DNA of 64,000 nt from Lentisphaeria bacterium (GCA_024405215.1 JAKSPB010000015.1:1-64000); one strand, 5' to 3'. Shown: positions 1 to 64,000, counted from the stretch's first letter. Numbers and translations are program-made. The notes: generated by a model from the letters alone, not told the origin.

Positions 1-350
1 ACCGCGACAGAAAGCCCTTCGGAGACAGAAAGCCTTTTGACCGCGACAGAAAGCCTTTCCATCGCGATGGAGAGGACTTCGGAGACAGAAAGCCCTTCGG
101 AGACAGAAAGCCCTTCGGAGACAGAAAGCCCTTCGGAGACAGAAAACCCTTCGGAGACAGAAAGCCCTTCGGAGACAGAAAGCCCTTCGGACATCGCGAT
201 GGCGGATTTGGTGGCGATCACGCCCGTGGCTCTTTCGGAAAGGACCGCGATTTCCGTCCGCCCCGGCATTTCGACGACGACGATGATTTCGGCGGCGACG
301 AAGGCGGACGCAAGTTCCGTCCCGGCAAGCCTCCCCGTTCCTGGCGCTAG
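1..350 (+). CDS. C-terminal fragment of a protein with a GDRKPF-repeat tail
   Basis: The gene enters from the left edge. Read with codons starting at position 3, the frame is open to a TAG at 348-350 and gives an Arg/Asp/Lys/Phe-rich tail: six near-perfect GDRKPF hexapeptides, then a Gly/Asp/Arg-rich stretch with a run of five Asp, ending in PPRSWR. No catalytic domain is visible. Such charged low-complexity tails occur on RNA-acting proteins, for example RluB-type pseudouridine synthases and DEAD-box helicases; that assignment is inference. mutS2 starts 14 nt later in the same direction. An ATG-initiated reading in another frame over the same repeats (SETESP-type) runs into mutS2 and is a shadow. 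Confidence 0.6.
   Translation, partial: RDRKPFGDRKPFDRDRKPFHRDGEDFGDRKPFGDRKPFGDRKPFGDRKPFGDRKPFGDRKPFGHRDGGFGGDHARGSFGKDRDFRPPRHFDDDDDFGGDEGGRKFRPGKPPRSWR
81..188 (+). repeat. 18-bp tandem repeat, six units, coding
   Basis: Six consecutive copies of ggagacagaaagcccttc, one carrying a single base change (aaaccc for aagccc). Degenerate related units lie at 1-60. The unit length is a multiple of three and encodes GDRKPF in the frame of the flanking gene, so copy number can change without a frameshift. Confidence 0.9.
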
Positions 351-364
351 AAAGCTAGACAAAG

Positions 365-2782
365 ATGTCACGGGGCGAAGAGCATTCCAGACAAGTATTG
401 GGCTACGGCCAGTTGCTGGAGGAAATCGCCGGCTACGTCCAAAGCACAGGCGGCCGGCGTCGTGTTCTCGCCTTGCGACCGCAGACATCCCTGCCGGCCA
501 TCCAGGCTCGGCGGGGACTCTATGAAGATTTGATGCACTTGGAGGAGACCGCCAAGGGCATCCCCTCCCTGGGGGCGGAAGACCTGTCCGCCATTCTCCT
601 GCGGGTGCAGCCCCAGGAAGCCATCCTGGACGGTTCAGAGCTGCGCCTCTGCCTGGCACAGCTGCAGCTCGTATGGGAAGTCCGTATTTTCCTGCAGGAC
701 AACGATATCCAGGACCTGACATGTCTGCAGAACCGCGGCAGCGGCCTGGATTCCTGCGACTCCCTCCGCATGGCGCTCTTCCGTGCCATTGACGCCGATG
801 GCTCCGTATTGGACAACGCCAGCGAGCGTCTGCGGGAACTGCGCCGAAACAAGGCAGCCACGGAACGCCATCTTCAGCATACGCTGGAGGAACTAGTGAA
901 GAACACAGCCGGAGAAGGAATCCTCCAGGACAACTTCGTCACCCAGCGCAACGGCCGCTATGTGGTCCCTGTACGCCGCGAAGCCCAGCGGAACATGCCG
1001 GGCCTGGTGCACGATGTCTCCTCCACTGGGCAGACTCTCTTCATTGAACCCACCGCCACCCTCTCCTTGGGCAATGAACTATCCACTATTTCTGCCGAGG
1101 AACGGGAAGAAGTACGCCGCATCCTGGCGCAGCTCTCCGAAGGCGTCCGCACAAACCGGGATGCCATGCGCCAAAACAGCGATATCCTGGAGGATCTGGA
1201 CGCGGCGGCGGCTGTAGCCAAATGGGCAAGCGACTATTCCTGCGTGCTGCCCTCCTTCGGCGGTTTCCTGCAACTCAGCAACGCCCGCCACCCCCTGCTC
1301 TCTTCGCAATTCCGTCGAGAAAGCCAGGGACGCAAAGTGGTTCCTCTGGATTTGCAACTTCCCCCGGGAACCACGACGCTCGCCATCACAGGCTCCAACA
1401 CCGGCGGTAAAACCGTCACCCTGAAGACCATCGGACTGCTGGCACTGGCTGCCCAGAGCGGCCTGCCAGTCCCCGTGGGACAAGACTCCCTCTTCACTGT
1501 ATTCCAGCGCATCTTGGCGGACATAGGCGACGAACAGTCCCTTTCCGAAAACCTCTCCACCTTCTCCGGACATCTGTCCAACATCGGCGAAGTCCTGCGC
1601 GAAGCCGCTAAACCGGGAAAGTCCCTGGTGCTGCTGGATGAGCTGGGCAGCGGCACCGACCCGGTGGAAGGCGGCGCCATCGCCTGCGCTGTCCTGAAGG
1701 AGCTGTCCCGCCAGAAGGCCCTCACCGTAACCACCACGCACCTGGGAAGCGTCAAGAACTTCGTACATCTTTCGCCGAATATGGTAAACGGCGCAGTCCG
1801 CTTCAACCTGTCCAGCCTTCAACCGGAATACGTCCTGGAACTGGGGCGTCCCGGTGCCAGCCATGCATTGGCCATCGCCAAGCGCCTGGGCATCCCGCAG
1901 CATGTCCTAAAGAGCGCCGAGGGCTTCCTCACAGGCGATGAACTCCAATTGGAAGACCTGCTCTCCCGCCTGGAAAAAGAACACCGGGACCTGCTCCAGA
2001 AGAACGCCGCAGCCGAAGCTGCCAGACGCGCGGCCGAAGCGGACCGGGAGGAATGGAAGAAGAAACTCGCCGAGTTGAAGAACACCCGCAAGCAGAAGCT
2101 CAATGACGCCTTCCAGGAGGCCCAGTCCCTCGTGGACAATGCGCGCCGCGACCTGGAGAACCTGCAGCGGGAAATCCGCGAAAAGGCAAAGCAGAAGAAC
2201 GAGCCGGATACCGTAAAGGAGATGGTAGACCAGGCTCGAAAGGCCATCGTCCAGAAGCAGCAGGACCTGGAGACCGGTGCCCGGCAGACGACGGTCGCCC
2301 CCGCCGTCAAGCCCCTCCAACAAAAACAGCTCACGGTAGGAAAACGCATCTGGGTGGAACGGCTCTCCAGCCATGGAAGGATCCTCCGCATCGACGGACA
2401 CCGCAAGGAACTCGAAGTAGATGTGAATGGAATGACCTTTACCATCAAGACAAGGGAGGTCTTCCCCGAACTGGAACCCGAAAAACCCAAGGCGGATTCC
2501 TCTGTAACCGTGCACATGCCGCTCTTCCAAGGCCAGACTTCCCATGAAATTCTTCTGGTCGGATTGCGCGTGGAGGACGCCGTCGATCGTCTGACGCAGT
2601 ATCTTAATGACTGTGTCCTTGCGAACCTCAACGAAGTCCGCGTCGTCCACGGCTTCGGCACCGGTCGTCTCCGCGAGGGCATCCACCAGTTCCTCCGCAA
2701 ACAGCCCTACGTGGAAAGCTTCTATCTGGGAAGCAACCCCATGGAGGGCGGCGCGGGCGTGACATACGTACGCTTGAAATAG
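365..2782 (+). CDS. mutS2: Endonuclease MutS2
   Basis: 805 residues, full length for MutS2, an ATPase of the MutS superfamily that binds branched DNA and has been linked to suppression of recombination and to ribosome rescue. Visible in order: N-terminal core; MutS ATPase with Walker A GSNTGGKT near residue 343, the SLSENLSTFSGH signature and Walker B LVLLDELGSGTDP; a long Glu/Lys/Arg coiled coil around 510-640; a C-terminal Smr domain with HGFGTG and GGAGVTYVRL. The Smr LDLRG motif is replaced by ILLVG, losing the Asp and Arg associated with nuclease activity in MutS2 proteins. Start chosen as the first ATG, 14 nt after the upstream stop. No MutS domain I is present, which separates it from MutS. 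Confidence 0.95.
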   Translation: MSRGEEHSRQVLGYGQLLEEIAGYVQSTGGRRRVLALRPQTSLPAIQARRGLYEDLMHLEETAKGIPSLGAEDLSAILLRVQPQEAILDGSELRLCLAQLQLVWEVRIFLQDNDIQDLTCLQNRGSGLDSCDSLRMALFRAIDADGSVLDNASERLRELRRNKAATERHLQHTLEELVKNTAGEGILQDNFVTQRNGRYVVPVRREAQRNMPGLVHDVSSTGQTLFIEPTATLSLGNELSTISAEEREEVRRILAQLSEGVRTNRDAMRQNSDILEDLDAAAAVAKWASDYSCVLPSFGGFLQLSNARHPLLSSQFRRESQGRKVVPLDLQLPPGTTTLAITGSNTGGKTVTLKTIGLLALAAQSGLPVPVGQDSLFTVFQRILADIGDEQSLSENLSTFSGHLSNIGEVLREAAKPGKSLVLLDELGSGTDPVEGGAIACAVLKELSRQKALTVTTTHLGSVKNFVHLSPNMVNGAVRFNLSSLQPEYVLELGRPGASHALAIAKRLGIPQHVLKSAEGFLTGDELQLEDLLSRLEKEHRDLLQKNAAAEAARRAAEADREEWKKKLAELKNTRKQKLNDAFQEAQSLVDNARRDLENLQREIREKAKQKNEPDTVKEMVDQARKAIVQKQQDLETGARQTTVAPAVKPLQQKQLTVGKRIWVERLSSHGRILRIDGHRKELEVDVNGMTFTIKTREVFPELEPEKPKADSSVTVHMPLFQGQTSHEILLVGLRVEDAVDRLTQYLNDCVLANLNEVRVVHGFGTGRLREGIHQFLRKQPYVESFYLGSNPMEGGAGVTYVRLK

Positions 2783-2836
2783 CGTGCGCTTCCATCCATT
2801 TTTCAGCAACCGGGATATTTGCAGAAGTGCATCCCA

Positions 2837-3625
2837 ATGGACTTTTGCAATTTCCTCAACCATCCCATGCCAAAGACCAATTCCTCAAAAGAAGCACGCC
2901 CGGGACTGATTCCTGGCATTGAAGAGTTCCTGGAAAAACTGAATGTTCCCCGGGACAGCGACTTCGACAGCCTGAAAGCATTGGTCGAAGAGGCGCTAAA
3001 GAATGGCGAACAGGCCTTGGAAAGCCCCGTTCCGAAACGCTGGCAGGACAAGCTGATCGAGGGCTTCATCCCTCAGGGCGCATCCGTGCTGGATGTGGGA
3101 TGCGGCGAAGGAGATCTTCTGACCCTTCTTTCCGACTCCCGGAAGGCCCGGGTGCAAGGCATTGAACTCAACCAGGAGATGGCCATGCGCTGCATTGAGC
3201 GCGGCATCCCCACCTACCATGGAGATCTGGAAGCAAGCCTGGGGAATTTCCAGAACCAGAGCTTCGACTATGTCATTCTGGAAGAGACCCTGCAGACCCT
3301 GCAGCATCCCATCGAGGTCCTGCGCGAACTGCTGCGCATCGGCAAAAAAGTCGTCGTTTCCATCCCCAACTTCGCCCATTGGCGCGTACGTCTGGCCTTC
3401 AGCCTGGGCGGCAGAATGCCGAAGACGGAGTCCCTGCCCCATACCTGGTACAACACCCCCAACATCCACCTCTGCAGCCTGAACGACTTCATGGACTGGA
3501 TCCAGACGGACAAGGTGAAAATCCTCAATGGCTGGAGCCTCGTCTCCGGTCAGCTGGAAAAATACCAGTCTGAGCACAACATCCGCGCAGAGCAGGCGCT
3601 TTTCCTGATCACCACCGGCAAATAA
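2837..3625 (+). CDS. metW: MetW-like SAM-dependent methyltransferase-fold protein
   Basis: The MetW family accompanies homoserine O-acyltransferase in methionine synthesis. The SAM-binding motif VLDVGCGEGDLL and the MetW-specific block (SIPNFAHWRVRL, LGGRMPKTESLPHTWYNTPNIHLC) are very well conserved. About 60 extra residues precede the core. The start is uncertain: ATG at 2837 (262 residues) is taken; ATG at 2867 and TTG at 2819 are alternatives, and none has a clear Shine-Dalgarno. No metX lies nearby, so a role other than MetX partner is possible. It follows mutS2 by about 55 nt and precedes the TIM-barrel gene by 15 nt. Confidence 0.85.
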   Translation: MDFCNFLNHPMPKTNSSKEARPGLIPGIEEFLEKLNVPRDSDFDSLKALVEEALKNGEQALESPVPKRWQDKLIEGFIPQGASVLDVGCGEGDLLTLLSDSRKARVQGIELNQEMAMRCIERGIPTYHGDLEASLGNFQNQSFDYVILEETLQTLQHPIEVLRELLRIGKKVVVSIPNFAHWRVRLAFSLGGRMPKTESLPHTWYNTPNIHLCSLNDFMDWIQTDKVKILNGWSLVSGQLEKYQSEHNIRAEQALFLITTGK

Positions 3626-3640
3626 CCCATCCGCGCAACC

Positions 3641-4504
3641 ATGAAAATCGGCATCACCAGCTACTGTTTCGCTCCCGCGCTTTCCGAAAACCGCCTGACT
3701 CCCCTGGACGCCATCACCTGGGCTGCCAAGAATGGCGCAGAATGCTTTGAAATCTCTCCAGGCGATTACTTTCCCACCACGGACGACATGCCGGAACAGT
3801 ATCTGGCCCGCGCCCGCGAGGAGGGAATCCCCCTTTCCAGCTATACCGTGGGCGCCAATTTCGTCAGAGAGACTGCCGAAGAGCGCGCAGCCGAAGTGCT
3901 TCGCGTCAAAGGGCAGGTGGATATCGCGGTCCGCCTAGGCGTCAAGTTCATGCGCTTCGATGCAGGATGGCGCTCTCCGGAAGAGGCCACCCTGGAAAAC
4001 TTTGAGAAAGACTTGCCGCTGGTGGCCGCCTGCGCCGCTGAAGTCGCGGACTACGCGAACCAGTTCGGCATCGTCACCAGCGTGGAAAACCATGGCTATC
4101 ATTTCCAGGGCGCGGAACGCGTCCAGCGGTTGCTTCGCGCCGTCAACCGCCCCTACTACCGCACTACGCTGGACGTGGGCAACTTCAGCTGCGCCGATGA
4201 AAACAACGTCCTCTCCGTCATGGAAAACATCAAATATGCCTCCATGGTGCACCTGAAGGACTTCTTCATGCGTCCCGCCACCAACCCGCCTCTGGGGGAA
4301 GGCTGGTTCCGCAGCAAAGGCGGCACCTATCTTCGCGGAAGCATTGTGGGCCAGGGATCCCTGGACATGCGGAACATCTGCAAGGTCATCCGCGAATCCG
4401 GCTACGATGGATTCGTCTCCGTGGAAATCGACGGCAATCTGGAAGATGTCTTCAAGCGCGCCGCCATTAGCCTCGCCAATGCCAAGGAACTCCTGAGGGG
4501 ATAG
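3641..4504 (+). CDS. Sugar phosphate isomerase/epimerase family TIM barrel (first of a pair)
   Basis: 287 residues. It has the xylose-isomerase-like TIM barrel (AP endonuclease family 2 fold) of sugar isomerases and epimerases: start MKIGITSYCF, a metal-site-like Glu in TSVENHGYHF, TTLDVGNFSC, the His of MVHLKDFF and a final VSVEIDG strand. Substrate unknown; the family acts on ketoses, inosose or hydroxypyruvate. It ends 1 nt before the ATG of a second gene of the same family, so the two are surely cotranscribed. No signal peptide, so cytoplasmic. Confidence 0.85.
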   Translation: MKIGITSYCFAPALSENRLTPLDAITWAAKNGAECFEISPGDYFPTTDDMPEQYLARAREEGIPLSSYTVGANFVRETAEERAAEVLRVKGQVDIAVRLGVKFMRFDAGWRSPEEATLENFEKDLPLVAACAAEVADYANQFGIVTSVENHGYHFQGAERVQRLLRAVNRPYYRTTLDVGNFSCADENNVLSVMENIKYASMVHLKDFFMRPATNPPLGEGWFRSKGGTYLRGSIVGQGSLDMRNICKVIRESGYDGFVSVEIDGNLEDVFKRAAISLANAKELLRG

Positions 4505-4505
4505 C

Positions 4506-5357
4506 ATGAAGATCGGAGTACTCCTTCCCGAAGGCACGCCGGAATTGCTGCCTTCCTTGAAGAACGCGGCCGACTGGGGCGCACAGGGCGTCCAATTCTA
4601 TGTCCGGAATCCCCACTATGACCTGCTGAATGCCACGGACCAGGAGATTGGCGCCGTCAAACAGCGTCTGGCTGACCTCCACTTGGAAGCCGCGGCCATC
4701 TGCGGAGAACTGGGCGGGCACGGCTTCCAGATCGCGGCAGAAAATCCCGGCAAGATCGCGGCGACAAAGCGAATCATCGCCATCGCGGAACGTCGGGAAT
4801 CTCCCATCGTGACCACCCATATCGGCGTCATCCCCCGGGACGACACTTCTCCTGTTTACCAGGCGATGCTGCTGGCCATGACGGAACTGGGGCGCTATGC
4901 TCTCCAGCATCATCTCCGCCTGGCCATCGAGACCGGACCGGAAATGCCGCTGGTCCTGCGCGGATTCCTGGAAAAGACCGACGGCGGCGTCGGCGCGAAT
5001 CTGGATCCGGCCAACCTGGTGATGGTGCAGCGCTGCAACGCCGTCCAGGCCGTGAAGGAACTCTCCGGATGGATTTTCCACACCCACGCGAAGGACGGCG
5101 TCAACTGCCGTCCCTGCGATCCCCAGAAGGTCTATGACGCCTTCGCGGAAGGCGGCTTCGCGCAGCTGGTTGCCGAGACCGGAGAACTCTTCCGGGAAGT
5201 CCCCCTGGGCGAAGGCGACGTGGATTTTCCCGCCTACCTGGCAGCGCTCAAGGAAAGCGGTTACGACAGCTTCCTGACCATCGAGCGCGAAACCGGGGCA
5301 GATCCCGGGGCGGACATCCGCAAGGCCGTCGGCTTCCTGAGAAATCTCCTTGGCTGA
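4506..5357 (+). CDS. Sugar phosphate isomerase/epimerase family TIM barrel (second of a pair)
   Basis: 283 residues, beginning MKIGVLLPEGTPELLPS, with a TIM-barrel pattern like its upstream neighbour but clearly divergent: THIGVIPR, LAIETGPEMP, GANLDPANL, FHTHAKDG and LTIERETG supply the expected acidic and His metal ligands. Likely cytoplasmic sugar isomerase or epimerase; substrate unknown. The TAG-C-ATG junction with the first gene indicates translational coupling, and divergence with retained ligands suggests two steps of one sugar pathway rather than redundancy. A 133-nt gap follows, with no clear terminator. Confidence 0.85.
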   Translation: MKIGVLLPEGTPELLPSLKNAADWGAQGVQFYVRNPHYDLLNATDQEIGAVKQRLADLHLEAAAICGELGGHGFQIAAENPGKIAATKRIIAIAERRESPIVTTHIGVIPRDDTSPVYQAMLLAMTELGRYALQHHLRLAIETGPEMPLVLRGFLEKTDGGVGANLDPANLVMVQRCNAVQAVKELSGWIFHTHAKDGVNCRPCDPQKVYDAFAEGGFAQLVAETGELFREVPLGEGDVDFPAYLAALKESGYDSFLTIERETGADPGADIRKAVGFLRNLLG

Positions 5358-5490
5358 AATTCCGTTCAGAGACACGACTGAAAGTCATTCTCTGCATTCC
5401 TGACAATTCCTTCGTGATTTTCTGAACGCCTTTCATAGCCCGCCCTCCAGTTTTCGTAGAACAAAACTTCAGCCTCGTCACTCCCATTCC

Positions 5491-7608
5491 ATGCGAAAAC
5501 ACCTCTGCCTACTCCTCTGCCTGCTGGGATTCACCAGCCTGTGCCTGGCAGCCTCCTCTGCGACGCGCAAGGTCGTTGATGTCCCCAACAGCAGTTTCGA
5601 CATGGGGCTGGAGGGCTGGCACCACGGAACCAACGCCACCGCCGTCACGGAGGGCGCCATCAACGGCCAGTGCGCCCGGATGATTGTCACGGATCCCCTC
5701 AAGGACGCAGTTTATATCACCCGCCTTGTCCCCTGTGTTCCCAGTGGCCGCTACGATGTCAGCTGCAAGATTCGCACGGAAGGCGTCCTGGCCAAGCAAG
5801 GCAAGATGTCCTCCGTAGGAGCCTGTCTCATCGTGGAATGGGCTGACAAGAATGGCAAATGGATTGAACCGGGCGCCTATTCGGCCAGCCTCTATGGCGA
5901 CAAAGACTGGACCTTGGCGGAGTGCAAAGGCATGCGCGCCCCTGAAAACGCGGGTTTTCTCTCCATCTTCCTGGCTCTGCGCGGCAGCGGCAAAGCCTGG
6001 TACGAGGATTTCGCCGTCGTGCAGCTTGAGGAATCCATCCAGAAGGTCACTCCCGCCAACGGCGAGACACTGGACACCAATGCTCCGGAACTCCAATGGC
6101 GGCGCGTGGGCGGCGTGGACACATACGCGGTGGAAATCTCCTCCAACGCAGACTTTCCGGAAGACTCTACGCAGAAATATCTCGTGGATGTGGCTCTCGC
6201 ATTCCAGCTCCCTAGCCCCCTGCCCCCGGGAAAGTGGTTCTGGCGCGTCACGGCAGATGGATATCCCGATGCCAATCCCTTCACCTTCCAGACTACCGTT
6301 CCCGCCGACCAGGACAAGCGCCCACCCCTCATACAAGCCGACCATGCACGTCTTCTGCGCCAGAATGACCGCTACGTCTTCCAGGCGGAAGGCGAAGTCT
6401 CCGTGGCAGATCAGGACGATCCATCGGTACAATTCGACATCGCCACGGAGGGAAATCTACGGGCCGTCGTCCCCCAGATGGGCTGGAAAAACGGCTACAA
6501 TGCCATCACCATCCAGGCGACCGGCGCCAACGGCGTCATTCGTTCCAAGGACATCTGGATCGCCTGCGCCCCCAAGCCGGAGCGGTCTGTGGTCATTGAC
6601 CAGAAGGGACATTACTCGGAGAACGGAAAGACCATCTTCCCGCTAGGGATATATGCCGTGGAAACGAAGGACATGCCAATGGTCCGCGAAGCCGGCTTCG
6701 AGATTGTCCACAACTACGCCTGGGAATTCAACAAAGACGACAATGCGGCAAAGAGATACCTGGACGCCTGCACGGCAAACGACCTGCGGGCCTTCATCGG
6801 CTTTGACCGTGGTCCCTACAGCGGAAACGGCATCGTCCAGGGAAATTTCGAACACATCGCCCGCCGTGTCAGCACCTTCGCCGACCACCCCGCCATTTTC
6901 TGCTGGTATCTCTTTGACGAACCCGAAATCGTCGCCTATTACGTTCCTCCCAAACTGCTGACCGCCTTCGCCGAATTGATCCGCAAACTGGATCCTTACC
7001 ATCCAGTCGTGATGACCACCTGGGGAAGCCGCATGAACAGCTACCGCAAATGCTGGGACACACACTGGACGCAATGCTACGACACTCCCGACGAAGTGGT
7101 CAAGATGATTGACGGTCATCGCCGGTTGCTCTTGAATGCCTCCCCCATCACCCTGCTCATCCATTGCTATGACCGCGTACAGCATGAACAGCAGGTGAAC
7201 AAGACACCTGTGGACTGGGAGAATTTCCAGCCCGACTACGCCTGGATGCGCGCCAATGCCCTGCTTGGCATCATCAAGCAGGTCAATGGACTCTGGTGGT
7301 GGTGGTTCGCCAAGGACTCCCAGGAATGGGTGACCGCGGCGCAAAATCCCGCCACTTGGAAAAATCTCTGCAAAGTCGTGGCGGAAGTACGAAGCCTCCG
7401 GAAAATGGTCAATGCAGAAGGCCCAGTGCAGACCGGCGTTGTCGAAAGCAACGGTGCAAAGGTTGAATGGATGGTCAAGGACGTCCAGGGGCACAAGACC
7501 ATGCTGGCCGTCAATACCAGCACTTCTCCCGTGGAAATCACCATCGCTCCCCAGGACATGTCCCCGGTCACCCTCAAGCTGGGCAGATACGAATCCTACG
7601 TAAAATAA
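5491..7608 (+). CDS. Secreted multidomain glycoside-hydrolase-like protein
   Basis: 705 residues. Signal peptide MRKHLCLLLCLLGFTSLCLA. Residues about 28-180 begin NSSFDMGLEGW and resemble a CBM4/9-type beta-sandwich; about 185-275 look FnIII-like (TPANGETLDTNAPELQW to WFWRVTADG). About 365-610 form a TIM-barrel glycosidase-like domain (GKTIFPLGIYAV, FCWYLFDEPE, YHPVVMTTWG), and the end is a beta domain. The Glu in FDEPE is a candidate acid/base; I cannot place a GH family. It is probably exported to the periplasm or surface to act on a polysaccharide. No Shine-Dalgarno is evident; the ATG is set by the signal peptide. The downstream antiporter starts 37 nt later. Confidence 0.75.
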   Translation: MRKHLCLLLCLLGFTSLCLAASSATRKVVDVPNSSFDMGLEGWHHGTNATAVTEGAINGQCARMIVTDPLKDAVYITRLVPCVPSGRYDVSCKIRTEGVLAKQGKMSSVGACLIVEWADKNGKWIEPGAYSASLYGDKDWTLAECKGMRAPENAGFLSIFLALRGSGKAWYEDFAVVQLEESIQKVTPANGETLDTNAPELQWRRVGGVDTYAVEISSNADFPEDSTQKYLVDVALAFQLPSPLPPGKWFWRVTADGYPDANPFTFQTTVPADQDKRPPLIQADHARLLRQNDRYVFQAEGEVSVADQDDPSVQFDIATEGNLRAVVPQMGWKNGYNAITIQATGANGVIRSKDIWIACAPKPERSVVIDQKGHYSENGKTIFPLGIYAVETKDMPMVREAGFEIVHNYAWEFNKDDNAAKRYLDACTANDLRAFIGFDRGPYSGNGIVQGNFEHIARRVSTFADHPAIFCWYLFDEPEIVAYYVPPKLLTAFAELIRKLDPYHPVVMTTWGSRMNSYRKCWDTHWTQCYDTPDEVVKMIDGHRRLLLNASPITLLIHCYDRVQHEQQVNKTPVDWENFQPDYAWMRANALLGIIKQVNGLWWWWFAKDSQEWVTAAQNPATWKNLCKVVAEVRSLRKMVNAEGPVQTGVVESNGAKVEWMVKDVQGHKTMLAVNTSTSPVEITIAPQDMSPVTLKLGRYESYVK

Positions 7609-7645
7609 AGAAACAGACATCCCGAAATTCCCTGGAAAATCTCTT

Positions 7646-8614
7646 ATGGAAACCGTTGTTCAAATTCTTCTCGGCATTGTCGGACTGGTCATCCTGACCT
7701 ACGGCGCCGACTTCCTGGTCCGCGGCGGCGTCCGCATTGCAGAGGCCCTGAAAATCCCCACTGTCATCATCGGCCTTACGCTGGTCGCCTTCGCCACCAG
7801 CGCACCAGAGCTGGTGGTCAGCATCGACTCCGCCATCAAGAACATCGGCGACATCAGCATCGGCAACGTGCTGGGCAGCAATATCTGCAATATCGCCCTC
7901 ATCCTGGGACTCTCCGCCTTGATCAAACCTCTGACGGTGAACTCCCGGCTGCTCCGCTTTGACACCCCCGTTCTCTTCCTGGCAACCGCGCTCCTGAGCG
8001 CCTTCTGCCTCATCACCCGCGGCGTGAACCGCCTTGAAGCGCTGATCCTGCTGATTGTATTCGCTGTTTTCATGTCCAAGAATATCCGTGACGCCATCCA
8101 AGGGAAATGCCCGCCACCGGAAATCGAGGAAATTCCCGCGGACAAGGTCACCAAGCCCATGTCCCTGTGGCTGGCCTGCGGATTGGTCGTCCTGGGACTG
8201 GCCGGACTGGTCGGCGGCGCAAGGCTCTTCATCAATGGCTCGGTCTATGTCGCCAGGCTCTGCCATGTCTCCGACGCCGTCATCGGCCTGACCATCGTGG
8301 CGATAGGAACCAGCCTTCCTGAACTGGCCACCTCCATCGTGGCCGCCTTCAAGGGAGAGAACGACATCGCCCTCGGCAACGTCGTAGGCTCCAATCTCTT
8401 CAACATCCTTGCCATCCTGGGCATCGCCCCCATGATCCGCCCCATCCAGAGCGCGGGAATCCAGATGGTCGATGTGGCGACCATGTGCGGAGTCACCATC
8501 CTGATGACCATCTTTATGACTACCGGAAAAGTCATCCGGCGCTGGGAAGGCGCAGTGCTCTTCCTAAGCTATGTGGCATATATCTCCTGGCTGGTGTATA
8601 GTTCAAGAGGATAG
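7646..8614 (+). CDS. Calcium/sodium antiporter, CaCA family (YrbG-like)
   Basis: 322 residues, the usual length for bacterial K-independent Na/Ca exchangers of the inner membrane. It has the internal duplication of the family with both alpha-repeats: ATSAPELVVSI with GNVLGSNICNI near residues 50-90, and GTSLPELATSI with GNVVGSNLFNI near 220-255. About ten hydrophobic segments are visible. The acidic residue and SN pair of each repeat, which line the ion site in the family, are intact. The gene converges on the metallophosphoesterase gene, with a long imperfect hairpin between them. Confidence 0.93.
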   Translation: METVVQILLGIVGLVILTYGADFLVRGGVRIAEALKIPTVIIGLTLVAFATSAPELVVSIDSAIKNIGDISIGNVLGSNICNIALILGLSALIKPLTVNSRLLRFDTPVLFLATALLSAFCLITRGVNRLEALILLIVFAVFMSKNIRDAIQGKCPPPEIEEIPADKVTKPMSLWLACGLVVLGLAGLVGGARLFINGSVYVARLCHVSDAVIGLTIVAIGTSLPELATSIVAAFKGENDIALGNVVGSNLFNILAILGIAPMIRPIQSAGIQMVDVATMCGVTILMTIFMTTGKVIRRWEGAVLFLSYVAYISWLVYSSRG

Positions 8615-8720
8615 TTTGTGTATAGTAGCTATGGTTTGTGTATTGTGTTGGATAGGGTAGAGTCGTTTTCCCCGATTGCATCCCCCCGGCTCCACAAACC
8701 ATACGCAAACGGTACTATCC
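8609..8720. terminator. Imperfect long inverted repeat between convergent genes
   Basis: Arms 8609-8640 and 8693-8720 share GGATAGT at the outer end and TATGGTTTGTG / CACAAACCATA at the inner end, with a few indels and about 52 nt between them. It sits exactly between the antiporter stop and the stop of the opposing gene, so a bidirectional terminator or mRNA-stabilising structure is the simplest reading. There is no strong T-tract. Confidence 0.5.
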
Positions 8721-8722
8721 CC

Positions 8723-9694
8723 CTATTTTCTTTGCAATCTCTCAGGAATCCCCGCGGAAGCCGCATCATGCGCGGAAACAAAGAAGTGCTCCCACCGGGC
8801 ATTGATATGGTCGCGGAAGAGGACTCCGAACTCGCCGTCGCCATAGTAGTCAAAGAAGGCGCTCCGGACCGTCGTTCCACGGATATGGTCCAGTGACGCG
8901 ATATCGAACTGAAAAATCGGCAATCCCTCCATTCCGGCGATCTGCCGATAGAGGTTGAGTCCGGCGCAACGTCCGTCACCAATATGGGCGTGTCCATGGA
9001 AATGCGCCCGGAAATTAGGCGGCAGCGGCATCATCTGTTCCAAGTGCTGCGAGGGGCGGTTTCCGCCGGGAAAGGCGCAATGGGAGAAAGTGAAAACGGG
9101 CTTCTCCTGCTTGGCGAAACGATCCCGGACGGCAATCCAGTCCTGTTTGGAATAGGGATATGTTCCAGGGAACGGGAACTGCCCATGAGGATCCGGCAGC
9201 ATCTCGTGGAAGGCATACCAATCGCCACTTTTTGCCGCATGGTCCGAAAAGAAGAGCATGGTGAAATCCGGCAATTCCTCGGCGAACCAGAAATCCTCCT
9301 GGCTGGCGGGCACATGCCAGTTCTTGCGCCCTTTCACCGCATCATAGAAAGGAATGAAGGGCTTCAGTCCTTTATCCAGCGCATGACGATAGTAGTCCAG
9401 CTCGTGGTTGCCGATGGTGTAAAAAACAGGCACGTCCAAGTCGTCAAGGAACCCCAGCTGCATCTCTGTCATGACCTTCACGGCCTCCAGATCATAGCCC
9501 TCCGTTGCGTCCCCCAAATAGCAGATGCCGTCAATAGGGACGTGCAGATCTTGGAAATCCGTCATGGCGATACGGAAATAGCGCTCCGCATTAACGGGAT
9601 TTCCCTGTTGCAGATCGGAAAAGAGCCAGAATCTCGTCCGCAGGTGTCTTGTGGAAGCCTGGAAGATGTCATCGATGAAATCCATGGTCGTCAT
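8723..9694 (-). CDS. Calcineurin-like metallophosphoesterase
   Basis: 323 residues. It carries the dimetal phosphoesterase motifs: LFSDLQQGN (motif I with Gln in place of the usual His), YLGDATEG, the canonical GNHELDYY, FSHCAFPGG and a final FHGHAHIGDG. The start is the ATG at 9694, which forms an ATGA overlap with the upstream gene's stop; a longer open stretch (from 9778) would read through that gene and is rejected. No signal peptide, so cytoplasmic. The substrate could be a phosphodiester or a sugar phosphate. Third gene of an operon with an AGE epimerase and an (alpha/alpha)-barrel protein. Confidence 0.87.
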   Translation of the reverse strand: MTTMDFIDDIFQASTRHLRTRFWLFSDLQQGNPVNAERYFRIAMTDFQDLHVPIDGICYLGDATEGYDLEAVKVMTEMQLGFLDDLDVPVFYTIGNHELDYYRHALDKGLKPFIPFYDAVKGRKNWHVPASQEDFWFAEELPDFTMLFFSDHAAKSGDWYAFHEMLPDPHGQFPFPGTYPYSKQDWIAVRDRFAKQEKPVFTFSHCAFPGGNRPSQHLEQMMPLPPNFRAHFHGHAHIGDGRCAGLNLYRQIAGMEGLPIFQFDIASLDHIRGTTVRSAFFDYYGDGEFGVLFRDHINARWEHFFVSAHDAASAGIPERLQRK

Positions 9695-10863
9695 TTGGCC
9701 AGTTCCCTGGCAATCACAATGGCAATGGGAGCATTCGTCCATCCCGTGTAGATGCTGCCTGCGCCGCCTTCGTAGCAATCGCCGCCACCCCAGGAATTCG
9801 TCTGGAGATCATACATACCCCGCCAACACCCATGGAAATGCGTTTCCGGCGACTTGTCCTGAATCCGCAGAATCAACGACAGGAGCTTCTGGAAGGCAGG
9901 ATGAAACTCCGGGCAGACCTCCGCAAGGCGTTGCATTCCCAAAAGCGCCCAATTCACCGTATAGATCGTGTCAACAAGATGAGGTCCTACTGGCGCTTCG
10001 TCATGTTCGGCAGGGATATTGCCTGCTGCATCCATCTTTCCGGCAATCAGCGAACCGAATTTCCGAGCGACATCCAGATAGCGAGAATCTTTCGTGGACG
10101 AATAGGCGGAGATTTCTCCCAGAAGCGCGTATGACTGTTCGCTGACATTCCAATTCTCCGCGCACTCCTGCAAATATCCGTGGTATTTCTCCACAAAATC
10201 CAGGAATGCGGCATCGTTGCCTGCGGCATGGCATTTTGCCAGCGCCATCATGGCCAGCGCACCCCAGTGCGGCTTGTCAAGATTTCCCAGCCATCCATCC
10301 ATCCGCCAGGGAGCCCCCGGCGCGAAATTCCTGCGCCGCATCAAAATACCGGAAGCGGCGGAAAGCAACTCGCACCCCAATGCCAGCGCCCATTTTCGAA
10401 GTTCGTAGCGTCCTTCCAGTTCAGGATACTCCTCCGCAATGGTCAGCTGAAGGAAGACGCACCAGGACTCGTCGTCAAACCAGACGTCCGAGGTCCGTTT
10501 GATATGCGACCAATTCCAGCTGCCGAAGATATGCGGACGCCCTCCGCGCTCCAGAAGACCGCTGCGGAAATAAAGGAAATCCAGAATCTTCACGCCGATG
10601 TCGTAGTATTTTCGCTCCTGCAGGACACTACTGGCCAACAGGAAGAGATACGCCGCCTCGAAATTGCAGTCGGCGCGGCGCTGCTCCATGATGCAGTAGT
10701 CGCCATGGTCCGTCCAGGCGGCGAAGGCCAGCTTCATCCGCTCGATAGCGGAATTTCCCCGGACAAGCGCCAACCGCTCCGCAACGCCCCACAGCCCATC
10801 CGCGGGAAGCATCACGCCGGACTTTTCGAACCACTCCAGATTATTCAACAGCGCCTGACGCAT
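9691..10863 (-). CDS. Putative (alpha/alpha)-barrel carbohydrate-active protein
   Basis: 390 residues, rich in amphipathic helices and aromatic/acidic clusters (FGSWNWSHIKRTSDVWFDDESW, GGDCYEGGAGSIYTGWTNAP) typical of six-hairpin glycosidase-like folds. It resembles AGE-family and GH88/GH105-like barrels in pattern only; I cannot assign a family. No signal peptide. It lies 15 nt after the AGE epimerase and overlaps the metallophosphoesterase by ATGA, so it probably works on the same sugar. Confidence 0.65.
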   Translation of the reverse strand: MRQALLNNLEWFEKSGVMLPADGLWGVAERLALVRGNSAIERMKLAFAAWTDHGDYCIMEQRRADCNFEAAYLFLLASSVLQERKYYDIGVKILDFLYFRSGLLERGGRPHIFGSWNWSHIKRTSDVWFDDESWCVFLQLTIAEEYPELEGRYELRKWALALGCELLSAASGILMRRRNFAPGAPWRMDGWLGNLDKPHWGALAMMALAKCHAAGNDAAFLDFVEKYHGYLQECAENWNVSEQSYALLGEISAYSSTKDSRYLDVARKFGSLIAGKMDAAGNIPAEHDEAPVGPHLVDTIYTVNWALLGMQRLAEVCPEFHPAFQKLLSLILRIQDKSPETHFHGCWRGMYDLQTNSWGGGDCYEGGAGSIYTGWTNAPIAIVIARELAK

Positions 10864-10878
10864 GGCCTTTTCACCGGA

Positions 10879-12042
10879 CTACATCTTCCGCATCTGTTGC
10901 AACGCGATGAAGAGGCACCGCGGCAAGTGAAACATGGTCTTCCATTTGCCGCCCTTCAGCGTATGGGTGGGTTCGCCACGGCGATTCAGATAGGCGAACC
11001 ACTCGGGGAACAGGGGATCCTTGAAGTGCCCCCAGGCCCACGCGTCCATCTCCTGGAACTTGTCCAGATAGTATTGTTCGCGTGTCAGGCGATAGGCGAA
11101 AAGGGTGGAGAGAATCGCCTCGTTGTGAGGCCACCAGAGTTTCATGTCCCACTGCAATTCCAGATGGGGCTTGTGCAGGACGTCCATGAAGTAGTAGAGA
11201 CCGCCGTATTCCTTGTCGGCACCGAACTCCAGCAGCGCCTTGACGATGTCGGCTGCCTTGCGGATCATGGCCTTGTCGCCCTTCTGTTCGGCATAGTTCA
11301 TCACGAACCACATGGACTCCAGGCCGTGGCCGGGATTGATGAAGCGTCCTTCGCAGGAGTTCAAATCGAAAGAGCCGTCGGGATTCACATTCTCGAAAAG
11401 CACCTGGTATTCCTCGTTCCAGAACTTCTCCAGAACCGTGTCGATGGCGCGGCGGCAGTCGTCCTCGTATTCGCTGGTGCCGAGGGCCTCCTTCATCACA
11501 ACGCCCAGGTTGGCCAGCATCATGAAATGCCCGTGGGAGAGACGCTTGGGCTTGGCAGGCATTGCCTTCTCCCAGCGCCCCTTCGGAGCATCCATGCGGG
11601 CGATGTACTTATGCATGGCGCTGTTGGCCTCCTGACGATACTTTTCTTCGCCCGTGGCCTGGAAGAGCGCGGCCGCCCCCATGGCGGCGAAACACTCGGA
11701 GAAGATGTTGGAGGGCGCCATGGTGGCCTCGCCCTGGCGGTTCAGCGCGAAATAGTACGTGCCATCCTCGGACTTGCCGTGGGTGGTCAGGAAATCATAG
11801 CCCTGTTTCGCGATATCCAGCCAGCGATCCTGGCGGTACTGGCTCATGTAGAAGGTGGCGAACATATAGACGATGCGCCACTGCATCCACATGTATTTCT
11901 CGGTATCGTAAACGGAACCGTCCCGGTCCAGGGAGGTGAAATAGCCGCCGAACTCCTTGTCAACGCAATGGTTTTCCCAGAAGGGAATCACCTGGTTGAC
12001 CAATTCTTCTTCGTAGCGTTTGATAAAAGGTGTGAAATCCAT
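10879..12042 (-). CDS. AGE family epimerase/isomerase (N-acylglucosamine 2-epimerase type)
   Basis: 387 residues, the usual length for AGE-type 2-epimerases, an (alpha/alpha)6 barrel that epimerises C2 of N-acetylglucosamine, cellobiose or mannose. Visible family features: DKEFGGYFTSLDRDG near the start, KYMWMQWRIVYMF, the His-rich RLSHGHFMM, INPGHGLESMWF and LWWPHNEAI, which supply the His pair used as acid and base. Substrate not decidable. First gene of a three-gene operon. The ATG at 12042 has no Shine-Dalgarno: the sequence upstream is pyrimidine-rich. Confidence 0.88.
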   Translation of the reverse strand: MDFTPFIKRYEEELVNQVIPFWENHCVDKEFGGYFTSLDRDGSVYDTEKYMWMQWRIVYMFATFYMSQYRQDRWLDIAKQGYDFLTTHGKSEDGTYYFALNRQGEATMAPSNIFSECFAAMGAAALFQATGEEKYRQEANSAMHKYIARMDAPKGRWEKAMPAKPKRLSHGHFMMLANLGVVMKEALGTSEYEDDCRRAIDTVLEKFWNEEYQVLFENVNPDGSFDLNSCEGRFINPGHGLESMWFVMNYAEQKGDKAMIRKAADIVKALLEFGADKEYGGLYYFMDVLHKPHLELQWDMKLWWPHNEAILSTLFAYRLTREQYYLDKFQEMDAWAWGHFKDPLFPEWFAYLNRRGEPTHTLKGGKWKTMFHLPRCLFIALQQMRKM

Positions 12043-12083
12043 AATGGAAAGAAAAAAAAACGAAAGGGAAACGGGATTCCAGA

Positions 12084-12114
12084 CGGGTTAAAGGATCTAG
12101 AAAATTTTAACCCG
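12084..12114. promoter_or_regulatory. Perfect 9-bp inverted repeat upstream of the AGE operon
   Basis: CGGGTTAAA and TTTAACCCG are separated by 13 nt, 42 nt upstream of the AGE epimerase ATG and about 40 nt past the uppS stop. The position suits an operator for the sugar operon; a uppS terminator is the alternative, but no T-tract follows. Confidence 0.4.
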
Positions 12115-12156
12115 ACAAGGTCTTCTTAATGTAACCTCAAATGGTAGATGCGCACC

Positions 12157-12861
12157 TTATTTCACCTCGCCGAAGCGGCGATTTCGACCTGCGTAGGCGT
12201 CCAGCGCCTCCTGCAACGCGGCGGCGTCGAAATCCGGCCAATGGGTCTGGGTGACATAGAGTTCGGCATAGGAGAGCTCCCACAGCATGAAGTTGCTCAG
12301 GCGCAACTCGCCGGAAGTACGGATCATCAAATCTGGATCCGGCATGTCAGGCGCATAGAGATACTTCGCCACATCCGCCTCCGTCAGCGCTCCCTGCGGA
12401 CGATTCGGGTCGTTCAGAATCGCGTTGACGGCGTCGGTGATCTCCGCCCGGCCGCCATAGCTCAGCGCCACGTTCAGCGTAAAGGCGGTGTTGTTCTTCG
12501 TCGCCTCGATGGTATCCAGCAAGACCTTCCTGGCGAACTCCGGCAGATCGTTGGCACGTCCGATGGTCCGCAGGCGGATGCCGTTCTCCATCATCTTCTT
12601 CAACATCCGGTTGCAGAAACGGGGAATCAAATGCATCAGAAACGTCACCTCCGCTTCCGGACGCTTCCAGTTCTCCGTGCTGAAGGCATAGACCGTCAGC
12701 ATCTTCACGCCGGCCTTCATCGCCGCCTCGACAACGCGTGAAATGTTCTTCGCGCCCGCCAGATGCCCCGCGCTCCGCGGGAAACCGCGCCGCTTGGCCC
12801 AACGGCCATTGCCATCCATGATGATGGCTACATGCTCAGGAAATGCTTTTTTCTCGCTCAT
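12157..12861 (-). CDS. uppS: Isoprenyl transferase (undecaprenyl diphosphate synthase)
   Basis: 234 residues. This cis-prenyltransferase elongates farnesyl diphosphate to the undecaprenyl carrier used for peptidoglycan and O-antigen. Conserved: HVAIIMDGNGRWAKRRG with the metal-binding Asp, TVYAFSTENWKRP, SYGGRAEITDA and PDLMIRTSGELRLSNFMLWELSYAELY. A good Shine-Dalgarno (AGGAG) precedes the ATG. It lies 9 nt downstream of ispH, so precursor supply and chain elongation are cotranscribed. Confidence 0.96.
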   Translation of the reverse strand: MSEKKAFPEHVAIIMDGNGRWAKRRGFPRSAGHLAGAKNISRVVEAAMKAGVKMLTVYAFSTENWKRPEAEVTFLMHLIPRFCNRMLKKMMENGIRLRTIGRANDLPEFARKVLLDTIEATKNNTAFTLNVALSYGGRAEITDAVNAILNDPNRPQGALTEADVAKYLYAPDMPDPDLMIRTSGELRLSNFMLWELSYAELYVTQTHWPDFDAAALQEALDAYAGRNRRFGEVK

Positions 12862-12870
12862 GGAAAACTC

Positions 12871-13755
12871 CTATGGGAAATATTCACCTTTCTCAGCTCT
12901 CTGAAATCCTAATTCTGCAAACTTCGCCAAAACCGCCTCGATGACCTCATCGGGCGTGCTGGTGGCGGTACCGACGCCAACAACTTCTACAGTAGAAAGT
13001 TCTTCCGGACAGATGGCGTCTGCATTTTCCGCGAAACGCGTATCCGGACAGCCGTGTTCACGGGCGATTTCCGCCAGGCGCCGCGCATTGGAGCTGTGCG
13101 GCGAACCGATGACGTAGACCGCCTGGCACCGCCCGGCCAGCGACGCCATGGCATTCTGCCGCATCTGCACCGCATCGCAGACGTGCGCATGATCTTCCAG
13201 ATTCTCCACGCGCTCTTTCAAAATATCGCGGATCCGCTGGATTTCCGTAATGCACCGCGTCGTCTGAGAAAAGAAAACCGCAGACGGCAAAACAGGAATC
13301 GCCCTTGCCTCTTCCTCCGTGCCCACAAGGTAGACCTCACGCCCGCCTAGACGGTCCGTGATGCCCCGGACTTCCGGATGAGCCTTGTCTCCTAAAAAAA
13401 CAATAGGCACCTTTGTGTCGCTGGCGACGGCCTGCTTCTGAAGCTGCGTCACCAATGGACAAGTGGCGTCATAGACTCGCAGCTGCCGTTCCCGGCACCG
13501 CCGTTCCACGCTTTCGCCGCAACCATGCGCTCCCAGCAACGCGAGACTCCCCTCGGGAATCTCCTCCACGTCCTCCACAAAAACCGCCCCCGCACGACGC
13601 ATCTCCTCCGTCACCAGCCGATTGTGCACCAATTCATGCAGGACGTAGATACGTCCGCCAGGATGTTCCTGCGATAGCGCATGGAACATGGCCACTGCAT
13701 GACGGACGCCGCCGCAAAAGCCGGTAGGAGTCGCCAGGAAAAGTCTCTTTGCCAT
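12871..13755 (-). CDS. ispH: 4-hydroxy-3-methylbut-2-enyl diphosphate reductase
   Basis: 294 residues. Last step of the MEP pathway: reduction of HMBPP to IPP and DMAPP on a [4Fe-4S] cluster. Cluster cysteines are seen in PTGFCGGVRHAV (Cys14), YDATCPLV and HVCDAV. Substrate residues are kept: HPEVRG (His and the catalytic Glu), SQTTR, SPHSSNARRL and ATSTPDEV. Two small departures from common family sequence are SSNA for SSNS and TATSTP for TAGAS, neither at a ligand. First gene of the ispH-uppS pair. Confidence 0.96.
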   Translation of the reverse strand: MAKRLFLATPTGFCGGVRHAVAMFHALSQEHPGGRIYVLHELVHNRLVTEEMRRAGAVFVEDVEEIPEGSLALLGAHGCGESVERRCRERQLRVYDATCPLVTQLQKQAVASDTKVPIVFLGDKAHPEVRGITDRLGGREVYLVGTEEEARAIPVLPSAVFFSQTTRCITEIQRIRDILKERVENLEDHAHVCDAVQMRQNAMASLAGRCQAVYVIGSPHSSNARRLAEIAREHGCPDTRFAENADAICPEELSTVEVVGVGTATSTPDEVIEAVLAKFAELGFQRAEKGEYFP

Positions 13756-13765
13756 ATATGAAAAC

Positions 13766-13796
13766 GCAGGACGCCTGTCATGGACAGACGCCCTGC
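13766..13796 (-). terminator. Hairpin after the TMEM43-like gene, before ispH
   Basis: A 14-bp stem with two mismatches and a 3-nt loop (GCAGGACGCCTGTC / GACAGACGCCCTGC) lies between the TMEM43-like gene and ispH. On the minus strand a short T-rich tail (CGTTTTCAT) follows, so it may end transcription from the upstream membrane-protein gene. Confidence 0.45.
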
Positions 13797-13820
13797 CGTT
13801 GTCATTTCTTTCCTATATCA

Positions 13821-15098
13821 TTAGGCAACATTGCTCTTGGAACCGCCCTTCTTCACCAGCAGGACAATCAGACCAGCGCCAATGACCAGCAGGATGATGC
13901 CCAGCACGGGGCGGTAGAAAATCCACGCCACGGCAATGACCACCAGGGAAATCACCGCGCCCAGGACATTGGCGATGAAGCTGGCACCGGCACCGATGAT
14001 GCGGCCAATGAAAGGCACCACAGCTCCCAACGTGGCCAGGGGATCCAGAATCTTGCGGATACCGGCGGAGATCAGAATGAAGCCCAGGAACCGCAGAATC
14101 CAGGCGATGAGCTTGTTGGATTTCTCGGCGGAAGTGAACATCAAGTCAGCGGAAACGATGCCATTGGCCATCTCGTCCAGATTGCCGGTCTTGGTGGCGT
14201 ATGGAGCAAAGGTATCCTTCAGCTGCTGGCAGATGATGCTGACGTCGGCAGGAGAAGCAATGCAGGAGAAGGAAATGCGCAAATCGCCGACCTCCGGATT
14301 GGCAGGATCCTTTCCCAGGTAGAAGCCATTCTCGTAGTTCTTCAACTCAGGAATGCCGAAAAGGCCATTCTCCAGCTTGTTCGCCTGGACGGCCAGTGCC
14401 TGGGCGGTCACGCCTTCCTGGGTCTTCGCGGCCTCTTCCAGGCCACTCTTCACAGCTTCGGCAGCCTTTGCATCAGCAGCCTTCAGGGCATCGATGGCCT
14501 CCTTGACCTGGGGAATGCTCTCCACGGAAAGCACTGCATTGCCGCCAATGCGATGGATCTGGGAATCAGTCAGCTTATGGGCGCCGAAAGTCGCCATACG
14601 AGTAAACCACTCCTGGGAAGTGAAACGCATCTGCGGATTGTCGTGACCGGCCTCCTCGAATTTCGAAGAGTCGGCACGGAAAGAAGACCACTCCTTCCTA
14701 TAAGTATAGGTGATGGTCGTTTCCTCGGAACCGCCTAGCTTCTCCTTCGTCGCCTCCTCCTTCTCCTCGATCCACTGATACATCTGGACGCTGCGTCTCA
14801 GGGCAAAGGCATTGGCGCTCACCTGGAAGACTTCGTCTTTCAGAATTGAATCCGTCTTGGCGCTTCCGCTGATATGGACCAGCTTGCCCTCGTCGGCGCT
14901 GTTCAGCGTGTCGTATGCGCCCTCCACTACCGCACCGCGGCCCGTGGACAAGGCCCGGCTGCGGTAAACCGTGCGCTTCTCGTTCCACCACAGAAGGCAG
15001 ATACCAATGATGATGAGAACAATGCCTCCGATAATTCCCTTGAAGGAATTGCCTAGACGCTGGCCGTAGGAAGTCGTAATGGTTTTTGTAACAGTCAT
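13821..15098 (-). CDS. TMEM43 family membrane protein
   Basis: 425 residues. The layout matches the TMEM43/LUMA family: a transmembrane helix at about 20-38 (GIIGGIVLIIIGICLLWWNE), a large extracytoplasmic domain of about 280 residues with VEGAYDTLNSADEGKLVHISG and SVQMYQWIEEKEE, then several C-terminal helices (about 315-335 and 345-415). In eukaryotes the family sits in the inner nuclear membrane; the bacterial role is not known. A strong Shine-Dalgarno (AAAGGAG) lies before the ATG. Family call from architecture and the WIEE segment. Confidence 0.8.
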   Translation of the reverse strand: MTVTKTITTSYGQRLGNSFKGIIGGIVLIIIGICLLWWNEKRTVYRSRALSTGRGAVVEGAYDTLNSADEGKLVHISGSAKTDSILKDEVFQVSANAFALRRSVQMYQWIEEKEEATKEKLGGSEETTITYTYRKEWSSFRADSSKFEEAGHDNPQMRFTSQEWFTRMATFGAHKLTDSQIHRIGGNAVLSVESIPQVKEAIDALKAADAKAAEAVKSGLEEAAKTQEGVTAQALAVQANKLENGLFGIPELKNYENGFYLGKDPANPEVGDLRISFSCIASPADVSIICQQLKDTFAPYATKTGNLDEMANGIVSADLMFTSAEKSNKLIAWILRFLGFILISAGIRKILDPLATLGAVVPFIGRIIGAGASFIANVLGAVISLVVIAVAWIFYRPVLGIILLVIGAGLIVLLVKKGGSKSNVA

Positions 15099-15137
15099 GA
15101 TGTCTCTCCTTTGTTTATGAAATGCAAAATTCTAAAA

Positions 15138-15851
15138 TCACTCTTCTTGATTGAATTTTCGAATCAATTCCTTGATCTTCTCCTCTGGACTCTGCTGTGA
15201 AAGTTCCAGAAACAAATCGTAAGACCTCCTCTCATCGCCCTTAAAGACAATTGTCAATACCCGTCCCTCCTCACAGGCAATATGCCTGTGATTTTCTGGA
15301 TACGCATAAAAACAAGTCCGACATTTCTCAATATCCTTTTCCTTCCAGTTAGGGCAATGTTTACACGCAAAGTTTTTTTGACTGTTTGCGCTTGCAGACA
15401 GCAATTGATAATGCTCTATGTCTTGATCATTCATCTCACCGCCAATCTCATACGGAATTCGATGATCAACTTGAAGATTCTCCTTCTTCATCGGTTCATT
15501 GTACAGAGCACATTTTTCGCCCTGGGATTTTATCAATTCCTTCTTCAGTTTTCTATCCAACGCCATCCGTCCTTGGACTTTTGATCTTTCTTTTCCAAAC
15601 TCCTCCCAAGGACCCAATTTATATGCGGCAATCTTTTTTCCATCTGTCCCTTCAACTCTAAAAGTCACCAAAGGCACTCCACGCTCCCTAACATCTCGTG
15701 CGGCTCTTGGCGGATGGTCGTACCCATACTGCTCCTTGAGTTCTTCCGTTGTAATATATCCGTGTTCAAGAATATGATCAATAACGGTTTTTGCTCTTTT
15801 GGCCGTAATGGCACGCAACTTTTCCAAAATTTCTTCAGGGATGTTGTCCAT
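15138..15851 (-). CDS. HNH restriction endonuclease-like protein
   Basis: 237 residues. The N-terminal part resembles a winged-helix DNA-binding domain (AKRAKTVIDHILEHGYITTEEL); the C-terminal half has an HNH core: CALYNEPMKKENLQVDHRIPYEIGG, then HYQLLSASANSQKNFACKHC and CRTCFY, giving a likely structural zinc site of two Cys pairs. ATG 15851 is chosen because AGGAG lies 7 nt upstream. The gene follows the D12 adenine methylase by about 30 nt, so it is read as the nuclease of a type II restriction-modification pair. Recognition site unknown. DNA here is visibly more A/T-rich than the flanks. Confidence 0.78.
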   Translation of the reverse strand: MDNIPEEILEKLRAITAKRAKTVIDHILEHGYITTEELKEQYGYDHPPRAARDVRERGVPLVTFRVEGTDGKKIAAYKLGPWEEFGKERSKVQGRMALDRKLKKELIKSQGEKCALYNEPMKKENLQVDHRIPYEIGGEMNDQDIEHYQLLSASANSQKNFACKHCPNWKEKDIEKCRTCFYAYPENHRHIACEEGRVLTIVFKGDERRSYDLFLELSQQSPEEKIKELIRKFNQEE

Positions 15852-15880
15852 GTTTTCTCCTGAAAACAAAATTCAAAAAT

Positions 15881-16774
15881 TTATGCCTCAAGCAACAGTA
15901 GTTCTTGATGGTCCTCGAAGAAATCCGCCAACCCGCGGCTCACATACAATGCTTCGTATGTAATTTTTGTCTCGCCTAAAAAAGTCGCCTGGGTAGATTT
16001 GCCGGCATTCAACAATACTTTCCTACATCCTAACTCATCTGGCAAATCTTTTCCATATTGCTTTTCTCCACACTTCCCATCATAGCTAATGAGATAATCC
16101 ACGCCACGGGAATTCAGACATTCAAGTGCAGAGACAAACTCGTTAAAATCTATTCCAGAAAAATAACGCGTATCTCGCGTTTTCGACACGCCCTGATAAG
16201 GCGGATCCATATAGATGACGTCGCCTTTTTCCGCAATGGGAAACAAAGAGCGATAATCTCCTGCATTAAAAGTCGTCTTGCCTTTCAAGAGACGTGAAAT
16301 ACCCGACGCATTCCTAAAAATCATGTCTGGATTTGTTCCATGTCGTCTTCTATCAACCCCTTGATTAAATTTTCCCGTGGAACTATACCGCACAGATCCT
16401 TTGACACAACGGGCCAGCAAATACAACATGTTTGCCGGACTCTCATCGCCTTCATTAAACAAATCCCGTATATAGGAAAAATGCTCCACATGACTCGGAG
16501 AAAAACAAAACTGTTCTTCCCATATTTTTTTGTATGCATCATACAGTCTTTCAGGAAACTCAATTGCTTCCTGCAATAAAGCAACCAATGGCTGATTAAT
16601 ATCATTCAAATAATAATGTTTTGCTCGGTTTTCACACGCAGTCGCAATGGACATGGCCGCCATTCCCGCAAACGGCTCAATAAAATTATTGATTTTCCGT
16701 GGGAAATACCGAAGAATCTGTCTTGCCAAAAATCTCTTTGACCCTTGATATTGTACAAGATGAGGAACTTTCAT
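15881..16774 (-). CDS. D12-class DNA adenine N6-methyltransferase
   Basis: 297 residues from ATG 16774; a GTG at 16843 would add 23. A Dam-like alpha-class adenine methylase: QYQGSKRFLARQIL and FIEPFAGMAAMSIA (SAM site), catalytic DPPYQGVSKTRDTRYF, with the target-recognition region between them. It precedes the HNH nuclease in the same direction and so protects host DNA from it. Target sequence cannot be read from the protein. The A/T-rich composition unlike flanking genes suggests horizontal acquisition of the pair. Confidence 0.87.
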   Translation of the reverse strand: MKVPHLVQYQGSKRFLARQILRYFPRKINNFIEPFAGMAAMSIATACENRAKHYYLNDINQPLVALLQEAIEFPERLYDAYKKIWEEQFCFSPSHVEHFSYIRDLFNEGDESPANMLYLLARCVKGSVRYSSTGKFNQGVDRRRHGTNPDMIFRNASGISRLLKGKTTFNAGDYRSLFPIAEKGDVIYMDPPYQGVSKTRDTRYFSGIDFNEFVSALECLNSRGVDYLISYDGKCGEKQYGKDLPDELGCRKVLLNAGKSTQATFLGETKITYEALYVSRGLADFFEDHQELLLLEA

Positions 16775-16931
16775 AGGCTTGATTCTTGGATCGAACGATT
16801 GCCCCTTCCCCCAAAACAATGAAGATTCATTGCAAACAGCCACTCTAGCTATTCGAGCTCACTTACGAGGAAAATTCTGAATCGTTACATTTCTTATAAG
16901 ATAAATGCTTTCTTCTGTTTTTCCATAGCGC

Positions 16932-17744
16932 CTACCTCATCATGTGCTTATTTTTCAAGATATGCACATCCCCAACGGAGATGGTCTTCGTACCGGCGTC
17001 GGTCTGCAGAAGCATGAATCCCTGTGGCGTGTATCCGACGACCTCGCCGGTCAGCAAATCCGTCGGACGCTGAATGGCGATACTCCGGCCCAGCAACACG
17101 TCATTCTTCTGCCATTCCCCCAGGAACGGCGACAGATCCTCCGCCCGCTGCCATTGGTCGTAGAGTTTCTGAAAGACGTTGCAGAACTCCGCCAGGAGGA
17201 TTTCCCGTGAGAAGTCATGTCCCGCCTGCCATTTCAGCGAGGTAGCCACCGGACGCAATTCAGGCGGAAAATCCTCCTCCAGGGAATTGACATTGAGCCC
17301 CACGCCAAGGACAATGCCGCGGCGTCCCTCCGCATTGGCGCCAGCCGGGCATTCGCAGAGAATTCCCGAAAGTTTCTTTCCCGCAAGCCAGAGATCATTA
17401 GGCCACTTCAGCCCGATGTTCAAGGACGGTTCTATGGCGACCCCAGCCTGCCGCAAGGCCAGCGCAGTAAGCAACGCCAGCTGCGGGAAACGCATCATGG
17501 GCACTCTCGGCCAAAGAAGCACTGAAAAGTAGAGATTCCTGCCGGCAGGCGAATGCCAGAGTCGTCGTTGCCGCCCGCGGCCCGCACTCTGGCTTTCCGC
17601 CACCGCCAAAGCTCCTTCCGGAGCGCCCCGCTCCGCAGCATCCAGCAGGAACTGGTTCGTGGACTCCAGCGTCTCGGCCGCCGTAAGCGGCATCCCGATG
17701 CCTGACGCACGAAGATGCCTGAAAAAAAGAGCTTGGTCTAGCAT
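16932..17744 (-). CDS. birA: Biotin--[acetyl-CoA-carboxylase] ligase
   Basis: 270 residues from ATG 17744. It ligates biotin to the carboxyl carrier protein via biotinyl-AMP. Visible: TNQFLLDAAERG, the adenylate loop AGRGRQRRLWHSPAGRNLYFS, KWPNDLWLAGKKLSGIL with the biotin-site Lys, and GLNVN. There is no N-terminal helix-turn-helix, so it is a class I ligase without repressor function. The start overlaps the last 7 nt of the LpxC-like gene; an upstream in-frame extension is rejected because it lies inside that gene. Confidence 0.93.
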   Translation of the reverse strand: MLDQALFFRHLRASGIGMPLTAAETLESTNQFLLDAAERGAPEGALAVAESQSAGRGRQRRLWHSPAGRNLYFSVLLWPRVPMMRFPQLALLTALALRQAGVAIEPSLNIGLKWPNDLWLAGKKLSGILCECPAGANAEGRRGIVLGVGLNVNSLEEDFPPELRPVATSLKWQAGHDFSREILLAEFCNVFQKLYDQWQRAEDLSPFLGEWQKNDVLLGRSIAIQRPTDLLTGEVVGYTPQGFMLLQTDAGTKTISVGDVHILKNKHMMR

Positions 17745-18775
17745 ACTTCCACCAGGCTGTCGTGAATCAGCAACATGGTCAGGAAACGCACATCCAACAC
17801 GTGACCGGACTTGTAGGAGACAATCTTTCCCGCCGGACGCGTTCCCGGCGGAAGCAGGGACAACGCGGCGACCAAATCCAGACAGGTTCGGTGCCACACT
17901 GCCTCCAGGGCCTTCCCGGAAGGCAGGCGAAGCTTCGGCTCGTTAACGTAATGGTCCTTGTCCGCCAGAAGGATATTTTTCCGGGTATAGCCCAGATTGC
18001 GATAGCGTGCGAAAAGCATCCCGATGCTCCGGGCCAGGCGCATCTCGGATGCGCTGCAATTGGTGCGCGCAATGGCGCCATGGCAGAATGCCTCCTCGCA
18101 GAGATCCAGCTGGATGCGCTCGCGGCCAATGGCGGTGGGAAAATCAATGGCCACATCCATCGACAGCTTACGCTCGCCCGCTTCGGCAGGCATCCACATC
18201 AGGAACCCATCCAGCGAAGGACGCATCAGCGCAACAGGCTTCTTCGGCGCAAGGTAGCGCAAAGGACGACTGATATCCTCCACCACGCCAGCCCTCTGCA
18301 GTGCCTCCACGATAGGCCAGGAGCCATCGTCGAAAAGCGGCGGATCCTCCGAAGAGAGCTCCACCACAAGATTGTCCAGCCCTAGTCCGAAGCGATGGCA
18401 GATGATGTGCTCGCTCATGCGCACCCGGTTGACATCCGAGCCTGCACGAAGCACAATGGCACGGTCCGCCTGGGCCACGTTGCCCAGCGTCGCCGCAACA
18501 GGAAGCTGTTCAGGCAAGTCGGTTCGCCGGAAAAGCCACCCGTCGCCATCGGACGCCGTGCTGGGCAGGAAACGCAACGAGCGTGTTTTGCCACGAGAAT
18601 AAGTGGCAGGGCCGCTGACCTGCGCTTCCTGACGAATCGTCCGCCCGAAACGCGGCGGTGTCCATCCGGCAGGTGCCGTCCAGACATCGTCCACAGGAAT
18701 TTCCCCGCAGGCCTTCCAGGCTTTCTGAAAGGCCTCCGGATTTCCGGAAAGGAGCTGGATATCGGGATAATCCAC
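17738..18775 (-). CDS. lpxC: LpxC-like UDP-3-O-acyl-GlcNAc deacetylase with altered zinc motif
   Basis: 345 residues from a GTG that overlaps the upstream stop (TAGTG). LpxC performs the committed step of lipid A synthesis. Two-fold LpxC layout is visible: GWLFRRTDLPE, SEHIICHRFGLGLDNLVVEL (Glu122/His123, equivalent to the general base and first zinc ligand) and the final SYKSGHVLDVRF. The second zinc motif, normally HKxxD, reads HRTCLD: Lys is replaced by Arg and one residue is inserted before the Asp. The Asp of the usual IGD is Ala. It also has a 45-residue N-terminal extension and no FabZ fusion. Either a divergent LpxC or a paralogue with another role. Confidence 0.72.
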   Translation of the reverse strand: MDYPDIQLLSGNPEAFQKAWKACGEIPVDDVWTAPAGWTPPRFGRTIRQEAQVSGPATYSRGKTRSLRFLPSTASDGDGWLFRRTDLPEQLPVAATLGNVAQADRAIVLRAGSDVNRVRMSEHIICHRFGLGLDNLVVELSSEDPPLFDDGSWPIVEALQRAGVVEDISRPLRYLAPKKPVALMRPSLDGFLMWMPAEAGERKLSMDVAIDFPTAIGRERIQLDLCEEAFCHGAIARTNCSASEMRLARSIGMLFARYRNLGYTRKNILLADKDHYVNEPKLRLPSGKALEAVWHRTCLDLVAALSLLPPGTRPAGKIVSYKSGHVLDVRFLTMLLIHDSLVEVC

Positions 18776-19863
18776 TAGATTTTTACCTCTTTCCCGCCTT
18801 TGTCAGCCGAGCGATAGAGTCCGTCGATAATCTTCTGGACCGCCATGCCTTCCTCGCCGGAGGAGTGCAACGGCGTCCCCGTCAGGATTGCGGAGGTGAA
18901 ATCGCGGAGCTTGGAGACGAAATCGGTCGGCGAAGGATGACCCGGCAGATAGCCGGCCGTGGAATTGACCATGGTGCCGGCCAGGTCATGGTAGAGAGTG
19001 CCGGTCTTGGAATTGAAACCGCCCTTCGTGCCCATGATTTCCCAATAGGCGGTGTCCTCTTCCTGATGGCAGCAGAAGGCGCTTTCGATCTGCATCAGCG
19101 TGCCATTCTCGAAACGGACCTGCCCCACGCAAAGATCTTCCACCGTGTAGGTCTTGTAGTCCCAGTTGGGCCACATAGAAACCACCTTGGAGGGCTTGTT
19201 GCCCAGGAAAGTCCAGGTACGACCGCTGGCGGCCACGGGCTTTGGCTCGCCCATCACGTAGTGGGCGGATTCAATCTGATGGACGCCGATATCGATCATG
19301 GGACCGCCGCCCTGGAGTTCCTTTTGTCCGAAGACACCCCAGTTGGGAATGCCGCGTCGCCGCATGGCGTGGACTTTCACATACATGATGTCGCCCAAAA
19401 GACCTTCCTCAATGGCGCGCTTGCACATCTGCACCGCAGGCGTGTAGCGGATCTGGAAGCCGCAGGCCAGAAGCTTTCCGGCCTTGGCGGCCGCGTCGTT
19501 CATCGCCTGGCACTCGGCGGGATTCATCGCCATGGGCTTCTCCACCATCACGTGGCAGCCGGCCTTCAAGGCTGCGATGGACGCCGGGGCGTGCACGCCG
19601 TTGGGCGTACACACATCCACGATGTCCAGCTTCTCCGCCTTCAGCATCATGTTGTAGTCCGCATAGACGGCGGCGTTCTGGCAGCCGGGCTGCTTTTTGA
19701 ACCATTCCAGACGCTCGGGTTTGATGTCGCACCCCGCCACGATTTCCGTCTCCGGCATCATCGCGTAGGCCGCGATATGAGAAGAAGAGATGTTGCCTGT
19801 GCCAATGAAGCCGACGCGGAGTTTCTTCGGCGCGCAATTCTTGCAAGTCGTTTTTTTCATCAT
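18775..19863 (-). CDS. Gfo/Idh/MocA family oxidoreductase (tandem paralogue 2)
   Basis: 362 residues. N-terminal Rossmann fold with LRVGFIGTGNISSSH, the family signature VMVEKPMAMNPAE (EKP Lys) and a C-terminal alpha/beta domain with GGGPMIDIGVHQIESAHYVMG, whose His is the usual catalytic candidate. Such enzymes oxidise or reduce sugars or inositols with NAD(P). Very similar throughout to the next gene upstream, so a tandem duplicate. The N-terminus contains an unusual CKNC. It overlaps the LpxC-like gene by 1 nt. Confidence 0.9.
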   Translation of the reverse strand: MMKKTTCKNCAPKKLRVGFIGTGNISSSHIAAYAMMPETEIVAGCDIKPERLEWFKKQPGCQNAAVYADYNMMLKAEKLDIVDVCTPNGVHAPASIAALKAGCHVMVEKPMAMNPAECQAMNDAAAKAGKLLACGFQIRYTPAVQMCKRAIEEGLLGDIMYVKVHAMRRRGIPNWGVFGQKELQGGGPMIDIGVHQIESAHYVMGEPKPVAASGRTWTFLGNKPSKVVSMWPNWDYKTYTVEDLCVGQVRFENGTLMQIESAFCCHQEEDTAYWEIMGTKGGFNSKTGTLYHDLAGTMVNSTAGYLPGHPSPTDFVSKLRDFTSAILTGTPLHSSGEEGMAVQKIIDGLYRSADKGGKEVKI

Positions 19864-19881
19864 ACGTAGTCCTGAAAAAAG

Positions 19882-20991
19882 TTATTTGATGGAGACCTCG
19901 GCGCCGCCCTTGGCAGCAGAACGGTAGATGCCGTCGATGATCTTCTGGACAGCCATGCCTTCCTCGCCGTCTGCGCCCAACGGAGTGCCCTTGAGGATGG
20001 CACTGCTGAAATTGCGCAGTTTATTGACAAAGAAGTCGCGCCAGATATTCTCCGTGGGCAGGAAGGCAGCCTTGGAATTGACCATGGTGCCGGCCAGGTC
20101 GTGGAAGAGCGTCCCGGACTTGAAATCAAAACCGCCCTTTGTGCCCATGACCTGCCAATTGAGATACTCGTTCTCTGCCTGGTGGCTGCAAAAGGCGCTC
20201 TCGATCTGCATCAGGATGCCGTTCTCAAAACGGACCTGCCCCACGCAGAGGTCTTCCACCGTGTAGGTCTTGTAGTCCCAGTTGGGCCACATAGAAACCA
20301 CCTTGGAGGGCTTGTCGCCCAGGAAGGTCCAGGTGCGTCCGCTGGCAGCCACGGGCCTGGGCTGGCCGATGGCGCAATGGGAGGACTCGATATGGTGCAC
20401 GCCGATGTCAATCATGGGACCGCCGCCTTGCAGGGCTTTCTGGCCGAAGACACCCCAGTTCGGAACGCCACGGCGGCGCATGGCCTGGACTTTCACATAC
20501 ATGATGTCGCCCAGAAGCCCCTCCGCAATGGCGCGCTTGCACATCTCGGTAGCCGGATGGTAGCGCCACTGGAATGCGACCTCAAGAAGCTTGCCTGCCT
20601 TAGCAGCGGCATCGCACATCGCCTGACATTCAGCGGGATTCATGGCCATGGGCTTTTCCACAATCACGTGGTTCCCGGCATTCAAGGCAGCGATGGCGGC
20701 AGGGGCGTGAACACCATTGGGCGTACAAACATCCACGGCATCAAGCTTCTCCTTCGCCAGCATCTCGTTGTAGTCGGCATAGACCTTCGCGTTCTGGCAG
20801 CCAGGCTGCTGCTTGAACCACTCCAGGCGCTCCGGCTTGATATCGCAGCCGGCGACAATCTCGTATTCCGGAAGATGCTGCAACGCCCCCAGATGGGAAC
20901 CGCTGATGTTTCCCGTCCCGATGAACCCCAAACGGATCCGATTATCCTTGGGAGCAGTGATGGTGGAAGTTTTCTTTGTTCTTGTAGCCAT
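19882..20991 (-). CDS. Gfo/Idh/MocA family oxidoreductase (tandem paralogue 1)
   Basis: 369 residues from ATG 20991; an upstream in-frame ATG would add 21 poorly supported residues. Same domain layout as its neighbour: IRLGFIGTGNISGSH, VIVEKPMAMNPAE, GGGPMIDIGVHHIESSHCAIG. Large blocks are identical in the two paralogues (for example PKPVAASGRTWTF against PRPVAASGRTWTF), while the sugar-site region differs (FQIRYTPA against FQWRYHPA). First gene of an operon with its paralogue, the LpxC-like gene and birA. Substrate unknown. Confidence 0.9.
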   Translation of the reverse strand: MATRTKKTSTITAPKDNRIRLGFIGTGNISGSHLGALQHLPEYEIVAGCDIKPERLEWFKQQPGCQNAKVYADYNEMLAKEKLDAVDVCTPNGVHAPAAIAALNAGNHVIVEKPMAMNPAECQAMCDAAAKAGKLLEVAFQWRYHPATEMCKRAIAEGLLGDIMYVKVQAMRRRGVPNWGVFGQKALQGGGPMIDIGVHHIESSHCAIGQPRPVAASGRTWTFLGDKPSKVVSMWPNWDYKTYTVEDLCVGQVRFENGILMQIESAFCSHQAENEYLNWQVMGTKGGFDFKSGTLFHDLAGTMVNSKAAFLPTENIWRDFFVNKLRNFSSAILKGTPLGADGEEGMAVQKIIDGIYRSAAKGGAEVSIK

Positions 20992-21094
20992 TTTCTTTTC
21001 TTGGAAGAGTTGGAAAACAATGCGTGGAAAGACACGCGCCATGATGATTGACAAAAAAACTGGATCATGAGCCTTTTGAAAAGCTCATTGACTC

Positions 21095-21454
21095 CTAATG
21101 CCCTCTTTCCCGAGTGATGGTCAGGGCGGCGTAGTCGCCATTGGGCAATCCGGCAGGCTTGCGGATCTCAACGGTGGCCTTCTGCACACGTTCCGAAGCA
21201 TCCAGGCACTCCTGCACCAGCGTCTGCGCCAGCGTCTCAATGAGCTTGCAAGTGGACTCCTCGCAACGCCGGATCAATTTCTTGGAAAGCTGGGAGTAGT
21301 TGACCGTCTTTTCCAGGTCGTCGGTGGCGGCTGCCTCCCGGGTATCCAGGAAGACCGTGGCGGTCACCAGCAGCGCCTGGGGGAGTTCGCGCTCCTTCTC
21401 CTTGCACCCGATGTGGCTGGTGCAACGCAAATTGACAATGCTAATCTGGTCCAT
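21095..21454 (-). CDS. folB: Dihydroneopterin aldolase
   Basis: 119 residues, the family size. It converts 7,8-dihydroneopterin to 6-hydroxymethyl-dihydropterin in folate synthesis. Conserved: CTSHIGCKEKERELPQ (with the usual start of strand 1), TVNYSQLSKKL, LIETLAQTLVQ with the catalytic-region Glu, and KPAGLPNGDYAAL with the invariant Lys-Pro. Its ATG directly follows the TAG of the acyltransferase gene (TAGATG), so translation is coupled. Confidence 0.92.
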   Translation of the reverse strand: MDQISIVNLRCTSHIGCKEKERELPQALLVTATVFLDTREAAATDDLEKTVNYSQLSKKLIRRCEESTCKLIETLAQTLVQECLDASERVQKATVEIRKPAGLPNGDYAALTITRERGH

Positions 21455-22453
21455 CTATGAAAGCAGCTCCTCAGGACATTCGTATTTCTTCTGCCGGGCG
21501 TAGAAGGGATACCTTCTCTTGTCGGCAGCCTTGACGTTGGCAGGAATGTAGCGCCAGCGCGTGTAGCTCCAAAGGTATTGTTCGGGATGACGCCGAATCA
21601 GCCGTTCGTAGGCGGCGAAGATGGCATCGGTGAGTTCCTCGTCGGAAGCATACTCCCAGGCATCCTTCTCCAGAGACTCGTATTCCATGTGGAATCTGCC
21701 GTCAGCATCCTTGATACAGGACGCGACATGGACCGGCACCTGGAGATGACGGGCGATGGCCGCAGGCAGACGGGACGCGGTCGCCGGAAGCCCGAAGAAC
21801 TTCCGGAAAATCCCGCCGTCCCGTGGCGAGACATTCTGGTCAATGAGAATCCCCACGTTCCGTCCCTTCATCAGCGCACGCATGACGCCGTATGCGGCTC
21901 CGTGGGCGGGAATGACCTCGGTGTCGTCCCCACCTGTGCGCAGCCGACGTGCCAAGTCGTTGATGATTTCCAACCGGAACTGCGCCACTACCACTGCCCC
22001 CGGGCGTCCGGTCACATGGGTGAGCCGCGAGGCCACCTCCCAGTTCCCCTGATGAAGCGTGCAGAAGAGCACGGAAGGATACTTCCCCTGGGGATTGGCC
22101 CGACAGCAATCCCGCCGGAAATCCTCGCCCACCTCCAGCCGTGCCGTCGCGTCTTCTGGATGCTTCAGAAAATGCAACCAGTCCAACCCCATCCCCAGAA
22201 GATGGAGAATGTTCTCCCGGCACATTTGCCGCATTTCCCCTTCCGGCATTTCCGGAAAGGCGATGCGGAGATTTGCGCGTACCACCCGGCGCTTGGCTCC
22301 CATGAAAGGCCAGCTCAGCACCCAGAAAATCCAGGTCCAAACGCGGGCGCCGCGCGGCGAGAGCCCTCCCCAGCAAAGCATCGCGAGGGGAAGCAGGCAT
22401 TTCGCAACGCAACCCGCAAATCTGGTAGAAAAGGATGGACGCTTATGAGACAC
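21455..22453 (-). CDS. LpxL/HtrB-like lysophospholipid acyltransferase
   Basis: 332 residues. Membrane-anchored lipid A late acyltransferase family (LABLAT): N-terminal hydrophobic anchor (CVAKCLLPLAMLCWGGL), RVVRANLRIAFPEM, the catalytic block FCTLHQGNWEVAS where the usual H(x)4D/E is HQGNWE, then ILIDQNVSPRDGGIFRKFFG and YLWSYTRWRY. Expected role: transfer of an acyl chain to Kdo2-lipid IVA at the inner membrane. It starts 8 nt after the UDP-sugar pyrophosphorylase stop. Confidence 0.88.
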   Translation of the reverse strand: MSHKRPSFSTRFAGCVAKCLLPLAMLCWGGLSPRGARVWTWIFWVLSWPFMGAKRRVVRANLRIAFPEMPEGEMRQMCRENILHLLGMGLDWLHFLKHPEDATARLEVGEDFRRDCCRANPQGKYPSVLFCTLHQGNWEVASRLTHVTGRPGAVVVAQFRLEIINDLARRLRTGGDDTEVIPAHGAAYGVMRALMKGRNVGILIDQNVSPRDGGIFRKFFGLPATASRLPAAIARHLQVPVHVASCIKDADGRFHMEYESLEKDAWEYASDEELTDAIFAAYERLIRRHPEQYLWSYTRWRYIPANVKAADKRRYPFYARQKKYECPEELLS

Positions 22454-22461
22454 GGAATCAA

Positions 22462-23898
22462 CTAGTCAAGCACCAGGGTGCCTCCGGCAGGAATCGCCTT
22501 GGCGATGACGCCGTCATCCACCAGAGCCTTCACATCGGCTGCGCAGACTGCACGCTTCAGGGAGATTTCCAAAGTGGCATCCAGACTGCCATCGGCCTTG
22601 CGGGGAACCGCAACGCCTGCGACCTCCAGCCATTTGGCAGTTCGCTCCTGCAGGTCGGCCCGGCAGGAGTCGGGAGAGTCGCTGCCGGCGGGATTCTTGA
22701 TGGCGGCGAACTGCTCGGAACGGTCGGCCTCCAGAATCATGGGGTTCTTGGCCAGCGGCAGAGCGTCGAAGATGAAGAACTCCAGCTTGATGCCATTGGG
22801 AGCCTCGGGTTTCACCAGGGCGCCATTTTCGTCCACGTAGGAGATCTTCTTGAGGGCACGGTGAGGCGTCAAAGCCAGCGTGCCGTTGGTCAGGCGGCGG
22901 ATGAACTGGCGGCTGATCACATGGATGGCAGGAGAGCCGGCGCGGAAACGGAGGCGTCCGGATTCATCGGTCTGCTTCAGAAGATCCATGGGCATGTCGG
23001 AGTATTCCACGATGATGGTCTGGCCATCCAGAATGCAGAAATGCCCCAGCTTCTCCATGGCGTCGCGCTTGATAAGGGCACGGGCGCTCATCTCGGAGCC
23101 GGAGAGGTGATGAAGACCCAGGAAGAGCGGATCGCAGACGCTGACCAGAGGATTGTCCACCTGCCAGTAGGCGAGATACTCCACGCCGCGGGCCTCCATG
23201 TCGTCCAACGTACCGGAATCCCGCAGGGCGGCCAGGGTGCCGCCATGGCCATTGGCGAAAAGCGCCAGGCTGCCGGGGGCTTCCAGGATGGCCTTCCCGT
23301 TCTGGTCGAAGCCGGGGAGCTGCCCCTGGATGAAGAAGCGCACATTCGCCTTGTCAAGCCCGAAATAGCCGTTGTCCTCGAAAAACTCCACCGTGGCCTG
23401 GTGGTTGGCGGGGCTGGTCATGATATACCAGGGAATCACCGTCTGGTATTTCTCCATGTTCCGCAGAAGGGCCTCCGCGAAATACTGGAAGAGGGACTTG
23501 TTCCGGACAGGAGAGAAACAGTAGGTTCCCTTGGGACCGTCATATCCGAGACGGGTGCCCTGCCCGCCTGCCACCGTGAAGCCGGCCACTTTTCCCTGAC
23601 GAAGAAGCTCTTCGCCGACCGCAATGGCCTCGGCCTGCGTCGCAGACTGCGCGGCATTCTCGGGCTTCAGCGGAGCGTAAGGCGCGGGGACCAGCTTCTC
23701 GAGGGGGATGCCGGTGGATTCGCCGCCATGAAGGGCGTTCTGACTCCACCGGGAGACTTCCGCCCAGCGGATGCTGGTGATCTGGTCTCCGAGATGCTCC
23801 TGCTCGGCAGGAGCAAGCTTTTCCCAGAAGCGGAGCACCTGGGTCTGACCGACGGGCTCCAGAATGGCCGCAAGCTGTTCTTTTGTGTATTTGGACAT
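22462..23898 (-). CDS. UDPGP-type UDP-N-acetylglucosamine/UDP-sugar pyrophosphorylase
   Basis: 478 residues. It belongs to the eukaryote-like UDPGP family (UAP1-like), distinct from bacterial GlmU or GalU: AGGQGTRLGYDGPKGTY nucleotide loop, FFIQGQLPGFD, NGHGGTLAAL, YWQVDNPLVSVCDP and LEFFIFDALPLA. It forms UDP-GlcNAc or a similar sugar nucleotide from UTP and the sugar 1-phosphate. A good AAGGAG precedes the ATG. First gene of an operon with an LpxL-like gene and folB, consistent with envelope precursor supply. Confidence 0.87.
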   Translation of the reverse strand: MSKYTKEQLAAILEPVGQTQVLRFWEKLAPAEQEHLGDQITSIRWAEVSRWSQNALHGGESTGIPLEKLVPAPYAPLKPENAAQSATQAEAIAVGEELLRQGKVAGFTVAGGQGTRLGYDGPKGTYCFSPVRNKSLFQYFAEALLRNMEKYQTVIPWYIMTSPANHQATVEFFEDNGYFGLDKANVRFFIQGQLPGFDQNGKAILEAPGSLALFANGHGGTLAALRDSGTLDDMEARGVEYLAYWQVDNPLVSVCDPLFLGLHHLSGSEMSARALIKRDAMEKLGHFCILDGQTIIVEYSDMPMDLLKQTDESGRLRFRAGSPAIHVISRQFIRRLTNGTLALTPHRALKKISYVDENGALVKPEAPNGIKLEFFIFDALPLAKNPMILEADRSEQFAAIKNPAGSDSPDSCRADLQERTAKWLEVAGVAVPRKADGSLDATLEISLKRAVCAADVKALVDDGVIAKAIPAGGTLVLD

Positions 23899-24417
23899 AC
23901 TTCTCCTTGAAAATGAAATGATATGGGATGGGAATTTGCCATAACATAGCGCAAGAACCTGATTTCCCTATGAAATATGCCTAAAAATGGAAACTATATA
24001 ACTCATAACTCACTTTTCTTCCCGCGGGTTCGCGGTCCAGGGCATAAGACGAGTAAACTTTCATGTCATGCGATTTTGAGGCAGGCCAGGTTTTACAAAG
24101 GGAACTTGTACTTGTTCAGAAGGAGTGCGTTGCACCACGAATCAACGCCTACGCCCCCCATGGCGGCCAGACTGGGGACTCTTTGGAAGCGTCATCACTC
24201 TGAATGGACAAGGAATCGCTTTGGGGGCGATTGGGGGATTTTCGGGGCTGCAGTCTCCTTCTGGATCGTAACTGTTCTTTCAAGGGAATTCTCGGAATCT
24301 GTCCGGCATTTTGAAGAATTTTCAAGAAAAGGAAAGACGGCAATTCGCAGAATGTGGTATACAATAAAGGCCGGTTGCAACGAAAGAATCGTTTTTCCCT
24401 TTATCAGAAAGAACGTC
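23899..24417. other. Divergent intergenic region before the glycosyltransferase pair
   Basis: 519 nt between the UDP-sugar pyrophosphorylase gene (-) and the BAHT gene (+). It is probably the promoter region for both. TATACAAT at 24358-24365 may be a -10 box for the glycosyltransferase pair, with no good -35. An open frame continues from 23977 into the BAHT gene but its first 147 residues have no family character. I see no tRNA or repeat here. Confidence 0.5.
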
Positions 24418-25902
24418 ATGCCCTCAAAAACACGCGAATCCAAGGATACTCCCAGACCAGTTTCTTCGGAGAGTGTATCCATGGCGTCAACGAACTATTC
24501 GGATCTCGCCTTGAGCGTTTCCGCTCTTGACAACCTGTCTGCCTTCGGACGGGCAAGCCAGCCTTCGCTCGCCGTGTCCCACAATCAGCAGGAGGCAGTC
24601 CAGCAGAACAATGCCTCCATGCCGCGTCCAGTTGGCCACATCACCTCCGATATCGGTCCGGATCCAGGTTGTTCCCAGACGCAGATCAAATTCGATGATC
24701 TGATGTCCCAGGAGGCTGTAGAAGGCATCCGCTTTGATTTTGCATTCGGCTATCGCGTCAGCATCCCGCCGGCGCCGCAACCGCGGACTTATTTGGTCAA
24801 GATCTTTGACATGACCAGCGGACTGCTGCTATGGCAGGCCGAAATGCAGAGCGGGCAGACGGTCATCGGACAGAAGAAGTTCCTGATCCGCTATCGTCTG
24901 GAAATCCATAGAGACGGCAAATTGCTCTTTGGCCATGACTTTGACTTGAAGGGCCGCAAGGTCTATGCGGTCATCCCCGACGGCGGTCTTGGAGATAATT
25001 TGGCCTGGCTGCCTATTGTGGAGGAGTTCCGCAGGACCACGGAAGCGAATGTGACCTGCGTCATCGGCGAATGGATCATCAAACTCTGCGCCGACCTCTA
25101 TCCTGGGCTGACTTTCGTGCCAGTGGACGAGAAACCGCTGTTGCATCAGGCGTACGCATGTTATTTCTGCGGCATCTTCGATGCGGAGCATCTGGACTGG
25201 CGCCCCATCGAACACCAGCAACTGGGCATGCAGGGAAGCGTGGAGTCCATTCTGGGGCTTCCGACGGCTGTGGCACACAAATGCCGTCTCCATACCGGCA
25301 GCGCGCGTCCCTTCCCGGAACCCTACGTATGCATTTCGTCCATGGGGACCAATCCATGCAAGTGCTGGAATTACGAGGAGGGCTGGAACCAGGTCATCCG
25401 TTTCCTGAAGGCCTGCGGCTATCGTGTATTGGACATAGACCGTGATTCGGAGCTTTTCTTTGCGGGGAAACGATATGCGATCCCGACCGAGGCGGAGAAT
25501 TTTACGGGGCGCTTCCCCATCCAGGAGCGTATCGACCTGCTGGAGCACGCCGATTTCTTCATCGGCCTTCCCAGCGGACTTTCCTGGCTGGCGTGGGAAG
25601 TGGACCTTCCCGTGGTCATCATTGCCGGCTTCACGCTGGATGGCAGCGAGTTCCCGACGCCGTACCGCATCACGAATTTCCTGGCCTGCCATGGCTGCTG
25701 GAATGACTCGCGAAACTTCTTCGACCAGAAGGTCCCCGTATGGTGCCCACGCCATGCGGGGACGCCGCGCGAAATTGAATGCACCCGTGCCGTCACTCCC
25801 AAGATGGTGATGGATACCATCATGAAGATTCCGCAGTTCCGCCAGCAGACGGCGCACATGATTCTCAAGCAAGCTCAGGAGGCATCCAATGGACAGGCTT
25901 AA
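24418..25902 (+). CDS. BAHT-type protein O-heptosyltransferase (TibC/Aah-like)
   Basis: 494 residues from ATG 24418. A bacterial autotransporter heptosyltransferase adds heptose from ADP-heptose to Ser/Thr of surface proteins. Family features: a Ser-rich N-terminus of about 75 residues; a beta domain (KIFDMTSGLLLWQAEM to RLEIHRDGKLLFGHDFDLKGRKV); the GT-B core with VIPDGGLGDNLAWLPIVEEF (the LGD Asp), CISSMGTNPCKCWNYEEGW (Lys of the nucleotide-sugar site) and FIGLPSGLSWLAWEVDLPVV; then a metal finger with Cys424, Cys427, Cys443 and Cys455, like the iron finger of TibC. The next gene overlaps by 14 nt. No autotransporter adhesin substrate lies in the window. Confidence 0.87.
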   Translation: MPSKTRESKDTPRPVSSESVSMASTNYSDLALSVSALDNLSAFGRASQPSLAVSHNQQEAVQQNNASMPRPVGHITSDIGPDPGCSQTQIKFDDLMSQEAVEGIRFDFAFGYRVSIPPAPQPRTYLVKIFDMTSGLLLWQAEMQSGQTVIGQKKFLIRYRLEIHRDGKLLFGHDFDLKGRKVYAVIPDGGLGDNLAWLPIVEEFRRTTEANVTCVIGEWIIKLCADLYPGLTFVPVDEKPLLHQAYACYFCGIFDAEHLDWRPIEHQQLGMQGSVESILGLPTAVAHKCRLHTGSARPFPEPYVCISSMGTNPCKCWNYEEGWNQVIRFLKACGYRVLDIDRDSELFFAGKRYAIPTEAENFTGRFPIQERIDLLEHADFFIGLPSGLSWLAWEVDLPVVIIAGFTLDGSEFPTPYRITNFLACHGCWNDSRNFFDQKVPVWCPRHAGTPREIECTRAVTPKMVMDTIMKIPQFRQQTAHMILKQAQEASNGQA

Positions 25903-27922
25903 CCGGGAACATCAGATCTGGGCGCCGCTGGGCATTCGGCTCAATTGGCATGATGGCCTGAGTATCAAGTTCCCGGTTTCGGAGCATTCCTTCCATTTGA
26001 AGGTAACGGCGCTGCACAACGGAGCCGTCGTCTGGGACTGCGACGTGCCCCCCACCGCGCGGCAAGAAAGAATCTATCATACCACGCAGACTTATAACAT
26101 CCCCTGGCAGGTGGAAATCAGGCAAGCCGACGGCCGTCGGCTCTTTTTCTGGCGAACGGATCTTACCGGCCGGGATGTGTGCCTGCGTTTCCTTACCGAG
26201 TCGCTAGGCGATGTCATTGCCTGGATGGCGGTGGCGGACAGATTCCACAGCATTTACAACTGCTGGATGGCGATTCAGATGAAACGGGAGTTCATTCCGC
26301 TTTTCGCCGCGATTCGCCCGCGGTTCCATTTCATCGAGGAATCGGCGTTCAAGGCTGGCGATTACGACGCGGTTTTCCCGATCAGCCCCAGCGAGGAAAC
26401 AATATTCGCCCCTGTGCCTTACAGCCGCGTCAATCCCTTCACCTATGCGCAGAATCTTCTTGCCGTCGACAATCCGCTGGAGATTCCTACTTTGGTGGAA
26501 CAGCCCGCTTCTGTATCGCGTCCGGCAGAAAAATATGCCTGTCTGCTTACTGGCAAGGGTGAAACGGAACTCTGCGGAATGAAGAAGGCTGAATGGGCTG
26601 TTGTAGCCTCCTTCCTGCGTGAAAACGGCTACGAGACAGTGACGCTGGATGACACGGCGCCGCTGCTGGAAAATCTGTCGCTCCTGCAAGGGGCACGGTT
26701 CGCCATAGGAGTGATGACGCCGCTGCTCTGGCTGGCCTGGGCCTCAAAGAAAGACGCCGTGCAATTGGTCGGAACAGGGTGTGAGAATCAGATTCCTGCC
26801 TCTGAATTCAGGGTGACGCGACCTGAAAACGGAACGAGTTCGGCAGGTGATGCCATTACCTCTGAAGAAGTCATCGGCGTCATCAAGACAGTTCCCGCAT
26901 TCCTGAAAGAATACCGCAAGAACCACCCGCTGGACAATTCAGTGGATTTCTCGGTGCTGGTGCCTGTGCATAATGGCGAAAAGACGCTGAAGCGGTGCCT
27001 GGACTCTATCCTGAATCAGACATGCGGCAATTTTGAACTGATTGCGTGCAATGATGGCTCCACGGACAACACGCAAGCCATTCTTGACGCATACGCCAAG
27101 CAGGACAGCCGCGTCCGTCTATTGAACCATCCCGTCAATCAGGGACGCATGGCGACCCGCCGCGACCTGGCGCAGGCGGCCACGAAAGCTTACACAGTCT
27201 GGGTGGATTGCGATGACGAAATCGCGCCGGACTATCTTGAGACCGCCAGCCGCGCTCTCGCGGGAAAGGATTGCGACGTCGCCGCGTTGCGCTGTGAACT
27301 GAGGCTGGCCTACAGCGGAATCCGCCGGGCGCCTGTCCGCGGCGGCATCGTCCGTGGTGACAGCATGCTGTCTGTTTTTCTGAAAAACGATGCCTTTTTG
27401 GATTGCTTCTGGGGCAAGGCATTCCGCACTTCATTGCTGAAGAAAGCTGTCCCCACGGGATTTGACAAGTTGCTTCAGGAGGATATGTTCTTCATGCTGC
27501 CGCTTTACGAGCAGGCCAAGTCATTCCTGTATGTCCCCAGTGCCCGCCCGATGTACATCTACTACGGCGATACGGGAGAATGGAGCAGCAAGCTGCATAA
27601 CATGACACCGGAGCTCTTTGAGGAGTACTGCCTTCTGCGCCATGAACAGATTGTCTTCTCCGCCGATTATCTGACAAGCCGTGGCTATGGCGAGGACATT
27701 CTGCGGCAATATATACAGAATCTTGGCCAGTTCCAATACACATTGGGCGTCCTGGAAAGTCATCCAGCCTGGTGGAAGCAAGGCGTTGAAATCTTCCTGA
27801 AATGGTTCTGCAAGGAGCCAAACTGCCTGCTCAACGATGGCAAGGTGAAGCTGCCCGATGTTGCCGCCGCTCTTCGCAGGCAGGTTGACGCCATTGCAGG
27901 GAAGGCCGGAACGGCATCGTAA
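25889..27922 (+). CDS. Degenerate BAHT-like domain fused to a GT2 glycosyltransferase
   Basis: 677 residues. Residues 1-340 repeat the layout of the upstream BAHT protein (IRLNWHDGLSIKF, QVEIRQADGRRLFFWRTDLTGRDV, LTESLGDVIAWMAVADRF, GVMTPLLWLAWASKKDAVQLV) but lack the four-Cys finger, and the substrate Lys region is not conserved. From about 352 a GT-A GT2 domain begins: SVLVPVHNGEKTLKRCLDSIL, IACNDGSTDNTQAI, WVDCDDEIAPDYL (DxD) and LLQEDMFFMLPLY. About 190 C-terminal residues are helical. It overlaps the BAHT gene by 14 nt. The likely role is extending or co-modifying the protein-linked heptose, with the BAHT half as a docking subunit; both are inference. Confidence 0.82.
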   Translation: MDRLNREHQIWAPLGIRLNWHDGLSIKFPVSEHSFHLKVTALHNGAVVWDCDVPPTARQERIYHTTQTYNIPWQVEIRQADGRRLFFWRTDLTGRDVCLRFLTESLGDVIAWMAVADRFHSIYNCWMAIQMKREFIPLFAAIRPRFHFIEESAFKAGDYDAVFPISPSEETIFAPVPYSRVNPFTYAQNLLAVDNPLEIPTLVEQPASVSRPAEKYACLLTGKGETELCGMKKAEWAVVASFLRENGYETVTLDDTAPLLENLSLLQGARFAIGVMTPLLWLAWASKKDAVQLVGTGCENQIPASEFRVTRPENGTSSAGDAITSEEVIGVIKTVPAFLKEYRKNHPLDNSVDFSVLVPVHNGEKTLKRCLDSILNQTCGNFELIACNDGSTDNTQAILDAYAKQDSRVRLLNHPVNQGRMATRRDLAQAATKAYTVWVDCDDEIAPDYLETASRALAGKDCDVAALRCELRLAYSGIRRAPVRGGIVRGDSMLSVFLKNDAFLDCFWGKAFRTSLLKKAVPTGFDKLLQEDMFFMLPLYEQAKSFLYVPSARPMYIYYGDTGEWSSKLHNMTPELFEEYCLLRHEQIVFSADYLTSRGYGEDILRQYIQNLGQFQYTLGVLESHPAWWKQGVEIFLKWFCKEPNCLLNDGKVKLPDVAAALRRQVDAIAGKAGTAS

Positions 27923-27963
27923 CAGCCGCCCGGGGAGTGTTTGGAAAAACTCTGAGATAATTG

Positions 27964-27984
27964 CAAAGGCCGCTGGCGGCTTTG
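27964..27984. terminator. Hairpin between convergent genes
   Basis: CAAAG-G-CCG / CGG-CTTTG with a 4-nt loop and one bulged base, between the glycosyltransferase stop (27922) and the stop of the opposing gene (27995). Without a long T-tract it is only a plausible bidirectional terminator. Confidence 0.35.
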
Positions 27985-27994
27985 GCAACAGTCC

Positions 27995-29692
27995 CTATTC
28001 CGCCACTTCCGTCAGGCGGGCCAGCAGTTTTTCCCATTCCTCGGCATAGCCTCGCACAATGATATTGACGATTCCGGCAAGATAGAGATACGGCTCATAT
28101 CGAACGAAGCAAAATTCATCGTGGCGTTTCTTTCCGGCAAAGTGTTCCAGCAGGAGGCATTCTTCCAGACGCACATGCATCTCGAAATAGGGCATCGCCA
28201 TGCCCCAGTTCTGGAAGCCCGCGCCCTCCTGCGAAAGCTGTTCCTGCAAGATCCGATACGCTACGCGCACGCTATTCGCCAGCGCTTCCTGCTCCGGCAT
28301 CTCCTCCAGGAAGGAAACCAACTCACGGACCTCCGGGCGCCATTCCGCCAACGCTGTTTCCGGCAATCGGCGAAGCATCTCCCCAAAAGTCCGAAGGGCC
28401 CGGATTGCCTTCAGGCGACGGGCGAAATTCGCCGCCAGGAACTCGTGCCGCGCCAGATTCTCATATCGTCGCAGACTCTCCTGCGCCAAATCCCATTCCC
28501 CGCATTCCGCAGCCGCCAGGAACCGCCACTCCTCGCTGAAGAAGGTGCCCTCCGCCACTTTCGCCTCCTCGTCTTCCGTCAACACGTCTTCCAGGGCATC
28601 CAAGGCGGCCCAGGCAGGGGCCAGAGCCTGACGATATTCCGACAGCGCAGCCAGGTCCTCTGCATCGGCGCCGGTCTCCGCAGGATACCACAGATGGGGC
28701 GGCGCCTGAAGCGCCTGCCGGGAGAAGTTACCCCAGGCATACGGCGCATCCTTCTCCTCCTGCCGATCGGCCAAGGAAACCAGCAACATGCCCAGATCCT
28801 TCTGGCGCAGGGCAAAGGCTTTCGCTTCCGCCGATGGCTCCTGAAGCGGTGTTTCCAAAGACTCTCCGGAAAACTCCTCCCAGGCAGCCACCGCCCTCTT
28901 CTGGCGCTCCGTCAGTCTATGCCGTGTGTATGCGCACAGGCAAATTGACAGCAGGAAAAGAACCACCGCGCACCACGCGCCTTTGTGGAAAAGCTCCACC
29001 ACCGGCGTCTTTCCCTGGACAGAGAACAGCCGAAGCCGGAGTCCATACGCAACGGAGAGCATCAGCAGCGCCAGCAGAAGAGTCCACTGGACCGACATTT
29101 TCACCGCGCAAAACAAAATGAAATTCCGCAGCAATTCCGGGAATTTCACCAGGAAGCCCACTTTTCCCAGCACCCCTGTCAGATAACAGTCGATTCCCCA
29201 AAAGAAGACCGCCAAAAGAAGCATGATTCCCAGGGAATGGAAGAGGGTCTGCAAGACCACCGCTTCTTTCTGGCGAAAGTCCTCGCGGGCAATCAGGAAG
29301 TCAGTGAAAGCGAATTGCGCTTCCAGAATCACAGGAATCGACAACACCCGTACGACAATATGCTCCTGCTGCCAGACGACCTGGATGACGAAAAGCGCCA
29401 CGGCGCCCCAGAAAAGCCATGCCATGATCTTCCCTGTTGGCGTCAATGGCGCCAGATTCAGCCCCTTGTAATAGCGGATCAGCTGAATGCCATAGCCGAC
29501 CATCAGGGTGTTGCCGGCCATTACCAGAATTTTCAATGCGGACAGAAAATTCAACCATCCCAGACTATGCAAACTCCACACCCCCAGGCATAGCGCCAAC
29601 GCCCCGAAGCACGCCATGGTCATGGCGCTGGCGAGACGCTGCACGGGAACCGGCAGTATCCTTGGAGATGGCGGTGACGCGAGAACAGGCAT
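27995..29692 (-). CDS. Polytopic membrane protein of unknown function
   Basis: 565 residues. I do not recognise a family. About six transmembrane helices occupy the first 260 residues (for example MACFGALALCLGVWSLHSL, IMAWLFWGAVALFVIQVVW, GAWCAVVLFLLSICLCAY). A soluble, Glu/Ala/Leu-rich helical region of about 300 residues follows, possibly tetratricopeptide-like. No signal peptide beyond the first helix. Last gene of a minus-strand run starting at holA, 90 nt after the small secreted protein. Confidence 0.7.
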   Translation of the reverse strand: MPVLASPPSPRILPVPVQRLASAMTMACFGALALCLGVWSLHSLGWLNFLSALKILVMAGNTLMVGYGIQLIRYYKGLNLAPLTPTGKIMAWLFWGAVALFVIQVVWQQEHIVVRVLSIPVILEAQFAFTDFLIAREDFRQKEAVVLQTLFHSLGIMLLLAVFFWGIDCYLTGVLGKVGFLVKFPELLRNFILFCAVKMSVQWTLLLALLMLSVAYGLRLRLFSVQGKTPVVELFHKGAWCAVVLFLLSICLCAYTRHRLTERQKRAVAAWEEFSGESLETPLQEPSAEAKAFALRQKDLGMLLVSLADRQEEKDAPYAWGNFSRQALQAPPHLWYPAETGADAEDLAALSEYRQALAPAWAALDALEDVLTEDEEAKVAEGTFFSEEWRFLAAAECGEWDLAQESLRRYENLARHEFLAANFARRLKAIRALRTFGEMLRRLPETALAEWRPEVRELVSFLEEMPEQEALANSVRVAYRILQEQLSQEGAGFQNWGMAMPYFEMHVRLEECLLLEHFAGKKRHDEFCFVRYEPYLYLAGIVNIIVRGYAEEWEKLLARLTEVAE

Positions 29693-29732
29693 AAAATGTC
29701 AATGGACAGGAGAAAAAGGACGCGGGACGGCG

Positions 29733-29752
29733 CCTGCGCATCCTTGCGCAGG
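29733..29752. repeat. Perfect 8-bp hairpin between two minus-strand genes
   Basis: CCTGCGCA-tcct-TGCGCAGG, with GGC/GCC continuing the pairing imperfectly. On the minus strand a T-rich stretch comes about 15 nt later. It may attenuate transcription into the membrane-protein gene. Confidence 0.4.
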
Positions 29753-29782
29753 TTGCCTTGCCCGCCGCCCAGATTCCAAGTT

Positions 29783-30478
29783 CTAGAACGTATCGGCTTC
29801 CACCAGCCAAGGCACGTCCGCGCCGCACTCCAAGGTAATGGTCACGGGAGCAGTCGTATGGATCCAGCCCGTCGCCACGTTGGAAGCCGTTTTGACGGAG
29901 CTTTGGAAAAGCAACCGCTGGTCGACGGCACGGACCGTCACCCGAACCGTCCCCTCTTCCTCGCCCTCGTTGTGCACTGTAACGCGCCATGGCTTCTCCT
30001 GGGGCGTGAACTGGAACTGCTGCGCCCCCTGCTCCGCCCAGACGCCGAGCTTCTTGACCTGGGCTGCGCCGCGCTCCTCCTGATAGGTCTTCAGGCGCCA
30101 CTCCTGGACCGAATCCAGATACTGGTCCACCGAAACGGACCATCCGCGGGAATCTCCCTCTATGACCAGGTAGGCCTTCTCCAGACCGGAAAAGCCCTTG
30201 CGGTCCGCACTTTGAAGCTGCTTGGAACTCACCACCACCTTGCTAGGCTTGGGCTTCTTGTCGGCGGCATCCACCAAAGTGATCTTCAAAGCGCCATTCC
30301 GCGCCGCCGCGTAGTTGATGCGGAAGTCATCGCCAAAGAGGGGAAACACCTCCGTGCACACTGTTCCCACACCATTCCACCGGAAGGTCTTGTTAACCCA
30401 GCAGAAATCATCTGCGGACAAGGTGAAAGACGCCAATGCCAGGAAAGCCAGAAAAGCTTGCAGCGGTCTCGTCATCAT
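29783..30478 (-). CDS. Secreted protein of unknown function
   Basis: 231 residues. Signal peptide MMTRPLQAFLAFLALASFTLSA with likely cleavage before DDFCW. The mature part is beta-rich with many Trp, Val and Thr (KTFRWNGVGTVCTEVFPLFGDDF, PWRVTVHNEGEEEGTVRVTVRAV, GWIHTTAPVTITLECG), suggesting a beta-sandwich. No family recognised. It begins 3 nt after the argH stop, so it is cotranscribed with argH although no functional link is apparent. Probably periplasmic. Confidence 0.7.
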   Translation of the reverse strand: MMTRPLQAFLAFLALASFTLSADDFCWVNKTFRWNGVGTVCTEVFPLFGDDFRINYAAARNGALKITLVDAADKKPKPSKVVVSSKQLQSADRKGFSGLEKAYLVIEGDSRGWSVSVDQYLDSVQEWRLKTYQEERGAAQVKKLGVWAEQGAQQFQFTPQEKPWRVTVHNEGEEEGTVRVTVRAVDQRLLFQSSVKTASNVATGWIHTTAPVTITLECGADVPWLVEADTF

Positions 30479-30481
30479 GTT

Positions 30482-31864
30482 CTACTCCTTTTCTTCCTCA
30501 AAACGCCGTCCCCACTTCGACAACTGCGCTGCGACCTGGACAGGCGCGGTACCGCCGGTCAAATCGCGGGCGGCGACGCTATGCGCAGCCTGGAAAATCG
30601 CCAAGAACTCCGGCACAGCCGTGGGAATGGACTCTTTCATCAGCTCCAGAGTGGCCTGCGCCAAGGTGATTCCGCGGGCCGTGCAGGCGCCAACGAAACG
30701 CCCCACCTGATGATGGGCTTCCCGGAAAGGCACGCCCTGTTTCACCAGCGCCTCCGCCAGATCCGTGGCCATCAAGGAGGGATCCGAGGCCGCCTCCGCC
30801 ATTCGCCCGGCACGGGGCCTGACCGTGGAAAGCATTGCCGTCAGGGTCCGAAGCACCAGCGAGACCGTATCCACGGCGTCAAAGAGCCCCTCCTTGTCCT
30901 CCTGCAAATCCCGGTTGTAGGTCAGCGGCAGGCCCTTCAGGGTGGTCAAAAGACTCATCAGCGCACCATAGACGCGACCGGTCTTGCCGCGCGTCAGCTC
31001 CGCCATGTCGGGGTTCTTCTTCTGAGGCATCAGGCTGCTGCCCGTCGTAAAGGCATCGCCGATTTCCACGAACGCGAACTCCTGGCTGAACCAGATGGCC
31101 ACGTCCTCGGCGAAACGGGAGAGATGCATGGAGACGAGCGCCAGATCCGCCAGGAACTCAATGGACTCGTCCCGGTCGGCCACGGCATCCATGGAGTTCT
31201 GCAGCACCGCCTCGAAGCCCAGTTCCTTCGCCACGAACTCCCGGTTCAACGGCAGGGTGGAACCCGCCAAGGCGCCGGCCCCCAGCGGCAGGCGGTTGAT
31301 CCGGTGGCGGCAGTCCGCCAGACGCTCGCGGTCGCGCTCCAGCATCTCCACGTATGCCAGAAGATGATGAGCGAAGAGGACGGGCTGCGCATGCTGAAGA
31401 TGTGTGAATCCCGGCATGATGGCCTGGGAATTGTCATTGCCCAATTTCCAGAGCGCTTTCTGGAAATCGCGGAGTTCCTTGCGGATCCGATCCACCTCGT
31501 GGCGCAGGAAGAGACGTTCGTCGGTGGCAATCTGGTCATTGCGGGAACGGCCCGTATGCAGACGGGCGCCGGGAGCGCCGATCAGTTCGGTCAGGCGGCT
31601 CTCGATGTTCATATGGATATCCTCCAGCTCGGTGCGGAAGACGAACTCGCCGCGATCCAACTCGCCCTTGATCTGCTCCAACCCCGCAAGGATCTTGTCG
31701 GCATCCTCCTGGGGGATGATTCCCTGATGCGCCAGCATTTTCGCGTGCGCGGCGCTGCCTTGCAGGTCGAAGGGATACAACCTGCGATCATAGCTGATGG
31801 ATTCCGACAAACGAAGAACGAGGGCATCGGGCCCTTCGCTAAAACGACCGTCCCAAAGTGGCAT
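30482..31864 (-). CDS. argH: Argininosuccinate lyase
   Basis: 460 residues, full length. It cleaves argininosuccinate to arginine and fumarate. Conserved: GRFSEGPDALVLRLSESI, HTGRSRNDQIATDERL, FTHLQHAQPVLFAHHLL, the flexible catalytic loop GSSLMPQKKNPDMAEL and YNRDLQEDKEGLFDAVDT. The only arginine-pathway gene here. It sits between the GAF-domain gene (98-nt gap) and a secreted protein, in the minus-strand run from holA. Confidence 0.96.
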   Translation of the reverse strand: MPLWDGRFSEGPDALVLRLSESISYDRRLYPFDLQGSAAHAKMLAHQGIIPQEDADKILAGLEQIKGELDRGEFVFRTELEDIHMNIESRLTELIGAPGARLHTGRSRNDQIATDERLFLRHEVDRIRKELRDFQKALWKLGNDNSQAIMPGFTHLQHAQPVLFAHHLLAYVEMLERDRERLADCRHRINRLPLGAGALAGSTLPLNREFVAKELGFEAVLQNSMDAVADRDESIEFLADLALVSMHLSRFAEDVAIWFSQEFAFVEIGDAFTTGSSLMPQKKNPDMAELTRGKTGRVYGALMSLLTTLKGLPLTYNRDLQEDKEGLFDAVDTVSLVLRTLTAMLSTVRPRAGRMAEAASDPSLMATDLAEALVKQGVPFREAHHQVGRFVGACTARGITLAQATLELMKESIPTAVPEFLAIFQAAHSVAARDLTGGTAPVQVAAQLSKWGRRFEEEKE

Positions 31865-31962
31865 GGCGATTCAAAAAAAGAAAACTACGGTTGCATTCCG
31901 GCGATGCCGGAGACGACTGTCAAAAAATATCCGAAGAGGGAATTGCAAGAGCAGCACCCGTC

Positions 31963-32736
31963 CTACTTCTCGTCAACGGGCGGATGCACGATGCACTCCA
32001 GAAGTTGACTGGCGGCAGTGGTGATGTGCCCCTCGCTGAAACCGGCCTTTACCAGTTGCTTATAGAAAGACTCGGCCAGAAGCCGGACCACCTTCCCGGG
32101 ATTGCGGACGGTGGTGACGAGGAGCTTCTCCGCCGCCTGCGCGTTGTCGCCCGCGCCCTCCCGGGCGCTGTTCAGCAATTCCGCCGCATTCAAGGCGAAA
32201 TGCTGTTCCAGCAGTTCGGAGGCCTTGGTATTCTCCACAATCAGGGAAACAAAGGGGCCCAGCAGGGAAAGCAGCTTCCGCCGCAGCGGGTCCTTGGACT
32301 GGCTGGGATCCTTCGGCCCGCCGGTGATCAGGTGGCCGATGCGGTTTCCCTTGAAGTAGATGGGCATGGCGATGATAGGAAACCGGAGCCCCTCGATGCC
32401 GGAATTGATCCAGTTGATCTGGTGGGTGCTGCGAAGCTGGAGCAGAATGTTCTGCAAACGGAGGGGAACGTCCAGCGGCTCCCGGTCCTTCAGATGGGTC
32501 TCCTCCAGGCCCACTGGCGCCCGGACGATGAAAAGTTCCTTCTCCTCGTCCAGCAACAACAGCGCGGCCTGCGTGGTGTCCATGAGGCGGCAGGTCAAAT
32601 CCACGATCTTGTAGAGGCCCTCGTCCACCGAATACGTGACTTTCATGGCCTCGTTCAGCAACATCAGGACATCAATGCTCCGCTCCAGCTGATTCTTGTC
32701 TTCTATCAGCTGCGTCTTATCTTCCATTTCCTTCAT
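31963..32736 (-). CDS. GAF-domain protein
   Basis: 257 residues. N-terminal short coiled coil, then a GAF domain at about 20-165 (RSIDVLMLLNEAMKVTYSVDEGLYKIVDLTCRLMDTTQAALLLLDE, FPIIAMPIYFKGNRIGHLITGG). A helical C-terminal region carries no kinase, cyclase or output motif that I can see. It may be a stand-alone sensor or adaptor; the ligand is unknown. The ATG overlaps the holA stop as ATGA, so the two are translationally coupled. Confidence 0.78.
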   Translation of the reverse strand: MKEMEDKTQLIEDKNQLERSIDVLMLLNEAMKVTYSVDEGLYKIVDLTCRLMDTTQAALLLLDEEKELFIVRAPVGLEETHLKDREPLDVPLRLQNILLQLRSTHQINWINSGIEGLRFPIIAMPIYFKGNRIGHLITGGPKDPSQSKDPLRRKLLSLLGPFVSLIVENTKASELLEQHFALNAAELLNSAREGAGDNAQAAEKLLVTTVRNPGKVVRLLAESFYKQLVKAGFSEGHITTAASQLLECIVHPPVDEK

Positions 32737-33854
32737 CGGCTTGTCCCTTTCTTAGGTAAAATCATCAACAATGCCCGCTCCAGCTCCACCGGCGGCGTCA
32801 TCCCCCCTGAATTGATGGCCAGCAGTGCATCGCGCACGGTGCAGATGGCCTGGATCAGCTCGTGGGGCGAGTAGTTCATCGCCTGGTCGGCCTGGAACTT
32901 GTTGCGCCAGGTATTGCCTGTGGCAAAAGGCGCGTCACCGGCAGCCAGCTTCCGCTTCTCCTCCATCGTCATGGCCTCCAGGTGCTCCTTGAGCTGCATT
33001 CCGCTCTTGAGCCGGTTCATCGCCATGTAGATGCGAAGGGAGATGAAGGTCCGGAACTGGCGCCCCAGGCTGTAGAGCAACGCCCGGGCGGTGCCGTCCG
33101 GGTCCTTGTCCCGCGCCATCAGCATCTCTACAAGGGAAAGCGTCCCCGGCAGATCGCGGTTCCCCACGGGATCCCCGATGGCCCAGTTCTCCTGGTCGCC
33201 GTAGGGCGGGCACAACTCCCGGACCGCCTCCGCCGTAATGGGCTGCTCCGTGCCGCCCATGTAGCAGACCAGCTTCTCCAGTTCGCCTGCGATCAGCGTG
33301 GTGTCGCCGCCCAAGGCATCCACCAGGGCTTCCAGTGCATCGAAGGAAAGCGTGATGCCCTTCTGGGCGGTCACCTCGGAAATGCAGCGTTTCATCTCCT
33401 CGCGCCAGCCCTTCCGCCCGGTGGTGGGCTTCCGGCACCAGATCACCTGGCCGTTGGCCGCACAAGCCTTGGCCAGGCCCTTCTTCTCATCGCAGCCGAC
33501 CCCTTCCAGAATGACGAAGATGTCGTCGGGCAAAGGCTCCGCGAAAAATTCCGCCAGGGCACGGACGCCCATGGGATCATTCTTCACCTTCGCCGCGGGC
33601 TCCTGCGCGAAGCCGGAGAACTGCTTCAGCCAGATGGTCTTGGCACCGCCCATGAAGGCGGGCTGCCGAACGGAAGACATGACATCGCGAAGCATCTCGG
33701 CACGCGGTCCCCGATCGTCTTCGGCAATGACATCCACCGAGAAGTCGTCGGGATTCTCCCCGGCGAGTTCATGGAACAAGGCATCCGCCTGCGCATGGAT
33801 GCGGATCTCGTCATCGCCGGAAATGAGATAAAGATGGGAGGGAGATTTTGGCAC
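32733..33854 (-). CDS. holA: DNA polymerase III subunit delta
   Basis: 373 residues from GTG 33854; a TTG at 33923 would add 23. Delta opens the beta clamp within the clamp loader. Recognisable by SHLYLISGDDEIRIHAQADALFHEL, the central AAA+-like domain with FVILEGVGCDEKKGLAKACAANG, SFDALEALVDALGGDTTLIAGELEKLVCY and the C-terminal helical collar (LSLVEMLMARDKDPDGTARALLYSLGRQFRTF). The GTG is preferred because the conserved core starts within nine residues. Divergent from the SH3b protein gene. Confidence 0.85.
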   Translation of the reverse strand: MPKSPSHLYLISGDDEIRIHAQADALFHELAGENPDDFSVDVIAEDDRGPRAEMLRDVMSSVRQPAFMGGAKTIWLKQFSGFAQEPAAKVKNDPMGVRALAEFFAEPLPDDIFVILEGVGCDEKKGLAKACAANGQVIWCRKPTTGRKGWREEMKRCISEVTAQKGITLSFDALEALVDALGGDTTLIAGELEKLVCYMGGTEQPITAEAVRELCPPYGDQENWAIGDPVGNRDLPGTLSLVEMLMARDKDPDGTARALLYSLGRQFRTFISLRIYMAMNRLKSGMQLKEHLEAMTMEEKRKLAAGDAPFATGNTWRNKFQADQAMNYSPHELIQAICTVRDALLAINSGGMTPPVELERALLMILPKKGTSR

Positions 33855-34009
33855 GCGCGTACCATAATGCCTTGCCCCTGTTTTGAGGGACCGACATGGC
33901 TTGAGATTGGCCTTTCCCGACAAAGAACTTCAAAATCTCCTACAAAAGCCGTATCACAGATTAAATTACCTTTTCCTACATTTTTCCCGTCCCCTCCAAT
34001 GGAGCGACA

Positions 34010-36100
34010 ATGCGCTACTGGTTATTTGCTTTATTTTGCTGTGCAACAGCTTATGCACAGCCTTCAATTGGATACGTCACCGGCAACGGCGTGGCCTTGC
34101 GGGCGCAGCCTGCCTCGTATTACGAAAGACTCGCCATCCTGAAGGAAGGGACGCCGCTGGAAATCGTCTCCTTCCAGGGCGATCCCGGAAGCCGCTGGGC
34201 GGAAGTCAAGCTGCCGGTGAAAATCACCGGTTGGATTCTTGGCGACAACCTGAACGAAGAAGGGATTGTCGTCGCCGCGCCCTGCCCGATCTACACGGGC
34301 CCCGGCGATCATTTCACGGCCTTCTACATGGCGAAAGAGGGAGAAAAACTGGTTCGGGAAGGAAAAATGGACGGCAAATGGCTCTGCGTGACCGCGCCCG
34401 ATTCCGCCACAGCCTGGATCAGCGACGCCTTCGTGGCGATGGGCCCCGCCCCCAAGGCCGACTCCCCGGACACCGTCCCCGACTTTGCCGCCGTCGTCAT
34501 TCCCGCTCAGGACGGCATGGACTTGAAGGAACTCCAGGAGAAGCAAGAGAAGGAACTCCGGCAGGACCAGTCGAAACTGGCGGAGCTCCAGCGGCAATCA
34601 GAAACCCTGAAAACCCAGACAGCCGCCCGCAGCGAGGAATTGGCGCGCCTGCAAAATGACGCCAAGCGCCTGGAAGCCGAAAGCGAAGCCGCAAAGGCGA
34701 AAGCCGCATTGGCAGAAGTGGAACGCGAGAAAGCGCAGATTCTCGAGGCGCAGGAACTGGCGAAGCTGGAAGAACAGCAGAAGGCGGCCCAGGCCAAGGC
34801 ACGGTTGGTCCAAGAGGACTCCGCACGCTGGGAGGCCGAGGCACAGGCCACTGCCCAGAAGCTCCTGGAGGCGCGACTTGAAGCGCAAAAACGTGAAAAG
34901 ACCGCCAAGGCAGAGGCGGAGGCCATGGCACTTGAACAACAGAAGGCCGAGGAGCTGGCCAAAGAAGCTCTTGCCAAAGTCAAGGACGCAGAACTCTCCC
35001 GCGATCAGGCCATGCGGCAGCAGGAAGAACTCCAGAAGACCATCGGCGATTTGCAGGAGGCCGTCCAGAATGCCTCGCGGCAGGCGGAAAACCTGAAACA
35101 GGAACGAGCCAGACTGGAAGCCGCAGCCAAAGAGGAGCAAGCGAAGCTGGAAGCCATGAAAGCCGAAGGCGAACGCCTGACCGCCGCCCAGCAGGAGCAA
35201 GCCGCCAAAGCGGAAGAAATGCGCCAGGCCACAGAGAAGGCCCAGGCGGAACTGGATGAATTGAAAGCCGCCCAGCAGAAACTTGCCGAGGAGAAGGCGC
35301 AGCTGGAAGCATCCCTTGCCGAGCAGAAGGCCAAGCTGGAAGCCGACAGGAAGGCCACGCAGCAGAAGCTTGCCGAGGAGAAAGCCCAGTTGGAGACCTC
35401 CCTTGCCGAACAGAAGGCCAGGCTGGAGGCCGACAAGAAAGCCGCATTGGAGGCCGCCCAGGCGGAAGCCGAAGCCGCGAAGGCGGAAGCCGAAGCCAGA
35501 CTGGCAGAGACGAAGGCCCGGCTGGAAGCATCCCTGGCCACGGAAAAGGCCAGGATGGAGGCCGACAAGAGGGCCGCGCAGGAGGCCGCTTTAGCGGAAG
35601 CCGAGGCGGTCAAGAAGGCGGCAGAAGAAAAGGCCCAGCTGGAGGCCGAGGCGGCCAAGGCGGCGGCAGAAGAAAAACTGGCTGCCGTCAAGGCGGAGAT
35701 CGAAGCGTCCATGACAGCCCAGAAGGCGGAGATTGAAGCCACCCAGGCGGCAGTCGAGGCGAAGGCCCTGGCGGAAGCAGAAGAAGCCAAGGCTGCAGTC
35801 GAGGCGAAGGCCTTGGCGGAAGCGGAAGAGGCCAGGAAAGTCGCCGAAGAATTGGCGCGCCAGCAGAAAACGAGCGTCTCCGGCATCGTTGTCTCCCTGG
35901 GGCCAAGAGCTACGGAAGAGACCTCGCACGCCATTTGCCATGTCGAGAACAACCGCTACATTCCCGACGCCTACCTCCGGGCGGATCGTTTGAATCTGCG
36001 TGACTGGGAAGGCCGCACGGTCACGGTCTCCGGCCGTCAGCTGTCTCTTCCCAACTGGAGCAAGCCGTTGCTCGTCGTCACCGGAATCGTCCTGCAATAA
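34010..36100 (+). CDS. Secreted SH3b protein with a very long coiled coil
   Basis: 696 residues. Signal peptide [16 protein letters not shown]. Two bacterial SH3-like domains follow (about 20-80, [27 protein letters not shown]; about 82-145, [21 protein letters not shown]). An Ala/Glu/Lys/Gln coiled coil runs from about 165 to 620 with internal repeats such as [22 protein letters not shown]. The last 70 residues form a compact beta domain ([11 protein letters not shown] to [10 protein letters not shown]). SH3b domains often bind peptidoglycan, so it may span the periplasm; that is inference. GGAG lies 5-8 nt upstream of the ATG. Confidence 0.8.
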
Positions 36101-36209
36101 GGAACCTCTTGCCTGCTTCGTTTGAAAGAGGTAACTTCGGAAGTGACACAGCACTGGCAGTCCGTCAGGAAGCACCATTTTCCCTACCAACAAAAATTCA
36201 AGAACCATT

Positions 36210-37607
36210 ATGAAACACACCTTCCTCAAAGAGGTCCTGGCCAGCCGGGACTTTGGCAGCACTTTCACCGTCGCCGGCTGGGTCCGCACCCGCCGCGACT
36301 CCAAAGCCGGCTTCTCCTTCATCGAACTGAACGACGGCACCAGCTTCACCAATCTGCAGATTGTCGCGCCCAAGGAACTGCCCAACTATGACACCGAGAT
36401 CCTGAAACTCTATCCGGGATGCTCCCTGACCGCCACCGGCAAGCTGGTGGAAAGCCCCGCTGCCGGACAGGCCGTGGAACTCCACGCGGAGTCCATCACC
36501 CTCTTCGGCGCCTGCGATCCGCTGAAATACCCCCTGAGCAAAGGACGCATCTCCTTTGAGCGCCTGCGCGAAGTGGCGCACCTGCGTCCACGCACCAACA
36601 CCTTCGGCTGCGTCTCCCGCATCCGCAACAGCCTCGCCATGGCGACCCATCGCTTCTTCCAAAGCCGCGGCTTCTACTACTTCAACGCCCCCATCTTCAC
36701 CGCCAGCGACTGCGAAGGCGCAGGCGAAATGTTCCAGGTCACCACGATGGACCTGAACAACATCCCCAAGGATCCGGAAACCGGCAAGGTGGACTTCAAG
36801 CAGGACTTCTTTGGAAAGCCTGTGAACCTGACCGTCTCCGGACAGCTGGAAGCCGAGACCCACGCCTGCGCCTTGGGAAGCGTCTACACCTTCGGCCCCA
36901 CCTTCCGCGCCGAGAAGTCAAACACCACCCGCCATCTCTCCGAGTTCTGGATGATCGAGCCAGAAATCGCCTTCGCCGACCTCAATGACAATGCGGACAT
37001 CGCCGAGGACTACCTCCGCGCCCTCTTCACCGCCGTCATCACCGAGTGCCCCGAAGACCTGAACTTCTGCGACCAGCGTATCGAGAAGGGCCTGCTGGAG
37101 CGCCTGACACGCCTCTCCACCGCAAAATTCGCCCGCATCACCTACGATGAAGCCATCAAGCTCCTGGAACAGAACGCCGACGCCTTTGAGTTCAAGCCCT
37201 ACTGGGGCGCAGACCTCCAGAGCGAACACGAGCGCTATCTGGCGGAGAAGATCTTCAACGGCCCCGTCATCGTCATGAACTACCCCAAGGAAATCAAGGC
37301 CTTCTATATGCGCCAGAACGATGACGGACGCACTGTGGCTGCCATGGACGTCCTCCTGCCCGAAGTCGGCGAAATCATCGGCGGAAGCCAGCGCGAAGAG
37401 CGCCTGGAGCTCCTGGAGGGCCGCATCCGCGAGCTGGGAATGGATCCCGCCAACTACTGGTGGTATCTGGACCTGCGCCGCTTCGGCTCCGTGCCGCACT
37501 CCGGCTTCGGCCTGGGCTTCGAACGAATGGTCCGCTTCTGCACCGGAATGGCCAACATCCGCGATGTCATCCCCTTCCCCCGCGCCCCCCGCGAAATCGA
37601 GTTCTAG
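36210..37607 (+). CDS. asnS: Asparaginyl-tRNA synthetase
   Basis: 465 residues, class IIb. N-terminal OB-fold anticodon domain ([34 protein letters not shown]), class II motif 2 ([27 protein letters not shown]) and motif 3 ([29 protein letters not shown]). [14 protein letters not shown] and the C-terminal [12 protein letters not shown] are typical of AsnRS rather than AspRS. A 109-nt leader separates it from the SH3b gene; no Shine-Dalgarno is evident. Confidence 0.95.
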
Positions 37608-37767
37608 AAGCCTGGAATTCTAAACGTCCTGTTCCCCTGGAGGGCAGGCAATTGCCCCGATAAGAATCGATTGCGAAATTCATTCCTGTTTCCGCCTTCC
37701 GGCGGAGTACACAAAAACGCACAGAATGCTTTTTTTCAAGACGACAATGATTTAGAGGAAAAGAAGC

Positions 37768-37812
37768 GTTTTGCGTATATGTGTATTTCGTGGATCGCGT
37801 CGAAAGGCGCAT
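37768..37812 (+). repeat. Interspersed intergenic element, copy A (partial)
   Basis: Reads gttttgcgtatatgtgta then ttcgtgg, 9-10 variable nt and gaaaggcgcat. It aligns with the left part of copies B (40372-40480) and C (52116-52225), but the downstream part has diverged. Non-coding. Confidence 0.5.
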
Positions 37813-37886
37813 GGAAGCTGGCTGTCCTGAAGTAAACCACCTCCGTGGTGAACAGGGCGATTCTAAAAAAACACCGAAACCGAGAC

Positions 37887-37929
37887 GGGCTGTTGAAGAA
37901 CCATGTGTTTTTACAACAGCCCTTTTTTT
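37887..37929 (+). terminator. Rho-independent terminator
   Basis: Stem GGGCTGTTG / CAACAGCCC with an 18-nt loop followed by seven T. It lies about 280 nt after asnS and 34 nt before the next ATG, so it may end asnS transcription or act as an attenuator for the next gene. Confidence 0.7.
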
Positions 37930-37962
37930 CCGACATTTCGTTTTCTCGTACGATTCTCCATT

Positions 37963-38832
37963 ATGGCCCCCACGACCACTCAAAAAATTCTCATTGTCCT
38001 GATTCCTCTCCTCGTTGCGGGAATCCTGGGAGGACTCTATTGGAGAAAAAAGCATTCCCAGCCGGAGAAGAAGCCCCAATGGACCCTTGTGGAAGAAAAT
38101 GCCGAGGAACTCCCCGCCTTGCCGGATTTTCCCGATGGCGACGAAGAGGACGGCCTGATCCAGCCTGACGAGACTGTCGGCGACGCGATTCCAGACAGCA
38201 AGGCAAATGATCCGGACCTATCGTCAAATGGCATCGTCCATGACCGCATTCCCACTGAATCAGAACTTCTGGAAGCCGCAGGCGCCCTCACGGGCAATCC
38301 ACTCTTCCAGCAGCTTCTTTCCCAGGATTCCACGCTGAAACTACTGGTCAGGCTCCTGGATGCCGTTGCCAATGGCGAGGCCCCTGTGGGATTGCTTAAT
38401 TTCGTGGGCGATTTTCAAAAATTCCAGGCCGGACGAAATGCCGAGGGCTACTTGGCCGCCACGACCGCCACCACCAACCGATTCGGCCGCTTCATTGACG
38501 CATTCACCTCCATCCCTCCCGCCGATGCAGCCGGATGGTATCGCAGGGCGGAACCCAAGATGCAGGAAATCCTGCGCGCCATGGGTTATCATGAACTCAC
38601 CATGCGTCAGCTTGTGACCAATGCCTTCACCGTGATCCTCCAAATTCCCGAGTTCTCCTTTGATCCGGAACTGGTCCCCAGAGGCGCAGAGATTTTCGAA
38701 TACCAGGACCCCATTTTCCAAGGACTCAACGATGCCCAGAAACTCATCGTCCGGCAAGGCCCTGAAAACTGCGCGAAAGTCCGTTCCTTCTGCCTGGCCG
38801 TCGCGAAAGAACTGGAATTGTTTAGAGAATAA
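37963..38832 (+). CDS. Membrane-anchored DUF3014-like protein
   Basis: 289 residues from ATG 37963. One N-terminal transmembrane helix (KILIVLIPLLVAGILGGLYW), an acidic Pro/Asp-rich linker, then a helical domain from about 95: LLEAAGALTGNPLFQQLLSQDSTLKLLVRLLDAVANGEAP, GRFIDAFTSIPPADAAGWYRRAEPKMQEILRAMGY. This order of hydrophobic blocks resembles DUF3014, whose role is unknown. Probably anchored in the inner membrane with a periplasmic domain. The longer open frame from 37903 would start inside the terminator loop. Confidence 0.65.
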   Translation: MAPTTTQKILIVLIPLLVAGILGGLYWRKKHSQPEKKPQWTLVEENAEELPALPDFPDGDEEDGLIQPDETVGDAIPDSKANDPDLSSNGIVHDRIPTESELLEAAGALTGNPLFQQLLSQDSTLKLLVRLLDAVANGEAPVGLLNFVGDFQKFQAGRNAEGYLAATTATTNRFGRFIDAFTSIPPADAAGWYRRAEPKMQEILRAMGYHELTMRQLVTNAFTVILQIPEFSFDPELVPRGAEIFEYQDPIFQGLNDAQKLIVRQGPENCAKVRSFCLAVAKELELFRE

Positions 38833-38848
38833 CATCTTCATTTCAACG

Positions 38849-38892
38849 GATCCATCGTCCTGCGTTGCGTCCGTAAGACAAGGCGATGGATC
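38849..38892. repeat. 9-bp inverted repeat upstream of the pseudopilin gene
   Basis: GATCCATCG (38849-38857) and CGATGGATC (38884-38892) with a 26-nt spacer. It follows the DUF3014-like stop by 17 nt. There is no T-tract, so it could be a weak terminator or an operator. Confidence 0.35.
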
Positions 38893-39030
38893 GCCATGCA
38901 CTGGACTGCGCCGGCGCCACCCTCCAAAAAGAAGAAACAAATTTTCTTTCCCCTTTTCCCCCGAATTTCCACTTCCGCACCTTGCAGGTCACTTTTCCTA
39001 AAAAAAGAGAAAAGTATTTTCCGGAAAAAC

Positions 39031-39059
39031 TTGAAATTCCCCTTTCTTTTTCATATAAT
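39031..39059 (+). promoter_or_regulatory. Sigma-70-type promoter for the pseudopilin gene
   Basis: TTGAAA (39031-39036), a 17-bp spacer and TATAAT (39054-39059). The -10 is perfect and the -35 matches five of six consensus positions including TTGA. Expected start of transcription near 39066, leaving a 5' leader of about 63 nt. The best promoter by eye in the window. Confidence 0.75.
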
Positions 39060-39128
39060 TTTAAACAGTTCCGGGAATCTAATTTAGTTCAGCGTTTCCA
39101 TTCCCCAATCACAAAAAAGCAAACAAAC

Positions 39129-39986
39129 ATGAAAAAATCTTTCACACTAATTGAACTGCTGGTCGTGATCGCCATCATCGCGATCCTGGCCTCCATGCTT
39201 CTGCCTGCGCTATCCAAGGCCCGTGAGAAGGCCCGTGCCATCTCCTGCATCAGCAACCTGAAGCAGATCGGCCTGATGAACGCCATCTACATGAACGACA
39301 GCGACGATTTCTCCCTCACCACCTTCAACCAGTATCCCACCTCCGACGGCCAGTCCGCCATCGGCAACTTCTCCAAGACCCCCTGGATGATCTACCTCAA
39401 CCGCGCCTATGGCGTCGCCGGCAAGGCTCTGGACTGCCCCGCCTCCAGTCATCAGGGCACCGTTGAAATCACCAGCATGAGCGAAACCGACATCATCAAC
39501 AAGTGCAAGAGCGAAGGCAACTTCAAGAATGTCTCCTACGGACACAACTTCGGCTCCTTCGGCAAGCGCTCCGTCGGCGATTCCTCCAACGGAAGCGGCT
39601 GGGACAATGGCCAGGCCACGAATGTCCGCGCGGAACAGCTCGCCAACCTGTCGGGTACCAACGGCAGAACCGCAAGCCTCTCCTCCATCTGCTTTGTCAC
39701 GGATTCCCTCCCCATCGATGAAATCTCCGCCGATATGAAGGCCAATCTGAACGGCGGCCAGGCAACCATGGTCCAGCCCGACAACGTCTATCCCAACTGG
39801 GCGCCCGATGTCACTTACTTCGCCGTCTATGCCCGCCACGGCGGCCGCCTCAACGCCGTCCTGGCCGATGGACATGCCGAGAGCTTCATCCCCCAGCAGG
39901 TCCGCTACCACGACACCACTGCCGCCAAGAACCAGTTCTGGTTCCCCCGCTACACGGGAACTCCTCTGAAGCTCGGCTGGTGGTAA
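39129..39986 (+). CDS. Type II secretion-like pseudopilin with H-x9-DG motif
   Basis: 285 residues from ATG 39129. A short basic leader and the prepilin motif [27 protein letters not shown], cleaved before Phe, with Glu at +5; then [20 protein letters not shown] and an extracellular globular domain. The C-terminal [13 protein letters not shown] is the H-x9-DG motif of prepilin-like proteins abundant in Planctomycetes and Lentisphaerae. Export needs a prepilin peptidase encoded elsewhere; no assembly genes are adjacent. Monocistronic, with a strong promoter and a strong terminator. Role unknown. Confidence 0.88.
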
Positions 39987-40013
39987 GCTGATCTGATTCA
40001 CATCTGACTTCGT

Positions 40014-40048
40014 AATCCCCGACGGATTCCCGCCGGGGATTTTTTTTG
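40014..40048 (+). terminator. Rho-independent terminator of the pseudopilin gene
   Basis: AATCCCCGACGG / CCGCCGGGGATT, a 12-bp stem with one mismatch and loop ATTC, followed by a run of eight T. It lies 28 nt after the pseudopilin stop. Confidence 0.9.
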
Positions 40049-40558
40049 CCGCGAAACGGCCCTGAAAGATATGGCATAGGGATAGAAAGGAAGGAATAGG
40101 ATAATATCTCCGAAACGGCACAAGTCCATCTGGACCATCTGGACCTATGCTGGGGACGACGCTTCCGCGCGTCGGGACTCCCCGCCAATTCCATCAATAT
40201 CATCAACGCCATCTGAATTGTCAAAAGCTATGTTCCCCAAGAAGGTCGTTGACCGGCGAAGATCTTCATGTGTTGATCCTTTATGACAGTCCGCCTGCCG
40301 GCGGAGGAACATAAAAGCCCCATAACACGCAAAAGGCTTTCTTTCCTTGGGAAAAGCAAGCCCATTCTGTATGTTTTGTGTATTCTGCGTGTTTTGTGGC
40401 TTGCGCAGCGAAGGCGCATCCAGCCGAAAAAGCGACTTGCTTTTCCAAAGGAAACCTGCCCTCGTGGGAAACACAGCGTTTTCCCAAAAACTTTTTTCAA
40501 AAAAAATCATATTTTTTCGGGGAAAACAAGTTGCGAAATTGCTAGAATAGATTATTTT
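40049..40558. other. Intergenic mosaic region upstream of mraZ
   Basis: About 510 nt without a gene. It contains catctggac in two tandem copies (about 40127-40143), a ccatcaatatcatcaacgcc stretch resembling the array at 51961-52042, a CCGCC-tgcc-GGCGG hairpin near 40290 and element copy B. TAGAAT at 40543-40548 is a possible -10 box for mraZ; no convincing -35 is seen. Confidence 0.55.
40372..40480 (+). repeat. Interspersed intergenic element, copy B
   Basis: About 110 nt: tgttttgtgtattctgcgtg, ttttgtgg, a variable ten bases, aaggcgcatccagccgaa, agcgacttg, aaaggaaacct and gggaaacacagcg. Every block is found in the same order in copy C (52116-52225) with scattered substitutions and a 1-nt indel. 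No open frame is shared between copies. Confidence 0.75.
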
Positions 40559-40603
40559 AGGGAAAGAAAGGGCGAAAAAGGGAAATTTAGGAACTTTTAG
40601 GGC
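40559..40603 (+). promoter_or_regulatory. Probable MraZ operator: five AGGGN boxes at 10-bp spacing
   Basis: AGGGA (40559), AGGGC (40569), AGGGA (40579), AGGAA (40589) and AGGGC (40599) recur at exactly 10 bp with A/T-rich 5-bp spacers, 60 nt upstream of mraZ and just after a possible -10 box. MraZ of Enterobacteria binds TGGGN repeats with 5-bp spacers upstream of its own gene; the geometry is the same, the first base differs. Confidence 0.75.
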
Positions 40604-40662
40604 TGCCGTTCGGCTAACGGCAGGAATCTCCCCCATCGCCCTGGCCCCTTTCCCCTCTCGTC

Positions 40663-41148
40663 ATGTCAGAACCTCCAGTCAAAAAAAAGCGACTATTCAC
40701 TGGGACTTTCCCAGTGGGCGTGGACAACCAGCGCAGGTTGTCCATGCCTCGCTCATGGAGACTGCCTACAGACACTGACGAGACGGCCTTCTACCTGGTC
40801 CCCGGGCGCAGCCGACGCATTCAGGTCGTCACGGAAGAGAAGATGCAGGCCATCTACGACAAGCTGGAAAACAGCTCTCTCGCCAACGACGACAAAATCG
40901 CCGCCTACACCGACATCGCCTCTATGATCCAGGTTGTCACTTTGGACAGCCATGGGCGTTTCGCCTTGAGTCCGGAACTGGCGAAATTCGCCGGCATCAA
41001 GACAAAGGCGGTGTTCCTTGGCTCCATCATCTACGGCACCCTCATGGCGGAAGACGCCTGGCAGGAACGCCAGACGCCGCTCTCCTCCAGCTTCGACTTG
41101 CTTCAGCAGATTGAGGAGTCCGCCAAATCCAGCACGCCCCAGGGATGA
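40663..41148 (+). CDS. mraZ: Division/cell wall cluster transcriptional repressor MraZ
   Basis: 161 residues with the two AbrB-like halves of MraZ: FTGTFPVGVDNQRRLSMPRSWR and VVTLDSHGRFALSPELAKFAGIKTKAVFLG, each carrying the D-x-x-x-R pattern. MraZ rings bind direct repeats before their own operon and repress it; such repeats are visible upstream. First gene of mraZ-rsmH-ftsL-ftsI. The stop overlaps the rsmH start by ATGA. Confidence 0.94.
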   Translation: MSEPPVKKKRLFTGTFPVGVDNQRRLSMPRSWRLPTDTDETAFYLVPGRSRRIQVVTEEKMQAIYDKLENSSLANDDKIAAYTDIASMIQVVTLDSHGRFALSPELAKFAGIKTKAVFLGSIIYGTLMAEDAWQERQTPLSSSFDLLQQIEESAKSSTPQG

Positions 41149-42101
41149 CCCAGCCATTCCTCCATCAAAGTGTCCTGTTGGAAGAATCCGTCCGGTTGCT
41201 GACCGAAGGCAATGGGCATCGTTTTCTGGACGGCACCCTGGGAGGCGGCGGACACTCCGAACTTGTCCTGAAGAAGAACCCGGAATGCCACCTCGTCGGC
41301 ATTGACCGAGACCCTCTGGCCATTCAGGCTGCCACGCAACGTCTCCAGCCTTTTGGAGAACGCTTCCATGCCTGGCACGGAACTTTCAGCCAGATGGAAG
41401 AGGCGGCCAGGCAATTCGGATGGGAATCCCTGGACGGCATCCTGCTGGACATCGGCGTCTCATCGCCCCAGATCGACACCCCGGACAGGGGATTCTCCTT
41501 CCGATTTGACGCGCCGCTGGACATGCGCATGGATCCATCCAGCGGCGCCCCCACAGCCGCAGATCTTCTGAATACCCTCTCCGCCAAGGAATTGGCGGAC
41601 ATCTTCTGGCTTTACGGCGAGGAGCGTTTCTCCCGTCCCATCGCCAAGGCCATCGTCGCCAGGCGCGAAAGCAAACCCTGGGCTGGCACCAAGGAACTTT
41701 CGGAACTGCTGGAACGCATTGTCGGGCGCAGCCACCAGCATGGCCTGCCGCCGCCCACGCGTGTCTTTCAGGCGCTCCGCATCGCCGTCAACCACGAACT
41801 GGAAGAACTGGAGGAGGCCCTCAAGGCAGCCGAGCGCATCCTGGCTCCGGATGGACGCCTGGTCGTCATCAGCTTCCATTCCCTGGAAGACCGCATCGTC
41901 AAGCATTTTCTGCAGCACGCGGCATTAAGCTGTGTCTGCCCGCCTTCCCTCCCCTGCACCTGCCACAAGCAGGTCACCTTTGAAATCCTCACCAAGAAGC
42001 CCTTCACCGCTTCCGACGAGGAACTCGCCCGCAATCCCCGTTCCTCCTGCGCGAAGCTCCGCGCCGCCCGCCGCACCGCAACGCCCGCTGAATATATTTG
42101 A
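41145..42101 (+). CDS. rsmH: 16S rRNA m4C1402 methyltransferase RsmH
   Basis: 318 residues. Methylates N4 of C1402 in the ribosomal P site. Conserved: HQSVLLEESVRLL, the SAM motif FLDGTLGGGGHSELVL, LDGILLDIGVSSPQID, RGFSFRFDAPLDMRMD, TRVFQALRIAVNHELEELE and VVISFHSLEDRIVKHF. Starts at ATG 41145 within the mraZ stop codon. Second gene of the division cluster, the usual position. Confidence 0.97.
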   Translation: MTQPFLHQSVLLEESVRLLTEGNGHRFLDGTLGGGGHSELVLKKNPECHLVGIDRDPLAIQAATQRLQPFGERFHAWHGTFSQMEEAARQFGWESLDGILLDIGVSSPQIDTPDRGFSFRFDAPLDMRMDPSSGAPTAADLLNTLSAKELADIFWLYGEERFSRPIAKAIVARRESKPWAGTKELSELLERIVGRSHQHGLPPPTRVFQALRIAVNHELEELEEALKAAERILAPDGRLVVISFHSLEDRIVKHFLQHAALSCVCPPSLPCTCHKQVTFEILTKKPFTASDEELARNPRSSCAKLRAARRTATPAEYI

Positions 42102-42112
42102 CCTTCCCCGCA

Positions 42113-42505
42113 ATGCACTTCTACTCCGTCATCAACCCTCCCCGAAACAAGAAACCCCAGACCGGTGACAACGCCTCCGTACTGAAGTTCTCCCTGACTC
42201 TGGCCGTCATGCTGGCAGCCATCTGCTTCTGCACCTGGCAGCGTGCGCAGAACAGCCAGAACATTCGTGACTTGCGCAAGGAAATCAAGATCTTGCAGTC
42301 CAAGAAGGAAGACCTAGAGAAGACCTTGCAGAACCGAGGGAATATGCTGGAGCACCTGATGGAAGGAAGCATCATCACCCAGAAGGCCAAGCCCTTCGGT
42401 CTGCGCCCGCCCACCGCGGCCCAGCGTGTCCACCGCCTGGAACTCGTCTATTCCGAAAGCGGCATCCAGGTCCAGAACCGACTCGTCGGTTACAACAAGC
42501 GCTAA
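42113..42505 (+). CDS. ftsL: FtsL-like division protein
   Basis: 130 residues from ATG 42113; a TTG at 42098 would overlap the rsmH stop. Cytoplasmic tail of about 30 residues, one transmembrane helix (LKFSLTLAVMLAAICFCTW) and a short heptad coiled coil (NIRDLRKEIKILQSKKEDLEKTLQ), the layout of FtsL, which with FtsB and FtsQ activates FtsWI. Sequence of this family is poorly conserved; the call rests on topology and its place between rsmH and ftsI. Confidence 0.75.
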   Translation: MHFYSVINPPRNKKPQTGDNASVLKFSLTLAVMLAAICFCTWQRAQNSQNIRDLRKEIKILQSKKEDLEKTLQNRGNMLEHLMEGSIITQKAKPFGLRPPTAAQRVHRLELVYSESGIQVQNRLVGYNKR

Positions 42506-42607
42506 TCAAGAAACTCCGAAATCCCCACGAAAGCATTGTTCACCCCTGGATAGCCTCGCGTATGGAAAAACTGTAACGCCCTTCCCTTAACGATACGAAA
42601 CTCTTAT

Positions 42608-44812
42608 ATGTTCTTCTTCCGCCACCACCCCCAAGCAAATTCCCCTTGCGACTCGGCGTCACCATCGCTTGTCCGCAGGTTCCTTGCATGGTTATGGCAC
42701 GCACTGCAACCCTGGGCGGCGGAAGAATATCAGAATGAAGGACGAGTCCTGACCCACCATCTCCGCAAGGGCATTCTGGTACGCTCCTGCTTTTCCATCC
42801 TCCTGACCTTGCTGAGTTTCGGAGGGCTGCTACGGCATGTGGAGCACATCCAGCTGCAAGAACACGAATATTACTTGCGCCAGGCGAAAGCCATCTGCCA
42901 GCGCAGCAGCATCGAGACCGCCCACCGCGGCAATATCCTGGACCTGAACGGCAATTCCTTTGCCAGCGACGTCTCCACCCGGGATCTCTATGTGGAACCC
43001 AAACGCTTTGCCGACAAACTGGACGTCGCCACGCGAATCCTCGCCAAGGAACTGGATCTGGACCAGCAGTCCCTTCTGAAAAATTTCCAGAAAGCCACGA
43101 CATACGAGTTCCGCATGAAAATTGCGGAAAAGATCCCCATGACCTTCATCAGGGAAAATGCCCTGACACAGATTCGCGGACTGAACCTGGTTCCGATCTT
43201 CGACGCCTCGGGCAAACCAGAGAGCTTCAAGGTCTATTTCTATCCTTCCCGGCTGAGCGAAGACGAACGGAAGATCTCCTGTGAAAAACTCCTCTCCTGC
43301 TTCCAATTCACGAAGGGAGAACTGGAGCAGAATTGCAAAAGGACCCTGGAACGCTGCCGGGAAATTCCCGTCCAGCGAAACATCTCCCGCGACATGGCGG
43401 AGACCCTTCTGGCCAAACTGCGGGATGCGGGAATCACCGAAGGCGTGCGTTGCCTGGATTCCTGGCGCCGCGACTATCCCCGCGGCAGTGAACTGGCCAA
43501 TATGCTGGGCTTCACCGACAACGAAAACAGAGGCGTCTCTGGCGTGGAAAAGCTGATGGACGCCTATCTGCGCCCCGTCATGGGCAAGCGCACCTATCTC
43601 CATGACAGCCATGGACGCCCCGTGGAAGAGGGGGAGATCGTCGTGGAGGAAGCCATCGACGGCGCGGATGTCTACCTGACCATCCAAGAGCCAATCCAAC
43701 GCATCCTGGAAGAAGAGCTTGGCGTCCTCTGGAAAGAAATGTGCCCCGACCGCGCATACGCGGTGATGGTGGATCCCTCGACCGGCGCCATCATGGGTCT
43801 GGCGCAGTATCCGCAATTCGACCCCAATGACCGAACCACCATGGAAGATCCCGACCTCTGCCAGAACCATATCCTTCTGCAGTGCTACGACCCTGGTTCC
43901 GTCATGAAAGCCGTCAGCCTGACAGGAGTGCTGGCGGCTGGCGTGGCCACCCTGGACACGGTCAAGGACTGCGAAAAAGGCTACTGGGTCTACAACAAGA
44001 AAGGGCTTCGGGACTCCCATCGCTTCGAGGAGCTCACCCTATCCGAAGTCATCCAGAAATCCAGCAACATCGGCACAGCGAAGTTCGCTCTGGACCTGGG
44101 CGAAGAGCGGATGTACCAGCATCTCTCGAACTTCCTCTTCGGCAAACCAACCGGCCTGGGATTCTACCCCGACGGCAAGGATCCCGTAGTCTTCCGGCAG
44201 GAGGCCAGCGGCATCTTCCGCGAATTGCACCAGTGGGATTCCCTTACCCTGACACGTGTTCCCATGGGGCAGGGAATGACCATCCCGCTGCTTCAGATCG
44301 TCCAGGCATGGAGCGCCCTGGCAAACAACGGCATCATCATGCAACCGTACCTTGTTGATCGTGTCCGCTACGCCGACGGACGCATGGAATACTCGGTGCC
44401 CCGGGTGAAAAGCCAGGCAGTCTCCGCACAGGCCGTCGCACAGATGCGGAAGGCGCTGGTCACCGTCACCGAAAAAGGCGGCACAGGCACCAACGCGGCT
44501 GTCAAAGGATTCCATATCGCAGGCAAGACCGGAACTGCGCAGATGTGGATCCAGCCCGACAAGGCGAAAGGCATCAAAGGGCATTACGCGGAACATCAGT
44601 TCCTGGCTTCCTTCATCGGTTTCGCACCGGCGGAAAATCCACGGTTCCTCCTGCTGGTCTCCGCGGAAAACCCGACCAAGAAATATCACACGGGAAGCGG
44701 CGTCTCCGCGCCGGCCTTCAAGCGAATCGCCACTCGGACCCTGGAATATCTCCAAGTGGCGCCGGAAGAAGAGCTGCTCCAGCCGCCGACCAAGGCCACC
44801 GCAAAACGATAG
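42608..44812 (+). CDS. ftsI: Penicillin-binding protein, FtsI/PBP3-type transpeptidase
   Basis: 734 residues, longer than typical FtsI. A cytoplasmic tail of about 55 residues, one transmembrane helix (about 58-76), a PBP dimerisation domain with AHRGNILDLNGNSFASDVSTRDLYVEP, and a transpeptidase domain: DPGSVMKAV with catalytic Ser431, KSSN at 484-487 and KTGTAQM at 640-646. It crosslinks septal peptidoglycan. The three motifs are intact. Last gene of the division cluster here; murE, murF and the rest do not follow. Confidence 0.92.
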   Translation: MFFFRHHPQANSPCDSASPSLVRRFLAWLWHALQPWAAEEYQNEGRVLTHHLRKGILVRSCFSILLTLLSFGGLLRHVEHIQLQEHEYYLRQAKAICQRSSIETAHRGNILDLNGNSFASDVSTRDLYVEPKRFADKLDVATRILAKELDLDQQSLLKNFQKATTYEFRMKIAEKIPMTFIRENALTQIRGLNLVPIFDASGKPESFKVYFYPSRLSEDERKISCEKLLSCFQFTKGELEQNCKRTLERCREIPVQRNISRDMAETLLAKLRDAGITEGVRCLDSWRRDYPRGSELANMLGFTDNENRGVSGVEKLMDAYLRPVMGKRTYLHDSHGRPVEEGEIVVEEAIDGADVYLTIQEPIQRILEEELGVLWKEMCPDRAYAVMVDPSTGAIMGLAQYPQFDPNDRTTMEDPDLCQNHILLQCYDPGSVMKAVSLTGVLAAGVATLDTVKDCEKGYWVYNKKGLRDSHRFEELTLSEVIQKSSNIGTAKFALDLGEERMYQHLSNFLFGKPTGLGFYPDGKDPVVFRQEASGIFRELHQWDSLTLTRVPMGQGMTIPLLQIVQAWSALANNGIIMQPYLVDRVRYADGRMEYSVPRVKSQAVSAQAVAQMRKALVTVTEKGGTGTNAAVKGFHIAGKTGTAQMWIQPDKAKGIKGHYAEHQFLASFIGFAPAENPRFLLLVSAENPTKKYHTGSGVSAPAFKRIATRTLEYLQVAPEEELLQPPTKATAKR

Positions 44813-44885
44813 GACAATAGGATGAAAGCGAAACGCCCCAAGGGGAGTTCCTGAAGCTTTCTATACCGTCGGACGAATCGGACGC

Positions 44886-44926
44886 AAAAAAAACAGGGGC
44901 TGTCGCAAAAATCTTGCGACAGCCCC
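44886..44926 (-). terminator. Rho-independent terminator of the sigma factor gene
   Basis: Perfect 13-bp stem GGGGCTGTCGCAA / TTGCGACAGCCCC (44896-44908 and 44914-44926), 5-nt loop, followed on the minus strand by TG and a run of eight T. It ends the sigma gene and, being symmetric, could also end ftsI transcription from the other side. Confidence 0.9.
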
Positions 44927-44950
44927 GTTTGCCTTTAACCGCAACAGCGA

Positions 44951-45817
44951 TTAATAGTCGTCATCATCGTCATAAGCGGCTTCCCTGGCCACTTCCTCGA
45001 TGGACTTCTGCTCCTCAATGGCAGAACGAAGACGCTCCAGAGCCTGGTTCTGGATCTGGCGGACGCGCTCGCGGGTACGCCCGATGGCATGGGAGACCTC
45101 CTCCAGAGTCTTGGCCTTCTCGCCGTCCAGACCGAAGCGGAGCTTTAGAATCACGCGCTCGCGCTCCGGGAGCTTGCTTACCATCTGCATCATCAAGGAA
45201 AGCGTCTCGTCGTCCTGAATGATGTCGTTGGGGGCCACGGTCTTGTCATCGGGAATGATGTCCTTGAACTCGCCTTCCGCACCATTCTGGATGGGATCGA
45301 AAAGAGAGATGGTGCTGGCCTTGCCCTGGCGAAGGCCGGTGACCGTTCGTTCCGTCAGATTGATTTCGTTGGCGATCTCCTTGTCCGTGGGGTCGCGCCC
45401 CAAAGTCTGAATCAACTTCGCCTTCGCATTCTGGATCTTGCCGATCTTGCTGGCAGACTGCACGGGAATGCGGATGGTCCTAGCCTGGTTGGCCAAGGCA
45501 CGACGCATGGACTGCTTGATCCACCAGGCCGCATAGCTGGATAGCTTGGCTCCCTTGGAGGGATCGAACTTCTCCACCGCGCGCATCAAGCCGATATTGC
45601 CTTCGCTGATCAAGTCCAGCAGGGGCAGGCCAAGACCTTTGAAATCATGGGCAATCTTCACAACCAGACGCAGGTTGCTGCTGATCAGAATGTCCCTCGC
45701 CTCTTTGTCCCCCTTTGCAATCCGTTTGGCCAGCTGAGCCTCTTCCTTCTGGGTAACCAGAGGAAACTGGCCGATGCTCTGCATATAGAGCTTCATGGTA
45801 TCATTGTCGGAAATCAT
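44951..45817 (-). CDS. Sigma-70 family RNA polymerase sigma factor (group 1/2, short)
   Basis: 288 residues. Region 1.2 (MKLYMQSIGQFPLVTQKEE), region 2 (NLRLVVKIAHDFKGLGLPLLDLISEGNIGLMRAVEKFDPSKGAKLSSYAAWWIKQ), region 3, and region 4 with LPERERVILKLRFGL and the helix-turn-helix TLEEVSHAIGRTRERVRQIQ. It lacks region 1.1 and the non-conserved insert of RpoD and ends in an acidic DDDDDY. It could be the primary sigma factor in a short form or an RpoS-like group 2 factor; the full set in the genome would decide. Confidence 0.9.
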   Translation of the reverse strand: MISDNDTMKLYMQSIGQFPLVTQKEEAQLAKRIAKGDKEARDILISSNLRLVVKIAHDFKGLGLPLLDLISEGNIGLMRAVEKFDPSKGAKLSSYAAWWIKQSMRRALANQARTIRIPVQSASKIGKIQNAKAKLIQTLGRDPTDKEIANEINLTERTVTGLRQGKASTISLFDPIQNGAEGEFKDIIPDDKTVAPNDIIQDDETLSLMMQMVSKLPERERVILKLRFGLDGEKAKTLEEVSHAIGRTRERVRQIQNQALERLRSAIEEQKSIEEVAREAAYDDDDDY

Positions 45818-45966
45818 GATCGCTTTTTCCCTTCATTGTGTGTTCATACACTCGACAGACAAACTGCCGTACCATACATGTAACGAACGGAAAATGAAAA
45901 TTATTGACAACTCAGCCGCTTTTTACAAAAAATTCTTGAAAAATTTTTCCGTCTTGCGCTCCTAGG

Positions 45967-45994
45967 TTGCAGAATTTCCGGCAGGGCTTATAGT
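45967..45994 (+). promoter_or_regulatory. Sigma-70-type promoter for the small basic protein gene
   Basis: TTGCAG (45967-45972), 16-bp spacer, TATAGT (45989-45994), about 70 nt upstream of the ATG. Both hexamers match four or five of six consensus bases. Confidence 0.6.
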
Positions 45995-46062
45995 ACGTCG
46001 TTCGTCAAAGAGAATTGACTTTCTTTCATATAAAACAACCAAAATTCCGCAAGGAGTGCAAA

Positions 46063-46218
46063 ATGTCCGTCCATCCCAGCCTGAAAACCAAAGGTGCCGT
46101 CAGTGAAAAACGCAACGTCCTGAAGCGCTTCGAGCGCGTGGACAAGCTCAAGAAGGAAGGCCGTTTCAAGGACGGCGACAAGGCATGGGGACTGCCGAAG
46201 ACCAAGCCCGAGGCATAA
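46063..46218 (+). CDS. Small basic protein of the PVC superphylum
   Basis: 51 residues from ATG 46063, with AAGGAG 7 nt upstream; a TTG at 46015 would add 16 unlikely residues. The sequence MSVHPSLKTKG, KRNVLKRFERVDKLKKEGR and AWGLPKTKPEA matches the small basic protein family found in Chlamydiae, Verrucomicrobia and Lentisphaerae. The basic character suggests RNA or ribosome binding; the role is unproven. It has its own promoter and terminator, consistent with strong constitutive expression. Confidence 0.87.
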   Translation: MSVHPSLKTKGAVSEKRNVLKRFERVDKLKKEGRFKDGDKAWGLPKTKPEA

Positions 46219-46246
46219 TGCCTTGAGATACGCCTCCTGAAATATC

Positions 46247-46292
46247 AACCGCATCCCGCCTTGTTTCTATGCCTGGTGAGATGCGGTTTTTC
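46247..46292 (+). terminator. Rho-independent terminator after the small basic protein gene
   Basis: AACCGCATC / GATGCGGTT, a 9-bp stem with a 24-nt loop, followed by TTTTCT. It lies 28 nt after the stop and 24 nt before nifU. Confidence 0.75.
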
Positions 46293-46315
46293 TATTTTCA
46301 AAAGGAATTTCGACC

Positions 46316-47218
46316 ATGTGGGATTATACAGATAAAGTACGCGATCATTTCCAGAACCCCCGCAACGTTGGCGTTCTTGAAGACGCCGACGGGATTGGCG
46401 AAGTGGGTAACATCATCTGCGGCGACGCCATGAAGCTCTCCGTCAAGCTGACAGAGGACAAGAAACGCATCGCCGACGCCCGTTTCCAGACCTTCGGCTG
46501 CGCCTCCGCCATCGCCTCCGCCAGCGCCCTGACGGAAATGCTGAAGGACCGCACCGTGGAAGACGCCTCCAAGCTGACCAACCAGGATATCGCCGACTAC
46601 CTAGGCTCCCTGCCCGAAGCCAAGATGCACTGCTCCGTCATGGGCATGGAGGCCTTCCAGGCCGCATTGGCGGACATCCGCAAGAAGCACCCGGAATACA
46701 ACCTGCCCGGCCCCGCCACCGAAGAAGGTGACGACCGCGTCGTCTGCGAGTGCTTCAATGTCACCGTCGGCAAAATCCGCGAGGTCATCCGCCTGAACAA
46801 GCTGACCACCGTGGAACAGGTCACCTACTACACCAAGGCAGGCGGCGGATGCGGCGGATGCAAGGAGGAAATCCAGAAGATCCTGGACGAAGAACTTGGC
46901 CAGGCCGCCCAGGCAGAGGCGAAGCCCCAGGCGACGCCCTCCCCCATCGCCCAGACCATCAAGGAGAACGTCGGCCCCCTGACGCCCTTCCAGAAGATGC
47001 GCATGATCCAGACCACCTTCGACTCCGTCATCCGCCCCGGCCTCCAGGACGACGGCGGCGATGCCGAACTGGTCGACGTGGAAGGCGACAAGGTCACCAT
47101 CCGCCTGCAAGGACATTGCGCCACCTGCGCGCTGGCCGACAAGACCATCGAACATTGGATCGAGGCAAAGCTCCGCGAACAAGTCTCCGCCGCCATCACT
47201 GTCACCGCCGTGAAATAG
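46316..47218 (+). CDS. nifU: Three-domain NifU-type Fe-S cluster scaffold
   Basis: 300 residues in the full NifU layout. IscU-like domain (about 1-125) with three scaffold cysteines in GNIICGDAMKL, TFGCASAIAS and MHCSVMGMEA; a central [2Fe-2S] BFD-like domain with CECFNVT and GGGCGGCKEEI (about 143-190); an Ala/Pro/Gln linker; and a C-terminal Nfu domain with GHCATCALADKTIE. It assembles clusters with sulfur from the NifS encoded 4 nt downstream. No nitrogenase genes are near, so this is the housekeeping system. AAGGA precedes the ATG. Confidence 0.95.
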   Translation: MWDYTDKVRDHFQNPRNVGVLEDADGIGEVGNIICGDAMKLSVKLTEDKKRIADARFQTFGCASAIASASALTEMLKDRTVEDASKLTNQDIADYLGSLPEAKMHCSVMGMEAFQAALADIRKKHPEYNLPGPATEEGDDRVVCECFNVTVGKIREVIRLNKLTTVEQVTYYTKAGGGCGGCKEEIQKILDEELGQAAQAEAKPQATPSPIAQTIKENVGPLTPFQKMRMIQTTFDSVIRPGLQDDGGDAELVDVEGDKVTIRLQGHCATCALADKTIEHWIEAKLREQVSAAITVTAVK

Positions 47219-47222
47219 AATC

Positions 47223-48401
47223 ATGTCCGAACCCCTGATTTATCTGGACAACAACGCCACCACACGCGTGGCGGAAGAAGTCTTCGATGCCATGGCGCCC
47301 TTCCTGCGGGAAGAGTACGCCAACCCCTCCAGCGTCTATCCCTTCGCCGGTCCCGCCGCCGCCGCCATCGCGAAAGGCCGCGAGCAAGTAGCCACCCTCC
47401 TGGGGGCCAAGCCGGAGGAGATCATCTTCACCAGTTGCGGCAGCGAATCCGACAACGCGGTGTTGCGCAGCGCGGTGAAGACCCAGGTCGGCAGACGACG
47501 CATCCTCACCACCTGCGTGGAACATCCCGCCATCCTGAACACCTGCCGCGACCTGACCCAATACGCCGGCGTGCACGTGGACTATCTCAGCGTGGACAGC
47601 CAGGGGCGCATCGACCTGGACGAGGCAAAGGCGCTGATCAACGAGGATACCGCCATCGTCTCCGTGATGTTCGCCAACAACGAAATCGGCAACATCTACC
47701 CCATCCGCGAACTCTCCCGCCTGGCCCACGCCAAGGGAGCGCTCTTCCATACCGACGCCGTCCAGGCGATTGGCAAGGTCCCCGTGGATCTCCAGAATGA
47801 CCTGACGGACGTGGACTTTCTCTCCCTTTCCGGACATAAGTTCCATGCCCCCAAGGGCATCGGCGTTCTCTACCGCCGCACTTTCGCTCCTTTTGCCACC
47901 TATCTGACAGGCGGCCACCAGGAGAAGATGCAGCGCGCAGGCACCGAGAACGTGGCCTCCATCGCCGGAATCGGCAAGGCAGCCGAACTGGCCCTCCTGC
48001 ACATCGAGGAAGAGAACACACGCGTCAAGGCCCTGCGCGACAAGCTGCAGGCCGGCCTGGTGGCCACCTGCCCCGACGCCATCGTCAACGGCGACCAGGA
48101 ACACCGCCTGCCCAATACGCTGAACATCTGCTTCAAATACATCGAAGGCGAATCCATCCTGCTGCGCCTCTGGGATCGCGCGCACATCTGCGCGTCTTCC
48201 GGATCCGCCTGCACCACAGGCTCCCTGGAGCCATCCCATGTGCTTCGCGCCATGGGGCTGGACTACAAGGCCCTCCACGGCACCGTGCGCCTGAGTCTCT
48301 CCCGCTACACAACGGAGGCGGAAATCGACACAGCGCTTGAAGTACTGCCGCCCATCATCCGCAACCTCCGCGAACTCTCCCCCTTCGGACGAGAAGAATA
48401 G
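47223..48401 (+). CDS. nifS: NifS-type cysteine desulfurase
   Basis: 392 residues, PLP enzyme of fold type I that supplies sulfur to NifU. Visible: YLDNNATTRVAEEV, TSCGSESDNAVL, TTCVEHPAILNTC with the PLP-stacking His, HTDAVQAIGK, Schiff-base Lys206 in LSGHKFHAPKG and the active-site loop CASSGSACTTG with the catalytic Cys near residue 330. The TAG is followed after 1 nt by the prmA ATG. Confidence 0.96.
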   Translation: MSEPLIYLDNNATTRVAEEVFDAMAPFLREEYANPSSVYPFAGPAAAAIAKGREQVATLLGAKPEEIIFTSCGSESDNAVLRSAVKTQVGRRRILTTCVEHPAILNTCRDLTQYAGVHVDYLSVDSQGRIDLDEAKALINEDTAIVSVMFANNEIGNIYPIRELSRLAHAKGALFHTDAVQAIGKVPVDLQNDLTDVDFLSLSGHKFHAPKGIGVLYRRTFAPFATYLTGGHQEKMQRAGTENVASIAGIGKAAELALLHIEEENTRVKALRDKLQAGLVATCPDAIVNGDQEHRLPNTLNICFKYIEGESILLRLWDRAHICASSGSACTTGSLEPSHVLRAMGLDYKALHGTVRLSLSRYTTEAEIDTALEVLPPIIRNLRELSPFGREE

Positions 48402-48402
48402 C

Positions 48403-49326
48403 ATGACCGCACCCGCACCCATTCCGGACACTCCCATCTACGCCGTAGAAATCGAGACCGACAACCGGGACGTGGCGGTCCTGGGAGAACTCCTCTCCGC
48501 CATGGACCTTCCTCCCCAGGCGCTTTCCAGCTATGAAAACCTGGAAACGGGCCGTGGCATCACGTATGTCCTCTGCGACACCTCCGCCGAGGAGGCCGCA
48601 GCCCGTGCGCAAGTGGAGACACTGCTGGAGCAATGGTCCAGCCTGCTGGCCGGCCCTGTCCATGAAATCCGCGACAAGACCATCAAACGCGAGGACTGGT
48701 CGGAAAGCTGGAAGAAATACTTCCATCCCTTCCGCGCCTCACGCCGTCTGGTCATCAAGCCCAGCTGGGAGGATTTCACGGCGGAACCGGATGACATCCT
48801 GCTGGAAATCGACCCCGGGATGTGCTTCGGCACCGGCTCTCACGGCACCACCCGCGGTTGCCTGGAGTTTCTGGACGATCTGGCCGACGAGAAGAATCCC
48901 GACCGACCGCGCTCCCTTATTGACGCAGGCTGCGGCTCCGGAATCCTCTCCATGGCGGCGGACAAGCTGGGCTACGGTCCCATCTTCGCCTTTGACTACG
49001 ATCCCCAGGCCATTCTTGTCACCCACGAGAATTTCGACCGCGCCGGCCTGAAGACCGTCCAAGTCTCCGAAGGCGACGTCCATGACCTGGTTCCGCCTTT
49101 CCAGGCGGATCTGGTCCTGGCCAACATCCTGGCGCCGATTCTCCTGGAAGCGAAGGAGAACCTCCTGCAGATGGTCCGTCCGGGCGGTCTCGTTGTCCTT
49201 TCCGGCATCCTGACCAGCCAGTATCCCCACATCAAGCAGGCCTTCGAGGCCCTTGGTGCCGCGGAACTGGAGAACCGCACGCTGGCGGACTGGACCAGCG
49301 GACTCTTCCGCCGGCCGGAGGCATAG
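48403..49326 (+). CDS. prmA: Ribosomal protein L11 methyltransferase
   Basis: 307 residues from ATG 48403, 1 nt after the nifS stop. The N-terminal domain recognises L11 (WSESWKKYFHPFRASRRLVIKPSWEDF). The SAM domain has the PrmA hallmark DPGMCFGTGSHGTTRGCLEFL, then LIDAGCGSGILSMAADKLGYG, DYDPQAI and VLANILAPILLEAKENL. It trimethylates L11. The catalytic-domain signature is unambiguous. Third gene of the nifU-nifS-prmA-EamA run. Confidence 0.94.
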   Translation: MTAPAPIPDTPIYAVEIETDNRDVAVLGELLSAMDLPPQALSSYENLETGRGITYVLCDTSAEEAAARAQVETLLEQWSSLLAGPVHEIRDKTIKREDWSESWKKYFHPFRASRRLVIKPSWEDFTAEPDDILLEIDPGMCFGTGSHGTTRGCLEFLDDLADEKNPDRPRSLIDAGCGSGILSMAADKLGYGPIFAFDYDPQAILVTHENFDRAGLKTVQVSEGDVHDLVPPFQADLVLANILAPILLEAKENLLQMVRPGGLVVLSGILTSQYPHIKQAFEALGAAELENRTLADWTSGLFRRPEA

Positions 49327-49330
49327 CGCC

Positions 49331-50227
49331 ATGGTGATGCCGCAACTGGGCTGGTTCCCCCTGATTCTGCTTTCGGCGTTCTCCCTGGGCGTCTATGACT
49401 TCTCCAAGAAGCACGCCGTCGCAGAAAACCGGGTAATGCCCGTGCTCTTCCTGGCCACTCTCTGCGGAACGGCGTTCATGCTGCTCTCCACGCTGGCCAC
49501 CGGGCATTTCCTAGAGTATCTCCTCTGCACACCCGTTGAGTGGCTCTACATCCTGGGCAAGTCCATCATCGTGACCGCCAGCTGGATCGCCGGCTACTAC
49601 GCCCTGCACGACCTGCCCATCTCCATCGCCGCACCAATCCGCGCCTCGGCACCCGTCTGGACCACCATCGGCGGCTTTGTTTTCTTCCGGGAACGCCCCA
49701 CACCCTTCCAGTTCCTCGGAATGCTGGTGGTCTTCTGCGGATACTACATCTTCTCCACCATCGGAAAACACGAGGGATTCTCCTTCCGAAGCCGCGGCGT
49801 GCGCATGATCATCGCCGCCACCTTCATCGGCGCGGCCAGCGCCCTCTACGACCGGTTCATTCTCTATGTGGTGAACCTGGATCCCAACGTGGTGCAATTC
49901 CACTTCTCCATCGACCTGGTGCTCCTCCTGGGAATCACTTGGCTCTGCCAGAAGCGCGTACCTTTCCTCCACGAAGACGCGCCCTTCCAGTGGCGTTGGT
50001 CCATCCCCGCCATCGGAATCCTCCTCATTTTCGCGGATTTCTTCTTCTTCCACGCACTCCATACCCCAGGCACCCAGGTAGGTTTGCTCTCTGTCCTCCG
50101 GCGAACCTCCGTCATCGTCTCCTTTGCCTGCGGAGCATGGTATTTCGGAGAAAAAGACATCAAGAAAAAGCTCCTGGCACTGGCGCTGGTCCTGGCCGGC
50201 ATCGTGATCCTCGGCTTCGCAAAATAA
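49331..50227 (+). CDS. EamA/DMT family transporter
   Basis: 298 residues from ATG 49331, 4 nt after the prmA stop. Ten hydrophobic helices in two EamA-like repeats: AAPIRASAPVWTTIGGFVFFRERPTPFQFLGMLVVFCGYY and QVGLLSVLRRTSVIVSFACGAWYFGEKDIKKKLLALALVLAGI, each with the E-R/K helix-cap motif of drug/metabolite transporters. Inner membrane exporter or uptake protein; substrate unknown. Last gene of its operon. Confidence 0.88.
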   Translation: MVMPQLGWFPLILLSAFSLGVYDFSKKHAVAENRVMPVLFLATLCGTAFMLLSTLATGHFLEYLLCTPVEWLYILGKSIIVTASWIAGYYALHDLPISIAAPIRASAPVWTTIGGFVFFRERPTPFQFLGMLVVFCGYYIFSTIGKHEGFSFRSRGVRMIIAATFIGAASALYDRFILYVVNLDPNVVQFHFSIDLVLLLGITWLCQKRVPFLHEDAPFQWRWSIPAIGILLIFADFFFFHALHTPGTQVGLLSVLRRTSVIVSFACGAWYFGEKDIKKKLLALALVLAGIVILGFAK

Positions 50228-50287
50228 CCTTCTGAATCCCCAAAACAACGGCCGGAAAACGCGTTTCGCGTCTGAAATGGCACAAAG

Positions 50288-50317
50288 TTGAACTGTCGTC
50301 GAATTTTCCATTATAGT
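50288..50317 (+). promoter_or_regulatory. Sigma-70-type promoter for the GH109-like gene
   Basis: TTGAAC (50288-50293), 18-bp spacer, TATAGT (50312-50317), 42 nt upstream of the ATG. The same TATAGT -10 occurs before the small basic protein gene. Confidence 0.6.
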
Positions 50318-50359
50318 AAGTATTTCAGACTTCACCCAACACCATAGGATTTACAAGCA

Positions 50360-51628
50360 ATGGCATCAAAGCGCAAACTCAAGATTGGATTCATCGGCGG
50401 CGGACACCGCGGCCCAGGACTGCTGGACCTGCTCCTGGAAATGGACGACGTTGTCGTCACCTGCGTCTGCGACCTCTATGAGGACCGCGCCAAGGACATG
50501 GTCAAGAAATGCACGGAAAAGGGCAAGCCCGAACCCAAATGCTATCTGGACTATCTCCAGCTGCTGGACGAGAACGTGGAAAACAACCTTGACGCCGTCA
50601 TCGCCCCCACCGCCTGGGAAAGCCATGTCCGCATCGCCTGCGATGTCATGGAATGCGGCCTGCCCGTGGCCTTCGAGGTCGGCGGCGCCTGCTCCCTTGA
50701 CGACTGCTGGAACCTGGTCCGCGTCAGCGAAGCCACCGGAATGCAGTGCATGATGCTGGAGAACTGCTGCTACGGCCGCCCGGAAATGGCCATGCTGAAG
50801 CTGATCAAGGAAGGCCTCTTCGGCGAGGTCGTCCACTGCGAAGGCGGCTACCACCACGACCTGCGCGAAGAAATCTGCTGCGGCGAAGAGAACCGCCACT
50901 ACCGTCTCCGCAACTTCAAGACCCGCAACGGCGAGCTTTATCCCACACATGAGCTGGGCCCCATCGCCAAGTGGCTGGGCCTGAACCGCGGCAACCGGAT
51001 GATCTCCCTGACCGCCACCGCTTCCAAGGCCCGCGGCCTCAATGTCTGGGCGAAAGAGCACAAGGGCGCCGACCATCCTCTGGCCACCTACAACTTCAAC
51101 GAAGGCGACGTGGTGACCACCGTCATCAAGTGCGCCAACGGCGAGACCATCGTCCTGACCCACGACTGCTCCCTCTACCGCCCCTACTCCCGCGGCAATG
51201 TGATCCAGGGAACCAAGGGCATCTACATGGAAGACAAGCACTCCCTCTCCATCCAGGGCATGACTCCCGAAAAGGGCGGCTGGGATTCCGAGACGTGGGT
51301 CGAACTAGATCAGCTCTGGGACAAGATCGAGCACCCGCTCTGGAAGAAATTCCAGGAAGCCGGCGTCAAGGGCGGCCACGGCGGCATGGACTTCCTGGTC
51401 CTCCGCGCCTTCATCGAGGCCATCCGCGACAACAAGCTGGTCCCCATCGACGTCTATGACACCGCCTCATGGATGGCCATCACCCCCCTCTCCGAGGACT
51501 CCATCGCCAAGGGCTCCGCGCCCGTCGCCATCCCCGACTTCACCAACGGTCTCTGGCTGCAGCCCGACCGCCCCTACGACAAGGGCACCTACTGCCTGGA
51601 GGAAATCTGCAAGCCTGGAAAACTCTAA
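50360..51628 (+). CDS. Gfo/Idh/MocA oxidoreductase of GH109-like type
   Basis: 422 residues. Rossmann NAD site LKIGFIGGGHRGPGLL; then MMLENCCYGRPEMAMLKLIKEGLFGEVVHCEGGYHHDLRE and LYPTHELGPIAKWLGLNRGNRM. These blocks match the NAD-dependent retro-aldol glycosidases of GH109 (alpha-N-acetylgalactosaminidase) more closely than sugar dehydrogenases, with the Tyr/His pair expected for catalysis in the CEGGYHHD and YPTHELGP segments. No signal peptide, so cytoplasmic, unlike many secreted GH109 enzymes. It has its own promoter and terminator. Confidence 0.8.
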   Translation: MASKRKLKIGFIGGGHRGPGLLDLLLEMDDVVVTCVCDLYEDRAKDMVKKCTEKGKPEPKCYLDYLQLLDENVENNLDAVIAPTAWESHVRIACDVMECGLPVAFEVGGACSLDDCWNLVRVSEATGMQCMMLENCCYGRPEMAMLKLIKEGLFGEVVHCEGGYHHDLREEICCGEENRHYRLRNFKTRNGELYPTHELGPIAKWLGLNRGNRMISLTATASKARGLNVWAKEHKGADHPLATYNFNEGDVVTTVIKCANGETIVLTHDCSLYRPYSRGNVIQGTKGIYMEDKHSLSIQGMTPEKGGWDSETWVELDQLWDKIEHPLWKKFQEAGVKGGHGGMDFLVLRAFIEAIRDNKLVPIDVYDTASWMAITPLSEDSIAKGSAPVAIPDFTNGLWLQPDRPYDKGTYCLEEICKPGKL

Positions 51629-51651
51629 GGCATAGCCAGCTCACGCCTCAC

Positions 51652-51685
51652 AAGCCGCAGGCCATCCCGCCTGCGGCTTTTTTTT
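51652..51685 (+). terminator. Rho-independent terminator of the GH109-like gene
   Basis: Perfect 11-bp stem AAGCCGCAGGC / GCCTGCGGCTT with a 6-nt loop, followed by a run of eight T that starts within the last stem bases. It lies 23 nt after the stop. Confidence 0.92.
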
Positions 51686-51693
51686 ACCATAAC

Positions 51694-51952
51694 ATGGTAG
51701 CCATGGTAGCTATGGTAGCTATGGTAGCTATGGAATGGCTATGGTAGCTATGGTTGCTATGGTAGCGATGGAATGGCTATGGTAGCGATGGTAGCGATGG
51801 TAGCGATGGAATGGCCATGGTAGCTATGGTAGCCATGGTAGCTATGGTAGCTATGGTAGCGATGGTAGCGATGGAATGGCTATGGTAGCGATGGTAGCGA
51901 TGGTAGCGATGGTAGCGATGGTAGCGATGGTAGCGATGGAATGGTAGCGATA
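51694..51952. repeat. 9-bp minisatellite array ATGGTAGCN
   Basis: About 260 nt of ATGGTAGCT and ATGGTAGCG units, interrupted at intervals by ATGGAATGGCT, giving a higher-order pattern. It begins directly after the GH109 terminator. In the plus strand it reads MVA repeats, in the minus strand IAT repeats; no start, Shine-Dalgarno or flanking domain supports a gene. Confidence 0.9.
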
Positions 51953-51960
51953 GTTAGGCA

Positions 51961-52042
51961 TACCATCAATACCATCCATGCCATCCATGCCATCCATGCC
52001 ATCCATGCCATCCATGCCATCCATACCATCAATACCATCAAC
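51961..52042. repeat. 9-bp minisatellite array CCATCCATG type
   Basis: About nine units of catccatgc or catcaatac directly after the ATGGTAGCN array. The minus strand reads DGM/DGI repeats that join the IAT repeats in one open frame (51851-52105), which I do not call. A short related stretch lies near 40190. Confidence 0.85.
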
Positions 52043-52115
52043 AGAACACACAAAATGCCTTTTTCTTCTGTTTGAAATGCAAATGGTTTTGTAAAAGGGA
52101 AACAACCCTTATGTG

Positions 52116-52225
52116 TGTTTTGTGTATTTTGTGTGTTTTGTGGTTCACGCCGGAAGGCGCATCCAGCCGAAGAAGCGACTTGTTTTTCCCAAAAGGAAAC
52201 CTATCCTCTTGGGGAACATAGCGTT
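52116..52225 (+). repeat. Interspersed intergenic element, copy C
   Basis: Aligns along its whole length with copy B (40372-40480): the GTTTTGTG-rich left part, ggaaggcgcatccagccga, agcgacttgt, aaaaggaaacct and ggggaacatagcgtt. The substitutions are not in a codon pattern. Function unknown. Confidence 0.75.
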
Positions 52226-52238
52226 CAACAAAAATAGC

Positions 52239-52271
52239 AAAAGCGAAAGACGGAGAGCAAAATAAGCAAAA
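52239..52271 (+). repeat. Short dispersed repeat (AAAAGCGAAAGACGGAGAGC), copy 1
   Basis: 33 nt that recur almost exactly at 57289-57329, where one extra 8-nt unit is inserted. It lies directly before the duplicated AraC-flanking element. Confidence 0.7.
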
Positions 52272-52272
52272 T

Positions 52273-52595
52273 CCTTAATCCTGAAGTTAAATTGTTGAAA
52301 ATTTAGCGAAATGACAAGATAACCTTTTTATATGCAGTATATTATGAATAGTCGCAAGCATATTTTTACATCAGAAATCCACAAAACAAGCTGCACATGG
52401 GCAGACTGTGCCCTGTCCATGTCAAAAAACACCAAAATTCAACTGTTTACACTCAAAAGGACAGCTGATTCTCTGAAAATCTTCTTTTCGTGCCCTCCGA
52501 CACCATGCCAGACGGCCGCTACAACCGCTTTGGCTGAAAAAATCACACCGCCTGAGTCCGTTCAGCCATTGCAGAATTTGAACTTCACGGACTCA
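52273..52595. repeat. Direct long repeat flanking the AraC pair, copy 1
   Basis: About 323 nt nearly identical to 54559-55035 apart from a roughly 150-nt insert in the latter. It begins ccttaatcc and ends in gaacttcacggactca, inside the last codons of the first AraC gene. Small open frames in the two copies differ by frameshifts, so it is not coding. A conserved hairpin TGGCTGAA / TTCAGCCA (52531-52538, 52561-52568) is shared. Confidence 0.88.
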
Positions 52596-53463
52596 GTTTT
52601 TTGATGTAGCCTGGCGATTTTCGGTACATTCTGCGGAAAGCGTAGCAGAAATATGCTTCTGTGGAGAAACCGCACTTTTCGATGACATCTTTCAGAAGGC
52701 ATTCCCTGTTGTTGATGAGCATTTGCATTGCTATCTCAAGGCGTCGTGATAAAAGATATTTTCTGGGAGAAGTGCCGTAGAATTTACGGAAGAGTCTTGT
52801 GAAATAGCATTTTGAAATATTTGCTTCTTTGGCCAGAGCCGCAATGTCAAGCATTGGATTCGAGAGATGTTTTTCAAGATATGCGATGGCTCGTTCAAGA
52901 GATTCGGGAATTTGATCGCTTGTAGGACTTGTTTCGGAAAAGTGTTCGTTCCAAAGCGCAATGAGAAATTCGTATGCAAATGACGATTCCGCATAGACAT
53001 TGAATGGCTTGTCGCTTGCGCGAAGTTGGTTGATATGCTGACAGAGCATTCGTATGCATTTACTGTTCTTGGAGAAGCTCAAGACATTGCTGAAACGTTT
53101 GACGATTTGTTCAACGATCTGCATGGCTGCCTCGCCTTGTATCTTAAAATAGACGAAGTGGTATGAGGCATAGTCTGGATGCTGCTGGCAGATGCAAGAA
53201 GATGGCGTCTGGACCAAAATGGCAGTGCCAGGCGGAAGGTCGTTTTTTTTCCTTTTCTGAATAAATTCTCCGCATCCATCCAATGTGTATTGAAATATTG
53301 CGGATGGAATAGGGGAAGGAGTGGCAATGGCATGAAGATATGAATGATTGGTTACAACGTTCGAGCCGTAGCACAGCACTTTGATGGGAAGTGTTAGGCA
53401 TACCATGTTTTGGGAGACAGGTATTTCCCCGTTTGACTGTGTTATTTTTTCTTCAGGGGTCAT
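52585..53463 (-). CDS. AraC family transcriptional regulator (paralogue 1)
   Basis: 292 residues. The N-terminal cupin-like sensing domain (about 25-150; PSAIFQYTLDGCGEFIQKRKKNDLPPGTAILV) is followed by a two-helix-turn-helix AraC domain (about 190-288; LDIAALAKEANISKCYFTRLFRKFYGTSPRKYLLSRRLEIA and IEKCGFSTEAYFCYAFRRMYRKSPGYIK). Typical role: sugar-responsive activator. Paralogous to the next gene upstream. Its last residues (LSP) are encoded by the flanking long repeat. AAGGAATTCGGGAA precedes the ATG. Confidence 0.92.
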   Translation of the reverse strand: MTPEEKITQSNGEIPVSQNMVCLTLPIKVLCYGSNVVTNHSYLHAIATPSPIPSAIFQYTLDGCGEFIQKRKKNDLPPGTAILVQTPSSCICQQHPDYASYHFVYFKIQGEAAMQIVEQIVKRFSNVLSFSKNSKCIRMLCQHINQLRASDKPFNVYAESSFAYEFLIALWNEHFSETSPTSDQIPESLERAIAYLEKHLSNPMLDIAALAKEANISKCYFTRLFRKFYGTSPRKYLLSRRLEIAMQMLINNRECLLKDVIEKCGFSTEAYFCYAFRRMYRKSPGYIKKLSP

Positions 53464-53513
53464 TTCCCGAATTCCTTTTTTCGGTTTGTAAACTTGCTTT
53501 GTATGCTGTCGCC

Positions 53514-53533
53514 AATTCGCATGCCGGCGAATT
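53514..53533. promoter_or_regulatory. Inverted repeat upstream of AraC paralogue 1
   Basis: AATTCGC-atgccg-GCGAATT, 50 nt upstream of the paralogue 1 ATG, in a 174-nt gap between the two AraC genes. It could be an operator. It is not matched upstream of paralogue 2 by eye. Confidence 0.35.
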
Positions 53534-53637
53534 TTGGTTGTCTTGAATTGTTTGCGTAACGTCTATGCGGTCATATTGACAGCGGCGCACTAAAGAGCAT
53601 GTCGTGTTTTATGGCAAGTTAATGCGGTGAGAAAGTG

Positions 53638-54510
53638 TTATTTGATTGTGCCTGGAGAGTTGTGATACATTTTGCGGTAGGCGTAGCAGAAATATGCTTC
53701 ACTGGAGAAACCACACTTTTCAATTATTTCCTTCAGATAAAGGGACTTGCAATTGGTTATCATTTCCGCTGCGGCATTGAGGCGTCGTGACAGAATATAT
53801 TTGCTTGGAGAGGTGAAGTAGAATTTACTGAAGAGTTTTGTCAAATGCCCTTTGGAGATTTTAGCCGCTTTGGCTAGGTCTGAGACACGAAGTAGAGGAT
53901 TTGAGAAATTCCTTTCGATGTATTCGATGGCGCGTGCGAGAGAGTCGGGCATTCGTTCGTTTCTTTGAGGCCCTTTTGAAAAATGTTCTTGGCAGAGCGA
54001 CATGAGAAAGTTGTAGGCGAAAATAGACTCCTTGTAGATGTCAAATGGTTTGTCATTTGCGCGCAGTTCGTTGATGTGCTGGCATAGCATGCTTACAATT
54101 TTACTATCTGGCGAGAATGTCAGGATGTTGCCGTGTTGCATTATAATCTGCTGAGCTATTGAAATGGCAGCTTCTCCAACTATCGTTAAATAGACGAAGT
54201 GGTAGAAATCATAGTTCGGGTGTTGCAGATAGTAAGTCGGGGACGGCGTTATAGTAAGGAAGGCTGATCCTGCTGGAAGGTCATGTTGTTTTCCACAGGT
54301 GCGGAATTCGCCATGCCCGTCCAAGGTGTATTGGAAGATGACAAACGGAAGTGGGTCGCGGGCTGTAAGGGTATTACGATATGTATGATCCGTAACACGA
54401 TTGGAGCCATACCACAACGGCTGACAGGGCAATGGCAGTCCAGTCCTGATTCGTGGAGCGATTATGTCTCCGTTTGTTTCTTTGATGAACTCTTCAGGAG
54501 GGCGTTCCAT
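53638..54510 (-). CDS. AraC family transcriptional regulator (paralogue 2)
   Basis: 290 residues with the same order of domains as paralogue 1: cupin-like sensor (LPFVIFQYTLDGHGEFRTCGKQHDLPAGSAFLTI), linker with SMLCQHINELRANDKPFDIYKES, and the AraC domain (LRVSDLAKAAKISKGHLTKLFSKFYFTSPSKYILSRRL, IEKCGFSSEAYFCYAYRKMYHNSPGTIK). Roughly half of the aligned residues look identical, so the duplication is not recent. Its upstream region abuts long repeat copy 2, which separates it from the divergent pseudopilin gene. Confidence 0.92.
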   Translation of the reverse strand: MERPPEEFIKETNGDIIAPRIRTGLPLPCQPLWYGSNRVTDHTYRNTLTARDPLPFVIFQYTLDGHGEFRTCGKQHDLPAGSAFLTITPSPTYYLQHPNYDFYHFVYLTIVGEAAISIAQQIIMQHGNILTFSPDSKIVSMLCQHINELRANDKPFDIYKESIFAYNFLMSLCQEHFSKGPQRNERMPDSLARAIEYIERNFSNPLLRVSDLAKAAKISKGHLTKLFSKFYFTSPSKYILSRRLNAAAEMITNCKSLYLKEIIEKCGFSSEAYFCYAYRKMYHNSPGTIK

Positions 54511-55187
54511 TTTTTTGCCTTTCTTTTCTGAATTTTCTGCGCTAATTTAATCTTTCTTCCTTAATCCGTGAAGTTAAATTGTTGAAAATTTAGCGATATG
54601 ACAAGATAACATTTTTATATGCAGCATATTATGAATAGTCGCAAACATAAGAAACTGCATCACCCAAAAGATTATCCTGTCAGTGATCGAATATAGCACA
54701 TCTTTTGAAAACATCTCGTCGAACGGCGGATTTTCCTTTACTTCGACGCGCTCAGGAGAGTCGAGGCAATCTGCTGAACAACTGCTTTTACGCAACCGCC
54801 TTTTACATCAGAAATCCAAAAAAACAAGCTGCACATGGGCAGACTATGCCCTGTCCATGTCAAAAAACACCTAAAATTCAACTGTTTACACTTAAAAGGA
54901 CAGCTGATTCTCTGAAAATCTTCTTTTTTGTGCCCTCCGACACCATGCCAGACGGCCGCTACAACCGCTTTGGCTGAAAAAACCACACCGCCTGAGTCCG
55001 TTCAGCCATTGCAGAATTTGAACTTCATGGATTCATGGTCTATATCATTGTCAATTTATCGTAATTGGGGTTTGAAAAAAAAAGCATACAGTAAGTCCAG
55101 TTCCCGAATATTGTTTTTCCCAAAAACAAGACAATGACGTTGTCGGGAACAAGTTGAGTCCCACATAAACAAAAGGAAAAAGCAACC
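54511..55187. other. Divergent intergenic region between AraC paralogue 2 and the pseudopilin
   Basis: 677 nt. It is filled mostly by long repeat copy 2 (54559-55035), then 150 nt with a weak promoter candidate (TTGGGG 55065-55070, 16 bp, TACAGT 55087-55092). No gene supported. A plausible target region for the AraC proteins. Confidence 0.6.
54559..55035. repeat. Direct long repeat flanking the AraC pair, copy 2
   Basis: Matches 52273-52595 in the same orientation at its left about 90 nt and right about 235 nt. Between them a stretch of about 150 nt (roughly 54650-54800) is unique to this copy. The hairpin TGGCTGAA / TTCAGCCA recurs at 54971-54978 and 55001-55008. Confidence 0.88.
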
Positions 55188-55967
55188 ATGAAGAAAAACT
55201 TCACCCTCATTGAATTGCTTGTGGTGATTGCCATCATCGCCATTCTCGCCGCCATGTTGCTTCCTGCCCTCAACAAGGCACGTGCAACCGCCCAGAGAAT
55301 CCGTTGCACTGGCAACGAGAAGAACATCACTCTTGCCATCATCATGTATGGCAACGACTACAAGGATCAGATCATTCCTTCGATGCTCAGCTGGCCCGGC
55401 ACCAAGTATGCGGATGACAAGATTACATTTAAGGCCCGCTGGTGGGGTGCCGCCCTGGCTGGCGGCTGCGATGACACCGATTGGGGCGAAAACCCCCTCC
55501 GCACCCATAACTACGGTCTGAGCTACATAGTCACCAAGACTGCTGGTGACTATGCCTGTGGTGCCGAATCCAACGGCTTTATAGAGGATGGTGGAACCTA
55601 CAAGTTTGGTCATTATGCCTTGAATTACGTTCTTTGCGGCGGCGCCTGCGAACCAGGCGGAGGAGTCGAAAAGACCCACAAGTTCTCCGCCGTTTACAAG
55701 CCCTCTGGCACAATCCTGCTTCTTGAGAATGGCTATCCGAATGTCTGCGCCGTGGAATGGGTTGACCATACCAGCGGTCGCCATAATGCCGTCGATAACA
55801 AAGACGCCACCATGCGTCCTTTTGGCGAGCAGAATATCGGTTTCACAGATGGCCATGTGGAATATCTGAAAAACTCCGATTGGATGTACAAGAAGATTCC
55901 TTCCGGCATGCCTACGCAGACCGGCATGGGTACCCGTGAGTGCTTCTACTACGGTTTCGTCTACTAG
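55188..55967 (+). CDS. Type II secretion-like pseudopilin with H-x9-DG-like motif
   Basis: 259 residues. Prepilin leader MKKN then [36 protein letters not shown], Glu at +5 of the mature helix. The globular part carries several Cys. The C-terminus reads [30 protein letters not shown], a longer-spaced version of the H-x9-DG motif. AAGGA precedes the ATG. It shares the first 40 residues with the gene at 39129 but little after that. No pilus assembly genes nearby. Possibly controlled by the divergent AraC proteins. Confidence 0.87.
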
Positions 55968-56144
55968 CAATCTACAAAATTTGAAAAGATAATTCAGCCG
56001 ATTTCAATAGATTTCACAAGCAGGTTTGCGCCCGTGAGCAACACACATAGATTGCTAAACACGAAGCAAGCGACTGCAAAACTGCCGAAAATACGTGGAA
56101 TTGACAAATTAGTTTTTCAATAATTCGCAGAACATTCGCATAGA

Positions 56145-56190
56145 ATAAAACGTCTCTGTCCAGGCAACTGGGCAGAGGTGTTTTATTTTA
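56145..56190 (+). terminator. Rho-independent terminator after the pseudopilin gene
   Basis: ATAAAAC-G-TCTCTG-T-CCAG / CTGG-G-CAGAG-GTGTTTTAT with loop GCAA, followed by TTTTA. About 180 nt after the pseudopilin stop; the intervening DNA shows nothing recognisable. Confidence 0.7.
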
Positions 56191-56236
56191 TAGGATGTAA
56201 CAATTTCACTTTAGCTTTAAGGAAAAAACAACGAAT

Positions 56237-57271
56237 ATGACGAAATTTTTTGCAAGCCTTGTTGCAGGTGTCTGCCTGCTGGCCGTAAGTTCCTGCAATA
56301 AAGAAGCCGTTACACCTCCATCTGCCGAGGAAAATGTTTCTGTAGAAGAGAAGCAGGAGTCAATATTGGAAACCACACCGGAAATTCTAGGGAAGTTGCA
56401 CTTCGAGGCTTCAGACATTGCAGAACTGGGCCTTACCTTCGAGCCTGTAGAAATGAAGGTCAAGGGACTGAAGCGCGACTATAATTTCCTCATGATCTGC
56501 GACCTGCACGTCATCGCAGAAGACATGAGCGAGGCAGAGGAGAAAAGCGTGCACATTATCAAGGACCGCATGACGAATGTCTTCAAGACGTCGGGCAATA
56601 CGACATCCACGCTGGATCTCTTCCGCAAGCTCGGTCCCGTCGTCAACAAATGCGGCGCCGACGCCGTGCTGCTTGGCGGCGACATCTGCGACTTCGGCTC
56701 CATCGCCAATCTGAACATCCTGAAGGACGAACTGTCGAAATGGACTATTCCATATATGTACACCCGCGCCGACCACGACTTCCGCCCATGGTGGATGGCG
56801 GAGGAGCACGAGGCGGAGATTGCCGAACTCGGCAAGGCCATCGACGGCGACGAGGACCTGATGGTCATGGAGTTCGAGGATCTTCTGGTGGTCGGCTACA
56901 ACAAGAGCACATGGAACATGACGCCTGACGCACTGAAGCGCTTCAAGGAAGTCTATGCAAAGGGCAAGCCAATCGTCATCGTAAGCCATGTCCCATTCAA
57001 TTCCCCTGTGGACCCCACCTTCGGAGAAGATATCATGAGCCATGAAAATGGACGGAACCTCACATGGGGCAAAGGATGCACTTATGACGCAAACGCCGTG
57101 ACTGCCGAATTCCTGCAGATGGTCTATGCGGAGAACAGCCCAGTCAAGCTGGTGCTGTCCGGACACATGCACTACAGCCGTGACACAATGCTCTCGGCAA
57201 CCTGCCGCCAGCACATGTTCGCCCCCGCCTACAAGGGAGACATCGGCATCGTGAGGGGGATTGCCGAATAA
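56237..57271 (+). CDS. Lipoprotein metallophosphoesterase
   Basis: 344 residues. Lipoprotein signal peptide with lipobox LAVSSC (Cys20), so membrane-anchored. An acidic linker of about 50 residues precedes a calcineurin-like phosphoesterase domain: LMICDLHVIAED (motif I DxH), LLGGDICDFGS, YTRADHDFRP, IVSHVPFNSP and VLSGHMHYS. Motif III, normally GNHD/E, reads ADHD, so the Asn ligand is Asp. Probably periplasmic face of a membrane; substrate unknown. Good AAGGA 15 nt upstream of the ATG. Confidence 0.82.
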   Translation: MTKFFASLVAGVCLLAVSSCNKEAVTPPSAEENVSVEEKQESILETTPEILGKLHFEASDIAELGLTFEPVEMKVKGLKRDYNFLMICDLHVIAEDMSEAEEKSVHIIKDRMTNVFKTSGNTTSTLDLFRKLGPVVNKCGADAVLLGGDICDFGSIANLNILKDELSKWTIPYMYTRADHDFRPWWMAEEHEAEIAELGKAIDGDEDLMVMEFEDLLVVGYNKSTWNMTPDALKRFKEVYAKGKPIVIVSHVPFNSPVDPTFGEDIMSHENGRNLTWGKGCTYDANAVTAEFLQMVYAENSPVKLVLSGHMHYSRDTMLSATCRQHMFAPAYKGDIGIVRGIAE

Positions 57272-57288
57272 CGCCTCACAAAACAGGT

Positions 57289-57329
57289 AAAAGCGAAAGA
57301 CGGAGAGCAAAATAGCAAAATAAGCAAAA
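57289..57329 (+). repeat. Short dispersed repeat (AAAAGCGAAAGACGGAGAGC), copy 2
   Basis: Near-exact match to 52239-52271 with one additional agcaaaat unit. It precedes a terminator hairpin. A following stretch rich in gttttgc near 57362-57390 faintly resembles the left part of elements A to C. Confidence 0.7.
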
Positions 57330-57360
57330 GCCTTCGGCGATTCGCCGAAGGCGACTTTTG
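57325..57360 (+). terminator. Terminator-like perfect hairpin after the lipoprotein gene
   Basis: GCCTTCGGCGA-T-TCGCCGAAGGC (57330-57352), preceded by CAAAA and followed by GACTTTTG. It is symmetric, so it may serve both the lipoprotein gene (+) and the beta-helix gene (-). Confidence 0.75.
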
Positions 57361-57535
57361 AGTGTTTTGCTTTTTTTGCGTGTTTTGCGCTCCCGCGGTC
57401 GGCGGAACGATTTTGCGATATTTTGGTTGTTTTGCAGTCTGCCGCAGGCAGCTTCATGCAATTGAAGATGCGAATCCGGAGATGCGGGCAAGGGGTGGCT
57501 CCAACTGAAGTTGAGGTTACGCCCTCCCCTGTTGA

Positions 57536-59593
57536 TTAGTTATCCTCCACGGTTCCCGCCTGGGAGAAGTCCCACGGAACAAATCCGAAGGCCAGCAGCG
57601 GGGAATTTTTCTTCAGACGGAAATCGCGCTTCCGGAGACTGACGAAGCCTGCCTTTCCGCAGACGGAATGCCGGTCAAAGCCCTGCTTCTGCCAGTCGGC
57701 AAGGGAACAGGAGTCTTTTTCTCCGCCAAGCACAGCGAAGCCCTCCTGTTCTTCCGTGGCCTCGAAGAAGTTGACGTCGCTATCAAGCTTCTTCTCGTCG
57801 AAAAGCACCATCTCGTTCAGGCGACAGAAAGGCTGTCCGGCCGTCACGATGACATTTCCGTAAAGATTCACACCGTGTGTATAGTGTTCTTCTTCCGGGT
57901 TGTCCAATCCAAGCGTATTCGCATTCGTGTAGGCAACGCCGGCGTCCTGGCAGAAGGCGAAGATATTTCCGCGGACAATGTTTTCGCGCCCGTAATGCAG
58001 ATGGAACCCCTCGCAGGAACAATCGTATGCCAGGTTATTCTCCCAAACGATATGGGATGAGCCCTCGTCGGCATACAATCCCCAACCGCCGTAGTAATGG
58101 CTTTGGATATTGAAAATCACATTGTTATAGATCCGGCTCCCTGGCTGAATGCCGAGAAGATAGATTCCGCCCATGTCGCTGAGCACGCCCTTGCCGACAT
58201 CGTGGATGCGGTTCCAGCCAATGCGGTTCTCACATGTCGGCGTGGGATAGAACCCCCAGGTCCAACCGCAGGAAATGCCGGAATAGTACAAATCGTGTAT
58301 GTGGTTGTGCTCTACAAGGCAATGATGGACGAATGTCAGAAAGACGCCCATTCCAGAAAGATATATCTTGCCGAGATGGTGCAGGTGGTTGTTGACAATC
58401 TCCAGGTGGGAGACATCGCCGTCGTTGATGCGTTTCCTGTTCGTCAAAGCCACGCCGCCTGCGTAGATTCCGCCGCCGCCCATCTCCTGGAAAACGCAGT
58501 TGCGGACGGCGATCTTGTGGCAATCCTGTGCCATGCACACGGCATACCATCCGCAGGCCGTGACCTTGCAAGCGTCAATGGCGCAATTGCTGGCATGGTC
58601 CATCATGATGATTCCGGGCAAATGATGACCACCCTGGACCCCCTGCAGGAATTCCAATTTGCGGCCAGCCGTCATTTTCTTGAATTCCCGCTTCGACATT
58701 GTTCCGTTCGGAATGGTCTTGAAGCCATTGTCGCGCAAATCGAAATTCGGTTGATTCACAGTAAGATATGCACCGCCGCACTTGAGCTCCAGATGACGGA
58801 GTGCGATGTTTTGGGCGCCTGAATCAATTCGTATCATCGCACCCAACAGCGGCAGATACCATTCACTTCCCGTTTCTTCTGGAATGCGGTAGATCGCGTG
58901 CTCCTTGCGGTCGAAATAGAACTCGCCTGGTTCCGTCAGCGCTTCACGAACATTGAAACAACGATATTCCGTGTTGGTCGAAAGCGCCGGACGCATCAGA
59001 CCGCTTCGCAGAATGACACGGTCCGCTGTTGCATCGTAGGAGTCCACACGCAGGTTCTCTTCGTGCCACAGGTGGCACATTTGAATCAGAATATTCTTCA
59101 AATCGTGCCATTGCGGATTGAAATCGCCTCTCTTGACAGGAAAGGCCCCTTCCTGCTCTGGAGATGTCATCAGTTGCCATTTCTCGTCCTCCCGCTTCGG
59201 AACGGAGAAAAAGCCCTTCTTCGGCCAGACGGCAGGACGGCGGATGGCATCCCCGACACACAAAAAGGGAATCTCCTCCACGCATTCCGGCACGAACGCC
59301 TTCTGGACGGCACGGCCGTTCAGCATCGCCGACTGCCACTTGTCCAATCGCACGCCACCGCAAAGCACCGGCGCATCCTGCCCCTCCTCGCCATGGATCA
59401 CCACGGGGAAATCACCGTAGAAATGCAATGGCTTCTCCAGAACCCAGTCGCCTGCGCCAATTACGATCTCCGATTCGCCATTGAGCTTGCCCGCAGAATG
59501 CAACCGGGCAAGACGGTCGTAGGCGTCTTGAATCTTCTGACCGGAACGCGTTTTGATTTTAGTCAGCGAAATTTTCATCTGATCGGACGCCAT
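57536..59593 (-). CDS. Right-handed parallel beta-helix protein, putative glycosidase or lyase
   Basis: 685 residues from ATG 59593, overlapping the upstream stop (TGATG). The N-terminal 250 residues set up an insertion domain; about 255-590 form a beta-helix with many repeated coil patterns (IALRHLELKCGGAYL, HKIAVRNCVFQEMGGGGIYAGG, HCLVEHNHIHDLYYSGISCGW, SRIYNNVIFNIQSHYYGGWGLYADEGSS). The pattern resembles GH141-like helices, but I cannot assign a family. No signal peptide, in contrast to the upstream propeller protein. Last gene of the operon entering from the right. Confidence 0.78.
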   Translation of the reverse strand: MASDQMKISLTKIKTRSGQKIQDAYDRLARLHSAGKLNGESEIVIGAGDWVLEKPLHFYGDFPVVIHGEEGQDAPVLCGGVRLDKWQSAMLNGRAVQKAFVPECVEEIPFLCVGDAIRRPAVWPKKGFFSVPKREDEKWQLMTSPEQEGAFPVKRGDFNPQWHDLKNILIQMCHLWHEENLRVDSYDATADRVILRSGLMRPALSTNTEYRCFNVREALTEPGEFYFDRKEHAIYRIPEETGSEWYLPLLGAMIRIDSGAQNIALRHLELKCGGAYLTVNQPNFDLRDNGFKTIPNGTMSKREFKKMTAGRKLEFLQGVQGGHHLPGIIMMDHASNCAIDACKVTACGWYAVCMAQDCHKIAVRNCVFQEMGGGGIYAGGVALTNRKRINDGDVSHLEIVNNHLHHLGKIYLSGMGVFLTFVHHCLVEHNHIHDLYYSGISCGWTWGFYPTPTCENRIGWNRIHDVGKGVLSDMGGIYLLGIQPGSRIYNNVIFNIQSHYYGGWGLYADEGSSHIVWENNLAYDCSCEGFHLHYGRENIVRGNIFAFCQDAGVAYTNANTLGLDNPEEEHYTHGVNLYGNVIVTAGQPFCRLNEMVLFDEKKLDSDVNFFEATEEQEGFAVLGGEKDSCSLADWQKQGFDRHSVCGKAGFVSLRKRDFRLKKNSPLLAFGFVPWDFSQAGTVEDN

Positions 59594-60999
59594 CAATACT
59601 CCGCGTCATAGACAATGCCTTCGCCTGTGATGTGCAAGTATCCCGCGGATGTCAGGTCTATCTTGCCCGCGAGCTTGACCTCGGCGACATCGCCATTGAT
59701 CTGCACCTCGACGCTCTGTGTGTTCGTGGAGAACATGTCCTGCCACTCGCAGGTCAGCTCCGTGCCCTCCGAGACATAGATCTTCGGATTCTTTCCCGTG
59801 AAGCGGATGGCGGGAGAAACCAGTATGACATCATCTCCCAGCTTGCGTCCGAAGAACTTGCGGCGCGGCACCTGCGCCTTGTAGAGCTTGTTCTCAGCGA
59901 CGTCGCCCTCTTTGATCTCGCCGTTGTGGTCGGTATTGGAGGCGCTGTAGTACAGCGTCACGATGCCATCGGCCTCCAGAACGATGTCGTTGATGCAAAC
60001 GGCAGTGACGTAGTCCTCGTCAAAGAGCGCCCGGCGCGTCGTGCGGTTCCAATGTCGGTTGTCCCGGCTCCACACCGGTTCCATCAGCAGACGCTGGTTC
60101 CGGGTGTTGAAATTGCCGAAGATTCCCACCGTGTAGGGTTCCAAATCCAGCTTGGAAAGATAGTAGCACTGCGTGGCGGGAGAGTCCAGTGCATCGGGCC
60201 TCAGGACGATTTCCGGCTCGGAGAGCGTCAGCCCATCAGGGCTGGTCCAGCGCATGACGATGCGCACGAAACCAGGGCACAGCTCCTTGTCGGCGTAAGG
60301 ACTTACGGGGTCCTTGATCATCGTGACGGCCGCCGAGAAGAACTCCCAGCTGCCGTCCGGATGATGATAAACGGTCGTGGCGTCATTGCAGATGCGGGAG
60401 ATGGACATGCCGTCGCCCCAGGTGTAATCGCCGTGAAAACACAGCACCGGCTTGCCGCCATTGGCCATTTTCCAATGGTGCAGATCCGTGCTTTCCGCCA
60501 CCATGAAGCGGACTTTTATCGTCTCCCCCTTGCCGTATGACCAAAAATACATCCGATAATGCTGCGGCCCCAGCTTGAAGACCATCGGCACGCCTGGCCT
60601 CATGTCTTCCGGAAGGCCCTCCAGCGTAAAATCACCGCTGCCGTCACGGGAAAGGAGATGCTTTCCCTTGTCGTCCATCATGATCATGTCGCTGTATTTT
60701 TCTTTCGTCGAATAGAGATAATAGAACCACGGCGCCCCCTCTTCGCAAGGCGCCTTCACGGGAAACGTGTTGATCAGGATGTTCTCCGCGCATTCGAAAG
60801 GCTGGTCGGGTTCGATCACAACGCCGCATTTCCGCCACGGCCCGTCGACGACCTCCGCGACGCCATCGCGCTCCTCCCAGTCCAGCGCGCCGATGATCTG
60901 CACGGGATGAAACGCGGCTCCAGCAAATGTCTGCAATGTAATGGCGGAAATGGCGAAGAAAACCGCCAGGCGGATGAAGGATGAAGAATTCTTGTTCAT
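59593..60999 (-). CDS. Secreted five-bladed-propeller glycoside-hydrolase-like protein
   Basis: 468 residues from ATG 60999; the longer open frame to 61152 has no signal character at its start. Signal peptide MNKNSSSFIRLAVFFAISAITLQTFAGA. The rest has the repeated strand patterns of GH32/GH43/GH117-type five-bladed propellers: MVFKLGPQHYRMYFWSYGKGE, RFMVAESTDLHHWKMANGG, YHHPDGSWEFFSAAV and IVLEADGIVTLYYSAS, with a beta-sandwich tail from about 385. Catalytic acids cannot be picked with confidence. Coupled to the beta-helix gene. Confidence 0.78.
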   Translation of the reverse strand: MNKNSSSFIRLAVFFAISAITLQTFAGAAFHPVQIIGALDWEERDGVAEVVDGPWRKCGVVIEPDQPFECAENILINTFPVKAPCEEGAPWFYYLYSTKEKYSDMIMMDDKGKHLLSRDGSGDFTLEGLPEDMRPGVPMVFKLGPQHYRMYFWSYGKGETIKVRFMVAESTDLHHWKMANGGKPVLCFHGDYTWGDGMSISRICNDATTVYHHPDGSWEFFSAAVTMIKDPVSPYADKELCPGFVRIVMRWTSPDGLTLSEPEIVLRPDALDSPATQCYYLSKLDLEPYTVGIFGNFNTRNQRLLMEPVWSRDNRHWNRTTRRALFDEDYVTAVCINDIVLEADGIVTLYYSASNTDHNGEIKEGDVAENKLYKAQVPRRKFFGRKLGDDVILVSPAIRFTGKNPKIYVSEGTELTCEWQDMFSTNTQSVEVQINGDVAEVKLAGKIDLTSAGYLHITGEGIVYDAEY

Positions 61000-61075
61000 G
61001 GCAAGGATTTCACACAAAGGCAGATTCGTAACTAAAAAAGAGATTGCATCTGGACAACAGAATCCTCCGAAAGGA

Positions 61076-64000
61076 TCACTGGATTTCGTATGTGTTTTCA
61101 AGGACCAGCGGCGTATTGGCTGGAAGTTCCTGCTGGACGGACCATTGTTCAAGATTGATGCGGCCTTCTAGATTGTTCCAATTGCAGTAGCAGATTCCTG
61201 CCTGTTCCAATGGGAAACTATTGGTGATGGCAAGGCCGGAACCTGCGTCAGTGAGGGTCCATGAACCGCATGGCATGGCGTTCTTTCGGAACCAGAGTTC
61301 ATTTGATGCCATGGGGTCTTCCAGTTTGCCAAGAGAGAATTTCTTCTCGTTGCCATCTTTGTCCGTGAACGAAAGGCTGGCCTTTGCCGTATTTTTTACC
61401 GCAAAGGATGGATGCATCCGGATGCAGAGATTCTTTGTGTCAACGGGACTTGTCAACGAATTGCTGACTTTGAAGGCGGCCTTGCCAGGCAGCAATTCAA
61501 TTGTGCGCGCGAAGACATTGCCGTTTCCGAGAGTGCAGCTCAAAGTAATGGAATTCTCCGTCTGTTCAGTTAGGCTGAAGGTCGCATCAAAGCCTTCGCC
61601 ATGCCATTGGTCGCTGCCGTAGAATTCAAAACCGCAATCAGCCGGCACATAGCCTTTCGCATCGGAACCAGAGACGCTGAAGAGTTCGCGGCCTGAGGGC
61701 TTGTGGATGCCGCGCCAGATCCTGCCGCCGATCTGCGGCAGCACTTCAAGCCTGAGAAATTCGTTCTCAAGCGTCACGATGTCGATTTTCGAATGCTCTG
61801 GACGCATCTCTTTCAGCCATTCCAGCGGCGGCAGTACTTTGCCTTCGCCAAGTTTTATGATGCTCTCCTTTTTGACCGTTTCTTCGAAAATGGCAAGAAG
61901 TTCCGGAGCGCCGGAAGCGTCGTCAAGGTCCAGAGATGTATCATGGCGCTTGTAGAGCTTGCTATTCAGCGTGAATTTGGTATAGATGACGGGAAGCATG
62001 GCCACATTGACGCGATGCAGCAATGTCTCGTCGTTCTTGACTGCTTCTCTTGCCTCCATGAAGAGCCTGATTGACTCTTTGAGGAATTTTGGTTCGTTAA
62101 GATGGTACGAAGGCGGCGTCTCAATGCGAATGTGCATGTTTGGATTACCGCAGACAAGTCTGTGGAGCTTATTGATGTACGTGTTTAGGAAAGGTGCCGC
62201 AGGACCATAGTAAGCGTCCAGAAACTCCTGTATGTTCTTGGCGGTGTTCGTACGCGGATTCCACAGAGCCTTGCTGATCAGATAGGCACGAAGTTCGGCG
62301 AATTCACCGCCGGGGGAGAAGTAGTTCGCTTCTTCATAGACGCCTGTGACTCCGTGTCTTACGAAGAAATCTATGTTCGGTTGGATGACTCCGAAGTTCG
62401 GATACGGCATGACGCTGTGCGAGAAGTCGATCGCGTAGTCCCAGATGTACAGTCGTCTGCAGATTCTCGACCATCCAACGATGTCCTCCACGAATTTTCG
62501 ATTGAATGGGCAGCTCTCCAGCGGATGGCTGAAGCAGCATTCCACTGAACAAAGACGGATGGCGACATTCGGATGCGGCCTCGCGTGTCTAGGCGGCTTT
62601 CGCGTCACCTGATAGGCCAGCGTGTCGATGATCTGATCCGGATACTCCTTGCATATCTCCGTGGCGATTGCGTTGACGAAATGGATCAGCGGTCCTGACA
62701 GTGATCCTTCGTATTCCGTCAACGCCGCGCATTTCGGGCAAGTGCAGAAGTTGTGCCAGTCATTCTGCGAGACGGAGACGATGACCTTGTTGGGAGCGGC
62801 CTCCTGAATCCATCTGCGGACTTGTGCGACGGCTATTTTCAGCACGTCCGGATTGGTCAGACACAGCTGCGACTTTGTGGTTACGCGTTGACCATTGATT
62901 TCCGAAAAGTATTCAGGATGTTCCGTTCCATAGACTTCTGGCGGCACGATGGAATTGAAGGTGTGGACGAAGCCGCGATAGTGTATTGCACCGCCCCATT
63001 GTGGATGACTGTCGATGTGAAGGCCGTTGAGCCTGTTGCGTGCGGCGAATGGAAGATTCGTGGAATTCCAGTAGTCAAGATCGCGGAACTCCAGCGGGGG
63101 GATGTATGTCCTGTTCAGTGCGGGAATTTGGATGACGCCGCTTTTGGGAACTGTGAAGCAATCCGCAGCGAACCACCGAACGCCCGCCAGCTCCTCAAGG
63201 AAGGAGTAGACTGCATAGAGGACGCCGCGCTGGTTGCCCGAAAGCGCGAGCGCGCCGTCGCGCGTTTCCCAATGTATGCCATCCGCGCCCAGTCTGTCAA
63301 AGTTGACGGTGGTTTGATGTTTGGCCAAAGCCTTCTCCGCTCTGCCGATGATGATGGGCAGACGGCTCTCTGCGCTGCCTTCGGAAATAATCTCCAGCGT
63401 CTTGCCCGTCATGAGTTCGTAATGGCGGTTGAATTCTTCCGCTGCCTGCTTCTCTGAAGCCGTTGGCCGTTCCGGAAGCATTATCACGTATGATTCGGGG
63501 AGAATCTCATGGCCGTCCACCACCAGAGTGGCATTTCCGAGAGTCTTGACTTTTTCATCAAGTTCTTCCTGTTTTGTGGTATATTGACTAATCAGAACAT
63601 CCAGAACCTTTCGCGTCTCAGGCAGGTTTCCGATTTCCAACGGAATGGCCTTCAGGCTCTTGACCAGAGCGTCAATTGTTTTTTTCTGCTCTTGCAGATT
63701 GGCTTTTCCGCTGCCTTCCTGAACTTGAAGGCAATGGAAGCCCTTTGGCGGATGGGGTGACGATGGATTCTTTCGAATGGCGTCGCAGACAATGGCACAC
63801 TGTTCGTCCGGCGGCATGCTACGGAAAAATTCACGTATGCAACCGTCGCATCCATAGAAATGCATGCCGTCGAAGGCAAGCATGTCGACAAGATAGGGCC
63901 GCCGCGCCGAATGGTCGTCTAGTCTTTTGGCAAAGAGACATGCGATTTCGACTTTTGCGAAATGGCTTCCGTTTGTGCGCAGAGCGTCGGCGGCGTTGAA
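61076..64000 (-). CDS. DUF4838-type multidomain protein, 5' end beyond the window
   Basis: The frame is open from the stop at 61076 through 64000, so the start lies outside; the ATG at 63883 is internal. Visible from the right edge: a Cys-bearing segment (FDGMHFYGCDGCIREFF); a helical linker; a GH20/GH67-like N-terminal domain (YVIMLPERPTASEKQAAEEF to GNQRGVLYAVYSFLEELAGVRWF); a DUF4838-like TIM barrel (VSVSQNDWHNFCTCPKCAAL, YPDQIIDTLAYQ, VYEEANYFSPGGEFAELRAYL); and a mutarotase-like beta-sandwich (EFLRLEVLPQIGGRIWRGIHKPSGREL). Likely a secreted or cytoplasmic glycan-degrading enzyme. 76 nt separate it from the propeller gene. Confidence 0.85.
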   Translation of the reverse strand, partial: FNAADALRTNGSHFAKVEIACLFAKRLDDHSARRPYLVDMLAFDGMHFYGCDGCIREFFRSMPPDEQCAIVCDAIRKNPSSPHPPKGFHCLQVQEGSGKANLQEQKKTIDALVKSLKAIPLEIGNLPETRKVLDVLISQYTTKQEELDEKVKTLGNATLVVDGHEILPESYVIMLPERPTASEKQAAEEFNRHYELMTGKTLEIISEGSAESRLPIIIGRAEKALAKHQTTVNFDRLGADGIHWETRDGALALSGNQRGVLYAVYSFLEELAGVRWFAADCFTVPKSGVIQIPALNRTYIPPLEFRDLDYWNSTNLPFAARNRLNGLHIDSHPQWGGAIHYRGFVHTFNSIVPPEVYGTEHPEYFSEINGQRVTTKSQLCLTNPDVLKIAVAQVRRWIQEAAPNKVIVSVSQNDWHNFCTCPKCAALTEYEGSLSGPLIHFVNAIATEICKEYPDQIIDTLAYQVTRKPPRHARPHPNVAIRLCSVECCFSHPLESCPFNRKFVEDIVGWSRICRRLYIWDYAIDFSHSVMPYPNFGVIQPNIDFFVRHGVTGVYEEANYFSPGGEFAELRAYLISKALWNPRTNTAKNIQEFLDAYYGPAAPFLNTYINKLHRLVCGNPNMHIRIETPPSYHLNEPKFLKESIRLFMEAREAVKNDETLLHRVNVAMLPVIYTKFTLNSKLYKRHDTSLDLDDASGAPELLAIFEETVKKESIIKLGEGKVLPPLEWLKEMRPEHSKIDIVTLENEFLRLEVLPQIGGRIWRGIHKPSGRELFSVSGSDAKGYVPADCGFEFYGSDQWHGEGFDATFSLTEQTENSITLSCTLGNGNVFARTIELLPGKAAFKVSNSLTSPVDTKNLCIRMHPSFAVKNTAKASLSFTDKDGNEKKFSLGKLEDPMASNELWFRKNAMPCGSWTLTDAGSGLAITNSFPLEQAGICYCNWNNLEGRINLEQWSVQQELPANTPLVLENTYEIQ

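Follow-up and report, generated by a model that had tools for sequence, protein, structure and literature searches.

A putative O-glycosylation locus of a Lentisphaeria bacterium, in which a predicted BAHT heptosyltransferase gene overlaps the gene of a degenerate-BAHT/GT2 fusion

The described BAHT enzymes, TibC and AAH, transfer single heptoses onto autotransporters and work alone. Replacing Lys230 or Arg286 of TibC by alanine leaves little or no transfer, changes to the thumb tip or the finger cysteines disrupt both dodecamer and activity, and the donor preference is read from the Pro300 position (PMC4358343). A different arrangement is known from the glycosylation of accessory Sec adhesins, where GtfA, an active glycosyltransferase, is joined by GtfB, an inactive partner that binds the acceptor, and other glycosyltransferases then extend the glycan (PMC12809243).

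The locus described here lies in a window of 64,000 nucleotides (the whole stretch of DNA that was analysed) from a gut bacterium of the class Lentisphaeria. It consists of two overlapping plus-strand genes, P1 and P2, set between minus-strand genes, and the coordinates, frames and 14-nt overlap given in the original prediction are correct. The same pair is present in a congener, genome G261 (JAKSPA010000137.1, a horse-faeces MAG; L085/L095), which serves below as a reference. The features of the locus are as follows:

24418-25902, plus strand: P1, predicted BAHT protein O-heptosyltransferase of 494 aa (TIGR04414, 390.9 bits; TibC, E=3e-83; start backed by the congener)
24700-25830, plus strand: BAHT domain of P1, with beta-barrel, GT-B lobes, thumb and iron finger (alignment to TibC)
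25876-25902, plus strand: ribosome-binding site AGGAGG within the end of P1, and the overlap with P2 (kept in the congener)
25889-27922, plus strand: P2, pseudo-BAHT/GT2 fusion of 677 aa (TIGR04414 and PF00535 matches)
25922-26818, plus strand: degenerate BAHT half of P2 (TIGR04414, TibC alignment, fold match)
26942-27560 (end approximate), plus strand: GT2 (GT-A) domain of P2, with DCDD at residues 440-443 (PF00535, 1.3e-30; PDB 5hea, E=9.5e-25)
27570-27919, plus strand: C-terminal helical tail of P2, residues about 561-677 (secondary structure of the AlphaFold model)

The minus-strand genes upstream of P1 encode a UDP-sugar pyrophosphorylase and a lipid A acyltransferase-like protein, and the one downstream of P2 encodes a protein without a Pfam match. 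The overlap itself spans positions 25889-25902 (ATGGACAGGCTTAA), and the region with the Shine-Dalgarno (SD) motif and the overlap reads CAGGAGGCATCCAATGG in the window and CAGGAGGTTGCCAATGG in the congener (L095). With the SD AGGAGG placed inside the end of P1, the two genes are predicted to be translationally coupled.

P1 shows the full BAHT layout that had been proposed for it, with the Asp of the LGD motif, the Lys and a four-Cys finger. It matches TIGR04414 with 390.9 bits (E=5.5e-117), above the curated cut-off of 200, and TibC (4rap) with E=3e-83. Like TibC and AAH (BAHT family, TIGR04414; PDB 4rap and 4rb4), it has the complete domain order, the catalytic Asp, the donor residues, the thumb stretch and the iron finger. 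In the alignment D193, T311, K315, R371, P385 and W390 of P1 correspond to D110, T226, K230, R286, P300 and W305 of TibC, and C424, C427, C443 and C455 align with the four iron-finger cysteines; every residue whose mutation kills TibC is present. The thumb stretch measures 22-23 residues in all 27 P1-type rows, P1 included, with no conservation of Phe265/Val266 at its tip. Residues 1-94 are variable, with the P1-type signature IGPDP at 79-83. By these features P1 is a predicted protein heptosyltransferase, both in its activity and in the class of its acceptor.

The donor is more likely ADP-D-glycero-D-manno-heptose, because a Pro stands at the TibC Pro300 position, as it does in 27/27 P1-type proteins. 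From its gene content the genome appears able to make ADP-heptose: an HldD epimerase scores above its model cut-off, and an HldE-type nucleotidyltransferase domain is found below its own. The latter (L087:5017-6045, contig 14 of the same genome) is fused to a domain that is nitroreductase-like by eye.

The N-terminal half of P2 had been described as a BAHT layout without the finger and without the Lys region. This description holds, and the losses go further. Residues 12-256 match TIGR04414 with 100 bits (E=1e-28) and residues 1-354 taken alone with 104 bits (E=9e-30), both below the curated cut-off of 200; the half is homologous to BAHT, but would not be filed as an equivalog member of TIGR04414. 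A phmmer comparison with TibC gives E=1.6e-16. The AlphaFold model of the half (pLDDT mostly 80-93) has TibC as its top fold match (Foldseek E=1e-22, TM 0.70 by TibC length) and thus aligns with a GT-B fold, a match that is partly circular because the input alignment contained BAHT sequences. The beta-barrel and the N-lobe are the best-kept parts. The Asp base (D108) and the equivalent of Trp305 (W281) are retained, whereas Lys230, Arg286 (replaced by Asn262), the beta-hairpin thumb and the iron finger are gone. Of 98 BAHT domains, 96 have both Lys230 and Arg286, the only exceptions being P2 and its congeneric orthologue. Judged by these replacements, donor binding is lost from this half.

The C-terminal half carries the complete GT2 domain with a DxD that had been predicted: it matches PF00535 with E=1.3e-30 (107 bits, gathering score 23.3) and has DCDD at residues 440-443. 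Its best solved relative is GalT1 (PDB 5hea, E=9.5e-25). AlphaFold models this half poorly, with a pLDDT of 54 when it is taken alone with two sequences. The helical tail that follows it has no family match in the Pfam and NCBIfam searches. An assignment to the LPS core was considered for the GT2 domain and set aside; the best NCBIfam model, NF007482, gives 82.9 bits against a cut-off of 423, too low to use, and a literature search on this assignment returned nothing.

Taken together, the two proteins could form a coupled O-glycosylation unit, in which the first gene heptosylates and the second holds the acceptor while its GT2 adds the next sugar; we give this reading of the unit even chances. 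P1 would act ahead of export, using ADP-heptose as the donor to place a heptose on Ser/Thr residues of a surface protein. The BAHT half of P2 would serve as a non-catalytic module binding the acceptor or the product of P1, and the GT2 domain may then add the next sugar onto the protein-linked heptose. That the dead half binds the acceptor and that the GT2 works on heptose are both proposals; the probable product of the pair is a sugar chain made in two steps on a surface protein. The stepwise growth of an O-glycan, already suggested for the locus, is retained as the most economical reading, also since BAHT and GT2 recur together in several architectures (see below).

For the dead half, docking either to the active dodecamer or to the substrate had been envisaged. 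Docking to the substrate fits better, and insertion into a TibC-type ring is unlikely because P2 lacks both ring-assembly modules, the thumb and the iron finger (PMC4358343). A related reading has the pseudo-BAHT half hetero-oligomerize with P1, so that the GT2 is recruited by the enzyme and not by the substrate. The fold common to P1 and to the BAHT half of P2, the translational coupling of the genes and the precedent of GtfA-GtfB for complexes of active and inactive glycosyltransferases all speak for such an adaptor, whereas the missing thumb and finger, which TibC needs for ring assembly (PMC4358343), speak against it. An inherited homotypic interface is also not expected, as the BAHT half of P2 belongs to another lineage (see below), and in two related genomes, G206 and G225, the P1-type and P2-type genes are on separate contigs. 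We consider this adaptor role unlikely. Acceptor binding followed by extension is preferred because the best-kept part is the N-lobe, which bears the base and faces the acceptor, because decay has affected the donor lobe and because the GT2 joined to this half is intact.

The pair had been expected to occur outside its source genome, and it does so in the congener, a second species, where the 14-nt overlap, the SD and the losses in the BAHT half of P2 are all conserved; the flanks differ from those in the window, and the contig is short. It is rare, however: among the 198 genomes of the class that were searched, the exact P1/P2 pair is present in 2 and the P2 architecture over its whole length in 4. 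Between the window and the congener, dN/dS is 0.06 for the P1 core, 0.08 for the P2 GT2 core and 0.20 for the P2 BAHT half (0.13 for residues 99-210 and 0.31 for the donor lobe), ratios that are rough because dS is about 1.2 and close to saturation. The donor lobe of P2 is thus more relaxed than the acceptor side, and the value of about 0.20 for the dead half as a whole indicates that it is maintained by purifying selection. These values bear on a further alternative, in which P2 works through its GT2 half alone, while its BAHT half is what remains of a once bifunctional enzyme and is decaying. The loss of the donor pocket, thumb and finger, the donor-lobe ratio of 0.31 and the long P2 branch would agree with a remnant; the ratios of 0.20 over the whole half and 0.13 in the N-lobe, the open frame and the retention of the Asp and Trp in both species would not, and we judge this explanation improbable.

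Within the family, P2-type genes are found in 4 of 6 genomes with a P1-type BAHT and in 0 of 23 without one (Fisher p=6e-4, kinship not corrected). Counted the other way, a P1-type BAHT is present in 4/4 family genomes with a P2-type gene and in 2/25 of the remaining ones. In G225 the P1-type gene is cut at the contig end.

The closest relatives of P2 are the BAHT-GT2 fusions of G206 and G225, which have its architecture and score about 1,100 bits against the P2 profile, one that these fusions helped to build. In the tree P2 groups with them at 99/90 (100/97 after adding viral rows); together they then join the BAHTs of prophages and viruses at 100/99 with a midpoint root. P1 falls elsewhere, into a Lentisphaeria clade that comprises 27 rows (100/100). 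The P2 branch is long, and it is therefore more certain that P2 is separate from P1 than where exactly it belongs. The origin of P2 as a copy, as implied earlier, does not hold, since P2 falls into a distinct, phage-allied BAHT lineage; a tandem duplication of P1 is ruled out by the placement of the two proteins in different lineages. The sister fusions are unlike P2 in that their BAHT half keeps the donor Lys, Arg and Trp together with the iron finger, their GT2 is eroded and without the DxD, and no P1-type gene is adjacent. The loss is hence reciprocal, a dead BAHT with a live GT2 in P2 and a live BAHT with a dead GT2 in the fusions, and the extension of heptose by the GT2 may therefore not be the common ancestral role. 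We tentatively propose, with rather less than even confidence, that a phage-allied dead BAHT domain has become an acceptor-recognition module that brings a GT2 to proteins on which a cellular BAHT from a different lineage has placed heptose, and that this, with the reciprocal loss in the sister fusions, represents a modular system of O-glycan extension in Lentisphaeria.

The phage and prophage BAHT proteins share with P2 their side of the tree (100/99), and their thumb stretch is short, as in the intact P2-type fusions; they differ from P2 in having an intact donor site and in standing alone or being fused to methyltransferase or GT4/GT9-like domains. Such viral or prophage proteins were recorded at L166-L187 (IMG/VR contigs), L040:7350-8513 and L155:6667-8568, several of them fused to other enzymes. 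The partner is a SAM methyltransferase in L155 and L166 and GT4-like in L187 (and by eye in L186); in L168-L172 a protein of 1556 aa combines BAHT, GT9-like and GT4-like parts. Two BAHT-domain proteins stand in tandem in L184, and one prophage copy is near an SU10-type capsid gene. At L034:6384-9229, the gene of a BAHT-GT2 fusion with an eroded GT2 overlaps by 4 nt with the gene after it, which encodes a Kdo/WaaP-family kinase (PF06293).

In a survey of 25 named P1-type loci, a GT2 adjoins or is fused to the P1-type BAHT at 12 loci besides the P1/P2 pair, or 13/25 with the congener pair included. A separate GT2 gene lies directly 3' of the BAHT gene at 10 loci, two encode P1-GT2 fusions (1040-1055 aa) in which the BAHT sites are intact, and one has the P1/P2 pair. 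The GT2s next to P1-type genes and those in the two long fusions are mutually related (165-210 bits). The GT2 of P2 matches the GT2s paired with other P1-type BAHTs at only about 30 bits, so those GT2s are parallels and not orthologues, and the association of BAHT with GT2 seems to have arisen repeatedly.

Other P1-type loci have pseudopilin genes, PqqD and radical SAM genes, or none of these. For P1/P2, too, one has to weigh whether the target is something different from a large surface adhesin, such as a RiPP-like peptide or pseudopilins. A close P1 homologue from another genus of the family (57% identity) stands between radical SAM/SPASM and PqqD genes, one P1-GT2 pair follows a PqqD gene, and another P1-type clade follows pseudopilin genes. 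None of those genes, however, adjoins the pair in the window, the PqqD genes of the same genome are on other contigs, and the pilin-associated clade has Glu for the catalytic Asp, so its chemistry may differ. Such a target is quite improbable in our estimation. The cluster with the close homologue (L038:5269-10258) runs radical SAM/SPASM, BAHT, PqqD, nucleotidyltransferase and beta-helix protein, and looks like a RiPP-type or peptide-modification cluster. In L043, L045 and L099 the P1-type BAHT comes directly after pseudopilin genes and a pilin-like protein of 1170-1230 aa, and all three have the Glu (GLGENFAW).

A surface protein remains the preferred acceptor of P1. The Ser/Thr-rich autotransporter or adhesin that was anticipated nearby is not found in the near flanks of P1/P2, which hold unrelated genes, and the genome itself (97% complete) has no TIGR04415 target (strand-loop-strand repeat autotransporter). 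The sole autotransporter candidate in the genome, a small beta-barrel protein without a real passenger, was rejected, and counts of NosD/beta-helix proteins in seven genomes do not track P1/P2. Far from the pair, the window encodes a right-handed beta-helix protein of 686 aa (PF13229; 57536-59596, minus strand). On contig 12 of the same genome (L188:1997-12012) a conserved small gene of 80 aa precedes a 3067-aa Ser/Thr-rich repeat protein with 19% Ser/Thr and repeats that resemble a beta-helix by eye. Relatives of the 80-aa gene stand before many BAHT genes, being present in 72/80 BAHT genomes and 54/118 others (hand count). As a BAHT marker this gene was discarded, being unspecific (126/198 genomes, often in several copies), and because its family is so widespread the 3067-aa protein is a substrate lead only.

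With regard to known systems, the remark that no described example of such a pair is known has to be revised, as GtfA-GtfB is a described pair of an active and an inactive glycosyltransferase (PMC12809243). The likeness to P1/P2, which are known here from sequence, is one of logic, an active/inactive pair followed by extension. GtfA-GtfB is of the GT4 type, adds GlcNAc, occurs in Gram-positives, has an inactive partner without an extending glycosyltransferase and is not of the BAHT family; P1 and P2 have no match to GT4 models, their matches being to BAHT, GT9 and GT2 models. GalT1/CgT (PDB 5hea), the best solved sequence relative of the P2 GT2, is a stand-alone GT2 and resembles the P2 domain over only about 120 residues, all in the donor half. 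TibC and AAH are single-gene enzymes acting on the AIDA-I/TibA autotransporters, with no second BAHT-like protein or GT2 described alongside, and P1 differs from them in its separate Lentisphaeria clade and its N-terminal IGPDP motif. The P1/P2 pair is a new variant form of BAHT-based protein glycosylation. Together with the BAHT-GT2 fusions and the loci where the two genes adjoin, it suggests that heptose on proteins is extended in Lentisphaeria, and a glycan of this type would be new. In the dead half of P2 the acceptor side is kept and the donor side lost, which makes the role of the TibC beta-barrel and N-lobe in substrate recognition directly testable.
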